A stretch of DNA of 64,000 nt from Tautonia marina (lineage in GTDB: Bacteria > Planctomycetota > Planctomycetia > Isosphaerales > Isosphaeraceae): the NCBI RefSeq assembly GCF_009177065.1, contig NZ_WEZF01000011.1:62001-126000 (forward strand), read 5' to 3'. Shown piece by piece: positions 1-64,000 of the stretch. Under the pieces are notes generated by a model, which ran no database searches, was not told where the DNA came from, and saw nothing but the letters and a program-made list of their open reading frames with translations. The position numbers were made by a program, and so were the translations under genes. Position 1 is the first letter of the stretch, and every line of letters starts with the position of its first letter.

Positions 1-2251
1 GAGGGTGTTCGTCCGTATTGAGCCGGGTTCCCGGGGCAGGGCGCGGCCAGTCTCCCCCATAAAGGCGGGCCAACGTCTCGGCCGAGTCGAGATACCGCTC
101 GGGATCGTTCCGCGTATCGGTCAGCAACGGCAGAGTGGCATCGACCCGATTCGGGTCAATCGTCAGCGGTGCCTCGGACCCGATCAACGCCAGCATCGCT
201 CGGTCCGACGCAAGCTGACCCCACCAAATCGAGGTGCTGGGAAACACCGAGGCGAAGCTATCCGCAATCATCGTCAGCTCGGTCGCCCCAAGCTGGTAGA
301 GCGGCAACCACAGGCAGAACAGCCCTCCCGGATTGAGCCGCGATCGGGCCAGCCGGAACTGTTCCACCGTGTAGAGATACCCCGCGCGGCTTTCCCAGGG
401 CACGAACAGGTCAGAGATGATCGCGTCGTAGGTCTTCCCCGAGGCAAGCAGGTCGTGCCGGGCGTCGTCGATTCGAATGGTCACCTTTGGATGACCGACC
501 ACGCCGAGATTTTCCGGCTCGAAGAAGCGGGCCGTCTCGACCACTTCCGGAATCAACTCGACGATCTCGATCCGATCCACCTGCGGGTGAATCGTCGCCG
601 CCCCCGAGGTCAGCCCCGTTCCCAGCCCCAGAAACAGGACCTCGCGCGGGTCGGGATGCAACAAGAGCGGCAGGTGCCCCTGCCGCAATTCTCTGACGGT
701 CGATCGGCCGGTCGACCCCAGCCCGTAATGCAGGTTTTGCCGCAGAATTCGATTCCCGGAGGCCACCTGAACTACCTCGACCAATCCGTACGCCCCCTCC
801 CAGCCGGCGAGAATCCTGATCCTCGGGTCCGGAGGTAAGGTCCGAACCCGTCCCGGAGCCGTAATCGCAACCCCCCCGAGCCCCACAAGCACCAGAACCA
901 CCCCGACGGCGGCCAGCCTCCTCCCCGATCGCACCAGAAGCACAACCGGAATCAGCCCAAAAATCAGCGAAAAGACCACGATCGACGGCCACAGCCCCAC
1001 GCTCGGCAGAAAGACGACGCTCGCCAGCAACGCTCCCAGCGCCGCGGCCAGCGCGTTGCCGGCCGTCAGCCAACCCACCACCGCACCGCCTCCCATCCCC
1101 GAGGCTCCGGCCGCCTTCCAGATCCCCGGCAGGACCGCGCCCAGAACGCTCACCGGCGGCAAGACCACCAGAGCCACCAGCCCGAACACCCCGACCAAAT
1201 ACGCGGTGAATGTTGATCCAAATGTGAACGAGTCCAGATTTGTTAACCCAAGAAACACCGGCACCGAGAGCGAAACGCCCGCCGCTCCCAGCCCGGCCGC
1301 GATTCCCAGCAACCGCTCGGCTGACATCCGTCGATGCAACCGAGCCACCGCGGCCGACCCGATCGCCAGACCCGCCAGAAACACCGTCAACACCGCGCCA
1401 AACGTATAGGTACTGTTATGAAAAACCAGGGAGAACATCCGGGTGTAAAGAACCTGCAATCCCAGCGTTCCAAACCCCGAAAGCGCTGCCAGAGCCAACC
1501 AGAACCCAACCGATCCTTTGGAATCCGTGACGCTTTGCCCAGTCAACACCTCCCGTGCTTCCGACTTCGACTCCACCCCCGATTTCGATTCCTGACCACC
1601 CGCGCGCCCCCTGATCGCCATGAGACAGGCGACGATCCCACACCCTCCCGACAGCGCCGCCGCAATCCAGCCACTGCCCCGAACGCCGACGGCGAGCATC
1701 AAGACCGCGGTCGTCAACACCACCCCGACCAGTGCTCCGGCCGTGTTCAGCGCATACGCCAGAGCCACCCGCCCCGGCGCCAGGCGCCGATCGGGCGAAA
1801 GATGCTCGGCCATGAAGGGCAAGCTCGCCCCCAGGCCCACCGTCGCCGGGAGCAGCAAGCCAAACGCCAGCCCCCATCGAATCAACACTTGTACGACCGG
1901 CTCAGGATGAGACAGCCAGGCCGCCCACGAGGATTGCTCGACCGCATCCAGCAGCCTCGGCACCCACGGCACCCATCCCGCCACCACCAGTTCCGCCACG
2001 CCGTAACCCAGCAGCGGAATCACCCGCCCCACCCACCGCGCCGCCAGGACCGAACCAATCGCCATCCCCACAAAATAGCACGTCAGCACCACTGCCGCCG
2101 AATGCACCGTGTGCCCGAACAAGAGGCCGATCTGCCGCGACCACGACACCTCGTAAATCAGGGCCGCGGCTCCCGAGGTGAACAACAGGGCCAGGACCAC
2201 GCGGCGATCCGACGCCGATCGTTGCTCCTCAGGCTCGTTTGGCTCGATCAT
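1..2251 (-). CDS. Fused MFS / spermidine synthase-like membrane protein (3' end cut off by window edge)
   Basis: The frame is open from an ATG at 2251 to the window edge, giving at least 750 residues. The first part is a run of hydrophobic helices, as in MFS-type transporters. It is followed by a soluble domain resembling spermidine synthase: a GLGTG nucleotide-binding loop at about residues 542-546 and a downstream YDAIISDLF segment where the family keeps its acidic active-site residue. Fused MFS/spermidine synthase proteins are common in planctomycetes, but their substrate is generally unproven, so polyamine synthesis is only inference. The gene lies 92 bp downstream of a pseudopilin gene on the same strand and could share its transcript. 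The C-terminus is missing. Confidence 0.85.
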   Translation of the reverse strand, partial: MIEPNEPEEQRSASDRRVVLALLFTSGAAALIYEVSWSRQIGLLFGHTVHSAAVVLTCYFVGMAIGSVLAARWVGRVIPLLGYGVAELVVAGWVPWVPRLLDAVEQSSWAAWLSHPEPVVQVLIRWGLAFGLLLPATVGLGASLPFMAEHLSPDRRLAPGRVALAYALNTAGALVGVVLTTAVLMLAVGVRGSGWIAAALSGGCGIVACLMAIRGRAGGQESKSGVESKSEAREVLTGQSVTDSKGSVGFWLALAALSGFGTLGLQVLYTRMFSLVFHNSTYTFGAVLTVFLAGLAIGSAAVARLHRRMSAERLLGIAAGLGAAGVSLSVPVFLGLTNLDSFTFGSTFTAYLVGVFGLVALVVLPPVSVLGAVLPGIWKAAGASGMGGGAVVGWLTAGNALAAALGALLASVVFLPSVGLWPSIVVFSLIFGLIPVVLLVRSGRRLAAVGVVLVLVGLGGVAITAPGRVRTLPPDPRIRILAGWEGAYGLVEVVQVASGNRILRQNLHYGLGSTGRSTVRELRQGHLPLLLHPDPREVLFLGLGTGLTSGAATIHPQVDRIEIVELIPEVVETARFFEPENLGVVGHPKVTIRIDDARHDLLASGKTYDAIISDLFVPWESRAGYLYTVEQFRLARSRLNPGGLFCLWLPLYQLGATELTMIADSFASVFPSTSIWWGQLASDRAMLALIGSEAPLTIDPNRVDATLPLLTDTRNDPERYLDSAETLARLYGGDWPRPAPGTRLNTDEHP

Positions 2252-2343
2252 CGGTCTTCGAACACTCCGGGCCGGATTGGGGTCGATGGCGGGCAACGAC
2301 CGCGGCGTTCCCCATCCGGCTCGGTCGCGGAACGGTCTCGAAC

Positions 2344-3357
2344 TCAGTACTGGTCGGCCGAGACAACCTCGGCACCCTTTCGGGTCGCCAGCGACAGGAA
2401 GACGGACTGCGAGATCGAGTCACGAATGAAGTGAACCGATCCGTCGGCGAACAGGAAATTCACACCACCGGGATGCCGGCTCCAGTAATCCTCCGGGTGC
2501 GCCCGAGGATGATTCGGCGTCCGGGGAGGGTCCGAAATCCCGACCGTCCCAATCACCATCGAGAAGGCCGGGTGCGGGTACGAGAGGAATCGAGCGTCTC
2601 CCCCCTGGCTCGGCGGCGTCTTGTAATTCCAGCCGTGCGGCGTTCGAGCCGTCCAGGTCACCGGCGCGAGGTTGAAGCTCCGCTCGCCCACGGCAATCGT
2701 CTGGCTCGTTCCGTCTCGGATGTCCGAGATCCGCGTCCGGCTGTTCATGTAAAAGATCCCCTGACCGTCTTCAGGGCCGATCTCGCCGATTCCATTGCTC
2801 CCGATGTAATTCCCCGTGCTCACCTCGGTCAACGTCAGCGAATCGCCCTCGTCCCGAACCGGCACCAGGGCCACCTCGTTGTCCGACGGGCAGATGAACG
2901 ACGCGACCCGCGCGAGCCGAATCGTCACGTTCGACGGCAAATCGACCGACAGATCGAAATTGATCGCGTCGTAAAGCGGGCCCTGTTCGACCTGATTCAA
3001 GATCATACTTCCCCAGGCCCACCCCGGCCAGCCGGCCAGTTCGTCATCCCCGTCCTTGAATCGGGTTCCTGAGAATCCGTGGCCGTCGTGGTCGTCATCA
3101 TGATCATCGTCGTGGTGATGTTCTTCCTCGAAGTAGGCCGTCCAACCCGGTGGAAACGTGCTGTGATTGGTCTCGTAATTGTGCAACGCGAGCCCGATCT
3201 GCTTCAGGTTATTCAGGCACTGCGCCTTCCGTGCCGCCTCTCGTGCCGCCTGCACCGCCGGCAGCAGCAGAGCGATCAGCACCCCGATAATCGCGATGAC
3301 CACAAGAAGTTCGATCAGAGTAAAGCCGTTTCGTCGAACGGCGAAGGTTTGACTCAT
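2344..3357 (-). CDS. DUF1559 pseudopilin-like protein with a His/Asp-rich insert
   Basis: 337 residues. The N-terminus has a type IV prepilin cleavage/methylation signal: a short basic leader, then [20 protein letters not shown]. The C-terminal part carries the H-X9-DG motif ([12 protein letters not shown]), both typical of planctomycete DUF1559 proteins exported by type II secretion/pilus-like systems. The ATG at 3357 was preferred to an earlier in-frame start because it directly precedes the MSQTF leader and has a GGGAG ribosome-binding sequence. Residues 77-93 form a cluster of E, H and D ([17 protein letters not shown]), unusual for the family and a plausible divalent metal-binding loop. 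It is followed by the MFS/spermidine synthase gene. The function of the family is not established. Confidence 0.9.
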
Positions 3358-3612
3358 CGGGGTTCTCCCGCGCTGATGGAAAGAAACCGCCCGCCTGGGA
3401 AGCGATTCACAGGGAACCGGCTGAACTGGTCGTTCCCAACGAACGCTCAGTCTCAACCGGCCCCCTAGCCCGAGGGAGCAGGAAGGTCATAGAATGAGGA
3501 AACCGCAGAGCGGTTTGCCGACCGCTCCGCGGCCCCTCGCGTCACTGAGAAATCACACGCGGAGGGAACCGCGGTGTAGAGGGCGTTGTGCGAGTGCCAC
3601 CTCCCACGCCCT

Positions 3613-4422
3613 TTACACCGTCTTCGATTCGAACCCCTCGCGGCGCCTTCGCAGCAACGCTGCCCCACCAACGGCGAGCACCCCCATCCCCAGCATCACC
3701 AGGCTCGCCGGTTCAGGAATGACTCCGGGTTGACCGGGGAACGAATTCACTCCGACACCGAAGTAGAACGTCGTCGGCGTGCTTCGGATCACTCGACCGT
3801 CCAGAAGCGTTCCCGAAGCCTCAAACGTCAGACCGTACAGGCCAAGTTCGCTGAAGGCCCAGTTCGCATGACGATGGCTTCCAAGAGTTAGGTTGATGGC
3901 ATCACCGCTACTCAGCCCATCCGAGGTCGCCATGAAGACGTTCGGATTGCCGAAAGAATCGGTTGTGAAGAGCGAGAATTCTCCCGGGCCACTAAAACCG
4001 ACCAGGCTTAGGGTGATGTTGTTGGGATTGAACGTTCCGGTCGGAATCTCCTCGGCCGAGAGTCCAAGCCAGACCAGGCTCGACAGATCGGCCGGTTCAT
4101 CAAATGGAAGGATATAGACCAGATCGCCGGCCCCAGTTCCGAGGAAATCCCACTGCGCCCCACCAGGCCGGGTCAGTGCCGTATTCGATGGATCGAGATA
4201 AAGCAACGCCTCGTCCGTTTCGATCACCGTATCCGTGCCATGAAGATGCCAGTGAAGCTCGAATTCCTCATTCGCGCCATCGTACTCGACATCAACGTCC
4301 CAGTGACCGCCGGAGATGATCGTATCGGCGATTGCCACATCCCCAAGGCCCATTGAGAACGCGAAGGCAAGGAGCCCACCTCCCACAACACGAGAAAAAA
4401 ATCGATGAAAACTCATACGCAT
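3613..4422 (-). CDS. Choice-of-anchor M domain protein with PEP-CTERM anchor
   Basis: About 269 residues. There is an N-terminal signal peptide (hydrophobic stretch ending near ADT), a central domain with HWHLHGTDT and the signature HRHANWAFSELGLYGLTFEASG region, and a C-terminal PEP-CTERM sorting signal: PEPAS, a transmembrane helix, then RRRR. The central pattern matches the choice-of-anchor M / surface-anchored repeat (TIGR03769-type) family, which in actinobacteria is linked to an anchored zinc/manganese-type ABC transporter. The protein should be exported and processed by an exosortase. Start candidates are GTG 4425, ATG 4422 and ATG 4416; AAGGAG lies just upstream. It sits between two pseudopilin genes on the same strand. 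Confidence 0.85.
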   Translation of the reverse strand: MRMSFHRFFSRVVGGGLLAFAFSMGLGDVAIADTIISGGHWDVDVEYDGANEEFELHWHLHGTDTVIETDEALLYLDPSNTALTRPGGAQWDFLGTGAGDLVYILPFDEPADLSSLVWLGLSAEEIPTGTFNPNNITLSLVGFSGPGEFSLFTTDSFGNPNVFMATSDGLSSGDAINLTLGSHRHANWAFSELGLYGLTFEASGTLLDGRVIRSTPTTFYFGVGVNSFPGQPGVIPEPASLVMLGMGVLAVGGAALLRRRREGFESKTV

Positions 4423-4557
4423 CACTCTCCTTTTGGCATTCGTGAGGCTTGACGCTCAAATTCCCGCCGACAACCGTTGCCGGCGGCCGTTCCGACTCAC
4501 AGGCCGGTCCGGACATCCCCCCGATGCGCCGAGGGGCGTACGGAAGCCGAAGGGCAA

Positions 4558-5370
4558 TCAGCCCTTGCCGGGCTCCGCAAATCGATCTCCTCGCTCAACC
4601 CGCTCCTTCAACCGTGATTCCTCGATCGTTTCGACGTGACCATCGGCGTACAGATAATTTGCTGTACCACGATGACGTGAAGGGGCAATCTCGCTTGTCA
4701 CGTTGGTCCAGTACGTCTGGGGCGGAGTGGGTTGGTGCCAGGTCCCGGAATGGGTATGGTCGCCATAGAGGGTCGTCGCAACTCGACCTTCAAACATTAG
4801 AATCGTCCGAGCGGGCGACTTGAGTTCCGCAAGTTGACGGACCCTGAGTCGATCGGCTGGGGTCGATGGCATGGGTCTTCCAAACGCATCGCGCCTCCCC
4901 CGCCAGCCCCCATCGAGGTAGTCGTTGTAGGCATAGCTCGTCGAGGTCTTTGGCAGCACCGCGCTGACCATCGTATTGGTCACAGGGTCCAGCACCTGGA
5001 TCGTCGGATCCTCGGCATCTTGACCCTTGAGCCGCGCCATGCGGTCCGGATCGGACGGGCAGATCCGAATCTCGGAAAGGTTTTGCAGGTACGGCTCAAG
5101 CTTGAACACCCAGGATTTGTGGATGTCCCCCGGTGCCGTGTTGTAATGACTCGTCTCGGGGAACCGGCCCTGATTCTTCTCGACAAACATCAACCAGGCC
5201 GCTCCAAGCTGTCTCATGTTGTTCTGGCACTGGGCCCTCCGTGCCGACTCGCGCGACCAGACCAGCGCCGGCAGGAGCAACCCCACCAGAATCCCGATAA
5301 TTGCAATCACCACGAGGAGTTCGACCAGCGTAAACGCCTGGCGACAATCCTCGCGACGAGAAATACGCAT
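4558..5370 (-). CDS. Type II secretion pseudopilin-like protein (prepilin leader, H-X9-DG)
   Basis: 270 residues. A basic 12-residue leader is followed by [24 protein letters not shown], a standard prepilin cleavage/methylation segment. The C-terminal half has [13 protein letters not shown], the H-X9-DG motif of planctomycete pseudopilins. A GGAG ribosome-binding sequence precedes the ATG at 5370. It differs from the DUF1559 protein at 2344-3357 in the middle region and lacks the His/Asp insert. The neighbouring genes encode other exported proteins, so this could be a minor pilin-like subunit or a surface protein. A specific role cannot be read from the sequence. Confidence 0.87.
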
Positions 5371-5637
5371 AAATGACTCTCCGTAAGATGTCTGGACGCA
5401 CCCTCAACGCCCGTGTCGAGACAGCCCGCGATGGGGTGTTGCGGTCGGCGCTGGGGCGGATGTGGCGATGGATGCCGAGAAACCCGCGCCCCGAGACGGA
5501 TGATCGGCTCGGAAGCGGAGGTCGATGGCGTGGGCTTCGGATGCGGCGACGTGAAGCGCAACGCGCACCGAGGCCAAAACCGGTCAGATCGCGCCTTCGC
5601 AGAGATGTGGGGCGCGCAGACGCGGTCGGTCAATCTC

Positions 5638-6006
5638 TCAGGCGAGAGGAGGAGCCCGGTTCCGGGCGAGGGCGGAGGAGAGGCGGGGGAGTGCCGGTGT
5701 CAAACAGACCAGATCAGCACCGTGCGCTGCACGCACGACCTCGGTCTGGTCGGCCAGGAGGGCCTGATGGTTCAGGAGGAACGTGCATGAGGGACAATCG
5801 CTCACACAAGGAGCAACACCAGCAACATCCCAGGACGATTGATCGTTGCCGTTCTCGTGGTGATCATCCCCGCAGGTCTCTGCGGAAGTGTGCCCGCCGA
5901 CCGCTGGCAATTCCCCATGCGGGGCGTGGATTCCCTGCGCCAACACCACCGCGAGGCAGTAGAGGCAGGCGACCCACCAGCGTTGTCGAATCAGGCGATC
6001 ACTCAT
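5638..6006 (-). CDS. Small exported Cys/His-rich protein
   Basis: 122 residues. An N-terminal hydrophobic stretch (ACLYCLAVVLAQG) serves as signal peptide or membrane anchor. It is followed by a segment rich in H, D and C (CGDDHHENGND) and then a DCPSC motif before a predicted amphipathic segment. The layout resembles the DUF2946-type small exported proteins with a CxxC motif, but the match is loose. No good ribosome-binding sequence is seen before the ATG at 6006. A TTGACA box with an overlapping inverted repeat lies 50-100 bp upstream. As first gene of the minus-strand group it may set its regulation. Metal binding is inference from residue content. Confidence 0.65.
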   Translation of the reverse strand: MSDRLIRQRWWVACLYCLAVVLAQGIHAPHGELPAVGGHTSAETCGDDHHENGNDQSSWDVAGVAPCVSDCPSCTFLLNHQALLADQTEVVRAAHGADLVCLTPALPRLSSALARNRAPPLA

Positions 6007-6059
6007 GAAGAAGATTCGAGCCCGACGATCCGATGTTCAGGAAGATGTCCCAGTCACAC

Positions 6060-6105
6060 GTTGCGGAATGGACCTATAGTGTTCCGATGCAACAGACCCT
6101 GTCAA
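6060..6105 (-). promoter_or_regulatory. Candidate promoter with overlapping inverted repeat (operator)
   Basis: On the minus strand a perfect TTGACA (6100-6105) is followed after 18 bp by CACTAT (6076-6081), a weak -10 (TATAGG at 21 bp is the alternative). An imperfect inverted repeat spans the spacer and -10: plus-strand GTTGCGGAA at 6060-6068 and TTCCGATGCAAC at 6082-6093, the arms matching except for a 3-nt insertion. It lies 54-99 bp upstream of the small Cys/His protein start, an arrangement typical of repressor control. The regulator is unknown. Confidence 0.4.
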
Positions 6106-6243
6106 GCGTTTTTCCCATCATGTTGCGTCGATCGTGCGGCCCACGCAACGGGTCCGCCGTCTCGCCATCGGCAACGAGCAACGGCCGGTCATCCACCACC
6201 CGCGAAGCGGTCTGACCGCTCGCTCCCTCCGCGCGCGGCTTGA

Positions 6244-6299
6244 CCCGGACGACCGGCGAGCCGTCCGGGCCGAGCACTTATTTCGCGGAATTCTTCCGC
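6244..6299 (-). terminator. Paired stem-loops after clpB
   Basis: Eight bases after the clpB stop is GCGGAA-TTC-TTCCGC (6285-6299). Further on is an 8-bp stem, CCCGGACG (6244-6251) and CGTCCGGG (6262-6269), with a 10-nt loop. Neither has a long U tract, but their position just past the stop suggests a transcription end or mRNA-stabilising structure. Confidence 0.45.
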
Positions 6300-6307
6300 A
6301 ACGTGGC

Positions 6308-8968
6308 TCAGGCTTCCGCCGGAGCCTCGGTGGCGGCGGGGCTGAAGGTGAAGCGTTCACCGGCCTCGTCCCAGTCGATCTGAAGGGTCGACCCCTTGGC
6401 GATCGAACCGTCGAGCAGACCGGTGGCAATCGGGTTCGCCAGGCGGCTCTGGATCACCCGCTTGAGCGGTCGAGCGCCGAAGGTCGGGTCGAAGCCTTCC
6501 TCGGCCAGTTGCCACTTCGCCTTGGGCGTGACCTTCAACGACAAGCCTGCCTCGGTCAACAGGTGTTCAAGCCTTCGAAGCTGGATGTCGACGATCTGCG
6601 TCAGCTCGCTCATGCCGAGCGGGTGGAAGATCACCGTCTCGTCGATCCGGTTGAGGAACTCCGGCAGGAACTCGCGGCGAAGGACCTCACGGACGGCGGC
6701 CTTCATCTCGTCCTCGCGGTCGGCCCCGGCCAGCTCGGCAATCGCCTGGCTGCCAAGGTTACTGGTCATGATGATGACCGTGTTCCGGAAGTCGACCGTC
6801 CGCCCGTGGCCGTCGGTCAGGCGGCCATCGTCGAGGACCTGGAGCAAGACGTTAAACACGTCTCGATGCGCCTTCTCGACCTCATCGAGCAGGATCACCG
6901 AGTACGGCCGTCGACGGATCGCCTCGGTCAACCGGCCCCCTTCCTCATAGCCGACATAGCCGGGAGGGGCACCGATCAGACGGGCGACGTTGTGCCGCTC
7001 GCCGTATTCACTCATATCAATGCGCACCATCGCCTGCTCGCTGTCGAACAGGAACTCGGCCAGTGCCTTGGCCAGTTCGGTCTTGCCCACGCCGGTCGGG
7101 CCGAGGAACAGGAACGAGCCGATCGGCCGGTTCGGGTCCTGCAACCCGGCCCGGGCGCGTCGCACGGCCTCGGAGACAGCGTGTACGGCCTGCTCCTGAT
7201 TCACCAAACGCTGGTGGATATGATCCTCCAGCTTCAAGAGCTTTTCCCGCTCGGTGGCGAGCATCCGGCTCACCGGAATGCCGGTCCACTGGCTGACGAC
7301 CTCGGCGATCTCCTCGGCATCGACCTCGTCCTTGAGCAATCGGCGGCCCTCCTGGGCCTGGCCGTCGGCCTCGGCGTTCGCCTCGCTCTCGCCGATCCGG
7401 CGCTCCAGTTCCTTGCGTTCGGCGTCGAGCTGGGCCAATGCCCGGTAGCGGTCCTCTCCGGGGAGCTCGCCCCGCTGCTGCATCTGGCGGAGTTCGTCGT
7501 AGGCGCGGCCGAACTCGATCTGGATCTGCGCCAGCCGCTCCCGCATGCCGTGGATGTCGCCGAGCCCCGACTTCTCCAGCTCCCACTGGCGGCGGAGGTC
7601 CTGGAGCTGCCGCTCGATGTCGGCGATCTGGTCCTCGATCTCGGCCAGGCGTTCCTGGGCGTGTTCTTCGTGTTCTCCCTGGAGCATCCGCTCGGCCAGT
7701 TGCAGTTGCAAGAGTTTTCGCTGGAGCATGTCGATCTCGGTCGGCACCGACTGCTGCTCCATCGACAACCGGCTCGCCGCCTCGTCCACCAGGTCGATCG
7801 CCTTATCCGGCAAGAACCGATCGGTGATGTATCGGTCCGACAGCTTCGCCGCCGCCACAAGTGCCGAATCCTTGATCTTGACTTTGTGGTGAACTTCGTA
7901 ACGTTCTTTCAACCCTCGGAGGATCGAAATCGTGTCCTCGACCGTCGGCTCACCCACGAACACAGGCTGGAATCGGCGTTCCAGGGCCGGGTCCTTCTCG
8001 ATGTGCTGGCGGTACTCATCGAGCGTCGTCGCCCCCACGCAGCGCAGCTCGCCGCGGGCGAGTGCCGGCTTGAGCAGGTTCGCGGCGTCCATCGCGCCGT
8101 CGGCCTTGCCGGCCCCGACGACCAGGTGCAGCTCGTCGATGAACAGGATGACCTTCCCCTCGGAGCTGGTCACCTCCTTCAGGACAGCCTTGAGCCGGTC
8201 CTCGAACTCTCCTCGGTACTTCGTCCCGGCGATCAAGGCCCCCATGTCCAGGGCGATGAGCTTGCGGTCTTTCAAGGTTTCCGGCACGTCTCCCGAGACG
8301 ATTCGCTGCGCAAGCCCTTCGATGATCGCCGTCTTGCCCACGCCCGGCTCACCGATCAACACCGGGTTGTTTTTTGTCCGACGGCTCAACACCTGAACCA
8401 CGCGGCGGATCTCGGAATCGCGGCCGATGACCGGGTCGATCTTCCCTTGCCGGGCCAGCTCGACGAGGTCCCGGCCGTAGCGTTCGAGTGCCTGATATTT
8501 GTCTTCCGGGTTCGGATCGGTCACGGCCTGCCCTCCTCGAACGTTTTGCAAGGCTTTCAGCACATCTTGCTCGGTCACTCCCAGGGCCGCTAGCACCTCG
8601 TGGGCGCGGCTCTTGACCTTGCAAAGCCCAATCAAGAGATGCTCGACCGAGACATACTGATCTTTCATCCGGTCGGCTTCGGCCTGCGCGGCGTCGAAGA
8701 CCTGGGCCAGTTCGGGGCTCAGGGTCTGGTCGCCTCCAGAGACCTTGGGCAGGGCGTCGAGCCCCTGATCGACCGCTTTTTTCAGTTGCGCCGGATTGAC
8801 CCCGAGGTGCTGCAGGATCGACTTGACCACCACTTGATCCGGGTCGAGCAGGGCAGCCAGCAGGTGCATCGGCACCAGCCGCTGATGCCCTTGCTCGCGG
8901 GCGATCCCCTGAGCTTGCTGCACCGCCTCCTGGCTCTTGAGGGTCAGTTTCTCAAATCGCATCGCCAT
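6308..8968 (-). CDS. clpB: ClpB, ATP-dependent disaggregase (Hsp104/ClpB)
   Basis: 886 residues from the ATG at 8968, which follows GGGAGG at good spacing. Two ClpN repeats occupy the first about 150 residues. NBD1 has Walker A GEPGVGKT at about 205-212 and Walker [11 protein letters not shown] long coiled-coil M domain rich in E, Q, R and L follows, with an [12 protein letters not shown] linker. NBD2 has Walker A GPTGVGKT at about 622-629 and Walker [12 protein letters not shown]. The length and M domain separate ClpB from ClpA and ClpC. It works with DnaK, encoded about 2.2 kb away on the same strand, in rescuing aggregated proteins. No CIRCE-type repeat was found upstream, so heat control is not evident from the sequence. 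Confidence 0.98.
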
Positions 8969-9107
8969 GATCGTCCTCCCTTCCCCCACCTTCGGGCCGG
9001 CATCGGCCCGAGCGTCATATGGAATTCTCTCGAACCATCAGTTCGTTCATGACACTACGACGCCAACCACCGAATCGTTCGCCTTCAATGCCCCTGAAAT
9101 GGGTGAT

Positions 9108-9461
9108 TCAACCGTCGGATTCCAGCAATCCGGCCGGCACGTCGCGCGGCCAGTCGAAGCGCAAGCATTGCTCCAGCGCCTCGGCCCACGCGCGGTCGGG
9201 ATCGGCCTCGGGATACGGCACATGCCAGCCGCCGCCGGGCATGCCGGTATCTTTGCGAACAACCAGGGCCGCCAGGTCGGGCAAGCCCGCTCGTCGGCAA
9301 CGTTCGGACAGGGGAATGAGCAACTGCCGATGCAGGTGCCTCCGGTTCAACGGCGGCCCCACCCGCCCCGCCAGCTCGGTATAGGTGACCGTCCTGCCCA
9401 TCTGCACCGCCTCCCTCAGGACCGGCCAGGAGCGTCGGATCAAGGCGTCGAGGTCGGTCAT
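9108..9461 (-). CDS. Conserved small protein of unknown function, paralogue of the product at 10520-10924
   Basis: 117 residues. Features include VTYTELAGRVG near residue 25, GLPDLAALVVRKDTGMPGGGW in the middle and a C-terminal RFDWP. The last two blocks recur in the protein encoded at 10520-10924 (PDLAALVIQK and DFDWPDEPF), so the two are paralogues. I do not recognise a named family. The YTELA/ALVV..TG.PG.GW pattern occurs in small uncharacterised bacterial proteins. It starts 16 nt after the stop of the Uma2-like gene and is very likely co-transcribed with it. Function unknown. Confidence 0.75.
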   Translation of the reverse strand: MTDLDALIRRSWPVLREAVQMGRTVTYTELAGRVGPPLNRRHLHRQLLIPLSERCRRAGLPDLAALVVRKDTGMPGGGWHVPYPEADPDRAWAEALEQCLRFDWPRDVPAGLLESDG

Positions 9462-9477
9462 GGCCTGGTCTCGATGC

Positions 9478-10179
9478 TCAGCCGGCCGGGTTCCCGAGGA
9501 TCGGATTGATCAGTCGATGCGGGCTCGGCAACGGGTCTTCCCAGAGCCACGAGACGTCGAGCCAGAAGCCCGGCACCGCCGAGGACTCCCACCGGTCCGA
9601 CCTGAGCCGAACCGTCTCGTACTCCTCTCCGGCCAACCGCTCGACGATCAGGACCTTGTCCCGATCGTCGACAAAGACGATCTCCGGGAGCCTTGCCTCA
9701 CGGTAAATCTGCGCCTTGCGCTTCAGGTCGTGCGAGCGGTTGCCGGGCGAGAGAATCTCGACGACCAGGACGGCCGCCCCCATCGCCAACCCTTGAGGGG
9801 GAAGCGGTTCCACACCGACCGGCGCGACGAAAACGTCCGGCTCAAGATCACGCCCTGGCGCGACCCGTAGTACCGCCGGCCCCATCCCGACCTTACCGAG
9901 GTCGCGTGCGTCACAGAAGCACGACAGAAGCACATACCAGAACCCGACAAAGTCCTGATGACGCCAGGTCACGGGAGAGGGCATGTACACGACCCCATCA
10001 ATGAGTTCGCAATAGCGATTCTCGGGGGCGAACCGGAAGAAGTCTTCCTCGGTCTGGTCCTCGATCGTGACCATCGCGTCCGCCGAGATCGACGAGCGGT
10101 CGTACCAGCATTCCGGGAGCGTGGGCTCCACCTCCGGATGCCTCAGGCGATCGACGTCCGTTTCGGTTCGGGATGCCAT
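9478..10179 (-). CDS. Uma2 family (DUF820) restriction endonuclease-like protein
   Basis: About 233 residues. Uma2 hallmarks are seen in order: EDFFRFAPENRYCELIDG near the N-terminus, LEPDVFVAP in the middle (family aspartate), then VVEILSPGNRSHDLKRKAQIYREA with the catalytic-type E and downstream K. The family has a PD-(D/E)XK nuclease fold. Copies are abundant in cyanobacteria and planctomycetes, but the biological role is mostly undefined. GTG 10182 and ATG 10179 are both possible starts; GGGAGG lies 8 nt before the ATG, which I chose. It is followed after 16 nt by a small unknown gene, whose paralogue lies upstream at 10520-10924. Confidence 0.9.
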   Translation of the reverse strand: MASRTETDVDRLRHPEVEPTLPECWYDRSSISADAMVTIEDQTEEDFFRFAPENRYCELIDGVVYMPSPVTWRHQDFVGFWYVLLSCFCDARDLGKVGMGPAVLRVAPGRDLEPDVFVAPVGVEPLPPQGLAMGAAVLVVEILSPGNRSHDLKRKAQIYREARLPEIVFVDDRDKVLIVERLAGEEYETVRLRSDRWESSAVPGFWLDVSWLWEDPLPSPHRLINPILGNPAG

Positions 10180-10235
10180 CACCCTGTCCTCCCGGTCACT
10201 TGGGGTCGATCTCTCGGACAGACCGAATCGGCGGG

Positions 10236-10507
10236 TCAGGGGCCGGCTTCGTCCTCGACCTCGTCTTGCAGGCCCCGGATGAAGGACGTGAAGTCCTCCA
10301 CGATGATCGTGATCGTGTCATCACCCTCCTGATCAACCTGCACGACCTTCAGCTCGCTGCCCGGTCCGAACCAGCCGATCCTCTGACGAATCGGCCCTGG
10401 TCCTGCTGCCGGGCGTCGTGGTCATTCCTCCGGAACAGGTCGATCCGAGGTCGAAGCCATTGAAGAACGTGCTCATCAACGAAGCTCCTCGCACGACGCC
10501 GACCCAA
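10236..10507 (-). pseudogene. Possible frameshifted small protein gene
   Basis: Two frames read like one protein broken once. From a possible TTG start at 10507 one frame gives DEHVLQWLRPRIDLFRRNDH up to DQGRFV. After a shift near 10385 another gives RIGWFGPGSELKVVQV and then TITIIVEDFTSFIRGL, ending at 10236. Both halves have balanced protein-like composition, unlike the third frame. The gene would start 12 nt after the preceding gene's stop and lie in the same operon as the Uma2-like gene. The product is unrecognised. The shift could be real decay or a sequencing error. Confidence 0.3.
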
Positions 10508-10519
10508 ACCGACCTTCGT

Positions 10520-10924
10520 TCAGAAGAACGGCTCATCCGGCCAGTCGAAATCGCGGGCGATCCGGTAGCGCTCGAACCAGAACCGCACGTCTTCCGCCTC
10601 GGCCTCGGAGCGGGTCACGTAGATCTCCCACCAGGCGGCTGAGGGGCGGAGCAGCTCTCCCGAGTCGCTCCGCTTGGGCTTCTGGATGACCAGGGCCGCC
10701 AGGTCGGGCTTGTCGTGTTCGATGCAGGCGGCCTGGATCGGCTTGAGCCGGCGGGCGAACACGGTGCGGGGCGATTCCTTGATCGACAGTTCCTCGCCGC
10801 AGCGTCGGCAGAGGTCATCGTAGGTGATCCAGCCGCCTCGCTTGCCGTTGCGAGCATCTTCGGCCAACTCGCGAGCCATTTTCACGAGCAAGGGGTAAAC
10901 CGGCCGGGCATCGTCAAGAACCAT
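10520..10924 (-). CDS. Conserved small protein of unknown function, paralogue of the product at 9108-9461
   Basis: 134 residues from ATG 10924, placed 6 nt after GGGAGG (the in-frame ATG at 10930 directly abuts that sequence). It contains ITYDDLCRRCGEEL, a HDKPDLAALVIQKPK block and a C-terminal DFDWPDEPFF, aligning with ITYTEL-like, LPDLAALVV and FDWP blocks of the protein at 9108-9461. It is longer, with an inserted SDSGELLRPSAAWWEIYVTR segment. It heads a minus-strand group: this gene, a possibly broken small gene, the Uma2-like gene and the paralogue. Function unknown. Confidence 0.75.
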   Translation of the reverse strand: MVLDDARPVYPLLVKMARELAEDARNGKRGGWITYDDLCRRCGEELSIKESPRTVFARRLKPIQAACIEHDKPDLAALVIQKPKRSDSGELLRPSAAWWEIYVTRSEAEAEDVRFWFERYRIARDFDWPDEPFF

Positions 10925-11115
10925 CGCCATCCTCCCGGAATCGGGGCAACGAAGCTCGGCTCCAGGGTCTCGGGTGGAGCCGGGCAGGGGGGTGGGTGCG
11001 GTCAAGCCTTGCAAGCCCATTGAGCCGGGCGGCGTCGGCGGCGCCCCGATGGCCGCCGAATGGCTCCGGGGTCGCCGCGTCCGTCCCCCGGCCATGCCAG
11101 GGCGATCGGATCGGC

Positions 11116-11150
11116 GACCCCGCCGGGGTCAGTGTCACGGAACCTTCCGT
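11116..11150 (-). terminator. Two stem-loops at the dnaK 3' end
   Basis: GACCCC-GCC-GGGGTC (11116-11130) and ACGGAA-CC-TTCCGT (11137-11150) follow each other, the second touching the dnaK stop codon. There is no U tract. Their position suggests a terminator or 3' stabiliser. Confidence 0.4.
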
Positions 11151-13090
11151 CACTTCTTCTCTTCGAACTCGACGTCGATGACGTCTTCGCCCTGGCCGCC
11201 CGCATGGGCGCCGTCACCGCCAGGGGCCTGGCCGGCGTCGCCACCGGCCGCGCCGGCGGCTCCGGCCTCGGCCCCGGTGGCTCCCGAGGCGGCGTACAGG
11301 TGCTCGGACATCGCCCGGCTGGCCTGCATCAGGTTATCAATGGCCGACCGGATCGTCGCCGGGTCGTCCGAGCCTTTCACCTCGTTGACCTTGGCGATGG
11401 CCGCCTGCACGGCCGAGACGTCGGCCTCGGAGAGCTTCTCCTTGTTCTCGGAGATGAGCTTCTCCATGCGGTAGACGTGCTGCTCGGCCTCGTTGCGGGC
11501 CTCGGCCAGCTCGCGACGGCGCTTGTCGTCGGCAGCGTGGCTTTCGGCGTCGCGGCGCATCTTTTCGATCTCGTCCTGGCTCAGGCCGCCGGACGACTGG
11601 ATCGTGATCTTCTGCTCCTTGTTCGTCCCTTTGTCTCGGGCCGAAACATTGAGGATGCCGTTGGCGTCGATGTTGAACGTCACCTCGATCTGAGGCACGC
11701 CCATCGGCGCCGGCGGAATGCCGTCGAGGTTGAACTCGCCGAGCAGGCGGTTGTCGCCCGCCATCGGCCGTTCCCCCTGGTAGACCTTGATCGTCACGGC
11801 CGACTGGTTGTCGTCGGCGGTGGTGAAGGTCTCTTTCTTCTCGGTCGGAATGGTCGTGTTCCGGGGGACCAACACGGTCATCACGCCCCCCTTCGTTTCC
11901 AGGCCGAGCGACAGCGGGGTCACGTCCAGCAAGAGCAGATCCTTGACGTCTCCGGTCAGGACCGCACCCTGGATGGCCGCGCCGATGGCCACGACCTCGT
12001 CGGGGTTGACCCCCTTGTGCGGTTCCTTGCCGAAGATGTCCTGAACGATCTGCTGGATGCGGGGCATCCGGGTCGAGCCGCCGACGAGCACCACCTCGTC
12101 AATGTCGCTGGCCTTCAAGCCGGCGTCTTGCATGGCCTTGTTGACCGGCCCCTTGCAGCGCTCGAACAGCTTGTCGGTGAGCTTCTCGAACTCGGCCCGG
12201 CTGATGCTCATCGTCAGGTGCTTCGGCCCGGTCTGATCGGCCGTGATGAACGGCAGGTTGATGTCGGCCTGCGCCTGGAACGAGAGGTCTTTCTTGGCCT
12301 TCTCGGCCGCCTCCTTCAGGCGTTGCAGGGCCATCTGGTCCTTGCGGAGGTCGATGCCTTGCTCGCGCTGGAACTGATCGGCGATGTGGTGGATGAGCGC
12401 CTCGTCCCAGTCGTCGCCGCCGAGGTGCGTGTCGCCGTTGGTCGAGAGGACCTCAAACACGCCGTCGCCGACGTCCAGAATCGAGATGTCGAACGTGCCG
12501 CCGCCGAGGTCGAAGACGGCGATCTTTTCATTCTTCTTCTTGTCGAGCCCATAGGCCAATGCCGCGGCCGTCGGCTCGTTGATGATTCGCGCCACTTCGA
12601 GGCCGGCGATCTGCCCGGCGTCCTTGGTCGCCTGGCGCTGGCTGTCGTTGAAGTAGGCCGGCACGGTGATCACGGCCTTGCGAACCTTGTGGCCCAGATA
12701 GCTTTCGGCCGCTTCCTTCAGCTTGCGAAGGATCAACGCCGAGATTTCCGGAGGCGTCTGGTCCTTGCCGCCCGACTGAACCCGGACGTAATCGCTCTCG
12801 CCGCCGGTGATCTCGTAGGGGACCATCCGCTCCTCGCCCTTGACCTCGCTATGGCGACGGCCCATGAAGCGCTTGATGGAGTAGATCGTCCCCTTCGGAT
12901 TGGTGATCGCCTGCCGCTTGGCCGGCTCGCCCACAAGGGTTTCGCCCTTGGTGGTAAATGCGACGACCGACGGGGTGATCCGGCTGCCTTCCTGATTGGC
13001 GATCACCGTCACGTCGCCGCCTTCCATCACGGCGACGACGCTGTTGGTCGTGCCCAGGTCGATCCCGATAATCTTTTCACCTTCTGCCAC
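11150..13090 (-). CDS. dnaK: DnaK, Hsp70 chaperone
   Basis: 646 residues starting with GTG at 13090, seven bases after AAAGGAG. The start gives the canonical [21 protein letters not shown]. The nucleotide-binding domain includes [31 protein letters not shown] and [13 protein letters not shown]. The linker and substrate-binding domain follow ([14 protein letters not shown], then the TTIPTEK region). The C-terminus is a Gly/Ala-rich tail ending [11 protein letters not shown], the usual Hsp70 end. It folds and disaggregates proteins with DnaJ and GrpE, neither of which is encoded here, and with ClpB nearby. No CIRCE element was seen in the about 500 bp upstream. Confidence 0.98.
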
Positions 13091-13589
13091 GTCGCTGCTC
13101 CTTTCCCGAGTGATCCGCCCCAAGGCTCCGGCCGGACCTCAAAACAGTCCGCCCGCTCCCCCGTCCTTCCGCCCCAGAGTCACATCCCGGGCGCTCAGGC
13201 GGGCAATATGTTCGGATTCCTAACGCAAGCGGTGTACCATTGCTTCGAGCAACTCGACGGCGGAGCAACGCAAGCTCCTGAAAGCAAAGATGTTCCGGCG
13301 AGGTTTACCATCCGGAACCCACCAGAAACTCGTCCGACAAGCGCCGAAATGGCAGGCTCGATTCCGGGCCCCATCTCCAGGACCTGCCGATTTGGCAGAA
13401 CCCCTCCGACGACCCGACCGCGACCTTGACCAGCTCGATTGTATTCGAAGACGCTCGGGGGCGAAAGCGGCCGGAGAGAATTCGCTTGACATCCCCCCGA
13501 CCCCCTTGTAATCACTTGCAATCCATTCGAGTGAAGTCCCCGCCTCCCCGCCCCTCCTCGGGGCCGACCGCTCGCCGACGAGACTCCCG
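13091..13589. other. Divergent intergenic region between dnaK and pheA
   Basis: About 500 bp with no convincing gene. It must hold the promoters of dnaK (minus) and pheA (plus). Only the pheA side shows a clear box pair. No CIRCE repeat and no tRNA-like fold were noticed. Confidence 0.6.
13487..13514 (+). promoter_or_regulatory. Probable sigma70-type promoter of pheA
   Basis: TTGACA at 13487-13492 and TAATCA at 13509-13514 are separated by 16 bp, about 75 bp before the pheA ATG. The -35 is perfect and the -10 is fair. Confidence 0.5.
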
Positions 13590-14762
13590 ATGCCGACGAA
13601 GCCCAAAGGCGACCCGTCCCCCGACGCCACCCAACGCCGGGGGAAAGGACGTGTCGACGCCCGACGCGCCCCCACTCTGGCCAGCCTGCGAGCCGAGATT
13701 GATCGGATCGACAAGGAACTCGTGGGCCTCCTGAACCGTCGCGCCGAGATCGCCGCGCAGATCGGCCAGGTCAAGGAACGTGACGGCCTCGAAGTCTGGT
13801 CCCCCGCCCGTGAGGAAGAGGTCATCGCCAGGGCCCTGGCTCACAGCAATGGACCCTTGCCCGCCCAGACCATCCGCCTCATCTTCCGAGAGTTGATGAG
13901 CGGTTCTCGGTCCATTCAGCGCAGTCTCCGCGTGGCCTGCCTCGGCCCCAAATATAGTTACAGCCACATCGCCTCGATCGCCAAGTTCGGCAACGCTGTC
14001 GAGCATGTCCCCGTCGGCTCGATCGCCGCCGTCTTCGAGGAGGTCAACCGCCGTCACGTTCAGTTCGGCCTCGTCCCCCTGGAGAACTCGACCGACGGCC
14101 GCATCTCCGACACCCTGGAGATGTTCACCCGCCACGCGGGTTTGAAGATCCGCGCCGAGGTCAAGCTGCGGATTCACCACTGCCTGCTCGGCAAGACCCC
14201 CTGGGCCGACGTCCGCCGCGTCTACTCGAAGGCCCAGGCCCTGTCGCAGTGCCGCCACTGGCTGAGCAAGAACTTGCCCCAGGCGTCGCTCGTCGAGGTC
14301 GTCTCCACCGCCCACGCCGCCGAGATCGCCCAGCGCGAGCAGTTTTCCGCCGCCATCGCCAGCCGAACCGCCGCCGACGCCTACGACCTCGACGTCCTGG
14401 CCGAAAACATCGAAGACCAGCTCTACAACGTCACTCGCTTCGCCGTCATCGCCGAGCAGTCCGAGGCCCCCACCGGCCGCGACAAGACCACCCTCTTGCT
14501 CCGCATCTCCAACCAGGCCGGTGCCCTCTCCAAGGTCCTCTCACCGTTCGAAAAAGGCGGCCTGAACCTGACGATGATCGAGTCCTTCCCCGTCTCCGCC
14601 GAGAGCATCCCCGGCGCCGACCCTTCGTATCTCTTCTTCCTCGATGTCGAAGGCCACGCCGACGACCCGAACGTCTCCAAGGTCCTCGACACCGTCCGCA
14701 AGCGCTGCGAACGCCTCTCCATCCTCGGCTCCTACCCCCGCGGCGACTGCGTCGAGAGCTGA
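13590..14762 (+). CDS. pheA: Bifunctional chorismate mutase / prephenate dehydratase (P-protein)
   Basis: 390 residues. An AroQ-type chorismate mutase domain (about 28-110, SLRAEIDRIDKELVGLLNRRAEIA) is followed by a prephenate dehydratase domain (about 115-295; GPKYSYSHIAS, VPLENSTDGRISDT and NVTRFAVI with the TRF motif). A C-terminal ACT domain (about 303-385) completes it. The enzyme converts chorismate through prephenate to phenylpyruvate for phenylalanine synthesis. In the ACT domain the Phe-binding motif normally read ESRP is ESFP, and GALV is GALS, so feedback inhibition may be altered. aroF, making the first shikimate precursor, lies 2.6 kb downstream on the same strand. Confidence 0.96.
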   Translation: MPTKPKGDPSPDATQRRGKGRVDARRAPTLASLRAEIDRIDKELVGLLNRRAEIAAQIGQVKERDGLEVWSPAREEEVIARALAHSNGPLPAQTIRLIFRELMSGSRSIQRSLRVACLGPKYSYSHIASIAKFGNAVEHVPVGSIAAVFEEVNRRHVQFGLVPLENSTDGRISDTLEMFTRHAGLKIRAEVKLRIHHCLLGKTPWADVRRVYSKAQALSQCRHWLSKNLPQASLVEVVSTAHAAEIAQREQFSAAIASRTAADAYDLDVLAENIEDQLYNVTRFAVIAEQSEAPTGRDKTTLLLRISNQAGALSKVLSPFEKGGLNLTMIESFPVSAESIPGADPSYLFFLDVEGHADDPNVSKVLDTVRKRCERLSILGSYPRGDCVES

Positions 14763-14814
14763 CGCTGGCAATGCCAGGGGGCAACCCCCTCTCGCCCCCG
14801 GAAGCTTCCGACTC

Positions 14815-15468
14815 ATGAAACGCCCCTTCCCCGGCATGGACCCGTACCTGGAGACCTGCTGGGGAGACGTGCGAGCGTCCGTGCTCGTCTATGGAAGCGA
14901 CGCGCTCAACACCGGATTGCCGGACGATCTCCGAGCCCGGATCGATCATCGCGAGTGGATCGGCGACGACGAGATCCATCGGAGTCGTTACCTGAAAATC
15001 TTCCAGGACGACGGCCGCGTGATCACAACGGTCGAGTTCTTCGGCCCTCAGGACAAACAGCCCGGTCCCCTCCGCGATTGGCTCCGCCGCGATCAGGCCG
15101 AACGATTTGCGCTCGGGATCAATCAGCTCCAGATCGACTTGCGACGGGAGGGCGATCGAGGCCCTCTGTTCGATCGCTTCGTTCCCGACCCGGATCGCTC
15201 GGTCTACCTGGCAAGCATCTGGAGAGCCAGCGTACCCTCCTCTCCCGTGCTTCTCCGCCTTTCACTCCAAGAACGCCTCCCCATCCTCCCCATCCCCCTC
15301 CGTGAACACGATCCCGACGTCCCGCTCGGCCTCCAGGCCCTCATCGATCAGGTCTACGAGAACGCCGAGTACGACGACATCGACTACCGCGCCGAACCCG
15401 TCCCCCCCCTCTCCGGCGAAGACGCCGCCTGGGCCGACGGCCTCCTCCGCGGCCGAGGGCTCCGCTAG
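14815..15468 (+). CDS. DUF4058 family protein
   Basis: 217 residues. The N-terminus MKRPFPGMDPYLE and the C-terminal PLREHDPDVPLGLQ plus YDDIDYR and PPLS are the DUF4058 signature blocks. It is shorter than many members, with a reduced middle region. The ATG at 14815 was chosen because it gives the conserved N-terminus; only a weak ribosome-binding sequence is seen. DUF4058 proteins are common in planctomycetes and cyanobacteria and may relate to Uma2-like nucleases, but no activity is established. It lies 52 bp after pheA, probably in the same transcript. Confidence 0.85.
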   Translation: MKRPFPGMDPYLETCWGDVRASVLVYGSDALNTGLPDDLRARIDHREWIGDDEIHRSRYLKIFQDDGRVITTVEFFGPQDKQPGPLRDWLRRDQAERFALGINQLQIDLRREGDRGPLFDRFVPDPDRSVYLASIWRASVPSSPVLLRLSLQERLPILPIPLREHDPDVPLGLQALIDQVYENAEYDDIDYRAEPVPPLSGEDAAWADGLLRGRGLR

Positions 15469-15611
15469 ACAAGACGGGCCCAATCGACGATAGAACACAG
15501 AGCAAACGCGAGCAGACCGGCCGAGACGCCCAGGAGGGCTTCGGTGCCCGGCCGATCCGATCCAAGCCGCGATCGCTCCTCTACCATCGCCTTCGGGAAG
15601 GAACCCGCCTT

Positions 15612-16490
15612 ATGGCCGACGTCCTGGAGTCGTCTCCCCGTTCCTCCGCCACCCGTCCCTCGGCCGTTCACTCGCGCGAGGCTCCCGCCCCCCAGCCCCC
15701 CCGATGGGACCACGACGCCGAGATCCAGCAGATCCGCGTCCTCTGGGAGCGTCAAAAACGCGAGGACACCATCTCCGGCGTCCTTGGCACCGACTTCGCC
15801 TACTCCGCCGCCCACATCGAACAGGATGTCCCCCTCCGCCGCCGCCTCCGAGTGCTCGACCAGATCACCCCGCTCCTGCACGGCCGCGTCTTCGAGTGGG
15901 GATGCCAGCACGCGATCGACTCCTGCGTCTACCGCCTCCGCCTCGGCGACGCCCTGGAGCTGCACGGCGCCGACCTCTACCCGCCCGGCCCCTTCCACGT
16001 CCTGCACCAGTTTAGCGGCTTGCAGTACCGGCAGCTCGAACACCCCGTCTTCATGCCCTATCCCGACGGGTTCTTCGACGTCATCACCTCCAACGGCGTC
16101 CTCGAACACGTCGCCGACGACGCCACCTCGCTGTTCGAAATCGCCCGCATCCTCCGGCCCGGCGGCACCTTCGTCATCACCTGCCTACCGCACCGCTTCA
16201 GCTACACCGAGGCCCTCCAGCGCACTCTGAGGCACAACGCCCACGACCGCCTGTATACCATCCCATCGACCACCACCATCCTCCAGGCCGCCGGCTTCCA
16301 GGTCGTCGACGCCGGCTTCGCCTTCGTCCTGCCGACGATGCTCTACGGCTTCCCCCGCTGGCTCCAGACCGCTTTCAACCGCCTCGACCGCCCCCTCTAC
16401 CGGCTCAACGCCCTGCTCGAACAGGTCTGGCCCCTGAAACTCCTCGCCAGCAACCTCTGGCTCGTCGCCCGTAAAACATCCCCCGCCTAA
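15612..16490 (+). CDS. Class I SAM-dependent methyltransferase
   Basis: 292 residues. Rossmann-type methyltransferase features: VFEWGCQHAID at motif I, LYPPGPF after strand 2, FDVITSNGVLEHVADDATSLFEIARILRPGGTFVITCLP (motifs IV-VI), as in Methyltransf_11. Motif I is odd: the usual D/E-x-G-C-G-x-G has become EWGCQHA, losing the second glycine pair. The C-terminal part is hydrophobic (PLYRLNALLEQVWPLKLLASNLWLVAR). GGAAGGA precedes the ATG at 15612. The substrate cannot be told; lipid or cell-envelope acceptors are possible. Confidence 0.88.
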   Translation: MADVLESSPRSSATRPSAVHSREAPAPQPPRWDHDAEIQQIRVLWERQKREDTISGVLGTDFAYSAAHIEQDVPLRRRLRVLDQITPLLHGRVFEWGCQHAIDSCVYRLRLGDALELHGADLYPPGPFHVLHQFSGLQYRQLEHPVFMPYPDGFFDVITSNGVLEHVADDATSLFEIARILRPGGTFVITCLPHRFSYTEALQRTLRHNAHDRLYTIPSTTTILQAAGFQVVDAGFAFVLPTMLYGFPRWLQTAFNRLDRPLYRLNALLEQVWPLKLLASNLWLVARKTSPA

Positions 16491-16857
16491 CTCGCCCCCT
16501 TTTTGGCCGCCCTTTCCCCTCGATTTCGTGTGACCAAAATTCCTCGATTTCCCGATGATTTCGTCGGCCGATCTTCCTGTGGCACTCAGCCCTGGAGCCA
16601 TCCCCAGCACTCGTTCCTCGATGTTTTCCCCGTTGTGCAACCACCACTCGGCGGTTTCCGAACGATCCCGAACGTCCCTGGCTTCCTCCGTGTGTTCCTC
16701 GCACCAAATGATCGCCCCTCTGCACCAACCCAACACCGAAACACCCACCACGATTGACACCACCCACCATTCCATGCCGCCAATCCCCTCGCGCTCACCA
16801 ACGCAACATCCCCTCCGCCCAACTCCCTGGGTGCGCCTTCGCCCTCCCTCCGATTCC

Positions 16858-16975
16858 CGAAACGAACCTCCCCTCCTCACCGCAACTTCTTTCCTCACAA
16901 GAACTTTCCACCAAACCCCCGTCCCATTTCCAGCGCACCCGACGGCGCACCAGGCCGCGCACCCGACAGCGCACC
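16858..16975 (+). repeat. CGAAACGAA / 12-bp-period GCGCACC module, copy A
   Basis: CGAAACGAACC at 16858-16868 is followed by four GCGCACC heptamers starting at 16933, 16945, 16957 and 16969, exactly 12 bp apart. The first heptamer is 75 nt from the CGAAACGAACC start. Confidence 0.7.
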
Positions 16976-17030
16976 GCCGCATCCCCTCCCATCCTTATCC
17001 CTCCTCTCCACCTCCCCATCCTCCCCTCTC

Positions 17031-17059
17031 ATCCGTGTTCCATCCGTGTTTCATCCGTG
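17031..17059 (+). repeat. Triple 11-bp ATCCGTG repeat, copy 1
   Basis: ATCCGTG starts at 17031, 17042 and 17053, an exact 11-bp period, ending ATCCGTGGCT. The same array recurs at 52981-53009. Confidence 0.75.
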
Positions 17060-17084
17060 GCTCCAATCCCTCCCCCCCGATTCC

Positions 17085-17191
17085 CGAAACGAACCGAACC
17101 CGCTCGCCACAACTGATTTCCCCGCAACACAAAACCACTCCCTCCCCGGGGCGCCAAATTGCGCACCCAGGGGCGCACCCAACAGCGCACC
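17085..17191 (+). repeat. CGAAACGAA / 12-bp-period GCGCACC module, copy B
   Basis: CGAAACGAACC at 17085-17095 is followed by GCGCACC at 17161, 17173 and 17185. The period is 12 bp and the first heptamer is 76 nt from the CGAAACGAACC start, matching copy A. Confidence 0.7.
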
Positions 17192-17406
17192 GCGACCGGT
17201 GGGGCATGCGCGGCTCACACCCTTGTCCCGATCCAACCGTTTCCAGGCTCGGCTTTGCACTTCCGTTGCCCGAATCGGTCCGGTACACTGTGACGTTTCC
17301 ACACCCGAGTCGGGGAGGGTGCGCCACGCACCCAGGTCCATCGGCTCAACCGACCGTGCCGCAGCCACCACGAGTCCGCATCGATCGAGCCGGAGATCCG
17401 AGGCCG

Positions 17407-18444
17407 ATGATCATTGTCCTGAAGCCGCAGCCGACCCCCGACCAGATTCAGCATGTCCTGGAGCGGATCGAAGAACTCGGATTCCAACCTCATCTCAGCC
17501 AAGGGGTCTCCCGCACCATCATCGGCGTCATCGGCGACGAGCGGAAACTCGAAGCCACCCCCTTGCAGGCGATCGACGGCGTCGAGCAGGTCATCCCCGT
17601 CCTCAAGCCGTTCAAGCTCGCCAGCCGAGAGTTCCGGCCCGAGCCCTCAGTGATCGAGGTCAAGGGAATTCGGATCGGTGGCGGCCACCTTGGCATCATC
17701 GCCGGCCCCTGTGCCATCGAGTGCGAGGAATCGCTGTTCGGCATCGCCGAGGCCGTCCGCAACGCCGGGGCCAACATCCTCCGCGGCGGCGCCTTCAAGC
17801 CCCGCACCAGCCCCTACAGCTTCCAGGGGATGGGCGAAGACGGCCTGAAGCTCTTGAAGGCCGCTGGCGAGCGGTTCGGCATGCCCACCATCACCGAGGT
17901 GATGGACCCCCGCCAGATCGACCTCGTCTGCGAATACGCCGACATGCTCCAGATCGGCGCCCGCAACATGCAGAACTTCGACCTGCTCAAGGAGATCGGC
18001 CGTACCGACAAGCCGGTCATGCTCAAGCGAGGCATGAGCGCCACCGTCAAAGATCTGCTCATGTCGGCCGAGTACATCATGTCGCAAGGGAACCACAAGG
18101 TCATCCTCTGCGAACGCGGCGTCCGCAGCTTCGAGGACTCGACCCGCAACATGATGGACCTCTCGGCCATCCCCAACGCCCAGGGCCAGAGCCACCTGCC
18201 GATCATCGCCGACCCGAGCCACGCGACCGGCCGGCCCGACCTGATTCCGGCCATGGCCCGCGCCTCGGTCGCCGCCGGGGCTGACGGCGTCCACATCGAG
18301 GTCCACACCTGCCCCGAAAAGGCCCTCTCCGACGGCCCGCAGGCCCTCTTGCCCGACCAGTTCGCCGCCCTCGTCGACGACCTCCGCCGCCTGGCCGACG
18401 TCCTCGGCCGCACGGTCGATTCGTGCGAGAGCCTGGCCGTCTGA
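17407..18444 (+). CDS. aroF: 3-deoxy-7-phosphoheptulonate synthase (DAHP synthase, AroF/AroA-beta type)
   Basis: 345 residues from the ATG at 17407, giving [21 protein letters not shown], the ferredoxin-like regulatory N-terminus of the AroA-beta group. The TIM barrel shows [45 protein letters not shown] and [11 protein letters not shown], the last including a metal-ligand histidine. The enzyme condenses PEP and erythrose-4-phosphate, the first step of the shikimate pathway. Earlier in-frame starts read through low-complexity intergenic DNA and were rejected. It precedes tpiA on the same strand, separated by a palindromic dispersed element. Confidence 0.96.
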
Positions 18445-18461
18445 TCCGATTCGAAACGCCA

Positions 18462-18542
18462 GGGTGGCTGGGGTCATCTTGACCCCAGGCTCCCACCCGC
18501 CCAGGACGCCGACGCTGGGGTCGGGACGACCCCAGCCACCCC
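18462..18542. repeat. Palindromic dispersed element (GGTGGCTGGGGTCA family), copy 1
   Basis: The left arm GGTGGCTGGGGTCATCTTGA and the right arm ending GACCCCAGCCACCC are inverted, with inner CTGGGGTC/GACCCCAG pairs. It lies in the 157-bp gap between aroF and tpiA and could also stop transcription. Related copies lie at 46592-46672, 47446-47533 and 54733-54772. Confidence 0.7.
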
Positions 18543-18601
18543 GAAACAAATCACCCGCAACGTCTTTCACCGCAACCCCTTAACGCCCGGGACTCCGCCT
18601 G

Positions 18602-19384
18602 ATGCGACCCTTGTTCATCGCCGGCAACTGGAAGATGAACCCCTCGACCGAGGCCGACGCCGTCGCCCTGGCCGAAGCCGTCAAGGAAGGCGTCGGCCAG
18701 GACCACGCCGTCCGCGTCGCCGTCTGCCCCCCCTCGGTTTTCCTGCACCGGATCGACGCCGCCCTGGCCAACTCCCCCATCGGCCTCGGCGGTCAGAACA
18801 TGCACCCGGAGCCCTCGGGGGCCTACACCGGCGAGCTCTCCGGCGCCATGCTCAACGACGTCGGCTGCACCCACGTCATCCTCGGCCATAGCGAGCGACG
18901 GCATGGTCTCGGAGAAACCGACGCCTTCATCAACCAGAAGCTCCACGCCGCCCTGAAGATCGGCCTCATCCCCATTGTCTGCATCGGCGAGACCCTCGAC
19001 GAACGGGAAGGGGACCGCACCGAGGCCGTCGTGGCCGAACAGCTCGACGGCTCGCTTGCCGGGTTGGAACCCGAGCAGATGGCCGGCGTCGTCCTGGCGT
19101 ATGAGCCCGTCTGGGCCATCGGCACCGGCAAGACCGCCAGCCCCGAACAGGCCCAGGACGTCCACGCCTTCATCCGGGCTCGACTGACCGACCGCTTCGG
19201 CGAAGCGATCGCCGCCCGGGTCGTCATCCAATACGGGGGGAGCGTCAAGCCCGACAACGCCGCCGACCTGCTCATCCGTCCCGACATCGACGGCGCCCTG
19301 GTCGGTGGGGCCAGCCTCAAGGCCGCCGACTTCCTCGGCATCATCGAGGCCGCCCGCACCGTCACCCAGGCCGGCAAGGCGTGA
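18602..19384 (+). CDS. tpiA: Triose-phosphate isomerase
   Basis: 260 residues, the usual family length. It has the NWKMN motif with the catalytic lysine, GHSERR with the catalytic histidine, [10 protein letters not shown] with the catalytic glutamate and the phosphate-binding YGGSVKPDN near the C-terminus, all intact. It interconverts dihydroxyacetone phosphate and glyceraldehyde-3-phosphate in glycolysis. It starts a same-strand run with secG (122 bp on), yicC, gmk, rpoZ and ftsK. Confidence 0.98.
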
Positions 19385-19506
19385 CCTGAGCGAACCATTC
19401 ATTCCCCCTCCCGTCGGACTCGGCCCGGCCGGGTCCAACGGGGCCACCGATTGCTTGCTGCTCGTCGCCGATCGTCCCGATCGATCCCTTTGCGAGGTCC
19501 CCGACT

Positions 19507-20043
19507 GTGGAAATCCTGCCTTATGTGATCAGCAGCCTCATCGCGCTGGTCGTCTGCACCTTCCTCGGCTACCTGTTGCCGCAGTGGCTGACCTACATCC
19601 TGATCGGCCTCGTCTCAGCCCTCATGATCGGCCTGGTCCTGATCCAGCGCGGTCGAGGGGGCGGACTGGCCGGGGCCTTCGGCGGCGTCGGCGGATCGAG
19701 CGCCTTCGGCACCCGGGCGGGCGACGTCTTTACCCGCATCACCATTGTCACCGCCTCGGTCTGGATCGCCCTGAACATGGGCCTGGTCGTCAACGCCAAC
19801 GTCTCCCGAACCACCCAGCAGCAGCCCGGCGGCCAGTTCCTACCGGAAGGTGTTCTCGACACCACCACCGACAGCACCCCGGTCCCCGATTTTGATGCCG
19901 ACGCCGACGCCGACACCGACCCGCTCGGCCTCGACCTGGGCACGTCCGACTTGCCCCCGACCCCCGGCGCCGCCGACAGCGAACCGGCCACGCCGACGCC
20001 GACCCCGGCTCCCGCTCCGACTCCGGCCCCCGAGTCGAACTGA
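19507..20043 (+). CDS. secG: SecG, protein-export membrane subunit, with long acidic tail
   Basis: 178 residues from a GTG at 19507. Two membrane helices flank the conserved cytoplasmic loop LVLIQRGRGGGLAGAFGGVGGSSAFGTRAGD, the SecG signature. SecG assists SecYE in translocation. After residue about 105 there is a long non-conserved tail with an acidic run (DFDADADADTDPLG) and Pro/Thr/Ala repeats, making it longer than the 70-110 residues usual elsewhere. The tail is probably disordered. It lies between tpiA and yicC. Confidence 0.94.
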   Translation: MEILPYVISSLIALVVCTFLGYLLPQWLTYILIGLVSALMIGLVLIQRGRGGGLAGAFGGVGGSSAFGTRAGDVFTRITIVTASVWIALNMGLVVNANVSRTTQQQPGGQFLPEGVLDTTTDSTPVPDFDADADADTDPLGLDLGTSDLPPTPGAADSEPATPTPTPAPAPTPAPESN

Positions 20044-20181
20044 CGTGACGGACATGACGCCCCTCGCGCCGCCTTCGGCCCGTCGGTTCCTCGGCACCGG
20101 ACGGGTCTCGGTGTTGCGTCTCGCTCTGGTCCTGGTTGGTCTCGTCTGGTTCCCCCCGATCACGACCCTGGAGGGCTCGCC

Positions 20182-21063
20182 GTGCTCCTGAGCATGACCG
20201 GATTCGGCGAAGCCCGTCGGCAAGACGAGGCCCGCACCATCAGCGTCGAGGTTCGCAGCGTCAACGGGCGGCACCTGAAGCTCTCGACCCGCATCAGCGA
20301 GCCCTTCTCGGCCCTGGAGCCGGACATCGAGCGCCTCGTCCGCCACCGCCTGAAACGCGGGACGGTCCAGCTCAACCTCCGGGTCGAATCGCTCCGCCGC
20401 CCCGAAGACTACCGCTTGAACCTCGCCGCCCTGGAAGGCTATCGCGCCCAGTTGCTCACCTTCCTCGGTGGCGGTCAGACGCCCCCCGACTTCTTCTCGG
20501 CCCTGCTCTCCCTGCCGGGCGTCGTCGATTCGACCCGACCGGCCCTCGACGACCCCAGGGAACACTGGCCGACTCTCGAACCGATCGTCGTCGAGGCCCT
20601 CGATCAGCTCCACCAGAGCCGACTCGAAGAAGGCCGGTCGATGGATCAGGAACTCCGCTCGCTGGCCCTCGACATCACCGGCCATCTCGACCGCATCGCC
20701 TCCCGAGTGCCCGAGGTCGTCTCGGCCTACCGCGATCGTCTGATCGAACGGGTCGGCTCCTTGATCCAGGACCGCGGCCTGACCATCGAGCCCGAGCACC
20801 TGATCCGAGAGGTCGCCATCTTCGCCGAACGCTCCGACATCGCCGAGGAGATTACCCGGCTCCGCGCCCACCTCGACCAGTTCGACGCCGTCCTCTCCTC
20901 CGACGACGCCCCCGGCCGCAAGCTGGAATTCGTCGTCCAGGAAATGGGCCGCGAGACCAACACCATCGGCTCGAAGGCCAACGACGTTGAGATCAGCCGC
21001 TCCGTCGTCGAAATCAAAGGCTCCCTCGAAAAGATCCGCGAACTCATCCAGAACGTCGAATGA
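20182..21063 (+). CDS. yicC: YicC family endoribonuclease
   Basis: 293 residues from a GTG at 20182, preceded by GGAGGG. The N-terminus MLLSMTGFGEA, the middle SVEVRSVNGRHLKL and the C-terminal EFVVQEMGRETNTIGSKAND are the defining YicC/YloC blocks. Members studied elsewhere are endoribonucleases acting in RNA turnover. It sits immediately upstream of gmk, a very common bacterial pairing. Confidence 0.96.
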   Translation: MLLSMTGFGEARRQDEARTISVEVRSVNGRHLKLSTRISEPFSALEPDIERLVRHRLKRGTVQLNLRVESLRRPEDYRLNLAALEGYRAQLLTFLGGGQTPPDFFSALLSLPGVVDSTRPALDDPREHWPTLEPIVVEALDQLHQSRLEEGRSMDQELRSLALDITGHLDRIASRVPEVVSAYRDRLIERVGSLIQDRGLTIEPEHLIREVAIFAERSDIAEEITRLRAHLDQFDAVLSSDDAPGRKLEFVVQEMGRETNTIGSKANDVEISRSVVEIKGSLEKIRELIQNVE

Positions 21064-21235
21064 GTCCGTCCCCCCCCCCGACGGTACGATTCCCCCGGAC
21101 GCTCCATCGACCCAGGCCCTGCGACCCCGTCCCTCGGCTTCAAGCTCGCTTCGACCTTCTCGTTCGGTCGGCCCCCTGGACGCTCTCGATCCTCCGATTT
21201 CTGCTCGCTGCCCGCTGCCTACAGCCTACTGCCCC

Positions 21236-21838
21236 ATGACTTACGACTGGACCCACCTTCCTGGCCGCTTGCTCGTCGTCTCCGGACCCTCCGGATGCGG
21301 CAAGAGTACGATCTTGCGCAGGGTGCTGCAGAAGCCCGGCGTCGGGGCCCGTCTCTCGGTCTCGGCAACGAGCCGCCCGGCCCGCCCCGGTGAGGTGGAG
21401 GGGAGCGACTATCACTTCGTCTCCCGAGGCAACTTCGAGGCCGCCCGCGACCGGGGCGAGTTCCTCGAATGGGCCGAGGTCCACGGCAACCTCTACGGCA
21501 CGCCAATCAAGCCGGTCATCGCCTCGCTGGAAGCGGGCCAGTGCGTCATCCTCGAAATCGACGTTCAGGGAGCCATGCAGGTCCTCCGCGCCGTGCCGTC
21601 GGCCGAGACGATCTTCATCACCGTCCCCAACTTCGAGATCCTCGAAGCCCGCCTCCGAGGCCGCGGCACCGAACCCGAGCCCGTCGTCCGCCGTCGGCTC
21701 GATAACGCCCGGCGCGAACTCGAATCCCAGCATCTGTACACCCATACCATTATCAACGACGACCTCGACCGCGCCGTGGCCGAACTGGACACCTTGCTGG
21801 CCGAGTCGGGTTGCGGAGGAGACGCCCGCGATGCATGA
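21236..21838 (+). CDS. gmk: Guanylate kinase
   Basis: 200 residues. P-loop GPSGCGKST, then [21 protein letters not shown] (GMP-binding) and [15 protein letters not shown], then the lid-region [10 protein letters not shown]. It phosphorylates GMP to GDP. The ATG at 21236 has no clear ribosome-binding sequence and follows a CTGCC-rich stretch; no better start exists. Its stop overlaps the rpoZ start by 8 nt (21831-21838), indicating coupled translation. Confidence 0.96.
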
Positions 21839-22106
21839 GGAACTGAAGGAAGAAGAGATCGTCAACCGCGTCGGCGGCCGGTTCAAGCTCTCCACCTTGA
21901 TCCAGAAGCGCATGATCGCCCTGAACCAGGGGGCCCGCCCACTGGTTGACATGCGAACACCTGACAAGATGGCCATTGTGATCCAGGAGATCATGCAGGA
22001 CAAGATTTTCCTCGACCTGGCCGGTAATGTCCGCTCTCGGGATGAGGCCGAAGACATCGGCGGGCCGCTCGGCGAGACGGTCGACCTTACCCAGCCGGAA
22101 GACTGA
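21831..22106 (+). CDS. rpoZ: RNA polymerase omega subunit
   Basis: 91 residues, preceded by GGAGGA inside gmk. It contains [29 protein letters not shown], the omega core helix region, and a short C-terminal acidic tail. Omega stabilises the beta-prime subunit. Its position right after gmk is the conserved bacterial order and supports the call despite the short sequence. Confidence 0.93.
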
Positions 22107-22293
22107 GCGCCGATTGCCACAGATCGGGCCGACGAGGAGCAAAGCTCGCCGCCCGGATCTGCCGATGATCGCCTAACGGATCGATCGGGCCCGGGTTCGC
22201 ACCAGGGGTCGCGAGCAGGCCGACCCCGGAGGGTCGCGCCTGGCGGCCTTCGATGGTGGTTCCGGGCCTCGTCGGATGGCCCGGGGGGCGTTC

Positions 22294-24567
22294 ATGCTCG
22301 ATCGTCAGCGACTTTGGCGCAACGGACGGGGCCTGGCCCTGCTCGTGGGCGGCCTGTTCCTGGCATTGAGCCTGCTCGGGTACGACCCGGCCGATGCTCC
22401 CGGTACGGCCATCTACCCGCCGAATCAAGGGGACGCCCTGGCCAACCCTTGCGGCCCCATCGGCGCGGCGCTCGCCCACCTTTTGTACACCTGCTTCGGC
22501 TACGGGGCGCTACTGGTCCTGCCGGCCTGGTTGATCGTGGCGGTTCGGGTCTTGATGGCCCGGCCGATCACCGACCCGCCCGCCCGGTTGCTCGGCCTGG
22601 GCGTGCTGATCGGGGTAACCTCGGCGGCCTTGCAGCAACTTCGCCCCGACCTGCCCGGCGCGGCTCCGGTCGGCTCGGGAGGCTACCTCGGGGTCCTGAT
22701 CGGTGAGGGGCTCCGCGGCCAGGTCGGGCCGATCGGCCTGTCGCTGGTACTGACCTCGGCGGCGGTCGTCGGTCTGGCGCTCTGCCACGATCTGATCTTC
22801 ATCCTCCCTCGACGCCGGTCGAGCCTGCTCGGGTCGGCGGGTGAGCCGATGCCCGCGCACCCCGGGGCCTCGGTCCCGGCGATTGCCCGACCAAGGGGAG
22901 CCGATCTGCCCGCCCCGGTTTCCCCCCACGCGGGAGTCCCGCCCGCCGGGGTTCCGGCTCCGACCCGGCCGACCCCAGCCGCCGCCCCGCCGCCGACACC
23001 GGGAGTGCCTGCCGTGCGCCCCCCGTCGTCGCCGCAGCGGTCGGCCTCGGGCTACCAGGGTCCGCCGATGGACATGCTGGAGCCCTCGTCGGCCGTCCCG
23101 GTGCAGGAACGCGAGGCCTCCATCCAGGCCCGCGCCCTGATGCTGGAGAAGACCCTGCTGGAGCACGGCTGCCAGGTCCGGGTGGTCCAGATCGACACCG
23201 GGCCGGTCATCACCCAGTTCGAGATCGAGCTGGAGGCCGGCCTGCGCGTCTCGAAGATCGTCGGCCTGGCCAACGACCTGGCGATTGCCCTGGCCGTGCC
23301 GAGCGTCCGGATCGTCGCGCCGATCCCAGGCAAGACGACCGTTGGCATCGAGGTCCCCAACGAGCGGCGGTCGATGGTCCGGCTCCGCGAGGTCATCGAG
23401 GGGGTCGCGGCCGGCGACAGCCTGAAGCGGGCCTTCATCCCCCTGTTCCTGGGCAAGGACGTGAAGGGCTCTCCCCTGGCGTTCGACCTGGCCGAGATGC
23501 CCCACCTGCTCATCGCCGGCCGAACCGGCACAGGCAAGTCGGTCTGCCTGAACGCGATGATCACCTCGATCCTCATGACCCGTCGGCCCGACGAGTGCAA
23601 GCTTATCCTCATCGACCCGAAGATGGTGGAGCTATCGCAATATAAGCAAGTTCCCCACCTGATGCACCCGGTCGTCACCGACATGAAGAAGGCCGAGTCG
23701 CTGCTGGCGTGGGCCTGCGAGAAGATGGACGAGCGCTACACGTACCTCGCCCGGGCCGGTGTGCGCAGTTTGCACTCGTACAATCAACTCGGCCCCGACG
23801 AGATCTACGCCCGGCTCCAGCCCGAGGATGAGGAGGAAGCCCAGCGCATCCCGACCTTCATGCCGCACATCGTCATCGTGGTTGATGAAATGAGCGACAT
23901 GATGATGACTGCCGCCAAGGAGGTCGAGGCCCACATCGTCCGCCTCGCCCAGAAGGCGCGAGCGGTGGGGATGCACCTGATCGTCGCCACCCAGAAGCCG
24001 ACCGTGGACGTCATTACCGGCCTGATCAAGGGAAACCTGCCCGCTCGAATCGCCTTCCAGGTCTCCAGCCGGGGGGATAGCCGCGTCGTCCTCGACGAGA
24101 TGGGGGCCGACAAGCTGCTGGGCAACGGCGACATGCTGTTCCTCATCCCCGGCACCTCGCACCTGGTGCGGGCACAGGGCACGTATGTGTCGGACCTGGA
24201 AGTGGAACGCATCTGCAACTATTTGAGCCAGTATCCTCAGGAGTTTAGCAAGGAGTTGATGCAGCTTCGTGTCGGCGGCGGGGTCGGCGGCAAGGACGGC
24301 GCGGCCCTGAAGGACCGCGACGAACTGTACGAGACGGCCATCGAGGTGATCATCCGCGAGCAGCGCGGCAGTTGCTCCCTCTTGCAGCGAGCCCTCGGCA
24401 TCGGCTACGGCCGCGCCGCCCGCCTCATCGACTTCATGGCCGAGGACGGCATTGTCGGCGAGTACAAATCCGGCTCCGCCCGCGAGGTCCTCTACTCCTG
24501 GGAGGAATGGGAAGCCCTCAAGGCCGGCGACGATCCCCCCGAGGGCCTCGGCGAGGCCGCAGCCTGA
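22294..24567 (+). CDS. ftsK: DNA translocase FtsK/SpoIIIE
   Basis: 757 residues from the ATG at 22294, which has a GGGGGGCG sequence 5 nt before it; ATG 22276 is possible in frame. Four to five N-terminal membrane helices are followed by a Pro/Ala-rich linker. The RecA-like motor has Walker A AGRTGTGKS at about 408-416 and Walker B HIVIVVDEMSD. A C-terminal winged-helix gamma domain (RGSCSLLQRALGIGYGRAARLIDFM) would read KOPS-like sequences. It pumps chromosome DNA at segregation. The gene ends the plus-strand housekeeping run. Confidence 0.96.
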   Translation: MLDRQRLWRNGRGLALLVGGLFLALSLLGYDPADAPGTAIYPPNQGDALANPCGPIGAALAHLLYTCFGYGALLVLPAWLIVAVRVLMARPITDPPARLLGLGVLIGVTSAALQQLRPDLPGAAPVGSGGYLGVLIGEGLRGQVGPIGLSLVLTSAAVVGLALCHDLIFILPRRRSSLLGSAGEPMPAHPGASVPAIARPRGADLPAPVSPHAGVPPAGVPAPTRPTPAAAPPPTPGVPAVRPPSSPQRSASGYQGPPMDMLEPSSAVPVQEREASIQARALMLEKTLLEHGCQVRVVQIDTGPVITQFEIELEAGLRVSKIVGLANDLAIALAVPSVRIVAPIPGKTTVGIEVPNERRSMVRLREVIEGVAAGDSLKRAFIPLFLGKDVKGSPLAFDLAEMPHLLIAGRTGTGKSVCLNAMITSILMTRRPDECKLILIDPKMVELSQYKQVPHLMHPVVTDMKKAESLLAWACEKMDERYTYLARAGVRSLHSYNQLGPDEIYARLQPEDEEEAQRIPTFMPHIVIVVDEMSDMMMTAAKEVEAHIVRLAQKARAVGMHLIVATQKPTVDVITGLIKGNLPARIAFQVSSRGDSRVVLDEMGADKLLGNGDMLFLIPGTSHLVRAQGTYVSDLEVERICNYLSQYPQEFSKELMQLRVGGGVGGKDGAALKDRDELYETAIEVIIREQRGSCSLLQRALGIGYGRAARLIDFMAEDGIVGEYKSGSAREVLYSWEEWEALKAGDDPPEGLGEAAA

Positions 24568-24652
24568 TTGACGCGTCGTCGAGTGCATTGACCGCGGTGA
24601 ACGGTCCGAGGGATGATGGGCAAGACGAAGTGCCACTCCCGAGGAGGCTGTG

Positions 24653-25363
24653 ATGCCGCTGCACGACTGGAACCGCGTCGAGAACTGGGACGGGGTCCAT
24701 CTGCTCTGGATTGCCGAGCTTCTCCGATGGATCAAGCCCCGACTTCCGGAAGGATACCGGGCCTACGTCGGCACTTCGCCGCGCATGTCGATCGGGGCTC
24801 CTACAAGCAAGGCAGACGTTTCGATCCGGGCCTGGCCCAGGGCGGCTCACCCCGGCGACCGCCCCAGCGAGGAGGTCGGCACGCTGCCCGAGGGGCTCAG
24901 GCCAGACATCGAGGTCATCGTCGATACGATTGAATCCGACGCGGCGTTGTTCGTCGAACATGGCGGCTGGCTGGTGGCAGTCATCGAACGCGTCTCGCCA
25001 CGCAACAAGGACCGCCCCAGCTCCCGAGAAATCTACCTCACCCGGTATCTCGCGTATCTGCACGACGGCGTCAACCTGCTGCTGATTGATGTCCTGCCCC
25101 ATCCCTACGGATTCTCGTTTGCGGATACGATTGCCGCCGAGATCGGTCTGGAACAACCGCCCACGCCCACCCCGTTTGCCGTCTCCTATCGCGTCGGCGA
25201 GCCTGTCCCAGGGGAAGGCCGATTCTTCGCGGCCTGGCGACGTCCAATGACCGTCGGCCAACCCTTGCCGACCATCACTCTCCCCCTGACGGTCAATGAA
25301 GCCGTCGCCGTTGACCTGGAGGCAACCTACGCCTCAGCGGCATCGGACGCCTATCTCGACTGA
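24653..25363 (+). CDS. DUF4058-like conserved protein
   Basis: 236 residues from ATG 24653, just after GAGGAGG. It begins MPLHDWNRVENWDGVHLLWI, a start shared by a widespread uncharacterised family in planctomycetes and cyanobacteria. The middle LRPDIEVIVD, LVAVIERVSPRNKDRPSSRE and LLLIDVLP follow the D...E pattern of Uma2/DUF4058 restriction-endonuclease-like folds. The family label is therefore tentative. It is 85 bp downstream of ftsK and is unlikely to be functionally linked. Confidence 0.75.
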   Translation: MPLHDWNRVENWDGVHLLWIAELLRWIKPRLPEGYRAYVGTSPRMSIGAPTSKADVSIRAWPRAAHPGDRPSEEVGTLPEGLRPDIEVIVDTIESDAALFVEHGGWLVAVIERVSPRNKDRPSSREIYLTRYLAYLHDGVNLLLIDVLPHPYGFSFADTIAAEIGLEQPPTPTPFAVSYRVGEPVPGEGRFFAAWRRPMTVGQPLPTITLPLTVNEAVAVDLEATYASAASDAYLD

Positions 25364-25503
25364 GCGACGGTTTGTCTCTCCGAGCACGGCTCGGCAGCCG
25401 CAAGCAGGCTTCGTCTGATTGAATCACGGCGAAAATGCCGATCTGAGGAATGTGTGCGAGAGGATGACAGTTCCGCGAGCACGGCTGCAAGGAGCGCGAG
25501 GCG

Positions 25504-27390
25504 ATGGTGGCTCGCGGAGGATGGAATCGAGCGTGGGTGCTCGTTCACCTGGTTCTGGTCTGCGCAATCGTCATCGCTGCCTGCCAATCCCCGAAGATCC
25601 GGGAACGACCGTTTTCGAATCATCCGGCGATCCGATCGGCGGGAGCGGGGCATGGTGCGTCGAGGGATGCGTTTGGGCCGAGTGACGAAGCCTCCTATCA
25701 ACGGCTCGTCGCTGAGGTGGAGCGACCGGGAGGAGCCTCGGCAAGCCGTTTGCTTGCGTTGGCGGATTTTGCAGACCGGCAGGGGCGTCGGCAGATTGGG
25801 CGAGAACCGGTCGCGGCGCTCTCGTGGTTCCGAGACGCAGCAGTCTACGCGTCATTCGCGCTGGAAAATGCCGATGAACCACTGATACAGGCCCGTGCCG
25901 TCGATCGCCATAACCGCGCGGTCGAGGAGCTGCTCCGTTGCTCGGGGACCGGCCCCCGGAATGTCGATCCCGCGTGGCGAGACCGACTCGATGCGGAAGG
26001 CATTCGTGTTGTCACCACCCATCCGAACCGCGCCGGCTTGCCGATTGACGAACTCTGGATCGCCGGGGATTTCCGGGTCCGGAACCTGGAGCACTTCGGC
26101 CAGGATGGACTCGGTGTGCCGCTGGTGGCCGCCGGTGTGCTGAGCAATCGAGACGCGGTCCCCGATCGCTTCCTTCCCAGCCAGCTCAAGCTGCCCGCAA
26201 CAGCGGTCTTGCAACCGACGGGGCCGCTCGACCATGGTTTGTGGCGGCAGCAGCCGGTCTTGCTCGCGCTTCACGATCCGATCCAGGAATCGGTGGTCGT
26301 CATTGGGAACGGTGTGGGTACGATCGCGCTTGCAAGCGACCTGACGACCCCAATCGCCTACCAGTTCCTGAAAGCCCCCGGGCAGGAAATCGGTTACGGC
26401 GGGTTGTTCCAGCCCGATCGGCTCTCGACGCTCCCGGGCATTTTCATGCAGGGGCCTTATAAGCCCGGGAAAATCCCCGTCCTGTTCGTTCATGGGCTCT
26501 CGTCAAGTCCGGTCATGTGGCTGGAGACGGCCAATGCGCTTCAGGGAGACCCCGAGATCCGGGACCGTTACCAATTCTGGTATGCTTATTACCCGACCGG
26601 AGCAGCCCTGGCGTTTTCGGCAGCTCGTGTCCGCTCGGAACTGGCCGCGATCCACCAGGCGATCGACCCGGATCGCGTTGACCCCGCGCTCGATCAGATG
26701 GTTGTCGTGGGTCATAGCCTGGGAGGTGTCCTGTGCCGGCAAATGCTCCAGTCAAGCGGCCGGAGAGTTGAACAGGGCATGTTCACGCGACCATTCGAAA
26801 AGGTCATGATGTCTTCCCAGACCCGGCAACGGCTGGAGCAACTGCTCTACTTCGAGCCGGTTCCGTCGATTCGGCGCGCGGTGTTCATCATGGCACCGCA
26901 CCGGGGGAGCAATGTTGCGAGTGGTTTGATCGGACGGGTCACGACTGCTCTGGTGCAACGAACGCGAGAAATCGAGCTGTATCGAGATGAGATCATCGGC
27001 TTGAATGGTCCGGAGGTCTTCAGCCCGGTGTTCCAGAGGCGTCCGCCAAGCAGTATTGATAATCTGGAACCTGAGAGCCCGATCTTAAACGTTCTTGCGG
27101 AACTGCCGACGGCTCCCGGCGTGCCGTATCATTCGGTGATCGGGAACCTCTTTCCGGAAGGTCCCCCCTCGCGCTGGTCGGATGGAGTTGTTCCCGTCGC
27201 GAGTGCCCAGCTCGATGGTGCCGTCTCGGAACTGGTGGTCCGTAAGAGCCACTTCGGCGCGAATTCTCCCGAGGTGGTCGCGGAAGTTCGACGCATTCTC
27301 CACCTTCATCTCAACGATCAGGTGTCTCCGACCGCGCAGAATGGCACAGTTGCTCGACATACCGATCCAGCTCGGCCAGTTCGTCGGTGA
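25504..27390 (+). CDS. Alpha/beta-hydrolase lipoprotein (lipase/esterase-like)
   Basis: 628 residues. A signal peptide with lipobox VIAAC and Cys27 indicates a lipoprotein. The N-terminal 300 residues are an unrecognised region. The hydrolase domain then shows VLFVHGLSSSP (oxyanion region, about 326-336), the nucleophile elbow GHSLGG with Ser405, a later SDGVVPV aspartate and a C-terminal SHFG histidine, completing a possible Ser-Asp-His triad. The substrate may be a lipid or ester at the outer membrane. AAGGAG precedes the ATG. The last 80 bases overlap the convergent nadE gene. Confidence 0.88.
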   Translation: MVARGGWNRAWVLVHLVLVCAIVIAACQSPKIRERPFSNHPAIRSAGAGHGASRDAFGPSDEASYQRLVAEVERPGGASASRLLALADFADRQGRRQIGREPVAALSWFRDAAVYASFALENADEPLIQARAVDRHNRAVEELLRCSGTGPRNVDPAWRDRLDAEGIRVVTTHPNRAGLPIDELWIAGDFRVRNLEHFGQDGLGVPLVAAGVLSNRDAVPDRFLPSQLKLPATAVLQPTGPLDHGLWRQQPVLLALHDPIQESVVVIGNGVGTIALASDLTTPIAYQFLKAPGQEIGYGGLFQPDRLSTLPGIFMQGPYKPGKIPVLFVHGLSSSPVMWLETANALQGDPEIRDRYQFWYAYYPTGAALAFSAARVRSELAAIHQAIDPDRVDPALDQMVVVGHSLGGVLCRQMLQSSGRRVEQGMFTRPFEKVMMSSQTRQRLEQLLYFEPVPSIRRAVFIMAPHRGSNVASGLIGRVTTALVQRTREIELYRDEIIGLNGPEVFSPVFQRRPPSSIDNLEPESPILNVLAELPTAPGVPYHSVIGNLFPEGPPSRWSDGVVPVASAQLDGAVSELVVRKSHFGANSPEVVAEVRRILHLHLNDQVSPTAQNGTVARHTDPARPVRR

Positions 27391-29383
27391 AGGGGGTCTG
27401 GACGGGGGGGAAGCGGAAGCCGGTCTTGGGGTCGAGGTCGAAGGCGGTGACGCGGAAGCTGATGGCGAAGCGTTCACGCTTCCACTGGGCGAAGCAGAAG
27501 AGGCGAACAAATTTGCGAATGTGAGCGGCGAAGGCGCGGGGGTTGTTTTCGTAGTGGTCGGCGAAGGCGGGCCAGAGGCGGCGGAAGATGGAAACGGGGT
27601 CGAGCGAGAGCTGGACGAAGGCGTACATCAGTTGATCGAGGACCGGGAATGGCATCAAATCTGCTTCATCCGTTTGTGCCTTGTCAGGCGGGCGAAGCTC
27701 GGCGGTGGCGTCCATCACGTTGATGAGGTCGAAGCCTTTGAGGCCGTGGAACTCGGCGGCCCAGGCGAGGTAAAGCTTCACGAGGCTCTTGGGCACGTCG
27801 GCAATCGGGGCCAAGCCGCCGGAGCTGTCGCCGTCCATCGTCGTGTAGCCGACGGCGGCCTCGCTCTTGTTGCTGGTGACAAGTAACAACGATCCGTGCA
27901 GGTTGGCCAACGTCCAGATCAAGGTTCCACGCAGGCGGGCCTGGATATTTTGAAGCGGCAGATCGTGCGCGGGGTTCTCCCAGGAGAGGGTTTCCCCGGT
28001 GAGGCGAGAAACGGTGGCCTCGCACGAATCGAGCGACGATTGAATGTTCGTTTCATAATAGGTCGCGCCCACCTCCTCAGCCACGGCTCGGGCAGCGTTG
28101 CGGGTGGCCTCGCCTGAATTTTCCGTGGCAAGGTAGGCGCAGAAGAAGCGTTCGGAGACGAGGCGGCGGACCTCGTCGATCGACAACGTCGGGTTCGCGT
28201 AGCGGTACATCCGATGCACAAGGAGTGCGACCATCCCGCTATCCCGGCCTCCCGAAAGGGCGAGGCAGCAGGAGGGGATCCCCGTCTTGGCGACGTAGTC
28301 GCGCAAGGCGAGGCAGAGGGCGAGTTCCAGTTCCAGATAGTCGAGGTCGCGCCCGGTGATTACCCGACCGTTCAGGACGCTGGTTTCGAGGTCCTGGAGC
28401 GAAGGGTCCGGATGTTCCGGCTCCGGAGGCTCGTAATAGGGAGGAGGAGGGGGGGGCACGCGGTCGGTCTGGAAGTCGCCGGCGAGGTGGATTGTCTGCG
28501 GGATGGCATCGACGCCGACCCGGGCCAACTGGCCGCGCCAGGAACCTTCCTCCATCCGGGAGTGGCGAATTTCTCCCAGGTCGACGACCCGGTGCACCAG
28601 TTCCCACTCGCGGTCGAAGACGAAGCGACGCCCCTCGGTCTCGATCCGGCCGTTGACGCCGATGAACAGGCTGCCGTCGAAGATCAACCGCGTTGCGTCG
28701 CAGCCAAGCAAGGACGCATACAGATACACGCAATGATCTTCGAGGCTGATCTGCCGCACCAACCGCCGGCGCATCCGGTGCTTGCCGATCGAGAACCACG
28801 AGGCCGACGGATTCATCAAAATCTCGGCCCCCGACAACGCATAGGCCGATCCCGGCCGGATGCCTTGCCAGGCGTCCTCGCAAATTTCAAAGGCCACCAC
28901 CCCCAGGCCCGGCAGGTCGAACATCTGCGTGCCGAGCGGCGCGGTGGTGCCGTCTGGCCCCCGAAGCTCGACGACCCGCCCCCGGGGCCAGGGGTTGAAG
29001 TAGCGGTTCTCGTACTCGACGTCGCCGGTCGCCAGGTTTTCCTTCGCGGCCAGGCCGGCGAGTTTCCCATCGGCCAGCAGGGCCATTGCGTTGTAGATCA
29101 CCCCCTCGAACAGGACCGGAAGGCCGACGGCCACGGCGATTCCCTCGGTCGCGTTGGTCAGGGCGAGCATCCGGTCCCACGAGCGTTCCATCGTGCCGGA
29201 GCGCAGGAGGCGATCTCCCAGGCTGTAGCCGGGAATGCACATCTCGGGCAGGCAGAGCAGGCGAACCCCCTCGTCCCTGGCCGCGGCGATGACTTCCCGG
29301 ATTCGACGATCGTTGCCGCTCCAGTCGCCGACCGTCTGGTTCAGCGACGCGACCGCCACGTGTGCCTGATGCCGAGCGAGCAC
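27311..29383 (-). CDS. nadE: Glutamine-dependent NAD(+) synthetase
   Basis: 690 residues from GTG 29383, nine bases after GGAG. The N-terminal nitrilase-type glutaminase has the Glu-Lys-Cys triad: LPEMCIPGY Glu47, AKENL Lys114 and FEICEDAW Cys168. The C-terminal synthetase has the PP-loop SGGRDS at 377-382. The enzyme amidates nicotinic acid adenine dinucleotide to NAD using glutamine-derived ammonia. A Pro-rich linker (about 309-322) joins the domains. Earlier in-frame starts extend through the neighbouring small gene region and were rejected. The 3' end overlaps the hydrolase gene on the other strand. Confidence 0.96.
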   Translation of the reverse strand: MLARHQAHVAVASLNQTVGDWSGNDRRIREVIAAARDEGVRLLCLPEMCIPGYSLGDRLLRSGTMERSWDRMLALTNATEGIAVAVGLPVLFEGVIYNAMALLADGKLAGLAAKENLATGDVEYENRYFNPWPRGRVVELRGPDGTTAPLGTQMFDLPGLGVVAFEICEDAWQGIRPGSAYALSGAEILMNPSASWFSIGKHRMRRRLVRQISLEDHCVYLYASLLGCDATRLIFDGSLFIGVNGRIETEGRRFVFDREWELVHRVVDLGEIRHSRMEEGSWRGQLARVGVDAIPQTIHLAGDFQTDRVPPPPPPYYEPPEPEHPDPSLQDLETSVLNGRVITGRDLDYLELELALCLALRDYVAKTGIPSCCLALSGGRDSGMVALLVHRMYRYANPTLSIDEVRRLVSERFFCAYLATENSGEATRNAARAVAEEVGATYYETNIQSSLDSCEATVSRLTGETLSWENPAHDLPLQNIQARLRGTLIWTLANLHGSLLLVTSNKSEAAVGYTTMDGDSSGGLAPIADVPKSLVKLYLAWAAEFHGLKGFDLINVMDATAELRPPDKAQTDEADLMPFPVLDQLMYAFVQLSLDPVSIFRRLWPAFADHYENNPRAFAAHIRKFVRLFCFAQWKRERFAISFRVTAFDLDPKTGFRFPPVQTPFTDELAELDRYVEQLCHSARSETPDR

Positions 29384-29502
29384 GGCGAATCTCTCCGTTG
29401 GCCGGGGAAGGGGGGTCCCGTCTTGGGCTCGTCCTTTCCGACAGTGTAGGACGAACCGTTCCCCAAGCCCAGTCATCGCCGCCCGCGTGGGCGTGGATTG
29501 GT

Positions 29503-29871
29503 TCAGAGGTACTCGTCGACCGGCTCGACCATCTTCTCGGGAGCCAGAATGGCGACCAGTTCTCGGGCGGCGTCGCGGTCGCCACGAGACACCTGAAGGC
29601 GGGCGCGGCCGTCGGGAGCCCCGTTGAAGTCGCCCCAGGCGCGAAGCGAAGCGGTCTGGATCGTCAACTGGTCGCTGAACCACCCCTCGCGCAGGCCAAC
29701 GGCCGACACCACCTCTCGAGGAATGCGGACCTCGTGAACCTTCGCCTTCGAGTAGCATCCCCAGTAGTTGACCCGGTATTCGAGCACAACCTCGTCGTCT
29801 TCCAGACGAATCAGGCCCTTGAGTTCGTGGAACGAGGACCAGTCGGTGCAGGCAAAGGGAATGGCGATCAT
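29503..29871 (-). CDS. Small conserved protein, possibly PH-like
   Basis: 122 residues. It reads as beta-rich with LIRLEDDEVVLEYRVNYWG, a KVHEVRIPREVVSAVGL segment, GWFSDQLTIQTASL and a terminal ARELVAIL helix. The strand pattern followed by one helix resembles bacterial PH-like domains seen in planctomycetes, but that is inference. GAGAGGG lies upstream of the ATG at 29871. It is followed by nadE on the same strand after 119 bp. Function unknown. Confidence 0.7.
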   Translation of the reverse strand: MIAIPFACTDWSSFHELKGLIRLEDDEVVLEYRVNYWGCYSKAKVHEVRIPREVVSAVGLREGWFSDQLTIQTASLRAWGDFNGAPDGRARLQVSRGDRDAARELVAILAPEKMVEPVDEYL

Positions 29872-30036
29872 GATGGTCGGCCCTCTCGTCGATCCGTGCG
29901 CAGGACGAAACGCAACAGGGGTGATTCGCCCGGCCGCTCCGATTCTTTTCGGAATTTTTTTCAGCCCGCCCGCTCGTCGATCGAGGGGAACGGGCGAAGG
30001 GGTCCGCCCGGTCCCGGCGTTGACGGTGGAGCAAGG

Positions 30037-30074
30037 GCCCCCGGCACCCCTCCCAAAGGGTGAGTACCGGGGGC
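30037..30074 (-). terminator. Stem-loop downstream of the S8 peptidase gene
   Basis: GCCCCCGG (30037-30044) pairs with CCGGGGGC (30067-30074), with an inner CCCT/AGGG pair. It lies 34 bp past the stop, the expected place for a terminator. Confidence 0.5.
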
Positions 30075-30107
30075 TCAGAGGATCGACCCAGGCCGAAGCG
30101 CGGTCGA

Positions 30108-33100
30108 TCAGGAGACGATGCGGGCCAGGCGACGGAGGCCGGGAACGATCTCCGAGCGGTCAAGCGTTTCCAAGGCCATGTCAATCACGGCGTCGTCTCC
30201 GAGCGAGTCGGCTCGATCGTCATCGGCAACCGGGATCGTCGTCAGCGCGATCGGCGAGACCGAGGGGCCGGCGTCGATCGGCCAGCCGCGGTCGGTCGCC
30301 GGAGTGGCATCAGCCTCGACCGACTCCGCCGGGCGGATCGTGTTGCCAGGGACGACGGGGCGGATCACCGGATCGGGTACGGTCAGGGCCGCGATCGCCA
30401 CCGAGGCCCCTCGACCGCGTCCACGCCCCGGAGTGGCCGGGGCGGCCTCGGGGTCAGCGCTGCTCGGCGAGGAGGCGCCATTGATGCTCAGGACGTACTC
30501 GCCCTGGGTGTCCTCAAGGCCCTCGACCTTGATCGCGTAGAGCCCGCCGCCATTCTTCGGAACCTTGTACTTCAGGCCGACCTGGCGGTTGGAGGCGGTC
30601 CCCTGGACCTCGGCTACGATGTTCCCCGAGGGATCGTAGAGGCGGACGACCGGGATCAAACCGTTCTCAAACGCCCCAGGGCCCCGGGCTGGGAGCAGAA
30701 GGTCGACCTGAAGCATCCGGTTGCCGGCGACCTCGACGAGCGACACATCGCGGTCGGAACCGGAGCGGAAACTCAGGTTATCAAACGCGAAGGCGCCCGC
30801 CACCGAGGAATTCGGGGCGATCTCCGCTCGCGAGACTGGCGTGCCCTCGTACTGGAACTGGCCTTCTGCGAAGAAGAAACCCTGCGGGCTCACGGCCACC
30901 TGGAAGGTGCCGATGAGGCTGTTGGTGGCGTCGAACAGCGTGACGGTGGCACCGTCGGGTATCGAGAGGTTGGCCGAAAGCGCCAGGCCGAACTCCAGGG
31001 AGGAGACCGGCTGGTCGAAGTCGAGCGTCAGGACCCCTGCGGCCGAACCGACCAGGCTCGGGTCGCTGATGAAGGTCGTTGTGCCAGGCCCGAGGGTGTT
31101 GAACGTGGCCGCGGTCGAAGGGACCCCGCCGATCGTGTAGCCGAAGGTGACCCCGGCCAGGCTGACGCCGTTGGCCGGCTGCGAGGGCAGTTCATCAAAG
31201 GCAATCGTCGCCTCCTGCCCCTGGCCGACATGGCCAAGCGTCCACAGGCGACCGGCGGCCGAGGGAGACAGGACCGGCTGGGCCGAGGCCAGATCGTCGT
31301 TGCCTTCCAGGTCGAACGTCAGGCTGCGGGTCGCCACCAGGCTGTAGTCGGTGTTGGAATCACCGGACACGCGGACGTAATAGGTTCCCGATTCCGGGGC
31401 GACGAACTGGATCAGGTCATCGACGTTGGTGGGAAGGCCTTCGAGTCCGAGGTCGATGCTGATGGCATCGAATTCGGCCTGTCCGGGTCCGGTCGCCGAC
31501 TGCGGGATCATCTCACGGAACAGCAGGCGGACGGTCGAACCGGCGAAGGCGGAGAGGTCGGCCGAGTGCGATTGCCAGCCGGTGTCTCCGGTCGGGTTTT
31601 CGGCCTGGGTTCCGGTTGAAAAGACCGAAACCTCCTGAAGCACGACGTTGGTGGCCGGATCGACGATCAGGACCTCGCGGGTCCTCGGCAGACTGGCAAA
31701 GGAGCCGAGGGTGAAGTTCCACTGAATCCGATCCTTCCAGGAGAGGGTCGGGCTGGTGTCGGCCGGAATCGTAACATCCTGGAACATCAAGAATTCCATC
31801 GGACCGCTGCCGTCGAAGCCGTTCCAGGCCACGAAGGTGCCGTCCTGAGGCTCGGTCAGGGCCATGTCAAAGCCGCCGCCGACTCCAGCACCGCTGACCG
31901 CCCAGGGTCGGAAGGGACCGCCGGTGGTCTGCACGGTCCAGCCGGAGAAGTCGCCCGTTTCGAAGCTGCCGTTGACGATCAGTTCGTTTTGCTGCTGGAA
32001 GGAAAGCCCCTCGGCCAGAACCTGGCCGTTGGCGTCGAGCAGTTCCAGTTGCACCGCGCCGGCAGAGAGGGCCTTGGCCGCCAGGGTCAACGACTGGCCG
32101 GCGTCGAGCGTGACGGCGTGCAGGTCGGTGTCGGCAAAGCCGAACTGCGTGACCAGCCCATAGGGTTGGGGAGCGGCCTGCGTAAAGCCGACAATCCCGA
32201 GCTCGGCATTGACGTTGCCCGGGAACGAGTAAATGCGCGTCGTCGAGGATTGCTGGAACGAGCCCGAGGCATCGATAAAGTTCGAGACGGGGGAATTGCG
32301 CATCTCGATGTCGAGCAGCAGATCGCCCTGGCTGGGGTCGTAGTCGAACAGCGCGGCCACATCGAGCACGATGTCAAAGGGATTGGGGGACCCGGTGCCC
32401 GTGCTGGAGAGGGTCATCTGGCCATCGAAGACCGTCACGAATCCGTCGCCAATGTTCTCGGCGAAAACGGGAGACGCGGTGGCCACGCTCGTCGCGGCGT
32501 AACCCAGGCGGATCCTCGCGTCGATGACCACGTTGGAGAACGGCCCGGCTCCCACGTTGCGGCGGAAGCGAACCTCGTCAATCAGCCCTCCTTCGGCGAA
32601 CTCCGAGGCCGAGTAGATTTGTTGATAGCGCATGCTCGGCTGACCGAACTGGCCAATGTGGAACGGCCAGGCATTGCCCGTGTCTCCCTCGACATCCTCC
32701 AGGGCCGCAGGGACGGTCGCCTGATTGCCCGCGTCGATGCGCCCGAGCACCGCGGCCCGTGCCGGACGGCTCGAAACCGGGTCGTCGTAACCGCCAAGCA
32801 TCGAGAGAAAGGCCGGGTCGAGCGACTGGGCCGAACCGATCGTGTCGTTCGCTTCCCCGCCTCGACCTTCGGCCTCCAGCGCCGCGTTGAGCAAGACGCG
32901 CAGATCGTAACCGCCTCCGGAACCGTCTTCCCCTCGGACCGTGATGACGAACGACCGGGCCGACGGCGCGTTGCGGCCAGGCGAATTCAAAGGCCCTCCG
33001 ACCGGCTCGGTCTGGATCATGGCCACACCGTCCGACGCCACCGCCGAGGCAACGATCTGCAAATTGCCCTCGTCGTCGGCCATTGCCAGTTCGACAATCG

Positions 33101-34820
33101 GCTGCAATCCGCTTCTCGCCGCGACCTCGATGGTCAGCGTCTGGCCGGGATCGACGAGCAGCTCGTAGCGATCGGCCGCCTCGGAAGAGAACGTCGCGAG
33201 GAACCCGTTCGCGGTGGCTTCGTAGACGAGCGAGCCCAGCGGTTCGACCGCCTCGAACGGCGGCAAGACGCGTAGCTCGTCGCTCCCCTGGAGCAGTTGC
33301 AGGGTGGAGAAGGCGTTGAGTCGACCGCCGGTGATGGTGATCCCCTGCAGCGAGGGCACGGGATCGACCCCGGCCAGGATCGCCTCCTTGATCAAGGATG
33401 CGCCAACACCCGGCGCGATGGAGGCCGCCAGCGCCGCCACGCCGGTCACGTGAGGTGAGGCCATCGACGTGCCGTTGAAAAAGGCGTAGTTGCTGTTGGG
33501 GAGCGTACTCAAGACATTGACCCCTGGCGCCCCCAGGTGAACCGTGTTCGGGCCGAAGCTGGAGAAGCTCGCCCGCTGGTCTCGGTTGTCCGTGGCCGCG
33601 ACCGAGATCACGTTCGGCAAAGCGAGGTTGGCCGGGAAGGCGGGGGACAGGTCGTTGTTGCTATTGCTGTTGCCAGCAGAGGCAACCAGCAAGATGTCGT
33701 TCTCGGCCTTGCGCTGGGCCGCATCGAACAGCAACGGGCTGAAAGGGATGCCGTAGCTATTGTTCGTGGCGACCACGTCGACGCCGAAGTCTCCCTTCAT
33801 TGTCGCCACGTAGTTGTATGCCTGGATTGCTCCGGCAAGCGTGGGGCCGGCGGTGCCGATGTTCAGGGGCATGAGCTGGACATCCCAGTTCACCCCAGCC
33901 ACCCCGACCCCGTTGTTCCCGACGGCGCCGACGGTCCCCGAGACGTGCGTGCCGTGGCTGTTGAAGTCAAAGGGGTTGTTCGTGTTCGTGACGAAGTTCC
34001 AGCCGATCAGGTCGTCGACGTAGCCGTTGCCCGCGGTGTCAACACCGTCGGCCCAGGCCGGATTGTTCAGCAGGTCGAAGCCGTCGATGTAACCGTTGCC
34101 GTTGAGGTCGGAGACGAACGCCGCATTGGCCGGGTGGTTCAGGTCGCGGAACAGGATCATCCCGTCGCCGGTAACGTCCGTCAGAGCCCCCCGCAGGGCG
34201 GCCGGAATCTCGGCCTGGTTCATCCAGACGTTCAGGTACAGGTCGGGGTGGGTATAGTCCATGCCGCTGTCGATGATGCCGACGGCGACGTGGCTGCTGC
34301 CGGTCGAGATGTCCCAGGCACCTGGCGCGCCGATATCGGCCCCGGGAATCCCGGCCTGGGCGCCGATGACCTGGCCGGTGTTCTCCAGGCCCCAGAGAGC
34401 GCCGAAGGACGGGTCGTTCGGGATGGCGGTCCACTCCCCCACGAAGTTTGGTTCGAGGGCATGTGTATGCCCCGTTCGCGTCAATGCGGCGGCCACGGAG
34501 TCGGGATCGACGCCGGCATCGACCCGCACCAGGAACGTGCCATCCATCCCCAGGTGCTCAACCCTTGAAACCAACCCTGCATCATCGAGCAGTTGCCGGA
34601 CCGAATCGGCCTGGGTCGTCGCCTCGCCAGTGACGTCGTCCAGGCGAACGATGTATTCATCGGGCCTGGCCAGCGCCTCGACATCGTTCCAACGGACCAG
34701 CACCGCTCCCTCAGCCACCTGCTGCTGGCCGGCATAGGCCGAAAGCAACACGCGTTCTTCCAGGGATTCCAGGGTTCGCAAGCGTCGGACGTTTCGGGAG
34801 ATGGATCGCGAATGACGCAT
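30108..34820 (-). CDS. Large exported subtilisin-like S8 peptidase with LEPR-XLL N-terminus
   Basis: 1570 residues. The N-terminus RTLESLEERVLLSA is the planctomycete LEPR-XLL type signal. A prodomain-like region (about 55-128) precedes the S8 domain, with catalytic Asp (GIIDSGMDYTHPDL, about 184), His (NSHGTHVSGT, about 289) and Ser (GTSMASPHVTG, about 452), plus the oxyanion Asn in SAGNSN. An insertion LNGNGYIDGFD resembles a calcium loop. The remaining 1000 residues are beta-rich, with pre-peptidase-type and adhesin-like repeats. It probably degrades proteins at the cell surface. AAAGGAG precedes GTG 34823/ATG 34820. No PEP-CTERM anchor is seen. Confidence 0.93.
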   Translation of the reverse strand: MRHSRSISRNVRRLRTLESLEERVLLSAYAGQQQVAEGAVLVRWNDVEALARPDEYIVRLDDVTGEATTQADSVRQLLDDAGLVSRVEHLGMDGTFLVRVDAGVDPDSVAAALTRTGHTHALEPNFVGEWTAIPNDPSFGALWGLENTGQVIGAQAGIPGADIGAPGAWDISTGSSHVAVGIIDSGMDYTHPDLYLNVWMNQAEIPAALRGALTDVTGDGMILFRDLNHPANAAFVSDLNGNGYIDGFDLLNNPAWADGVDTAGNGYVDDLIGWNFVTNTNNPFDFNSHGTHVSGTVGAVGNNGVGVAGVNWDVQLMPLNIGTAGPTLAGAIQAYNYVATMKGDFGVDVVATNNSYGIPFSPLLFDAAQRKAENDILLVASAGNSNSNNDLSPAFPANLALPNVISVAATDNRDQRASFSSFGPNTVHLGAPGVNVLSTLPNSNYAFFNGTSMASPHVTGVAALAASIAPGVGASLIKEAILAGVDPVPSLQGITITGGRLNAFSTLQLLQGSDELRVLPPFEAVEPLGSLVYEATANGFLATFSSEAADRYELLVDPGQTLTIEVAARSGLQPIVELAMADDEGNLQIVASAVASDGVAMIQTEPVGGPLNSPGRNAPSARSFVITVRGEDGSGGGYDLRVLLNAALEAEGRGGEANDTIGSAQSLDPAFLSMLGGYDDPVSSRPARAAVLGRIDAGNQATVPAALEDVEGDTGNAWPFHIGQFGQPSMRYQQIYSASEFAEGGLIDEVRFRRNVGAGPFSNVVIDARIRLGYAATSVATASPVFAENIGDGFVTVFDGQMTLSSTGTGSPNPFDIVLDVAALFDYDPSQGDLLLDIEMRNSPVSNFIDASGSFQQSSTTRIYSFPGNVNAELGIVGFTQAAPQPYGLVTQFGFADTDLHAVTLDAGQSLTLAAKALSAGAVQLELLDANGQVLAEGLSFQQQNELIVNGSFETGDFSGWTVQTTGGPFRPWAVSGAGVGGGFDMALTEPQDGTFVAWNGFDGSGPMEFLMFQDVTIPADTSPTLSWKDRIQWNFTLGSFASLPRTREVLIVDPATNVVLQEVSVFSTGTQAENPTGDTGWQSHSADLSAFAGSTVRLLFREMIPQSATGPGQAEFDAISIDLGLEGLPTNVDDLIQFVAPESGTYYVRVSGDSNTDYSLVATRSLTFDLEGNDDLASAQPVLSPSAAGRLWTLGHVGQGQEATIAFDELPSQPANGVSLAGVTFGYTIGGVPSTAATFNTLGPGTTTFISDPSLVGSAAGVLTLDFDQPVSSLEFGLALSANLSIPDGATVTLFDATNSLIGTFQVAVSPQGFFFAEGQFQYEGTPVSRAEIAPNSSVAGAFAFDNLSFRSGSDRDVSLVEVAGNRMLQVDLLLPARGPGAFENGLIPVVRLYDPSGNIVAEVQGTASNRQVGLKYKVPKNGGGLYAIKVEGLEDTQGEYVLSINGASSPSSADPEAAPATPGRGRGRGASVAIAALTVPDPVIRPVVPGNTIRPAESVEADATPATDRGWPIDAGPSVSPIALTTIPVADDDRADSLGDDAVIDMALETLDRSEIVPGLRRLARIVS

Positions 34821-34823
34821 CAC

Positions 34824-35401
34824 GGGGAAGCTCCTTTGGCGGTCGGATCAATGCAGACAACTCACATGCACACACCAGCGCGCAATCGCCCTCGGACGGA
34901 CATCGCATCGACGCGACCCGCAGCCATTTGGGGGGAAGTGAGGAACGACTCATCTGTTCCATCGTCGAGCCTGTGCATCCGATGAACAGGCGCGGACGAC
35001 GATCATCACCGTTCGAGACGTCCGACCGGATTCAAGCCACCGACCGACCGCCTCAGCAAACGCGGATCAGAAAACCGCTGACGACGAACTCGGAGAAATC
35101 CATCCTGGTGACCCGATGGCCGTGGCGCGGTGAACCCGAACCGAGCATCATGATGATGCCTGGCCATCCTCTGCGGTGGTCATCCTGAGGCGTCAAGCAG
35201 TCAGATGCAAGAATTATTTTCGAAGAATTGTCAGGAGGTTGACACGCGGCAACGCATGCACGCACAAACTCACCTTGTTTTCGATTCACCCAACACCCGC
35301 CGTGCATACCCGGTTTGGGCCGCGCCCAGCGACCACAACACATCAAGAATTTATCACAATCAAATCAAAAAGATAGCCGAATGCAACCCACGAGACAGGA
35401 A
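34824..35401. other. Intergenic region between the S8 peptidase and the zinc-ribbon gene
   Basis: About 580 bp upstream of the minus-strand S8 peptidase. The part from about 35190 to 35390 is noticeably AT-richer than its surroundings. A TTGACA-like box near 35239 is on the plus strand, where no gene follows. No repeat or gene was recognised. Confidence 0.55.
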
Positions 35402-35587
35402 TCAGCCCGGACCTCCTTCGCAGCAGGTCTCGCAGATTGTCCGGCAGCGCGAGCAGATGAGCTTGGCCTTGATCTCGACGAGCGTCCCCCCGCAGACCGG
35501 GCAGGAGGGGCGGCACGAGGCGTTCGACCCCTCATCGCGGGGCGGGGCAGGGTTTGGGAGGGGCGGGCGGGATTCTGAGGAGTCCAT
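35402..35587 (-). CDS. Small zinc-ribbon protein
   Basis: 61 residues from ATG 35587, five bases after AAGAGG. The Cys pattern CPVCGG, then ICSRC, then ICETCCEGG has two CxxC knuckles and extra cysteines, typical of a short zinc ribbon conserved among planctomycetes. A disordered Ser/Pro-rich N-terminus precedes it. It could bind nucleic acid or a protein partner. The neighbouring upstream gene on the strand is DUF427, 175 bp away. Confidence 0.7.
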   Translation of the reverse strand: MDSSESRPPLPNPAPPRDEGSNASCRPSCPVCGGTLVEIKAKLICSRCRTICETCCEGGPG

Positions 35588-35762
35588 GCTGACCTCTTTC
35601 TTGATCAATCATGTCACGGAGCGGGAGTACGGGCCGTCGAGTCGTGCCGGCGCATCCTGATTATCGTCGGTCAGGCCCGTCGCTCCTCGCCAGCCGGATT
35701 CAGACCGAAGCCACTCCAAAAGGCCGCACGATCGGGACGATTCCACCCGCCGAACCGCGACC

Positions 35763-36260
35763 TCACCACCCCCAGGAGCCGGGGCCTCCCTTGAACGGGC
35801 CGACAAGGTCGGAGGTGATCCAGCCGCCGTAAAAGCCGCCTTCCTGCGGCGTGACCTGCTCGTCGTCGAGGAAACAGGCGTCGACGCGACCGGGGTAGAA
35901 AGTGACGTAATCCCGGATCGCGGCGAACGCGGGGACCGGATCGGGATAGCTCCAGGCGGCATCGTCGGCGCGGCGGTCGCCGACGACGACGTGGTGATAG
36001 ACCGCCCGGCCTTTCCATTCGCAAAAGCTCGACCGGGTGGAGGGGCGAAGAAACGCGGCCCGAACATCCTCCGGCGGCAGGTAGATGCCGGGCGGGTGAC
36101 TCGTTTCCAGGACACGAAGGGCGCGATGCGACTCGGCGATGACCTCGCCATTGAAGATGACCCGGACGCGGCGATGGACCGGCTCGACCCGGGGGGGCCT
36201 GGGGTAATCCCAGACCGATTCCTGCCCTGAACCCGGTTTGATGGGTTTCGGCCTCGGCAT
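35763..36260 (-). CDS. DUF427 domain protein
   Basis: 165 residues from ATG 36260. It contains VRVIFNGEVIAESHRALRVLETSHPPGIYLPPEDV, then FCEWKGRAVYHHVVVG and AWSYPDPVPAFAAIRDYVTFYPGRVD, the conserved DUF427 blocks. A short C-terminal GGFYGGWITSDLVGPFKGG follows. The family has a compact beta fold and no firmly assigned reaction. Longer in-frame starts were rejected because they read through non-conserved sequence. It lies 118 bp after the thioesterase gene. Confidence 0.9.
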   Translation of the reverse strand: MPRPKPIKPGSGQESVWDYPRPPRVEPVHRRVRVIFNGEVIAESHRALRVLETSHPPGIYLPPEDVRAAFLRPSTRSSFCEWKGRAVYHHVVVGDRRADDAAWSYPDPVPAFAAIRDYVTFYPGRVDACFLDDEQVTPQEGGFYGGWITSDLVGPFKGGPGSWGW

Positions 36261-36378
36261 GACAATCAGACTCCCGATGGCGGGCCGATCGCTCAAACGG
36301 GGGGCGAGTCCCATTGCGAGCGCGGCCCGTCTTCGGGGTGTTGTAGACACACCGGCGATCCGGGGGCGTGGCGGTCCG

Positions 36379-36786
36379 TCAGCCTTCCAGTCGAGATCGC
36401 TTTCGGGCGAGGCGGCGGGCGAAGCGATCGACGTCGATGACCCGGCGGCGGTGGATCCCTCGGGCGATCAGCTCGACCTCGTCGCGGGCCTCGACCTGAA
36501 ACGTCACGCTCGGGCCGTCGACATGAATCACCCGAGCCCGACAAACCACCGTGGCCCCTTCCGGAGTCGCCCCGAGGTGCTCGACCTCGATGAACGTGCC
36601 GACCGACCGCTCATGCTCCTCCAGGCACGGGGCAATCGCGTGCCTGGCGGCGTATTCAAGGTGCGCAACCAGCCAGGGAGTCGCCAGCACGGCCGGCATC
36701 CGATCGTCGGCGAAGACGATCCGGTTCGACTCATTGACCGTGATCCGCTCCTCGCCGGTCATGCCGGATCGAGGGGTCGTTTTCAT
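36379..36786 (-). CDS. Hotdog-fold thioesterase family protein (FlK-like)
   Basis: 135 residues. A hotdog thioesterase pattern is seen: VFADDRMPAVLATPWLVAHLEYAARHAI, the core helix, then GTFIEVEHLGATPEGATVVCRARVIHVDGPSVTFQVEARDEVELIARGIHRRRVID. This arrangement resembles the fluoroacetyl-CoA thioesterase FlK group, so acyl-CoA hydrolysis is likely, substrate unknown. The ATG overlaps the stop of the preceding TPR-membrane protein gene by 4 nt (ATGA), suggesting translational coupling. Confidence 0.85.
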   Translation of the reverse strand: MKTTPRSGMTGEERITVNESNRIVFADDRMPAVLATPWLVAHLEYAARHAIAPCLEEHERSVGTFIEVEHLGATPEGATVVCRARVIHVDGPSVTFQVEARDEVELIARGIHRRRVIDVDRFARRLARKRSRLEG

Positions 36787-39700
36787 CGCTCGAAGGCCCC
36801 CGAGTCGCTCGGTTCGGGTGCCGGCTCAGGTGCCGGCTCGGGAGCCGGTTCCGATTCCGGTTCCGTCGGCTCAGGCTCTGAAGGAGCAGGCTCCGGTTCG
36901 GTGGGTGCCGGTTCGGTCGGCTCGGGCTCCGCGGCGGGCTCGGGCTCGGATGCAGGCTCGGCCTCGGTCGTCGCCGGGTCGGCGGGTTCCTCGTCGGCGG
37001 GGGGTTCGGGAACGTCGAGGCCGAGGCGTTCCAGGTAATAGGCGGCGATCGGGCCGCCGGGAAGCTCGGGATCGAGTTCGAGGCACGAGCGAAGCGGTTC
37101 GCCCGCCTCGCTCGGAACGCCCCCTTCGAGCAGGTTCAGACCGAGCGCGAATTCCCATTCGGCCTGCTGGCGAAGCTGATTGGGCACGCTCAGCGCGGCC
37201 TGAACGGCGGCCATCGGCTGGCCGGTGGTCATCAGGGTGGCCGTTTGAATGGCCTCTTGCGATCGGGAGGCACGTAGCTGCGGGATCGCAAGGTTCCGCC
37301 ACAGTTCCGAAGACGTCCGCGAGTCTCCCATCAGGAAGTAGACTCGCCCCTGGCGGAAGGGAACCGTGCCGGGGCCGGTGGAGAGGCTGACCTCGTCGCC
37401 ACCGCCGAGGTACGGAATCGCCTGGTCGGGGCGGCCGATGTCGCAGAGCAAATCGACCAGTTGCATGCGGACGGTCGCCAGGCCGATCCCCGATTTTTCG
37501 GCCTGCGTCAGATAGCTGAGGGCCAGCTCGGCAAGCCCCTGGTTCAGGGCCGCGCCTCCGAGCTGTGCCAGGTCGGCCTGGCCTTCCAGCTCGGCCTCTT
37601 CCAGCTGCGCTCGGATTTGCTCGATCTGCTCGGTCAGGCTTTCATAACCGCGTCGGATGCCTTCGACGAAGGCCAGATCCTCATCGGTCATCGCCTCCTC
37701 CGAGTCGAACAGGTCGAGCGTCGCGCCAAGCTGGTCGCGGGTCAGGTCGAGGAAACCGGACGATTCGTACAGGCCGGCCAGTTCCAGGTGAGCCCCGCGC
37801 AGGGCGATTTTCGCCTCGGCGTTGGCCGGAGGCTTGGGCACGGTCTGGATGAAGCTGTTCAAGGCCGTAATGCGCTGCAACTGGCGGAGCCGAAGGGGCG
37901 AGGGGGTCGTCCCCGCCATCATGGCCGGGTCTTCGGCATTGGCCAGAAGCTGGGCCTCTTGCTGGGCAAGGTAGCGGTAGGCGATGCTCAGGACGAAAAA
38001 GGCATCGGGGTCGTCTGGCCGAACGGCCAGAGCGTCCCGGCATTCCTGAATCGCCAGCAGGCAGACGGCGATGCTCGGCAGGGCGTCGGGATCACCCCCG
38101 GCGGCCCGGAGTCCGCGATCGAGCCAGCGGCGGGCGGCCAGCACGTGGGGCTGGATCGGCGCCAGGGCTCGAATGTTGGAGAAGCGGTCGAGCACGTCGG
38201 TCGGTCGGGGCGGTCGATCGAACGGTCGAGGGGGGTTGCCCCGGCCGAAGACGATCGCCTCGGCATCGAGCCGGCGCTCGCCGAAGAAGTCACGATCGGC
38301 CTGACTGACGACCGGGCTCTGGTCGAGGCGGCCGTAAAGCAAGACCTGGCCGTCGTCGTAGAAGCCGATCCAGTCGGGGCTGGCGTCGAGGGCGTCGGTC
38401 AGGCGCGATCGCAGCTCGCCGGCGCCGGGAAGATCGACCATCAAGACACTCACGCCGTAGCGGTCGAGGATCTCTCGCCAGGTGTCCGTTTCGCCGTCGG
38501 CGATCGCGCGGCGAACGTATTCGTAATCCTCAAGCACGTCGGAGACGACCGACCGCGGCAGACGGCTATCGGCGAAGACCTGACGGTTCGGATAGGCCCG
38601 CCAGTTCATCGCATCGCCGAGCGAGAGCCGAAGGTTCATCACCCGGCCTTCAATCGGGGCATCGCGGAGATAATCGGCCGCTTCAAATGCGAAACGGTCG
38701 GCCTCCAGACCGAAGCCGAAGGGGGGCTCGCCGAAGCGCTTGCCGTAGCCGGTCAGACCGGCCAGAGTCACCACGGTGATCATCCCGATCGTCGCCAGAC
38801 GGCCCCCGACCGACCAGACTCGCCAGCCGGCTCCCATGCGGCCCTCGGTGCCGAACGTTTCCTGGAACCACTCCTGCCCGTTGAGCGCCAGGCAGACGGC
38901 CAGCACCACGCCCATCACGTCCTGATACCGCCAGAGCAAACCGGCGATCGCCATGGCAACCAGGAACATCAGGAATCGGCCCAGGTCGAACCGCTTCCGG
39001 TTGAGTACGAAGGAGATCAGGCCCAGGAAGATCAGCGAGAAGTAGTAACTGAGAATCGAGCTGTACTCGACGCCGAAGAACAGCTCTCGGCTCCGCTCAC
39101 CGCGAGAACCGAAGGGCAAGAGCGTTACCTGCTCCTGCATCAGGGCTTCGGGAGCCGGGCGGAAGACGTCGAGCAGCGGCGAGAACCCGGACGAGAAGGC
39201 AAGGACCGTCGACGGGTTGGCCAGACAGGCCAGAGCGCTGAGACCAAGAACCGCCAGCCCCGGGACCAGTCCCGGAGCATTGGCCTCGACCCGGTCCGAT
39301 CGGCCCGACTTCAGCCCGGAACCGATCACGACGGCGGCCAGCAGCAACAGGCCCACAGCGAACGACAGATCGACGTTGACCCACAGCGCGAAGAGCGGGA
39401 TCACCGCGAACAGTGCCCCCCGACGCCCCAGGTTGTACGTCCAGTGCAGCAGCAGAAGCATGATGACCAGCAACAGCAGGCCCCAGGTCGAAGGGGACAC
39501 CACCCCTCCCATGCCGACCATGCCGCCGAGCGAAATCCGCAACGGCTGTCCGCCCAGCGGCGTCACGATCGCTCCTAGGGCCAGCACGGTCGTCACCGCG
39601 ACCCACCAGAGGCCCGGCCCCGGCCTTCGAATCATCAGTAGCATCAGGGCCGCCAGCACGCGGAGCGTTGCATTGACCGCCACCAAAGCCGCCGCGCCGA

Positions 39701-40124
39701 ATCGCTCTCGTTGTTCGGGAGGACGCTCCAACGTGTCGGCCAGGCTCTGGCCCAGCTCGTAAACGTGGTACGAAGCCCACTGAAAGAGCCAGGGAATGTT
39801 GACCCAGCGGGTTCCTTCGGGAACGGCGTACGAGAACGGTTCGGTCGTGATGGGACCGCCGGTCTGGTCAATCAACTGACCGACCCGCAAGTGGCTCCAG
39901 AGCACGGAGTTATCAATAATGGTCGCCGAGGCGACGAAACACAGTAAGAGCGCGAAGCCGGCCACGAACAGGTCGTAGTAGGCGTTCCACTCCTGGACAC
40001 GCTGGGGAGTCATCGGCTCGGGAGGCGGGGTCGAGGCTTCGGCCACGGCGGCTTCGGTCCCGGCCTCCGGCTCCGGTTCTCCCGGTGCTCCGGCGGTTCG
40101 GTCGGACGGCTTCGGTGTCTTCAT
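36783..40124 (-). CDS. Large membrane protein with TPR-like domain and Glu/Pro repeat tail
   Basis: 1113 residues. About ten to twelve hydrophobic helices fill residues 45-500, starting FVAGFALLLCFVASATIIDN. A soluble part follows with an ILDRYGVSVLMVD segment like those after polytopic glycosyltransferase-type domains, then TPR-like helical pairs (about 680-1040). The last about 65 residues are EPEP/EPAP repeats. No catalytic motif was recognised. It may be an envelope protein acting with other membrane factors. The start codon at 40124 has a GAG-rich leader. Translational coupling to the thioesterase gene is seen at the 3' end. Confidence 0.8.
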   Translation of the reverse strand: MKTPKPSDRTAGAPGEPEPEAGTEAAVAEASTPPPEPMTPQRVQEWNAYYDLFVAGFALLLCFVASATIIDNSVLWSHLRVGQLIDQTGGPITTEPFSYAVPEGTRWVNIPWLFQWASYHVYELGQSLADTLERPPEQRERFGAAALVAVNATLRVLAALMLLMIRRPGPGLWWVAVTTVLALGAIVTPLGGQPLRISLGGMVGMGGVVSPSTWGLLLLVIMLLLLHWTYNLGRRGALFAVIPLFALWVNVDLSFAVGLLLLAAVVIGSGLKSGRSDRVEANAPGLVPGLAVLGLSALACLANPSTVLAFSSGFSPLLDVFRPAPEALMQEQVTLLPFGSRGERSRELFFGVEYSSILSYYFSLIFLGLISFVLNRKRFDLGRFLMFLVAMAIAGLLWRYQDVMGVVLAVCLALNGQEWFQETFGTEGRMGAGWRVWSVGGRLATIGMITVVTLAGLTGYGKRFGEPPFGFGLEADRFAFEAADYLRDAPIEGRVMNLRLSLGDAMNWRAYPNRQVFADSRLPRSVVSDVLEDYEYVRRAIADGETDTWREILDRYGVSVLMVDLPGAGELRSRLTDALDASPDWIGFYDDGQVLLYGRLDQSPVVSQADRDFFGERRLDAEAIVFGRGNPPRPFDRPPRPTDVLDRFSNIRALAPIQPHVLAARRWLDRGLRAAGGDPDALPSIAVCLLAIQECRDALAVRPDDPDAFFVLSIAYRYLAQQEAQLLANAEDPAMMAGTTPSPLRLRQLQRITALNSFIQTVPKPPANAEAKIALRGAHLELAGLYESSGFLDLTRDQLGATLDLFDSEEAMTDEDLAFVEGIRRGYESLTEQIEQIRAQLEEAELEGQADLAQLGGAALNQGLAELALSYLTQAEKSGIGLATVRMQLVDLLCDIGRPDQAIPYLGGGDEVSLSTGPGTVPFRQGRVYFLMGDSRTSSELWRNLAIPQLRASRSQEAIQTATLMTTGQPMAAVQAALSVPNQLRQQAEWEFALGLNLLEGGVPSEAGEPLRSCLELDPELPGGPIAAYYLERLGLDVPEPPADEEPADPATTEAEPASEPEPAAEPEPTEPAPTEPEPAPSEPEPTEPESEPAPEPAPEPAPEPSDSGAFER
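36795..36990 (-). repeat. Degenerate Glu/Pro-coding short tandem repeats
   Basis: The 3' end of the TPR-membrane gene is made of short units such as GGTTCGGGTGCCGG and GGCTCGG variants, coding for EP, EPAP and EPTEP. The repetition makes the region prone to length change by slippage. Confidence 0.7.
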
Positions 40125-40361
40125 CTCGGGATGAGCAAATGAGTTCGGAAAATGGAGGCGGACCGAGATCCCGGACCGCTTTTGAGATGCATCTTATGCT
40201 AGGTCGCGCCCCCGAGCCCGGTCAAGGGGGCGGAACCTTCCCGGCATCGATCCGAAGGGGGTCACGGCGGGCCTTCACCCTCGGCGAACGATCGGCTCCT
40301 CGAACGCGTTCGGGAGTCTCGTCCGTCCGTCCTTTTTTTTCTCAATCGGGGAGTCTCGTTC

Positions 40362-41165
40362 ATGGCTGCCGCTGCCTCGAAACCACATCCCGCGGCCATT
40401 CTGATCGAAAACGGCGCCCCCCTGGTCGGTGTGCTGTTCTTCGGCTGGTCGGTCGCGCCGGTGATGGTGGTTTACTGGATCGAGAACGGTCTGCGAGGGC
40501 TCGAAACCGCCGTCCGAATGCTGTTGGCGTCTGGTCCGGTCACCTCGATGACCGGCTTGCTGCCCGGCCTCCTTCAGCACCGGCTGGAGAGCATCGCCCG
40601 GCAGGCCCGCGCCGCGAACCCCGAGGGTGACGCCTCCCTCTCGCCCGCCGAGCCCGCCGAGCCCGCCGAGCCCGTCTCAAGACCACCAATCGCCTCGCTC
40701 CCGGCGATTGGACTGGCTGGGCGGGTCGGCATGGTGCTGTTCTTCCTCGTCCATTACGGCCTGTTCTGGGTGGTGCATGGGGTCTTCGTGTTCGTCCTGT
40801 TCGTCAATTGGGGACCGGCGGGAGGCTTCGGCGGATTCTCCGGCATGGGGGGCGGAGCCGCGGCTTCGGGGTTGCCGACGGGGCAGATTGCCCTGGCCGG
40901 AGTCTTGATCGGCGTCACGCTGGGCGCCTCGGTCCTCCGCGATCTGCTCCAGCGCGACACCGATCGGCCGCAGCCCTCGCCGATCAGTCTCATGATCCGG
41001 GCCTACGGTCGGGTGATGCTGCTGCATGTGGTTTTGATCTTCGGCGGGTTCGCCATCATGCTCCTCGGATCACCGACCCCGGCGCTGGTCTTGCTCATCG
41101 GCTTGAAGACCGCCGCCGAGCTGCTGGCCGCCAATCGGCTCGACGCTCCGCCCTCTTCGGCCTAA
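40362..41165 (+). CDS. DUF6498-like integral membrane protein
   Basis: 267 residues with five or six hydrophobic helices. NGAPLVGVLFFGWSVAPVMVVYWIENGL near the N-terminus, FFLVHYGLFWVVHGVFVFVLF in the middle and VMLLHVVLIFGGFAIMLLGSP with ALVLLIGLKTAAEL near the end match the DUF6498 layout. The central segment has an AEPAEPAEP low-complexity run and a Gly-rich loop. Function unknown. An SRPBCC protein gene starts 53 bp downstream on the same strand. Confidence 0.8.
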   Translation: MAAAASKPHPAAILIENGAPLVGVLFFGWSVAPVMVVYWIENGLRGLETAVRMLLASGPVTSMTGLLPGLLQHRLESIARQARAANPEGDASLSPAEPAEPAEPVSRPPIASLPAIGLAGRVGMVLFFLVHYGLFWVVHGVFVFVLFVNWGPAGGFGGFSGMGGGAAASGLPTGQIALAGVLIGVTLGASVLRDLLQRDTDRPQPSPISLMIRAYGRVMLLHVVLIFGGFAIMLLGSPTPALVLLIGLKTAAELLAANRLDAPPSSA

Positions 41166-41218
41166 ACCGAACGTGGTACGCTCCAACCGTCTCCCCCTTG
41201 CCGACGAGCCCTCCGCCC

Positions 41219-41686
41219 ATGACCTTCGTCAAAGAAACCCGGATCGCCGCGTCTCCCGAAGCCGTCTTCGCGTTCCACGAAAGCCCGGGAGCGTTGCAAC
41301 GCCTCATTCCTCCCTGGGAACACGTCCACGTCGAGCAGCAGGCCGACTCGATCAAGCCGGGGGCTCGGGTCGTTCTGGTGTCGAAGGTCGGCCCCGTCCC
41401 CATGCGATGGGTCGCCGAGCATACCGAGTACGAGCCTCCGCACCGCTTTGCCGACCGCCAGGTTTCCGGCCCCTTCGCCCGCTGGTACCACGTTCACTCG
41501 TTTCTTGACGACGGGCAGGGGGGCACGATCCTCCGCGACGAGGTCGAGTACGAGCCTCCGATGGGCCTGCTCGGCCGTTTGTTCGGCGACAACATCATCC
41601 GCCACAAACTTCAAAAAATGTTTGACTACCGGCACGACGTCACCAAGCGCATCGTCGAATCCGGCGAGTTCAACCCGACCGGCTGA
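41219..41686 (+). CDS. SRPBCC family ligand-binding protein
   Basis: 155 residues from ATG 41219. MTFVKETRIAASPEAVFAFHESPGALQRLIPPWE opens the helix-grip fold, followed by VEQQADSIKPGARVVL, MRWVAEHTEYEPPHRFADRQVSGPFARWYHVHSF and EVEYEPPMGLLGRLFGDNIIRHKLQKMFDYRH. This is the SRPBCC pattern of uncharacterised cell-division-inhibitor-like proteins. A hydrophobic ligand is likely but unidentified. Confidence 0.88.
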   Translation: MTFVKETRIAASPEAVFAFHESPGALQRLIPPWEHVHVEQQADSIKPGARVVLVSKVGPVPMRWVAEHTEYEPPHRFADRQVSGPFARWYHVHSFLDDGQGGTILRDEVEYEPPMGLLGRLFGDNIIRHKLQKMFDYRHDVTKRIVESGEFNPTG

Positions 41687-41809
41687 AGCCGGACTCCTGA
41701 CCGCAAGACGAATGCGATCGAAAGAGGATCGCCTGAGTGGCCCGTCGTTACGAGTCGACTCAGGCGTCCTCCGAAGCACCAGGGCTAGCGTCACGCAAAA
41801 GGCGTCGCG

Positions 41810-42366
41810 TCAATTGGCGAGGGGCACAAGCTGCCGGGCGTGCCAGATCAGCGGGCTGGACAGGCTGGGAACAGCCGCGGCGCTGTTCATGGCGGCCTGG
41901 CTGAGAATCCTCTGCGCCCGGGCACTGTTCGGGCCGTTGCCGGCCGCGACCTGTTCGAGCAGCGACCGATGCGCCCACGAGATCGGCAGCGCCGGCGGCC
42001 TCGGCACGGTCGAGCCCCGTGAGGCGGGGCCAGACCGATCCGCACCGCCTCTCGCCCGAAGGTCGTCACGTACGAACCATCCGGACTGTTCCCCACGATC
42101 GGGTTGCCACAGATGTCCTCGACTCCCGAGATCACCAGCTGGTAGCGGTCATGCACGTTCAAGAGCCGAGTGGGGAAGAGCGTGACCGTCTGGGTGAACG
42201 GGTCGTAAACCACCTCCTTGAGGCTCAGCGGGATCAGCACCCCCGGACGGTGGGGCGCGAACATCGACAATTGATAGTTCGCCGCGTTGCTGGCCGTTGC
42301 CGGGTCAAGGGCTCCGTTGAAGGAGACGACAATCCGAGTCGGCTCGTGGTGGACCCCCTCCCGCAC
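41810..42366 (-). pseudogene. Decayed surface-protein fragment with Ig-like domain
   Basis: From 42366 the frame reads PTRIVVSFNGALDPATASNAANYQL, then EVVYDPFTQTVTLFPTRLL and YQLVISGVEDICGNPIVGN, as in SbsA/Big_5-like Ig domains of planctomycete surface proteins. It then becomes Arg-rich nonsense, while another frame from about 42000 reads SWAHRSLLEQVAAGNGP and on to HARQLVPLAN, ending at 41810. The two halves look like one C-terminus broken by a frameshift. The long N-terminal part of such proteins is absent, so this is a truncated remnant. Confidence 0.6.
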
Positions 42367-43148
42367 AAGGCCCGTGACACCGAGAGGTCACCAATGGGCA
42401 GAAACCCCCTCTCTCGGCCGATTCCGCCCCTCGTCGCGGCCGTGATCCCGATTGATGGAGGTCTTTCCAAACCGATTCTTCAAACCATTGAGGCGAAACA
42501 TGGTGACGTAACTCCATCTACGCTCGGGTGTCGAACAAGAAGGAACGAACGCACCTCTTTTGGAGGACGACCCAGCATCGGATCTCCCCGCTCACCAGGC
42601 CATCATTGCATTCAACGTGTCGCGAGGCTCTTGCCCGGCCCCAGAACTTCGATTCGGGCCTCGTCGCCCGACGAAAAGAATATGCGGCCGTCCCTCCGCA
42701 CTTACCTCTTTTATTCAACACCAAGGAACCGAGTCGAGATCCTCCTGGCCTGTGAATTCAAAATATCAAGAGAATCCGCGGAGCAAGTTTGAGGCCGATC
42801 GGCCCCGTCTTGATTCAGGACAGTTCCCTCAGCGCTGGCTGCCTCGAACCGTCGGCCTGCGTCGTGTGTCCGAACCCTTTGCAGTCCTGACCCCGATCAA
42901 GGGAGCCCCAACCGCATGCCCTTGCGAGAACTCGACCTCAATTTTTCCCCGTGGAACGCGAAGATCATCTCAAGTCCGGGTGTGCCGGGGATCGATTGGT
43001 GAAATTTGTGGTCTTCGATGTTCGGTCGAAGCAGGGTACAATGAGTTGGACCCAGGCAGAACGATCGGCAATGCGGCGGCCAGGCGTCTCGAATCGGATC
43101 GAACGCGACTCCGTCGATGACCGGCGAGTCCAGAGCGGATCGCAACCT
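42367..43148. other. Intergenic region without recognised gene
   Basis: About 780 bp between the surface-protein remnant and the zinc-ribbon membrane protein gene. Composition drifts toward lower GC around 42500-43040. Frames crossing it have no recognisable domain. A -10-like TACAAT lies near its plus-strand end. Confidence 0.5.
43020..43042 (+). promoter_or_regulatory. Weak candidate promoter of the zinc-ribbon membrane protein gene
   Basis: TACAAT at 43037-43042 is a good -10; 17-18 bp upstream is only a poor -35 (TTCGAT-like). It lies 106 bp before the ATG. Confidence 0.3.
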
Positions 43149-44324
43149 ATGCCTGCGAGGACACAATGCCCCCGGTGCGAGACGGTGCTGAACGTTCCCG
43201 TCGGCGCCGAGGGGAAAAAATTGAAGTGTCCCCGATGCACCACGACCTTCCGGGTCGGCGATGCCGGGTCAACGGCCAGACCCTCTCAACCGAGCGTGGA
43301 CACGGCGACAGCGGTTTCTTCCCCCTCCTCGAACCACGTTCCCCGTCGGCCCCCGTCCGACTCGGACGCTCCAGGGCGGCCCGCCGTCCCTCCCGTCTCC
43401 TCGCGCCGCCCCCCTTCAGACGACGACGAGCCGGATCTGCCCGTCATCTCCGGAGACCTGCGCGACCAGTTCAACCTGCCGCTCCTGTTTGAGGAAGACG
43501 AGGACCGTCCGGCCAGCCCGCCGAAACCGTCTCCTCCGAAGCCGAAACCGGCTGAGCCCCCCGCGCAGCCCCCCTCCTCGGGAGTCTTCCCGACCGCTCC
43601 GGCCGAGGGGCCTTCTCCCTACGCCGAGGCCGACGCCGCCGGCCTGATCGAGGATGACGAGCCCGTACGCCCCCGCCGCAAGACCGGGGCCGAGGCCCGC
43701 TTCACCACCCGACGCTGCTCCTGCGGCGGCGTCGTCCCGGCCGGCATGTCGATCTGCCCCCGATGCCACACCGACATCGAAACCGGGCAACGCGACGAGG
43801 AGTTCGACCTGCTCGACGAACCCCCGCCGCTTCCTCCCCCGCCGACCCCGTTCGGCGTCCTGATCGTCGGCTTCACCTCCGCCCTCGTCGGCGCCGGCCT
43901 GGCGATCGCCTCGATCGCGCTTTATTTCGTGCAAAGTGGGCTCCCCTATCGGTGGGGGTTCCTCTTGCTGGCGGCCGTCAGTGCCTTCGGGGTGTTCGCC
44001 GCCGTTCGACTGATCCGCAACCGATCGGCCCGGTTCCTGATCGCCGCCCTGATCCTCGGCGGCCTGGTCGATGTCGTCGCCCTGATCGTCATGCCGATCG
44101 CCCTGGCCTCGTCGGCTCCCGTCGATTCGTTCCAGGTCGCCCGCCCCTCCTCCGACGATTCCGCCCCGGTCGTCGACACCGTCCTCGTCCCCCGAATCGT
44201 CCCCCTGACCGAGCGGATCGCCTGGGACAAGGTCAACCTTGGCCTGGCCATCCTCGCCGTCACCGTCACCGTCTCCATCTACCTCACCTCTCCCACCGTC
44301 CGCCGCTACACCCAGCGCCGCTAG
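43149..44324 (+). CDS. Zinc-ribbon membrane protein (MJ0042-type N-terminus)
   Basis: 391 residues from ATG 43149. The N-terminus CPRCETVLNVPVGAEGKKLKCPRCTTTF is an MJ0042-type zinc finger with CxxC pairs. A Pro/Ser-rich linker follows, then a second ribbon CSCGGVVPAGMSICPRC (about 200-215). Four or five hydrophobic helices make up the C-terminal third. Such two-ribbon membrane proteins are frequent in planctomycetes and have no known function. The stop codon is followed directly by the truncated RHS frame, so the junction lies exactly at the gene end. Confidence 0.85.
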   Translation: MPARTQCPRCETVLNVPVGAEGKKLKCPRCTTTFRVGDAGSTARPSQPSVDTATAVSSPSSNHVPRRPPSDSDAPGRPAVPPVSSRRPPSDDDEPDLPVISGDLRDQFNLPLLFEEDEDRPASPPKPSPPKPKPAEPPAQPPSSGVFPTAPAEGPSPYAEADAAGLIEDDEPVRPRRKTGAEARFTTRRCSCGGVVPAGMSICPRCHTDIETGQRDEEFDLLDEPPPLPPPPTPFGVLIVGFTSALVGAGLAIASIALYFVQSGLPYRWGFLLLAAVSAFGVFAAVRLIRNRSARFLIAALILGGLVDVVALIVMPIALASSAPVDSFQVARPSSDDSAPVVDTVLVPRIVPLTERIAWDKVNLGLAILAVTVTVSIYLTSPTVRRYTQRR

Positions 44325-44390
44325 CGAGACCTTGACCGCACCGGCGGGTTCACCACCTTCGCCTACGACCACCGCAACCGCCTGACCGGC

Positions 44391-45818
44391 GTGGTCCGCA
44401 CCGACGCCTCGGGCGCCGAGACCGCCCGCGTCAGCTACTCCTACGACGCCCTGGACCGCCGCATCCGCGTCCAGGCCGACGCCGACGGGGCCGGCCCCGG
44501 GGCGCCCGCGACCACCTGGACGGTCTACGACGACCCGCACGCCTATGCCGACTTCGACGGCTCCGGCACGCTGCAAACCCGCTACCTGCACGGGCCGGCC
44601 GTGGACATGCTCCTGGCCCGCACCTCGGCGGCCGGCACCTCCGCCTGGTACCTGACCGACCGCCTCGGCAGCGTCCGCGACCTGGCCAGCACCTCGGGCA
44701 CGGTGATCAACCACGTCGCCTACGACGGCTTCGGGAAGGTGCTCAGCGAGTCCAGCCCAGCCCACGGCGACCGCTTCAAGTTCACCGGCCGCGAGCAGGA
44801 CGCCGTCACCGGCCTGCAGTACAACCGCGCCCGCTACTACGACGCGGCGATCGGCCGCTGGACGCAGGAGGACCCCATCGGCTTCGCCGCGGGCGACGCC
44901 AACCTGTATCGCTACGTCGGCAACGGCCCGACGAACTTCGTCGATCCCGACGGGTTGCAGAAGCGCTACTGGGGGCAATCGCTCGTCGAGGCGGGCCGGT
45001 GGTCCTGGGATGTCGGGTCCGCCGGCGCCTTGGGGGCGCTCCAGGGCGTGGCCAACCTCGCCAATGGGGTGACAGATGTCGCCGCCGAAACGGGCAACAT
45101 GCTCATCGACCATTCAGTGCCGGGAAGGCACATTATCTCGCGATGGGTACCCTGCGTGGGATATGATATACCCTCGCCCGACTGGAGCCGGGACCTCATC
45201 GTCCACGAGAGCGAGACGTGCCACAACATCAGTAAATTCTCCGGTGGAACGGGTTTGACGTTTCTCGTCTCCGCTCCGAACGGGGTCCGGAGCGTCGCGG
45301 GTCGTATCGTTCCCTGGGCGGGAAAAGCAAGGCATTCCCTCGCTCCAACCAGAAATTTCGCAAAATACGGTAGTGCCCAACAACGCCAGACAGTGTTAAA
45401 TCAGGCAAGGGCCACAGGAACGCTTAGTGAAGCTAAAGGGGTTGTAAATTCGTTCCGAGAGATGAAGCGGCTCGGTTACGAATTGCAGGATGTTTCCTTG
45501 CGATACAGAGGCAATCAAGGCTTGGATTTAATTTTCCACAACGGCAGTCGCCATGCAGTCGTTGAGGCAAAGCACGGCAAATCTTTGTCACTCCTGAAAA
45601 CGGACAAAGGTTGCTTGCGTCAAGGAAGTCTCGATTATAACATTAGTCGACTTGAACGTTACATTCAATACGGTGACGGAACCCACAACCACTTGGCCAA
45701 CCAACTGCTTAACGAAGCGTACATCGGGCAGTTGGAGAGCTTCGGAACCTTCTACCGTAGCGGTCGAGTGCTGGAGCTGCCAATTGGCTGGCCGAATGTT
45801 CCTCCAATTCGTAGGTGA
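44391..45818 (+). CDS. RHS-repeat C-terminal fragment with PD-(D/E)XK-like nuclease toxin tip
   Basis: 475 residues if started at GTG 44391. RHS coding actually begins at 44325, directly after the preceding stop, with no start codon, so the gene is 5'-truncated. YD-type core blocks (SYDALDRRI, YLTDRLGSVRDL, RYYDAAIGRWTQEDPIGF and the core-associated NGPTNFVDPDG ending near 189) are followed by a variable tip. The tip contains GNQGLDLIFHNG and HAVVEAKHG, giving Asp379, Glu392 and Lys394 in the D-x(n)-E-x-K pattern of restriction-fold nucleases. It is AT-rich compared with the core. An immunity gene starts 8 nt after its stop. Whether the fragment is translated is unclear. Confidence 0.8.
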   Translation: MVRTDASGAETARVSYSYDALDRRIRVQADADGAGPGAPATTWTVYDDPHAYADFDGSGTLQTRYLHGPAVDMLLARTSAAGTSAWYLTDRLGSVRDLASTSGTVINHVAYDGFGKVLSESSPAHGDRFKFTGREQDAVTGLQYNRARYYDAAIGRWTQEDPIGFAAGDANLYRYVGNGPTNFVDPDGLQKRYWGQSLVEAGRWSWDVGSAGALGALQGVANLANGVTDVAAETGNMLIDHSVPGRHIISRWVPCVGYDIPSPDWSRDLIVHESETCHNISKFSGGTGLTFLVSAPNGVRSVAGRIVPWAGKARHSLAPTRNFAKYGSAQQRQTVLNQARATGTLSEAKGVVNSFREMKRLGYELQDVSLRYRGNQGLDLIFHNGSRHAVVEAKHGKSLSLLKTDKGCLRQGSLDYNISRLERYIQYGDGTHNHLANQLLNEAYIGQLESFGTFYRSGRVLELPIGWPNVPPIRR

Positions 45819-45826
45819 CTTGAATC

Positions 45827-46528
45827 ATGGCATTGAAACCGTCTGAAATGGTTAGCTTCTTCGGGGAGCAGACCAAACGCACAAGACTAGGCATGGCGGC
45901 AGCACAGTCGTCGGGAAACTACCAATTGGCTGCAATGAATTGCCGCCAAGCGTTTAAATGTCGCTTAATGAAAAGTCTCATTGAATGGCGAATGGGAATT
46001 GATCCATCAGATTCGCTATCTGAGGTCGTAGAGGGTTTTGTTGAGGACTGGGCGATAGTATTGGCAGTCGGTGCTGATGATGCCGATTCTGGTGATGTGC
46101 CTGCTGAACGAGTGGCATTTGTTGCATATTTGGTTGGCAAGCCGCGTTCCATTGACGTATTAAGTGCCAATTTTGAATGTGATCGCCTGTTGGACCTCGT
46201 TCTAGGAAATTGGCTATTCAGTTCTTGGGATTGTGAGTTATGGGAGAAGGGGATGAAACAACTTCGTCAGGCAGGCAGTGATTTGGCAGTGCGAACATAT
46301 GAGCTATACAAAGCCATTACCAATGCGGCGGCGTCAGACTTGCCAGCACTGTCGCAAGAAGGCGAAAGTCTCTTTGCAAAGAGAAAGGCTGATGGTTTCT
46401 TCAGGGGCGGCGATCAGACCGAAGGCGGTGGTGATGACAACAATATTACCATTGATTACCGTCTCGCAGCCATATTGAAGCGTTCAGGCTTCGTAGATGA
46501 AGAACGTGTTCATGTTTGGAAATGGTAA
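45827..46528 (+). CDS. Candidate immunity protein for the RHS nuclease tip
   Basis: 233 residues, mostly alpha-helical by eye, no signal peptide. It starts 8 nt after the toxin stop, and its AGGTGA ribosome-binding sequence lies inside the last toxin codons, so the two are translationally coupled. The DNA is AT-rich, like the toxin tip and unlike the core. It has a mid-region FEDWAIVL-like acidic helix (VEDWAIVLAVGADDADS) and a C-terminal Gly/Asp-rich FRGGDQTEGGGDD. I do not recognise the family with confidence; an Imm49-like helical immunity protein is one possibility. The call rests mainly on position. Confidence 0.65.
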   Translation: MALKPSEMVSFFGEQTKRTRLGMAAAQSSGNYQLAAMNCRQAFKCRLMKSLIEWRMGIDPSDSLSEVVEGFVEDWAIVLAVGADDADSGDVPAERVAFVAYLVGKPRSIDVLSANFECDRLLDLVLGNWLFSSWDCELWEKGMKQLRQAGSDLAVRTYELYKAITNAAASDLPALSQEGESLFAKRKADGFFRGGDQTEGGGDDNNITIDYRLAAILKRSGFVDEERVHVWKW

Positions 46529-46591
46529 ATTCCTTAGCGTCTAATTTTAATTTATATGCTTGAATGAGATAATTACAAGTAATTGATGATT

Positions 46592-46672
46592 CGTCCTGAC
46601 CCCAGTTCATGATTCGAGAGCCTTCTGCCCGACCGCCGGGGTCAGGATGATCCTAGCCACCGCAACCTCCTG
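46592..46672. repeat. Palindromic dispersed element, copy 2
   Basis: TCCTGACCCCAG (from 46594) and GGGGTCAGGATGATCCTAGCC (to about 46658) are inverted arms around TCATGATTCGAGAGCCTTCTGC. The middle matches copy 3. Its right end runs into the second RHS fragment through a shared CCACCGC. Confidence 0.7.
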
Positions 46673-46918
46673 CCAGGCGCCGAGACCGCCCGCGTCAGCT
46701 ACTCCTACGACGCCCTGGACCGCCGCATCCGCGTCCAGGCCGACGCCGACGGGGCCGGCCCCGGGGCGCCCGCGACCACCTGGACGGTCTACGACGGCCC
46801 GCACGCCTATGCCGACTTCGACGGCTCCGGCACGCTGCAAACCCGCGACCTGCACGGGCCGGCCGTGGACATGCTCCTGGCCCGCACCTCCGCGGCCGGC
46901 ACCTCACGGTTCAGGTAG
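46657..46918 (+). pseudogene. RHS core fragment 2
   Basis: About 250 bp nearly identical to the first RHS core (GAETARVSYSYDALDRR to HGPAVDMLLARTSAAGTS). It begins at the palindromic element with a small internal deletion and ends in RFR and a TAG at 46916-46918. There is no start, no core-associated end and no toxin tip. A SUKH immunity gene follows. Confidence 0.85.
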
Positions 46919-46972
46919 CCCAACTCAAACGGTCTTTCCAACGCCGTTGCCACGAAATTAGGAGAACGGACG

Positions 46973-47470
46973 ATGTACGAACATCTTGAATCTTTGCGGC
47001 CGGAACATGGCCAACTGTTTGCATCACTCACACCCCGTAGCGATTCTGAAGTTCAAGCCGTGAGCGATGCTCACCCTTCCTGCCCCGACGAGTACCTTCG
47101 ATTCCTTCGTGAGCGCGGCACAGGACCGTTGATTGACAAGGGAGAGCATTTTGTTTTTGAAGATCGATTGGTAAGTGCGGAACATGACTACTTCCAAGAT
47201 CGGCAAATCTACGATCAAGGAGCCAAAGGAGACATACTGATTTTTGGTTGGGAAAGCATGGGTACGGCTTACGGCTTCGATACCGGCGACGACTGGCAGC
47301 TTGTCGAGATTGACGAATACCGAACCGTCACAAAGTTAGGCCTTACCTTCAAGCAGTTCGTGGAAGGGATGTCGGTCTGTTATCCACAAATTCCGATGAA
47401 GTACGATTCGGGAAAGTGGGAAGACGGCGTAAAACGACAATATGCGGCGGGGTGGCTAGGGTCATCCTGA
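46973..47470 (+). CDS. SUKH (SMI1/KNR4-like) family immunity protein, orphan
   Basis: 165 residues with AGGAGAACGG before the ATG. HPSCPDEYLRFLRERGTGPL, then DILIFGWESMGTAYGFDTGDDWQLVEIDEYRTV and TFKQFVEGM match the SUKH fold used by many immunity proteins against nuclease and other toxins. It follows an RHS core piece that lacks any toxin tip, so the partner toxin seems lost. The last residues (AAGWLGSS) are read from a palindromic element, so the natural C-terminus was probably replaced. Confidence 0.82.
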   Translation: MYEHLESLRPEHGQLFASLTPRSDSEVQAVSDAHPSCPDEYLRFLRERGTGPLIDKGEHFVFEDRLVSAEHDYFQDRQIYDQGAKGDILIFGWESMGTAYGFDTGDDWQLVEIDEYRTVTKLGLTFKQFVEGMSVCYPQIPMKYDSGKWEDGVKRQYAAGWLGSS

Positions 47471-47533
47471 CCCCAGTCCGTGAGTCGAGAGCCTTCCGCA
47501 CGCCCGCCGGGGTCAGGATGATCCCAGCCACCG
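47446..47533. repeat. Palindromic dispersed element, copy 3
   Basis: Left arm GGTGGCTAGGGTCATCCTGA, middle GAGTCGAGAGCCTTCCGC, right arm GGGGTCAGGATGATCCCAGC with a CCACC end. It overlaps the 3' end of the SUKH gene. GCGGGGTGGCCCGG follows at 47533-47546 and recurs at 48081-48094. Confidence 0.75.
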
Positions 47534-47757
47534 CGGGGTGGCCCGGACAACGGCACGTTGAGGGTGTCCGATAATTCATTGACATAAGGGCTTGAAACTT
47601 CTTCGGTTGAGGTTGTCGTCCCCACGACAAACCGGCCCGAAGGAGGTCCAAGCCCAGGGGGCCGAAAACGGGGACATTCTGAATATCGTCATTTGTCGTA
47701 GGCCAAAGCCCGCCTCATCCCCACCTGCGGCCTCGGCCTGAGCAGGGCCCGCCGCGG
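47534..47757. other. Short unexplained stretch between element copy 3 and RHS fragment 3
   Basis: About 220 bp. Holds GGGGACATTCT at 47670-47680, seen again at 56588-56598; in other genomes such a string often borders insertion-sequence remnants. No gene recognised. Confidence 0.4.
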
Positions 47758-48094
47758 CGGCGACCACCTGGACGGTCTACGACGGCCCGCACGCCTATGC
47801 CGACTTCGACGGCTCCGGCACGCTGCAAACCCGCTACCTGCACGGCCCGGCCGTGGACATGCTCCTGGCACGCACCTCGGCGGCCGGCACCTCGGCCTGG
47901 TACCTGACCGACCGCCTCGGCAGCGTCCGCGACCTGGCCAGCACCTCCGGCTCCGTGATCAACCACGTCGCCTACGACGGCTTCGGCCGGGTGCTCAGCG
48001 AGTCCAACCCGGCCCACGGCGATCGCTTCAAGTTCACCGGACGCGAGCATGATGCCGTCACCGGCCTGCAATCCAACCGCGCGGGGTGGCCCGG
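47758..48094 (+). pseudogene. RHS core fragment 3
   Basis: Nearly identical to the first core, from TTWTVYDGPHAYADFDG through YLTDRLGSVRDLAS, INHVAYDGFG and KFTGREHDAVTGLQ. It stops inside the core-associated region at GCAATCCAACCGCGC and joins GCGGGGTGGCCCGG, the same string that ends copy 3 of the palindromic element. There is no tip and no immunity gene. It abuts the 3' end of the molybdopterin oxidoreductase gene on the other strand. Confidence 0.85.
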
Positions 48095-48197
48095 CCGGAA
48101 CACGACAATCGCGGTTCAGCGCGGGAGCATTGCGGGGCGAGGGGAGTGCCATGCCCTCGCCGCCCCAGGCCAGGCACCCGCAGCGATCCCGAGCGAC

Positions 48198-50390
48198 TCA
48201 GCCCGCCGACGCCTCCGGCAATCGCCCTCCGGGGGCGAGCGGAAGTGCTCGAATCCGCCGGCCGGTGGCGGCGAAGATCGCGTTGCCGAGGGCCGGGGCG
48301 ATGGCCACGATCGGCGTCTCGCCACCACCGGCGGAGGGAAGGTCGGGCCGATCGACGAGGACAACCTCGACGCGATCGAAGACGTCGCTGAGGCGGGGGA
48401 CTCGGTAGCGGGAGAAGCGGTCGTTGAGAATTCGACCGTCCTCGAACGTAATCGCCTCGAACAGGGCACCGCCAATGCCCTGGACCACCGACCCGCTGAC
48501 CTGGTTGGTCAGGTGCAGCGGGTTGACAATCGCGCCGCACTCAAACGCGGTCAGGGTTCGGACGATCTCGACCCGGCCCGAATCGTCGACAGCCACCTCG
48601 GCGCACGAGGCGACATGCCCCCCTTTCTCCATTCCGCAGGCCAGGCCGATGCCGTGGCCAGGCTCGGGACGAGATCCTTCCCAGCCGAACCGCTCGGCGG
48701 CGGCGTCGAGCACGGCCCGGACCCGATCCTGATTCAGGTTCTTCCGGCGGAAGTCCAGCGGGTCCATGCCGAGGGCGTGGGCCAGCTCGTCGATGATCGA
48801 CTCGCGGGCGAAGTGGTTCGCCGTCGCCGCGAGCGCCCGATACGACCCCTGCCGCAGCGGTGAATCGGCCCGAATGAAGGCGATGTCACGCTCGGCGATC
48901 GCATAAGGCGGCTCGATCCCCGAGCCTCCCGAGTTGTAATTCGTGAATTCCCAGGCGGAGAGGGTTCCGTCCTTTGTGGCCCCGGCTCGCGCCTCGATCA
49001 ATCCGGCCGGGCGGAAGTAGGCCCAGGTGAATTCCTCGGATCGGGTCCAGACAAGCTTGACCGGCCTGCCAACCGCTCGGGCCAGGCGAGCGGCCTCGAC
49101 CGCCGCGTCTCCGGTGTGCTTGCCGCCGTAGCCGCTGCCGGTGTCGGGCACGATCACGCGGACCTGATCTTCGGCCAGGCCGAAGGCGGCCATCAGTTCC
49201 TCACGCACCCCGAACGGCCGCTGCGTGCCGGTCCAGACGGTCAGGCGGTCGCCGTCCCACTCGGCCACCGCGGCTCGGGGCTCCAGCGGGGCGTGGGCGA
49301 TGGGAGCGATCGTGTAGCTTGCTTCGATCACCACGTCGGCCTTGCTGAGCGCCTGGGCGAGCGGGCCGGAATCGTCCCTCCCGCGCCTGTCTTCGGCCGT
49401 ACGCTTGAAATGATCATAAAGCGTCTGATGGGTCAGCAGATCCCCTTGCGGCATCGTCCACTCGGCCCTGATGGCCTCCAGGGCTCGCTCGGCCATCGGT
49501 TCGTCGGGAGCGACGACGCCAATGAAATCCCCATCACGGACGACCGTTACGCCGTCGATCGCTTCGGCATTCGAAGCGTCGACGCCCGGCTTCAACGAGG
49601 CGCCGAAGGCCGGCGGTCGGAGGACCTTGCCGCGGAGCATCCCCGGCCGCTCAATGTCCGACGCATACCGATGCCGTCCCGTAACGAAGTCGCGGCCGTT
49701 GGCTTTCGGGGCGTCTTGCCCGGCGACCTCCCAGCGATCGCGGGGCCTCGGCGTGTCGTCCTCCTCGATCGCCTCGACGAGCCGCCTCCCGTGCGTCAAC
49801 TCACCAAAACCGATCGACCGGCCCGACGGCGGATGCGTCAGCGCTCCCTCGGCCAGTTCGATCTCCGAGCGATCCACCCCCCACTGTTCGGCCGCCAGAC
49901 CGACGAGAATCGACCGCGCCGCCGACGCGGCCCGGCGTAGTTGCGGGGCCATTGTCGGCGTCGTCCGGCTGCCGAAGGTCCCGCGATCATACGGCACGCG
50001 GTCGGTGTCTCCCATGACCATCGCCACGGCCCCAACCGGCACGCGAAGCTCATCAGCGACGGCCTGTGCCAGCGACGTCCGGGCGTTCTGGCCCACCTCG
50101 ACCTTGCCCGTGAAGGCGGTGATGCCGCCGTCCTCGCCAATCTTGAGCCAGGCGCCGATCTCTCTCGGCTCGGCTCCCGATCCGCCGCCGCTCTGCCCTC
50201 GACCTCGGCGAGCCTCTTGCGCCTCGGCCCGGCCCAGCAAGCAGAGCACCACCAGACCGCCGCCGAGCGACCGGAGAAAATCGCGCCGATCCAGCTCAAT
50301 CGACGCCAGCCCCGACAGCAGCTCGTAACGTTCCGGCTCCAGTTCGAATTCCAACTCGCCAAACGTCGGATGATCGGTGTTCCTGTTCAT
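48198..50390 (-). CDS. Xanthine dehydrogenase family molybdopterin-binding subunit (IorB/aldehyde oxidase-like)
   Basis: 730 residues. A twin-arginine signal LDRRDFLRSLGGG with a following hydrophobic stretch indicates Tat export. GQNARTSLAQAVADELRV, GSGYGGKHTGDAAVEAARLARAVGRPVKLVWTR, SVVQGIGGALFEA and the catalytic-type GGGETP near the C-terminus are molybdenum cofactor-binding and active-site blocks of the isoquinoline 1-oxidoreductase/aldehyde dehydrogenase group. It hydroxylates an unknown substrate in the periplasm with the (2Fe-2S) subunit, whose gene overlaps it by 4 nt. FAD is absent, as usual in this subgroup. Confidence 0.94.
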   Translation of the reverse strand: MNRNTDHPTFGELEFELEPERYELLSGLASIELDRRDFLRSLGGGLVVLCLLGRAEAQEARRGRGQSGGGSGAEPREIGAWLKIGEDGGITAFTGKVEVGQNARTSLAQAVADELRVPVGAVAMVMGDTDRVPYDRGTFGSRTTPTMAPQLRRAASAARSILVGLAAEQWGVDRSEIELAEGALTHPPSGRSIGFGELTHGRRLVEAIEEDDTPRPRDRWEVAGQDAPKANGRDFVTGRHRYASDIERPGMLRGKVLRPPAFGASLKPGVDASNAEAIDGVTVVRDGDFIGVVAPDEPMAERALEAIRAEWTMPQGDLLTHQTLYDHFKRTAEDRRGRDDSGPLAQALSKADVVIEASYTIAPIAHAPLEPRAAVAEWDGDRLTVWTGTQRPFGVREELMAAFGLAEDQVRVIVPDTGSGYGGKHTGDAAVEAARLARAVGRPVKLVWTRSEEFTWAYFRPAGLIEARAGATKDGTLSAWEFTNYNSGGSGIEPPYAIAERDIAFIRADSPLRQGSYRALAATANHFARESIIDELAHALGMDPLDFRRKNLNQDRVRAVLDAAAERFGWEGSRPEPGHGIGLACGMEKGGHVASCAEVAVDDSGRVEIVRTLTAFECGAIVNPLHLTNQVSGSVVQGIGGALFEAITFEDGRILNDRFSRYRVPRLSDVFDRVEVVLVDRPDLPSAGGGETPIVAIAPALGNAIFAATGRRIRALPLAPGGRLPEASAG

Positions 50391-50869
50391 TGGTCATCTC
50401 CCTTCATCCGATCGGCGGCCTGGCGAACCGCGGCGAGAATCTGCGGATACGTCCCGCACCGGCAGAGGTTGCGGTCGAGCCCCCTGGCAATCGTCTCCGG
50501 GGTCGGGTTCGGGTCGTTCTGCAACATGACCGTTGCGGCCATGATCATCCCCGACGTGCAGTAGCCGCATTGCAGGGCATCGCAATCGAGAAACGCCTGC
50601 TGGACCGGGTGCAGCGTGCCATCATCGCCTTCCAGCCCTTCGATGGTCGTGATCTCCCGATCGGCCACCGCGCGGAGCCGAACCACACACGACCGCGCGG
50701 CCATGCCGTCGATGATGACCGAGCACGCGCCGCATTGCCCTTCGCCGCAGCCGTACTTGCTGCCGGTCAGGCCCAGCTCGTCCCGCAGCACGCCGAGCAA
50801 CGGGCGATCCGGCTCGGCCGCGACGCTGCGCAGCTGGCCATTGATGCGAAGTTCCAAGGTGGGGGGCAT
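50387..50869 (-). CDS. (2Fe-2S)-binding subunit of the molybdenum hydroxylase
   Basis: 160 residues from ATG 50869, after GAGGAGG. Ferredoxin-type cluster motif CGEGQCGACSVIIDG plus a later Cys, and the second cluster motif QCGYCTSGMI with CRCGTYPQI, are intact. It carries electrons from the molybdopterin subunit encoded downstream, with which it shares a 4-nt ATGA overlap. A longer in-frame start would add unlike residues and was rejected. The gene is divergent from a Gfo/Idh/MocA gene. Confidence 0.95.
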   Translation of the reverse strand: MPPTLELRINGQLRSVAAEPDRPLLGVLRDELGLTGSKYGCGEGQCGACSVIIDGMAARSCVVRLRAVADREITTIEGLEGDDGTLHPVQQAFLDCDALQCGYCTSGMIMAATVMLQNDPNPTPETIARGLDRNLCRCGTYPQILAAVRQAADRMKGDDQ

Positions 50870-51018
50870 CGGGGCCTCCTCAACGGTTTGCGGCTGGCAA
50901 TCCGATGGAACCGACCGGGCAAGCGACTGCTCAGAACCGGCCGAGGGGACGACTTTCCGATCGTAACGCCCCGAAGACATTCCGGTCGAGCAACCTTCTG
51001 ATCCGTTGCCCGTTTTCG

Positions 51019-51052
51019 TCGGGTGCCGTCGAGTCCTCGAAGACACCCGACC
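51019..51052. promoter_or_regulatory. Inverted repeat in the divergent intergenic region
   Basis: GTCGGGTG (51019-51026) and CACCCGAC (51045-51052) are perfect 8-bp arms, with inner TCGA/TCGA. It lies between the divergent molybdenum hydroxylase and Gfo/Idh/MocA genes and may be an operator for both. Confidence 0.35.
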
Positions 51053-51094
51053 GGAGTGACTTCGCAATCCTTCCTGCCCGATTCATCCCGGCCG

Positions 51095-51124
51095 TTGCCC
51101 GAGCAGGTGAACGGATGGTAAACT
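51095..51124 (+). promoter_or_regulatory. Candidate promoter of the first Gfo/Idh/MocA gene
   Basis: TTGCCC (51095-51100) and TAAACT (51119-51124) are 18 bp apart, 105 bp before the ATG. Confidence 0.4.
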
Positions 51125-51228
51125 GTATGACATCGCTTCCAAAGGGCGTGCTTCGGCCTGCCCTCGGGGACCGTGCGGAACGGTCGCCCGGCATCGCTCA
51201 CCACGAAGTCGAAGAGGAGGATCTCAAG

Positions 51229-52383
51229 ATGCCCCCGATCCGACTGAATCGCCGTCACTTCCTCGGTTGCTCGGCCGCCGCCGGCTGGGCGATCTCGCAA
51301 GGCAAGGACGTCGAGGGAGCGATGAACCTGCCCCCCGTCCGCCTCGGCCTGATCGGCCTCGGCAACCGCGGCACGAACCTCCTGCGGTCGGCCCTCGACC
51401 TCCCCGAGGCCGAAATCATCGCCCTGGCCGACGTCGAGGAACGCCACCGCCGCCGCGCCCAGGGAATTGCCGAAAAAGCCCGCAACCGTCGTCCCGACGC
51501 CTACGCCGATCCGCTCGAACTCCTCGCCCGAGACGACCTCGACGCCGTCCTCATCGCCGTGCCCAACGACCGGCACGCGACCTTGAACCGCGCCGCTCTC
51601 GACGCCGGCAAGCACCTGTATGCGGAGAAACCCCTCGGCCTCGATCTGCCCGAGTGCGACGCCCTCATCGCCGCCTCGGCCTCCCGGCCCGATCAAATCG
51701 TCCACGTCGGCTTCCAGCGCCGCTCGAACCCACGATTCCGCGAGGGGGTGGACCTGATCCGATCCGGCGACCTCGGCACCCCTCTTGAAGCCCGAAGCTC
51801 CTGGACCAGCAGCAACGGCCCGGTCGACGGCCACGACAACTGGCTCTCGCACCGTGAGCGCTCTGGCGACTGGATGATCGAGCAGGGGGTGCACATCTGG
51901 GACTGGCTCCACTGGGTCGCCGACGGCCCCCCGGCCCGCGCCTGCGGCTTCGGCCGCCGCGACGTCTTCGCCGAGCTTCAGCCCGACCGCGACGTGACCG
52001 ACCACTATTCCGTCACCCTCGAATGGCCGAACGGCTTCCACGCCTCGTTCGTGCATAGCTGGGTCGATCCGGCCGACGACGCCTTCACCGGCATCTCCCA
52101 ACGCATCGTCGGCACCGCCGGCGGCTTCGACTTCGGCACCGGCACCGCCACTTTCCGCGATCGCTCCCTCCCCCGCCGCTCGATCCACCCCGGCAACCTC
52201 CCCGACACCCGCTTCGCCCTCTCCGCCTTCCTCGTCGCCATCCGCTCCCCCGAGCCGATCGCCCCCCCCGTCACCTTGCACGATGCCCGCCTCGCCACCC
52301 TGACCGGCCTTCTGGTTCGGCAGGCGGTCGACGAGCGACGGGTCGTCACGCTTGATGAGATCGAGGCCCCCTCGATCGCCTGA
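51229..52383 (+). CDS. Gfo/Idh/MocA family oxidoreductase with Tat signal
   Basis: 384 residues from ATG 51229, after GAGGAGG. The N-terminus LNRRHFLGCSAAAGW is a Tat-type signal. VRLGLIGLGNRGTNLL is the NAD(P)-binding loop, DAVLIAVPNDRHATLNRAALDAGKHLYAEKPLGL has the catalytic-type EKP and substrate loop, and DWLSHR/EQGVHIWDWL carries a histidine. Such enzymes oxidise or reduce sugar-related substrates; planctomycetes export many. It is followed after 16 nt by a small membrane protein gene. Confidence 0.93.
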   Translation: MPPIRLNRRHFLGCSAAAGWAISQGKDVEGAMNLPPVRLGLIGLGNRGTNLLRSALDLPEAEIIALADVEERHRRRAQGIAEKARNRRPDAYADPLELLARDDLDAVLIAVPNDRHATLNRAALDAGKHLYAEKPLGLDLPECDALIAASASRPDQIVHVGFQRRSNPRFREGVDLIRSGDLGTPLEARSSWTSSNGPVDGHDNWLSHRERSGDWMIEQGVHIWDWLHWVADGPPARACGFGRRDVFAELQPDRDVTDHYSVTLEWPNGFHASFVHSWVDPADDAFTGISQRIVGTAGGFDFGTGTATFRDRSLPRRSIHPGNLPDTRFALSAFLVAIRSPEPIAPPVTLHDARLATLTGLLVRQAVDERRVVTLDEIEAPSIA

Positions 52384-52399
52384 CCTCGGGGCCTCGCCC

Positions 52400-52921
52400 A
52401 TGGCACACAACGATCCTCCGTCGTGGCCCTGGTATCTCTGGCCGCTGGCGCCGATCGTCCTTCTCCTCTTGCCCCTGGCGGTCCTCCTTTCCATTCCCTT
52501 CGCTTATGCATTGATGGTCCTCAATGCGATGATCGAGCGGCGCTTTCGCCGCAAGATGAACGCGCAAGGCCGTTTCCTCTCCTGGGACGACCTGACCCCG
52601 GCCCTGAACGACGGCTCCGGCACCCTGATCATCGAGCAGGCGAACAAATTGCCGGTGCGCGTCTGGTGGACCCCCGACGACGTCCTGGCAATCGCCCCGT
52701 GCCCGCCCCCGGAAGACGAGCAACTTCAATGCGACGCCATCTCGCCCCCGACGACTCCCCACCCGTTCGTCTCCTGGTGCCATCAGCACTACACGCATGA
52801 AAAAACAGGCACGGCCCTGCTGACGCTCCCGACCCTCGAATTGCCCCCCGGCCTGTTCTTCGCCCCGTTCTTCCGGGAGCAATTCCCCCGCCTTTCGGTC
52901 CTCGACACCGTCTTTTGTTGA
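52400..52921 (+). CDS. Small membrane protein of unknown function
   Basis: 173 residues from ATG 52400. One long hydrophobic N-terminal segment (WPWYLWPLAPIVLLLLPLAVLLSIPFAYALMV, about 9-40) is followed by a soluble part with ERRFRRKMNAQGRFLSWDDL and a C-terminal GLFFAPFFREQFPRLSVLDTVFC. No known domain was recognised. It lies 16 nt after the Gfo/Idh/MocA gene and may be co-expressed. Confidence 0.7.
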   Translation: MAHNDPPSWPWYLWPLAPIVLLLLPLAVLLSIPFAYALMVLNAMIERRFRRKMNAQGRFLSWDDLTPALNDGSGTLIIEQANKLPVRVWWTPDDVLAIAPCPPPEDEQLQCDAISPPTTPHPFVSWCHQHYTHEKTGTALLTLPTLELPPGLFFAPFFREQFPRLSVLDTVFC

Positions 52922-52980
52922 GAACCACCCCCCAACCAGCCGATCCCAACCCGGTTGCCAACCCCTTCCCCTTTCCCCTC

Positions 52981-53009
52981 ATCCGTGTTCAATCCGTGTT
53001 TCATCCGTG
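52981..53009 (+). repeat. Triple 11-bp ATCCGTG repeat, copy 2
   Basis: ATCCGTG at 52981, 52992 and 53003, again 11 bp apart, ending ATCCGTGGCT. Nearly identical to 17031-17059 about 36 kb away, with a CCCTC-type lead-in at both. Confidence 0.75.
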
Positions 53010-53190
53010 GCTGAAATTCCCTCCCGTCTCTTGCCCCCTCCCCCTCGCCCCTCCCTCTCCCGATCGGTTAACATGATCCGTTGGCAGTCTCGTTCGTTCG
53101 ACGGGCTCCCTGGGCCGCGCCGCGGCCGATCGTGCCTGGCGAGCGACCGATCCACCTGAACCAATCCGCCACGTCCGGAGTGATTTCTCG

Positions 53191-54702
53191 ATGACCGACA
53201 AGAAAACGACGGTAAACCGCCGCGGCTTCCTTCAGACCTCCGGCCTGGCCGCCGGCGCCGCCACGGCCGTGGGAGCCTTCCCGCACCCGGCGATCGGTGA
53301 AGTCAAGGGGGCCAACGAGCGCCTGAACGTCGCCATCATCGGCCCCGGCGGTCGGGCCCAGGGCCACATCCGCCACCTCCAGGAGCTCGGCGACGAGGCG
53401 AACGTCAAGATCGCCGCCGTCTGCGACGTCTGGGACGGCAACAAGGACGTCGGCCGCGGCCTCTACCCCTCGGCCGAGAAGTGCGGCCTGAACGTCGACG
53501 ACAAGAAGAACGTCACCAAGAACTACCGCACGCTGCTCGACCGCGACGACATCGACGTCGTCCTCGTCGCCACTCCCGACCACTGGCACGCCAAGCAGTG
53601 CATCGACTTCATGGAGGCCGGCAAGGACGTCTACTGCGAAAAGCCGATGACCCACACGATCGACGAAGCCCGTCGTGTGGCCGAGACCGTGAAGAAGACC
53701 GGCCAGGTCTTCACCGTCGGCGTCCAGTCCACCGCCCACCCGCAGTGGAAGATGGCCCACGACCGCATCACCGGCGGCCAGATCGGCAAGATCGTCCAGG
53801 CCCAGACCCAGTACTACCGCAACAGCGCCATGGGCCAGTGGCGGTACTACCCCCTGACCGAGGACATGAACCCGAACACGGTCGACTGGAAGATGTTCCT
53901 CGGCACCGAGTTCGGCCTCGCCAAGGACCAGCCGTTCAACCGCGCCCGCTACGCCCAGTGGCGCTGCTACTGGGACTTCGGCGGCGGCATGTACACCGAC
54001 CTGTTCGTCCACCAGCTCACTCACATGCTGATTGCGCTGGGCCTGAAGTTCCCCCGCCGGGTCGTCGGCGGCGGCGGCCTGTACCTCGAATATGACGGCC
54101 GAGACGTGCCCGATGTCGCCACCGTCGTGGCCGACTACGATGAAGGCGCCCAGGTCATCATCACCGCCACCATGGTCAACGACACCCCGATCGACGAGGT
54201 GATCCGCGGCCACACCGGCACCATCAAGTTCACCTACAACGGCTTCGAGATCACCCCGCAGGTCCTCCGCGGCGCCCCGGCCCCGCCGACCCGCGAGGCC
54301 GCCGGCGAAGGCGGTGTCGAGGTTGTTGACGCCGGCTTCGACGCCCGCGGCGACGCCGACACCCGCGCCCTCTGGCGCCACTTCTTCGAGTGCGTCCGCT
54401 CGCGCAACCAGGACACCCTCTGCCCCGCCGACCTCGGCTACGCTGCCATCGCCACCGTCAACCTCGGCGTCGACAGCTACCGCAACGGCAAGGCCTACTT
54501 CTTCGACAAGGAGTCCGGCCAGGTCTCCGAGGCCGACGAATCCTGGGCCAAGAAGTGGGAAAAGGTCTCCCACCAGCGCGGCAAGCCCAACCACGTCGCC
54601 GGCTGGGAAGCCGGGGACGAAGGCTCCCTCCTCTACCCCCCCGACTACCAGAAGCTCGAAGGCGACTGGGTCAACGGCCAGGACCCCGCCAAGCGCTCCT
54701 GA
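53191..54702 (+). CDS. Gfo/Idh/MocA family oxidoreductase with Tat signal
   Basis: 503 residues. Tat signal NRRGFLQTSGLAAGAAT at the N-terminus. LNVAIIGPGGRAQGHIRHL is the dinucleotide-binding loop; DVVLVATPDHWHAKQCIDFMEAGKDVYCEKPMTHT carries the HWHA and EKP motifs; QSTAHPQWK and FVHQLTHML carry further histidines. Secreted planctomycete members of this size have unknown sugar or polyol substrates. GGAG lies about 10 nt before the ATG. A palindromic element and a 76-bp repeat fragment follow the stop. Confidence 0.94.
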   Translation: MTDKKTTVNRRGFLQTSGLAAGAATAVGAFPHPAIGEVKGANERLNVAIIGPGGRAQGHIRHLQELGDEANVKIAAVCDVWDGNKDVGRGLYPSAEKCGLNVDDKKNVTKNYRTLLDRDDIDVVLVATPDHWHAKQCIDFMEAGKDVYCEKPMTHTIDEARRVAETVKKTGQVFTVGVQSTAHPQWKMAHDRITGGQIGKIVQAQTQYYRNSAMGQWRYYPLTEDMNPNTVDWKMFLGTEFGLAKDQPFNRARYAQWRCYWDFGGGMYTDLFVHQLTHMLIALGLKFPRRVVGGGGLYLEYDGRDVPDVATVVADYDEGAQVIITATMVNDTPIDEVIRGHTGTIKFTYNGFEITPQVLRGAPAPPTREAAGEGGVEVVDAGFDARGDADTRALWRHFFECVRSRNQDTLCPADLGYAAIATVNLGVDSYRNGKAYFFDKESGQVSEADESWAKKWEKVSHQRGKPNHVAGWEAGDEGSLLYPPDYQKLEGDWVNGQDPAKRS

Positions 54703-54732
54703 GCCCCTCGGGTTCCACGGGCACTCTCTGCC

Positions 54733-54772
54733 GGGAGGCTGGGGTCATCCTCTTGACCCCAGCCGTTCCGCC
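54733..54772. repeat. Palindromic dispersed element, copy 4 (short)
   Basis: GGGAGGCTGGGGTCATCC is followed by TCTTGACCCCAGCC, a shortened form in which GGCTGGGGTCA and TGACCCCAGCC are inverted. It could end transcription of the Gfo/Idh/MocA gene. Confidence 0.6.
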
Positions 54773-54819
54773 TTAGCATTCCGGATTGCACTGAGGTCGA
54801 CACGACCCAGCCCCTCCCT

Positions 54820-54895
54820 GACGTCACCACGCCTAGCCCGATCGACTACCTGCGGGGGGACCACTTGCTCTACTTCAGGGTCTCGCCCAGCCTGG
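54820..54895 (+). repeat. 76-bp degenerate coding repeat, copy 1
   Basis: Reads DVTTPSPIDYLRGDHLLYFR then VSPSLEA and stops at a TAA near 54910. About 80 percent identical at DNA level to 55569-55644. It looks like a C-terminal gene remnant; parent unrecognised. Confidence 0.55.
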
Positions 54896-54992
54896 AAGCG
54901 ACTGTCATAACCTTGCACTAACGCTACTTGCCGAAGCCGCCACAATCCTAGTTATCTCAAAGATTTGCTGACAATCCACTGGAGGACAAACC

Positions 54993-55481
54993 ATGCCAAA
55001 TCTCATATGCCCGATTTGTGGTCGTCCCTCAAATAGATACGGGAATTCAACTTGCTGGCATCCTCCCGGTTCGGATCAACCGTCTTCGTTTTGCAAAGAA
55101 AAAAATCACCAATCTCGAAAAACTGACAAACAAACAAGCACAAATTACGCAGATATCGCCTACATGATAATGTTTCTAATTTGCACGCCTGCCGTTGTTT
55201 TCGCAGTTATTCATATTACTGATAACCATTTAACGAAACCGATGAATTTCTCTGGCGATTTTTACACGACAGAGAGGACAGTGAATGATAATCAAGAAAC
55301 AAAAGATCAAAACATTAATTCCAAAGAAATTATAGAATACATTGCTGTTGGCGAAAGAGACTTAAATGGCGACCAAGTTTATTATACGAGACATAAGAGC
55401 AAGGAAGGATACACAGAGATGATCGTCATCATGAACAGAAATGGGACTGTAAAAAAAATGGAAGTCATAGATCAATATTAA
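54993..55481 (+). CDS. AT-rich gene: zinc-ribbon-like single-span membrane protein
   Basis: 162 residues. GGAGG lies seven bases before the ATG. The N-terminus has ICPICGRPSNRYGNSTC with two CxxC-like cysteines and further Cys, then a basic segment, one hydrophobic helix (AYMIMFLICTPAVVFAVIHI) and an exported-looking tail with NGDQVYYTRHKSKEGYTEMIVIMNRNGTVKKMEVI. Codon use is strongly AT-rich compared with neighbours, suggesting transfer. It is bracketed by two 76-bp degenerate repeats. Function unknown. Confidence 0.7.
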   Translation: MPNLICPICGRPSNRYGNSTCWHPPGSDQPSSFCKEKNHQSRKTDKQTSTNYADIAYMIMFLICTPAVVFAVIHITDNHLTKPMNFSGDFYTTERTVNDNQETKDQNINSKEIIEYIAVGERDLNGDQVYYTRHKSKEGYTEMIVIMNRNGTVKKMEVIDQY

Positions 55482-55568
55482 AACTTCAATCCACCTTGGG
55501 TGACGCTTGCACACCTTCGTCATTGTCCCGTCCGCTCATCCCCAACCATCCCCTTCGATTCACCGGCT

Positions 55569-55644
55569 GATGTCACCACACCTGGCCCGATCGACTACTT
55601 GTGCGAGGACCGCTTGCTCCATCTCAGGACCACACCCAGCCTGG
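55569..55644 (+). repeat. 76-bp degenerate coding repeat, copy 2
   Basis: Reads DVTTPGPIDYLCEDRLLHLR then TTPSLA, matching copy 1 at 54820-54895 with about 15 differences in 76. The frame continues to a TGA at 55719-55721, just before the next gene. Confidence 0.55.
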
Positions 55645-55722
55645 CAACTTCTGCCATTGCTTTTACTGGTGAAGTCGCCTATGCCACCCATCGTTCCAGG
55701 TTCACAATAGAGGACTTTTGAA

Positions 55723-56418
55723 TTGTCGCAAAGAACACCTGAGTTTTTGCAAAAGTTACGTTCATGGATCAGCTGGTATGGATGGAGGATTAATCCCTTG
55801 ACTGACAACGATTACAAAGAAATTGCGAACCAATTGAGTTCAATCAAAGACAGCGATTGGTCACTGAGCCAAGAGAGAGAATTCATGGAAAACCTTGTAA
55901 GCCAACGATTTTACTTTTATTTCGTAATCTATTCTTTTGTGATTATTGGCGCATTTGCAGCAGATACAAAATGGAAGGCCTTATCTATTCTGATTTCTGG
56001 ATTTATCTTCACGTACTTCGTGCTCGTTACTATTGCTAGAGCGGACTATAAGTTGGACCAGATTTTAAGGCTGCTTCATCGCACTCCCAATCATCCTGTA
56101 AGAGTGTCGGGACTTCTTGCTGAAGGGATCAAGCCGAGCGCGGACAATTCTGAGCAACTTTCAGGTCATGTCTGTTCGAACGAGAATCGGAGCACGGGCA
56201 ACTTTGACGTCCTTTCGCCTAAAGATTTTATCGGATGGCTCGTCCCCATGCTTGCATGGATCGTTCTTGGGCTTCTTTGCATGCTAGTCGTACAAGACGT
56301 GCTCAAATTCAAGGACGATTCGGATTGTCAAATTGATAGCACCTATTCCCCTGAGCAACCTTTAGGTGGACGACGGTTGGCCGGGGCAAGTTCAGTCCCA
56401 AATCTCGACCTTCATTGA
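55723..56418 (+). CDS. AT-rich gene: membrane protein of unknown function
   Basis: 231 residues from TTG 55723, with GAGGAC about 9 nt upstream. Two hydrophobic helices near 65-110 (FYFYFVIYSFVIIGAFA and WKALSILISGFIFTYFVLVTIA) and another near 175-195 (WLVPMLAWIVLGLLCMLVV) flank a soluble loop. No domain recognised. As with the gene at 54993-55481 it is AT-rich and preceded by a 76-bp repeat copy. The final residues are read from DNA resembling the hairpin element that follows (GGCCGGGGCAAG). Confidence 0.65.
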   Translation: MSQRTPEFLQKLRSWISWYGWRINPLTDNDYKEIANQLSSIKDSDWSLSQEREFMENLVSQRFYFYFVIYSFVIIGAFAADTKWKALSILISGFIFTYFVLVTIARADYKLDQILRLLHRTPNHPVRVSGLLAEGIKPSADNSEQLSGHVCSNENRSTGNFDVLSPKDFIGWLVPMLAWIVLGLLCMLVVQDVLKFKDDSDCQIDSTYSPEQPLGGRRLAGASSVPNLDLH

Positions 56419-56445
56419 GTGACGACGAGCAACGACAAACGCCGT

Positions 56446-56523
56446 GTGGCCGGGGCAAAGCGCAGCGTGCCCCGGTGTCGGACGCCCCTGATCCCGGGGC
56501 ACGCTGCGCTTTGCCCCGACCAC
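56446..56523. repeat. Near-perfect 30-bp-arm hairpin element
   Basis: Arms at 56446-56475 and 56494-56523 match at 29 of 30 positions when inverted, around an 18-nt loop. Each arm carries GGGGCAAAGCGCAGCGTGCC or its complement. It is far longer than a terminator stem and resembles a REP/MITE-type unit. Confidence 0.75.
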
Positions 56524-56629
56524 CCAAGCCGAGAAATCAGCCTTTGATGAGGCGGAGGCTTTGTCGGAATCCTTAATCTGCAATATTGGGGACATTCTAC
56601 TTTTTCACGTCACCGTGAGCCCCTCGACC

Positions 56630-56929
56630 ATGTTCACCATCGAATTCGCCGAAGGAGTCACCAGCGACCTGAAGGCCCTGAAACCGTTCGATCGGAAACA
56701 AATCCTGGACCGCATCGACGAGCAATTAACGCATCAGCCCACGCAGGAAACCCGGAACAAGAAGATCCTCGTCGGCCTGGTCCCACCCTGGGAACACATG
56801 GAACCCATCCGGGAATTGAGGATCGGCGAATACCGGGTGTTCTACGACGTCGACGAGGCACAGGCCCGAGTCATCGTCCGAGCCATCCGACACAAACCGC
56901 CCCACGCCACGACGGAGGACATCGTATGA
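56630..56929 (+). CDS. RelE/ParE-type toxin
   Basis: 99 residues. FTIEFAEGVTSDLKALKPFDRKQILDRIDEQL gives the helical hairpin, and MEPIRELRIGEYRVFYDVDEAQARVIVRAIRHK gives the beta sheet with the conserved RELRIGEYRV of RelE/ParE toxins. It would be an mRNA interferase or a gyrase inhibitor; which cannot be told. The start is ATG 56630 (GTG 56615 is possible). It overlaps the antitoxin gene by 4 nt. Toxin-first order differs from classical relBE. Confidence 0.88.
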   Translation: MFTIEFAEGVTSDLKALKPFDRKQILDRIDEQLTHQPTQETRNKKILVGLVPPWEHMEPIRELRIGEYRVFYDVDEAQARVIVRAIRHKPPHATTEDIV

Positions 56930-57162
56930 AGACCATCCGCATCGAGCAGACCTCTCTCGACTCCTGCGTCCGAGACGCCCAGCACGAGCGGGTCATCCTC
57001 ACGAAAGACGGGATCCCCATCGCCCTGGTCGTCGGCCTTGAAGGGTTCGACGCGGAACAGTTGGAACAAAGCAGCAGCGCAGCCTTCTGGAAACTCATCT
57101 CCGAGCGGCGAGCGCAACCGACGATGAGTCGGGCCGAACTGGAGCGATCGTTTGAGGACTGA
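56926..57162 (+). CDS. Phd/YefM-like antitoxin
   Basis: 78 residues. MKTIRIEQTSLDSCVRDAQHERVILTKDGIPIALVVGLEGFDAE is the Phd/YefM-type DNA-binding and dimerisation core, and the C-terminal helical tail MSRAELERSFED would bind the toxin. ATGA overlap with the toxin gene supports coupled synthesis. It should repress its own operon. Confidence 0.85.
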   Translation: MKTIRIEQTSLDSCVRDAQHERVILTKDGIPIALVVGLEGFDAEQLEQSSSAAFWKLISERRAQPTMSRAELERSFED

Positions 57163-57262
57163 TCGAGGAATCATCGATCCGTCACCGTCGGCAGACACCC
57201 TCATCGTCGTGACGGCGTCTCCTCTCGATTGAGACCACCTCACTCATGGTCATTCCCCACCC

Positions 57263-57532
57263 ATGTCCCAGCGATCCCTCGAAGTGACCTCCCGGCGTGG
57301 CAAGCCCCTGGCAGCCTACCTGTATCTTCCCCGGCGACCGGGAGACACCAGCGCTCGCGTCGAGCCTCACGGCCCCGGATACCTCGTCGATCGGGCTGAG
57401 GATGGTCGGCCCATCGGCATCGAGATGCCCTCGCCGTCGCTCGTCACCGTCGACGGCCTCAATCAGGTCCTCGACGCCTTGCACCTCGAACCCGTCGCCC
57501 CCGAGAAGGTCGCCCCCGTCGGCGCGGCCTGA
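57263..57532 (+). CDS. DUF2283-like small protein
   Basis: 89 residues. AAYLYLPRRPGDTSARVEPHGPGYLVDRAEDGRPIGIEMPSPS follows the DUF2283 pattern (YLYL, then D.DG..IGIE...S). The tail is short and Ala/Pro-rich. No ribosome-binding sequence is clear. DUF2283 proteins often accompany toxin-antitoxin modules; here one lies 100 bp upstream. Function unknown. Confidence 0.65.
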   Translation: MSQRSLEVTSRRGKPLAAYLYLPRRPGDTSARVEPHGPGYLVDRAEDGRPIGIEMPSPSLVTVDGLNQVLDALHLEPVAPEKVAPVGAA

Positions 57533-57856
57533 GCGGGGTGTGGTGTTCGGGCAACGAAACCGCGGGGAAAGGCGATTCCGGGAAACATCCACTCACGGAG
57601 GGAGTGGGCCGCACGTAATCCTGGTGGCACCACCGCTCCTCGAAGGTTCGGGGAGCGGGGCCGCCGATGTGAGCAGAATCGACGGGCATCACAAGACGAT
57701 GCGGGCCGATGATCGAGTGTCCGCTCCCTCGACCAATCACGGGGTCACTCCCCCCCGGGGTCGAGTGCGATACCGACGCAGGCGGAGCGGTCGGCGCGAG
57801 GGTGGACGGTGACTTGATCCCGTCGACACGTCGGCCGCAATCGCCGGGAGGTTGCC

Positions 57857-58576
57857 ATGCGCTCCCTTCTCCTGGCCGTTGTGCTGGTTCCGGGGATTGC
57901 GATTTCCCCAGCTCAGGCGGGATTGATCACATCCTTCCGCACGACCAAAGATGGCATGAACGCCATCCGTTATCACGGTTCTACCTATACGTTCAATGAC
58001 CTGACGGATCGACGCAACCTCAATCCCACACGTTTCGACCATAATCATCACCGGCTCGGATACGCGCTGTCCCTCGGTCGGGACGGGCTCCAGGCCCGTC
58101 GGGATCTGAACCCGCGCCGGTTCGACACGTATCATCCCATCCTCGCGTACTTGCTCGACGGCAGCGGTTTCACCGGGCGAGGCGACCCTGTCGACACGCT
58201 GCCCCCCTCGCTCCCTGGCCCGTCGCTTGATCCCATCCCGATCACCCCCATCGACCCGGTCCCTCCCATCACCCCCCCCGATCTGATTCCCCCCCCTGGG
58301 CCGACTCCGCCGCTCGACACGATCATCCCCCCCATCGACCCCCTCACGCCGCTTGACCCGGCCGTGCCGATCGACCCGGTCGACCCAACCGACTCCGAGG
58401 AGTCCATCGACTCGGACCCCTGGCCCGAACCCGATCTGGTGGCGGTTCCCGAGCCGTCGAGCCTGATTCTGGCCCTGACCAGTCTCCTGATTCTGGGAGG
58501 ATCTGGCCTGATCTCCCGAGTCGTTCCACGCCTCCGCCGGAGAGCAGGAGGCGTCCCCCGAGTTCGATCTGCGTGA
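57857..58576 (+). CDS. PEP-CTERM protein with internal duplication and Pro/Asp-rich linker
   Basis: 239 residues, GGGAGG before the ATG. Signal peptide ending SPAQA, then two related blocks DRRNLNPTRFDHNHHRLGYAL and ARRDLNPRRFDTYHPILAYLL (about 50-100), then a long P, D, I, T linker. The sorting end is VPEPSSLILALTSLLILGG and later RLRRR. It would be exported and anchored by exosortase. Partner and ligand unknown. Confidence 0.8.
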   Translation: MRSLLLAVVLVPGIAISPAQAGLITSFRTTKDGMNAIRYHGSTYTFNDLTDRRNLNPTRFDHNHHRLGYALSLGRDGLQARRDLNPRRFDTYHPILAYLLDGSGFTGRGDPVDTLPPSLPGPSLDPIPITPIDPVPPITPPDLIPPPGPTPPLDTIIPPIDPLTPLDPAVPIDPVDPTDSEESIDSDPWPEPDLVAVPEPSSLILALTSLLILGGSGLISRVVPRLRRRAGGVPRVRSA

Positions 58577-59084
58577 CCCGGACAACGCTCCCCACTCCTT
58601 CGCCGACGCGACCAGACCGCGCGTGACGGTCTGGTTCGTCCCACCCAAGGGCAGGGGATGAACGTCACAAAACGCCCGAAACCTCATGAAATTCCAATGT
58701 TCCGGCGAGGTCGCCCAGGTCACCTGACATCGGGTTTTCCGGGCATCCAGTGATCCACCATCGCGGAATGGTCTGCGTTCATTCACGCATTCCAGGGCGA
58801 TTGCCCGTTCCATCCAATCCATTCCTTCATTCACGAATCGACATTCTCAAATTTTTTATCATTCGGGTGTCCCAAAGCGACGGCGGATTCCGTAGGATCG
58901 GGCGACCGGGGGGGAACGCGTGGTGCGATCCGGTCCGGCGGCAGTCTTGAATGAGGCCAGGTGACCGCATCGCGTTCGCGAAACACGGATCGGACGGCCC
59001 GTTCTCTCCCGAGCAGGGTGTTGTGAGGAGTCCAGGGACGACGAGGGCCCGCTCCGGCGGTGGGACCGCCGAAGGGTGATCATC
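58577..59084. other. Intergenic region with a terminator, otherwise empty
   Basis: About 500 bp. Apart from the hairpin at 58611-58635 nothing was recognised. GCTCCGGCGGTGGGACCGCCG near the end forms a small stem. Confidence 0.5.
58611..58635 (+). terminator. Stem-loop after the PEP-CTERM gene
   Basis: ACCAGACCG (58611-58619) and CGGTCTGGT (58627-58635) are perfect 9-bp arms with a 7-nt loop, 34 bp past the stop codon. Confidence 0.5.
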
Positions 59085-59450
59085 ATGAGCAACGGCGTGA
59101 AGGGTCCGATCACCACACACCGTGTTCGCTGGGGAGAGCACGACGATCTCTTGAAATCCTGGCGGAAGCGGCCGCCCACCCATCCCGAGAACCCACGCTA
59201 CCAGGCCTGCGAGTTCCGGGTTGATGGCCGCTACTCGCTCTTCGAAACCATCGTCAACATCTTCCGCGACCGCGGTTGGCTCGACCCCCCGCCCCCCGAA
59301 TACAAGTGGGCGGTCGTCACCGTCGCCTACCGCGCCGAGGAAGACTCGATGGACCGGTTCGCCCTGGAGGAGGAGGAGGAAGAGGAGGAGGACTCCCTCG
59401 ACCCGGCTCACTCCCCTCTGAGCGGGCGTGCCAGCCCCCTGCCGGGTTGA
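59085..59450 (+). CDS. Small hypothetical protein with polyglutamate run
   Basis: 121 residues from ATG 59085, preceded by GAAGGG. RVRWGEHDDLLKSWRKRPPTHPENPRYQACEFRVDGRYSLFETIVNIFRDRGWLDPPPPEYKWAVVTVAYRAEED looks like a folded unit, followed by EEEEEEEED. No family recognised. It could be a small DNA- or protein-binding product. Protein-like composition supports it. Confidence 0.5.
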   Translation: MSNGVKGPITTHRVRWGEHDDLLKSWRKRPPTHPENPRYQACEFRVDGRYSLFETIVNIFRDRGWLDPPPPEYKWAVVTVAYRAEEDSMDRFALEEEEEEEEDSLDPAHSPLSGRASPLPG

Positions 59451-59790
59451 TTGCCCAGCGTCGCGCAGCAACCATCACGCAATTTCCGGGAGCGTTTGTG
59501 ACTGGCGCGGGGGATTTTCTCGATGGTAAAGGATGAAGGCCCGTCGCCGCTCCCGATCGCTTCCCGTCCGTGCTTCGGAGGAGGAGGAGGCCGGAACGCG
59601 GGCCCGCAGCGCTCTTTGACAACCCGATCCGAATGAAACCGGTCACACGACACGACACAACACGATCCGGCCCCACGCCTCGCCTTGCTTCCCATGACAC
59701 CAACACTTCCGCGCGAAACGAACCCAATCGCTCTCGGCCTCCGAAACCTGCATCACGGGGATGACGGCCCTCTCGATCGCGTCTCGCTGA

Positions 59791-59907
59791 CGAAACGAAG
59801 GGGAGGCTTTCGCTCCAAGTCCTTGCAGTGAATCGCTCAACGTCGAATCCCTCTCCCAACGGAGGGCGCACCAAGAGCGCACCGCAAGGCGCACCAGGAG
59901 GCGCACC
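59791..59907 (+). repeat. CGAAACGAA / GCGCACC module, copy C
   Basis: CGAAACGAAG at 59791; GCGCACC at 59866, 59877, 59889 and 59901. The first heptamer is 75 nt downstream, as in copies A and B. Spacing is 11, 12 and 12 bp. Confidence 0.65.
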
Positions 59908-60004
59908 GGATCGCCCCTGACCGCCCGGCTCGTTCGACTCCCCACCTCTGCCGGCCCCCATCATCTCCCGACGAAACGAACCCAATCGGGGCAGATCGTT
60001 CCGA

Positions 60005-60087
60005 CGAAACGAACTGCCCCGATCATCGGAAGTCATGACTTCATCTCAGGTTACACCCCACCCTCCCAGCGCACCGACCGGCGCACC
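60005..60087 (+). repeat. CGAAACGAA / GCGCACC module, copy D
   Basis: CGAAACGAACT at 60005; GCGCACC at 60069 and 60081, 12 bp apart, the second 76 nt downstream. Confidence 0.55.
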
Positions 60088-60117
60088 GGGAGACACGGCC
60101 AGCGCCTCCCGCACGCC

Positions 60118-61302
60118 TTACGAGGCATCGTCCTCCTGCGCTTCGATCGCCTGGGTGAGCCGGTACAGGTGGACCTGATACCCCTCGAAGCGGTCGTTCC
60201 AGGTCCCCTCGGGAGCGTCAATCGAGCGATCCTCGCCGAGGACCTCGACCCGGACATCGCCGGCGTCGGGCAGGGTGAAGGTGCCGGTCGTGCCACCATC
60301 TCGCATCGAGACGGCGAAGAGGTAGGTCGCCCCGTCGTGCTGCTTGACGGAAACGGCAATCGGCACGGCGTCGTTGGAGGAGGAGACGCGGGCCAGCTCG
60401 GGCCGATCGGGGGAGTGGAGCACGGGGGCAAGGTCCTGAATCTGCCGGTTCAGGGCGGCGACCTCCCGGCTCATGGCGTCGTCGGCGAGGAGCCCGGCCT
60501 CAATGAAGTTCGGCTCGAACTGGTGGCAGAAGTAGATGATCCCCCGGGCGCCCTGGATCAGGGCCATCCAGACCTCAACCCGAGTGTCGCGCGGCGAGGG
60601 GGTGTAGTCCGCGTTGTTGATTCGAGTCGTCTCGATGCAGCACCAGACCGGCTTGCGGTCCTCGGTCCACTGGCGGAGCCGCTCGACCCCCAGAGGCACG
60701 TACCAGAGGTTCCCCGCGATGTCCGGGTGCTCGTGGCAGGCCGGATAGATGTCGAACGAGGCGATGTCGCAGCCTTCGACATAGTCGGGGTAATCCTCGG
60801 GGTGGTTCGTGCGGACCCCTCGACCCCGCCAACCGTCCCAGGCAACCCCCTGGCCGAGGTTCAGCAGCACGGGACGGTCGGGGTCGGCCTGCTTGATGGC
60901 CCGGTACTGATCCACAATCGTTTGCGGAGCGATCGGAGGACCGTAGCCACCCCCTTCAGGCAAGCGCTGGGCGTTGTCGGGCTCGTCGCCATGCATCCAG
61001 CCGATAATCGTCGCGCGATCCTTGAACTGAAGCGACCGCTCATTCTGCCCGCAGATCAGGCGCATCCTGGCGGCATCGAGGGCGTCAAGCTGCTCCTCGG
61101 TCGGTCCTCGCCAGAGCCCGACATACGTGTTGATCCCGATGCTTCGATACCGCTCCGCATTGCCGGGAGCCTGCAGCCAGACGGCAATCGGGAAGGTCTC
61201 GGGATCGTCGAGCGGGTTCGAGGCCGGCGCTTCTTTGGCCGACACACCCACCGTCAGAGCGAGCACCAGCGAGGCAACCCGGATATCTCGAAATCCAAGC
61301 AT
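60118..61302 (-). CDS. Exported TIM-barrel-like protein, possible glycoside hydrolase relative
   Basis: 394 residues with an N-terminal signal-like helix (VASLVLALTVGVSA). RYRSIGINTYVGLW, ATIIGWMHGDEPDN, CDIASFDIYPACHEHPDIAGN, KPVWCCIETTRI and GARGIIYFCHQF follow strand by strand in a beta/alpha barrel, with acidic residues (GDEPDN, ETTR) where glycoside hydrolase acids sit. A beta-sandwich-like end (ATYLFAVSMRDGGTTGTFTLP) follows. Substrate unknown. It lies 67 bp downstream of the YfhO gene on the same strand. Confidence 0.72.
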   Translation of the reverse strand: MLGFRDIRVASLVLALTVGVSAKEAPASNPLDDPETFPIAVWLQAPGNAERYRSIGINTYVGLWRGPTEEQLDALDAARMRLICGQNERSLQFKDRATIIGWMHGDEPDNAQRLPEGGGYGPPIAPQTIVDQYRAIKQADPDRPVLLNLGQGVAWDGWRGRGVRTNHPEDYPDYVEGCDIASFDIYPACHEHPDIAGNLWYVPLGVERLRQWTEDRKPVWCCIETTRINNADYTPSPRDTRVEVWMALIQGARGIIYFCHQFEPNFIEAGLLADDAMSREVAALNRQIQDLAPVLHSPDRPELARVSSSNDAVPIAVSVKQHDGATYLFAVSMRDGGTTGTFTLPDAGDVRVEVLGEDRSIDAPEGTWNDRFEGYQVHLYRLTQAIEAQEDDAS

Positions 61303-61369
61303 GACGATTCAACCCCACCCTGAAGGATCAATCACGAGTTCGAGGAAAACGAGCATGCCGCTTGAGCCG

Positions 61370-64000
61370 TCAACCGAACTCCGGTCCAGCATCCTCACGC
61401 TCCCCCTGATCGGCAGTTCCCAACCTGAGCGTCGGCCGGAGGAACGACCAGCCGAGCAGCACCAGAGCCAGGACCAGCCCGATCGTCGAGCCAAGCAGGC
61501 CGAGACGGAAGGAATCGGGCTCGTAGGTATACACAAGCTCATGGGTCCCGCTCGGCACGGCGGCCCCTCGCATCATGCGGTTGGTGCGGATGATGGGGGC
61601 GGGCTCGCCGTCGATGGTCAATTGCCAGCCGGGGTAAAACGTGTCGGCCAGCACGACCAGGCCGGGGCGTTCCAGCGTCGCTCTCAGCTCGACGCGCTGG
61701 GGCTCATGAGCGATCACCTCCACCCGCTCGCCCATCCCCGGAGGGCCGCCGGTCGCAAACCCCTGAAGCACGCTCGGGTCGTCCGGCTCAACCCAGGCGA
61801 GGCGTCGAGGGTCGAACACATTCAGGTCCGGATTCGACCAGAACGGATCGCCGGGGCCAGGATGCAGGATCTCGTTCATGACCCCGAGCCGAGCCTCGCG
61901 GTCAAGCCCCGTAATCGGTGTAAGAACCTTCAACTCATGCACGATCCAGGCCCGAGGATAAGCCGCTTCATTCCTCAGAATCTGCACATCATTCTCGAGC
62001 GTAATGCGATTCTGTTCCTCGATTGGCAAGGCCGCGAATGCCTCTCGGTCAGGGTCGATCGTCGTGGTTTCGGGCAGGAAGGCGGCATAGCTGCGGAACT
62101 CGCTCACCCAGTCGGCGGAGACCATCGGCACGACGAAGTATCGGGTATTCCAGAGATCGAACCCCCGGCGCGGGAAGACGACGATCTCCTTGCCCGCCTC
62201 GTCGTTCAGCATCCGGGCCGCCTCGGGCCGAAGCCGACGCTGAAAGGGAGCAAAGAAGAACATCATATCATAAAGTTCTGCTGTCCCTTCGGTGTGAGTG
62301 TATTCAACTCCCGAGAGCAGGCCGTACTTCGGCTGGATCGTGTCGCGTTCCCATCGCACCAGTTCCCGAACGCGGTTCGGGTCGCTCGTAACGGTCCAGT
62401 TCAGCGGGCTCCAGACGGGCATCCGGTGGATCCGGTAGGGGCCTTCGGTCGGCTGTTCAGCCTCGGCCTCGGCGATCAGGTCCAGCACCCTCGGCGTATT
62501 CTCGACGTCGAGCATCTCCTGCGGCACGGTGAGGACGAACCGGGAGTTGGCCACGATCAGATCGGCGGTCAGGGTGAGCAGCATCAAGGCCGCGCCCAGC
62601 TTTGGACGACGAGCGGCGAGGGGGGCGATGACGAGCATCAGCGTCATCACGACGGCGGCATGACCGAGCGCCCGGGCCGTCTCGAACCGGGCCGCTTCGG
62701 GCTGGATCGGGCCGAAAGTCCCGCCCTGCGTGGCCATCTGATCGGAGGCGATCCAGGCCACAAACCGCTCCGATCCGACCGCCAGCGCCGCTCCCGCAAC
62801 GATCGTCGCCACCAGGGCCACCGCGGCCGTCACCACGACGCGACGGGTCCGACCGCCGACGAGCCGGTCCCATCCGAAACCGCTCAGCCCGGCAATCCCC
62901 AACGCGGCGAAGGTCATGAACTTCGCCGGATAGCGAAAGCCGTCGAACCCTGGCAACACAACGGCCAGGAACCAGTAGAAGCTGCCGTCGCCGTCGCGGA
63001 GCATCCCATCCAACCGCACCGGTCCGGTCATCGCGGGATCGTGCGGCCCGATCTGCTCGGCCAGGCCCGGCACGAACCGGGCGAACCAGAGCGGACTGGT
63101 ATACATCCCCAATCCGGCCAGCACCCCGAGCAGCGCAACGGCCGACATCAACCCCCGGCCCGGCGTCCGACCTCGAAAGCCGAAGGCCGTCAGCGCCAGC
63201 ACCAGCACCGGCCCGCCGAGGTAATGCGACGGCACCCAGACCTTCTGCGATCCCCCGGGCGGCAGCAAGTACATCCAGGTCGATTCCACCCCGAAGCTCA
63301 TGCCGAAGACGTTCGGCCAGAGCAACTCGGCCAGGCGGTACGGCTCGACACTGAAGGCGTAGATCTCGTGCGAGCCCTCGCGGGCAACCCGGCTCGACAG
63401 GCTGTTGAACTCGCTCGATGGCAAGAGCTGCGCGGCCGCGAGCAAACCGGCCAAGGCCGCCGAGCCGAGCAGCAGGGCGAGCATCCCCATTCTGGCCCGA
63501 CCTTTTGGGCTCCGCTTCCAGACGACGGCGATCAGGACCGCTGCGACCGCCCAGCCGCCCAGGACGAGCTTCGAGGCGAACGGCGTCCACGGGAAGACGG
63601 GCATCGGCTGGGTCTGCGTCGGCCTCGGGCGCAGTTCCGGCAGCCAGATCCCCGCCACGAGCGTCAGACCGACCCAGGCAATCAGCCCTCCGATCGCCAC
63701 CAGCGACCAGACGAGCCATCGGGACGAGCGGGGCCGGTCGCCGTCGTTGGGCGATCGCCGGGCCGCGCCGACGATCGCCAAGGCATAGCCGGCGGCAATC
63801 AGGCCGGTGACGTAGGTCGCCTGTGGATCGCCGCCGAGGGTCTGCATTGTCAGGACGGCCGCCAGCTCGACAATCGCCCGACGCATACGGAGCCGGACCA
63901 GGCGATCCACCGCCAGCAAGCCGAGCGGCATCCAGGCCGCCCCGACAAGAAAGATGATGTTGCAGTATTGAAACAACACCGGCACGCCGAACCCGTAGCC
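61370..64000 (-). CDS. YfhO family membrane protein (5' end cut off by window edge)
   Basis: At least 877 residues, open to the window edge. Many hydrophobic helices (for example IVELAAVLTMQTLGG and GLMSAVALLGVLAGLGMY), loops with EGSHEIYAFSVEPYRLAELLWPNVFG typical of YfhO proteins, and a C-terminal soluble beta-rich region before two last helices (LLGSTIGLVLALVLLGWSFL). YfhO proteins are thought to act in glycosylation of envelope polymers such as teichoic acids; in planctomycetes the role is unproven. The N-terminus lies beyond the edge. Confidence 0.85.
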   Translation of the reverse strand, partial: GYGFGVPVLFQYCNIIFLVGAAWMPLGLLAVDRLVRLRMRRAIVELAAVLTMQTLGGDPQATYVTGLIAAGYALAIVGAARRSPNDGDRPRSSRWLVWSLVAIGGLIAWVGLTLVAGIWLPELRPRPTQTQPMPVFPWTPFASKLVLGGWAVAAVLIAVVWKRSPKGRARMGMLALLLGSAALAGLLAAAQLLPSSEFNSLSSRVAREGSHEIYAFSVEPYRLAELLWPNVFGMSFGVESTWMYLLPPGGSQKVWVPSHYLGGPVLVLALTAFGFRGRTPGRGLMSAVALLGVLAGLGMYTSPLWFARFVPGLAEQIGPHDPAMTGPVRLDGMLRDGDGSFYWFLAVVLPGFDGFRYPAKFMTFAALGIAGLSGFGWDRLVGGRTRRVVVTAAVALVATIVAGAALAVGSERFVAWIASDQMATQGGTFGPIQPEAARFETARALGHAAVVMTLMLVIAPLAARRPKLGAALMLLTLTADLIVANSRFVLTVPQEMLDVENTPRVLDLIAEAEAEQPTEGPYRIHRMPVWSPLNWTVTSDPNRVRELVRWERDTIQPKYGLLSGVEYTHTEGTAELYDMMFFFAPFQRRLRPEAARMLNDEAGKEIVVFPRRGFDLWNTRYFVVPMVSADWVSEFRSYAAFLPETTTIDPDREAFAALPIEEQNRITLENDVQILRNEAAYPRAWIVHELKVLTPITGLDREARLGVMNEILHPGPGDPFWSNPDLNVFDPRRLAWVEPDDPSVLQGFATGGPPGMGERVEVIAHEPQRVELRATLERPGLVVLADTFYPGWQLTIDGEPAPIIRTNRMMRGAAVPSGTHELVYTYEPDSFRLGLLGSTIGLVLALVLLGWSFLRPTLRLGTADQGEREDAGPEFG

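Follow-up and report, generated by a model that had tools for sequence, protein, structure and literature searches.

The window analysed here, a 64,000-nt stretch of a Tautonia marina contig, contains two loci 43 kb apart that carry CGAAACGAA together with phased copies of the heptamer GCGCACC, as a first-pass annotation had placed them, and neither locus overlaps any called gene, in keeping with the intergenic position expected of them. All features given below lie on the forward strand. Locus 1 has a promoter-like site, GTGACC-N17-CGATGAT (16530-16559), with one mismatch to GTGACTN17CGATNNT, and two modules. In module A, the word CGAAACGAA (16858-16866) is followed by the core halves CGCAAC (16881-16886; consensus CGNAAC) and CTTTCC (16904-16909; consensus TTNCG), both read directly, and by four GCGCACC in 12-nt steps (16933-16975); module B comprises CGAAACGAA at 17085-17093 and three GCGCACC in 12-nt steps (17161-17191). 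A separate dispersed repeat (CATCCGTGTTTC/CATCCGTGGC) occupies 17024-17073, between modules A and B, and is the source of many cross-genome DNA matches of this locus. Locus 2 has an exact promoter-like site, GTGACT-N17-CGATGGT (59498-59527), a boxA-like word TCTTTGACAAC (59613-59623) that is one base from TCTTTGACAAT of the rRNA leader in the same genome, and a spacer word CGAAACGAACCCAATC (59714-59729), a relative of the GAACGAASCCAWT of other genera. These are followed by module C, with CGAAACGAA at 59791-59799 and four GCGCACC in steps of 11, 12 and 12 nt (59866-59907), by a further CGAAACGAACCCAATC (59972-59987) 33 nt before module D, and by module D itself, with CGAAACGAA at 60005-60013 and two GCGCACC (60069-60087). 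The full unit, as read from the DNA, consists of the promoter-like site, boxA, the CGAAACGAACCCAWT spacer words, the CGNAAC...TTNCG core and the phased heptamers.

The window holds six copies of CGAAACGAA against 0.83 expected, a number reached by none of 100 shuffles. GCGCACC was found singly near expectation (21 versus 17.9; 29 of 100 shuffles reach 21); since it is not over-represented on its own, the excess resides in the phased clusters. The start-to-start offsets from CGAAACGAA to GCGCACC were 75, 87, 99 and 111 nt in module A, 76, 88 and 100 nt in B, 75, 86, 98 and 110 nt in C, and 64 and 76 nt in D. The heptamer counts of the first-pass annotation (four, three, four and two) are borne out by these values, and its fixed offset of 75-76 nt describes the first heptamers of A, B and C but not that of D, which starts at 64 nt. 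Across 58 modules of the genome that contains the window (G000; 7.07 Mb, 80 contigs), the heptamers fell into slots at 64-67, 74-77, 86-89, 97-101 and 109-111 nt, with lone cases outside the main slots at 120 and 123 nt, indicating that the 75-nt gap is one rung of a ladder with 10-12-nt steps; the heptamer steps of intergenic copies were 10, 11 and 12 nt. Within the gap, the core appeared at constant positions, with an A of CGNAAC at offset 26 in 55 of the 58 modules and a T of TTNCG at offset 47 in 41, and its CGTAA-like and TTACG-like halves are arranged as an inverted repeat at a distance of 21 nt, equivalent to two helical turns.

Searching G000 for CGAAACGAA followed 60-90 nt on by GCGCACC returned 114 pattern matches, in which a module with several heptamers is counted more than once, compared with none for the reversed-pattern control. 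The spacing took the form of phased slots rather than a random spread, and neither random spacing nor heptamers equally frequent without CGAAACGAA, the two outcomes named in advance as speaking against the module, appeared in the material examined. Tandem heptamers with an N3-5 spacer numbered 167 versus 3 in the control; among the 100 of these places that were listed, 93 were array or gene loci already recognised, one adjoined a gene of the NALKHGL family described below (L351), and six lay in two further array-like loci (L349 and L350) that were reached through the tandem heptamers. The CGAAACGAA...GCGCACC pair was found 12, 43 and 92 times in three other members of the genus, 0-3 times in 33 other genomes of the same family and 0-3 times in 22 genomes from the other families of the class.

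A comparison with a second species (G003) was made on array loci, for 19 of 20 of which a G000 counterpart was found by similarity of the flanking DNA. Identity was 94% for the 10-nt word CGAAACGAAC (420 sites), 89% for boxA (66 sites), 87% for the promoter boxes (231 sites) and 86% for GCGCACC (826 sites), word figures that are inflated because the G003 loci were picked by matches to the module model and because the classes were derived from G000 copies that match. The promoter spacer reached 70%, the core 68-72%, the rest of the gap 55-60%, the spacers between heptamers 59% and other DNA 57%. Insertions and deletions amounted to 0-0.3% between the word and the first heptamer, a kept spacing that the choice of loci also favours, compared with 10% in other DNA, 2.4% within heptamers and 4.7% in the spacers between them. 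These values agree with the earlier description of gap DNA that is not conserved while its length is, and we take the words and their distances, not the intervening DNA, to be under selection.

The genomic context was determined for 31 clusters with one to three recognised modules each, relative to genes predicted with a simple codon score; the clusters occupy long intergenic regions. The previous called gene lay 226-1254 bp away in 30 of the 31, the remaining cluster being located at a contig end, and the next gene, which occurs in both orientations, was 19-215 bp off in 21 of 30 clusters and 330-498 bp off in four; the other five overlap the next called gene, perhaps through misplacement of its start site. 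In six of the 31, the distance from the end of the cluster to the 3' end of a convergently oriented called gene is 19-58 nt. Upstream of the first module, a GTGACT-N17-CGATNNT-like site scored at least 10 of 12 in 25 clusters, 9 in five and 7 in one, compared with a peak score of 9, reached in nine of the 31, when the same DNA was scored on its reverse strand; the site at L024 is unconvincing (score 9, 33 nt before the module), and the sense orientation of modules to the promoter-like site is partly built into the design of the search. Exact sites numbered 56 in G000 (control 1), 77 in G002, 49 in G003 and 4 in G001, with 0-5 copies in the other 41 genomes of the family. Eight of the 56 precede NALKHGL-type genes, and others stand before three genes for DUF433-domain proteins (L056, L061 and L062) and one for a laminin-G protein, at which the module model found no match. 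The GTGACT promoter-like site may define a regulon.

Between the promoter-like site and the first module, TCTTTGRCAAY was found exactly at 12 of 35 G000 loci and 6 of 16 G003 loci, and at none of either on the opposite strand, loci without a recognised promoter having been left out of the count. The rRNA leader of G000 carries CTCTTTGACAATCC about 575 nt before the 16S gene; a boxA that matches the rRNA leader is present at about a third of loci, and in array loci it stands between the promoter-like site and untranslated sequence. In 595 kb of G000 DNA, chosen around arrays, 22 such words occurred against about 1.1 expected; a strict test assigned 15 of them to array loci, and one more lies at L011, where the array promoter is off-consensus. 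The other six (L013, L028, L032, L038, L039 and L068) stand outside recognised arrays and may mark further noncoding transcripts. By eye, the CCAAACAAAGCCACTTGCCAGAATGGCAGC units of L068 bear small hairpins, one form being GCCAGAATGGC and another, whose loop is inverted, GCCATTCTGGC. A pattern search of the first 200 nt at eight NALKHGL gene promoters found no boxA, and a loose boxA-like word was present within 350 nt past the stop codon in 6 of 33 NALKHGL-type genes, with none in antisense. Before 64 cross-phylum arrays of at least three words, a loose boxA was detected seven times upstream and not at all in three controls, a weak signal in which at least two of the seven are of low complexity; in L234, L241 and L314 the array is preceded, at a distance of about 30 nt, by a boxA-like TCTTTACAAAT. 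One earlier publication places boxA elements before long noncoding RNAs and credits Stringer et al. with reporting boxA before CRISPR arrays (PMC7862264).

RNA folding of 75 modules gave mean z values of -0.31 in sense and -0.61 in antisense, supporting no fold, and the window had no Rfam match above the gathering score. A hairpin in the gap was rejected, as pairing of the core halves was no better than in shuffled modules, 70 of 200 of which reach it. The leader of the window genus has 41% C versus 23% G (coding DNA 34 and 32%), and in the arrays of G064 and G016, from other genera, G exceeds C (30 versus 28%). The dif/XerCD and integron attC sites had been considered on account of the AAC...GTT half-sites and of GCGCACC itself, which is complementary to part of dif; compared by their usual definitions, both were set aside on spacing. 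The bipartite protein-binding or structural element of the first-pass annotation stands at the level of a nucleic-acid element with kept spacing, while the unit proved larger than its two parts and the tests for RNA structure found none. No description of the element was found among the titles and abstract openings of the open-access literature that was searched.

The module also occurs within genes. G000 contains a paralogous family with STGPxTxxGK...NAxxHGL-like N-termini, here called NALKHGL, eight genes of which have the exact promoter-like site upstream, and the module model matches the 3' coding end, in sense, of four NALKHGL genes (E=5.7e-8, 2.4e-7, 8e-5 and 0.0065). In these genes CGAAACGAA (CGA AAC GAA) reads R-N-E, GCGCACC reads xR-T and (GCGCACCGAGCC)n reads (RTEP)n, and the offset from RNE to the heptamer is exactly 110 nt in all four genes checked. 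The codons of the first RNE were CGA in 18 of 20 genes (usage 16% among arginine codons) and GAA in 17 of 20 (usage 39%), as counted by hand over 21 genes, one of them without RNE, that include non-independent paralogs and orthologs. In the C-terminal region of G023 proteins, GAACGAASCC and near forms read E-R-S/T or R/Q-N-E-P (eight genes, by eye). Among 42 family ORFs from other taxa, some of which represent the same place or genome twice, the word lies inside the ORF or within 600 nt past the stop in 14, and the 13 in-ORF words are distributed over frames 0, 1 and 2 as 4, 5 and 4, some of them not near the 3' end. Given the biased codons and the differing frames in other genera, selection on the coding copies most likely acts on the nucleotides. 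At L351 (G000 C11:230500-235500), the conserved segments of a NALKHGL gene switch frame while the downstream module is intact, showing that derivation of arrays from genes can happen.

The NALKHGL proteins scanned had no Pfam family at cut-off, and NCBIfam and PHROGs matches were at chance level; the AlphaFold model of the compact L328 protein (181 aa, pLDDT 83, pTM 0.67) is all-helical and gave no match below E=0.05 in the PDB or BFVD. The numbers of words and NALKHGL genes in 45 genomes are correlated (Spearman 0.53, relatedness uncorrected). G016 has 208 words and no NALKHGL gene detected, G064 has 137 words and one gene, and G006 has 19 genes and no words, mismatches which suggest that the NALKHGL family need not be the binder of the arrays.

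Related arrays were detected in other genera of the Isosphaeraceae through the word GAACGAASCCAWT, with 208 copies in G016, 137 in G064, 124 in G030, 75 in G061, 58 in G059, 38 in G021, 30 in G023 and 30 in G010, against 0-1 in the controls for all eight genomes and 0-7 copies in 153 genomes from the other families of the class. By eye, the unit of G064 and G016 is about 90 nt long and includes an inverted copy of the GAACGAASCCAWT word, so that a hairpin is possible there. In these two genomes, the ends of many arrays seem by eye to lie within tens of bases of a convergent gene's stop codon (L209-L218). Tandem words were also found, among the matches listed, in metagenome-assembled genomes (MAGs) of Phycisphaerae, Sedimentisphaerales and Acidobacteria, besides other sources; as these matches include chance or coding cases (L283, L292 and L302), they indicate breadth, not frequency. 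A strict core pattern, written after examples had been seen, yielded five copies in 4 of 120 stretches listed, all from two Phycisphaerae MAGs in which others were recognised by eye, and the Phycisphaerae core ATGAACGTAA...AACAAAGGATTATG has AA, AA and TT at offsets 0, 15 and 21, as in the window genus (hand count). A tandem word lay in or within 600 nt past a NALKHGL ORF in 6 of the 120 stretches listed, three of the six being from one Acidobacteria MAG.

Close neighbours are scarce along the chromosomes. In G064, 61 loci over 5.1 Mb, clustered by hand from the first 100 of 137 word places, have three gaps below 20 kb versus 12.7 expected (P=0.00025) and a coefficient of variation (CV) of gaps of 0.70 versus 0.98 (P=0.001). 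In G000, with a locus list compiled by hand, arrays alone gave two such gaps versus 6.1 (P=0.024), arrays and NALKHGL genes together (67 loci) two versus 10.3 (P=0.0004; CV P=0.03), and the same set plus two later arrays and six promoter-only genes (75 loci) three versus 12.6 (P=0.0003). The signal for even spacing rises on pooling genes and arrays, though pooling adds data too, and the two are spaced as if filling common places. For the 40 promoter-like sites listed in G002, short gaps were fewer than expected (2 versus 6.1, P=0.033) with a CV like random (0.91 versus 0.97, P=0.35), and two G016 contigs had CVs of 0.37 and 0.36 versus 0.92. Planctomycete nucleoids are unusual and condensed, and the scarcity of close neighbours offers a way to test how the chromosome is organised or to approach a class of regulatory RNAs.

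We regard it as rather probable that the arrays are noncoding transcripts, antiterminated and unstructured, whose phased motifs are bound by a putative binder. Each array locus would be a transcription unit without a protein, whose transcript is started by the dedicated promoter GTGACT-N17-CGATNNT; boxA, at about a third of loci, would load the Nus antitermination complex and allow the untranslated RNA to be completed. The transcript would bear one to several unstructured modules, each with CGAAACGAAC, 22 nt to CGNAAC, 21 nt to TTNCG and a closing series of GCGCACC in 10-12-nt steps, and these modules would be bound sequence-specifically by a protein or RNP able to recognise several words along a single strand. 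Genes of the NALKHGL family have the promoter-like site and the module too, the latter overlapping their 3' coding end. To what is read directly in the DNA (the words, their phasing and spacing constraint, the promoter-like site and the boxA words, together with the lack of a predicted RNA fold, the nucleotide-level constraint on ORFs and the persistence of the loci in place in a second species), this reading adds transcription and antitermination of the arrays, the existence and identity of a binder, and RNA rather than duplex DNA as the bound form, all of which we infer. The restriction of exact boxA to about a third of loci and the six of 22 boxA words off the arrays count against it, as does the even spacing, which a function at the DNA level explains more simply.

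Such a function would be that of a chromosome organiser, the arrays being spaced duplex sites for a nucleoid or domain-boundary protein and their transcription incidental or boundary-setting. Loci more even than random in G064, G000 and the two G016 contigs would fit this explanation, as would core halves inverted at 21 nt, or two helical turns; we nevertheless think it unlikely, since boxA acts on RNA, the words run, at the loci examined, in the same direction as promoter and ORF, steps of 10, 11 and 12 nt between heptamers drift against the B-DNA turn, and the statistics rest in part on the hand-compiled G000 list, with G002 giving only P=0.033 and a random-like CV. Somewhat more doubtful is a selfish or formerly mobile element, in which NALKHGL units are autonomous, ORF-less copies non-autonomous and even spacing a relic of target immunity. 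Genes and arrays do have the promoter-like site and module in common, the frame of L351 is broken between conserved family segments beside an intact module, and tandem words in or near NALKHGL ORFs (the 6 of 120 stretches listed) and the uncorrected correlation of words with genes point the same way, but 19 of 20 loci occupy the same places in the second species, the copies are far diverged, and the NALKHGL proteins match no transposase-like family or fold.

Rho-dependent terminators, with rut-like arrays ending convergent transcripts, would account for an unstructured leader with C over G and for the six of 31 clusters that end 19-58 nt from a convergent gene; the fixed words, which rut sites are not known to have, and the excess of G over C in G064 and G016 make this very improbable. 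The first-pass annotation had offered a decayed four-codon repeat gene as an alternative, and a kernel of it persists in the (RTEP)n of the related genes, the module match to four NALKHGL 3' coding ends and the one gene with a broken frame. As a general explanation, with arrays as pseudogene remnants of an (RTEP)n C-terminus, it is contradicted and hardly credible: the frame is lost while constraint on the words is kept (subject to the ascertainment described above) and spacing is preserved above gap DNA, a boxA is added, several modules occur per locus, and the frames differ in other genera.

Returning to transcribed, antiterminated arrays, a wider proposal, which we consider speculative and improbable as a whole, is that some 50-100 of them mark planctomycete chromosomes at fairly even intervals of tens of kb and organise their domains, together with the NALKHGL family, in a system common to Isosphaeraceae and Phycisphaerae. 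If so, the arrays would be transcription-driven or RNA-based domain boundaries and the 3' ends of the NALKHGL genes would be marked as well. A multi-copy element that combines a promoter-like site of its own with a boxA of rRNA type, words selected for their spacing and coding copies in differing frames is unusual, and some short predicted planctomycete 'proteins' may be translations of the array element.

Several known systems resemble the arrays in part. The boxA of rRNA and CRISPR leaders is similarly preceded by a promoter and followed by a long untranslated stretch that includes repeats, and the array word is near that of the rRNA leader of G000; unlike those leaders, the arrays have neither rRNA nor CRISPR repeats downstream and carry the exact boxA at only about a third of loci. 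They also differ from CRISPR arrays in a mean column identity of 53% over 75 modules and in variable module spacing. REP/BIME elements are dispersed palindromic hairpin units of 20-40 nt that accompany a multi-copy protein family, RAYT, a Y1 transposase. The arrays share with them many dispersed intergenic copies and an associated multi-copy family, but gave no evidence of a hairpin in the window genus, are far diverged and keep their spacing over tens of nt, and the RAYT Y1 transposase has no counterpart match among the NALKHGL proteins scanned. CsrB-type sponge RNAs are noncoding RNAs with many short protein-binding words, as is suggested for the arrays, which differ in having dozens of loci per genome, words outside predicted hairpin loops and another word. 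The TnpB reRNA, or omega RNA, is a noncoding element over the 3' end of an ORF; the module likewise overlaps an ORF 3' end and exists in ORF-less copies, and it is distinguished by the lack of a nuclease family match, the lack of predicted structure and its tandem arrangement.
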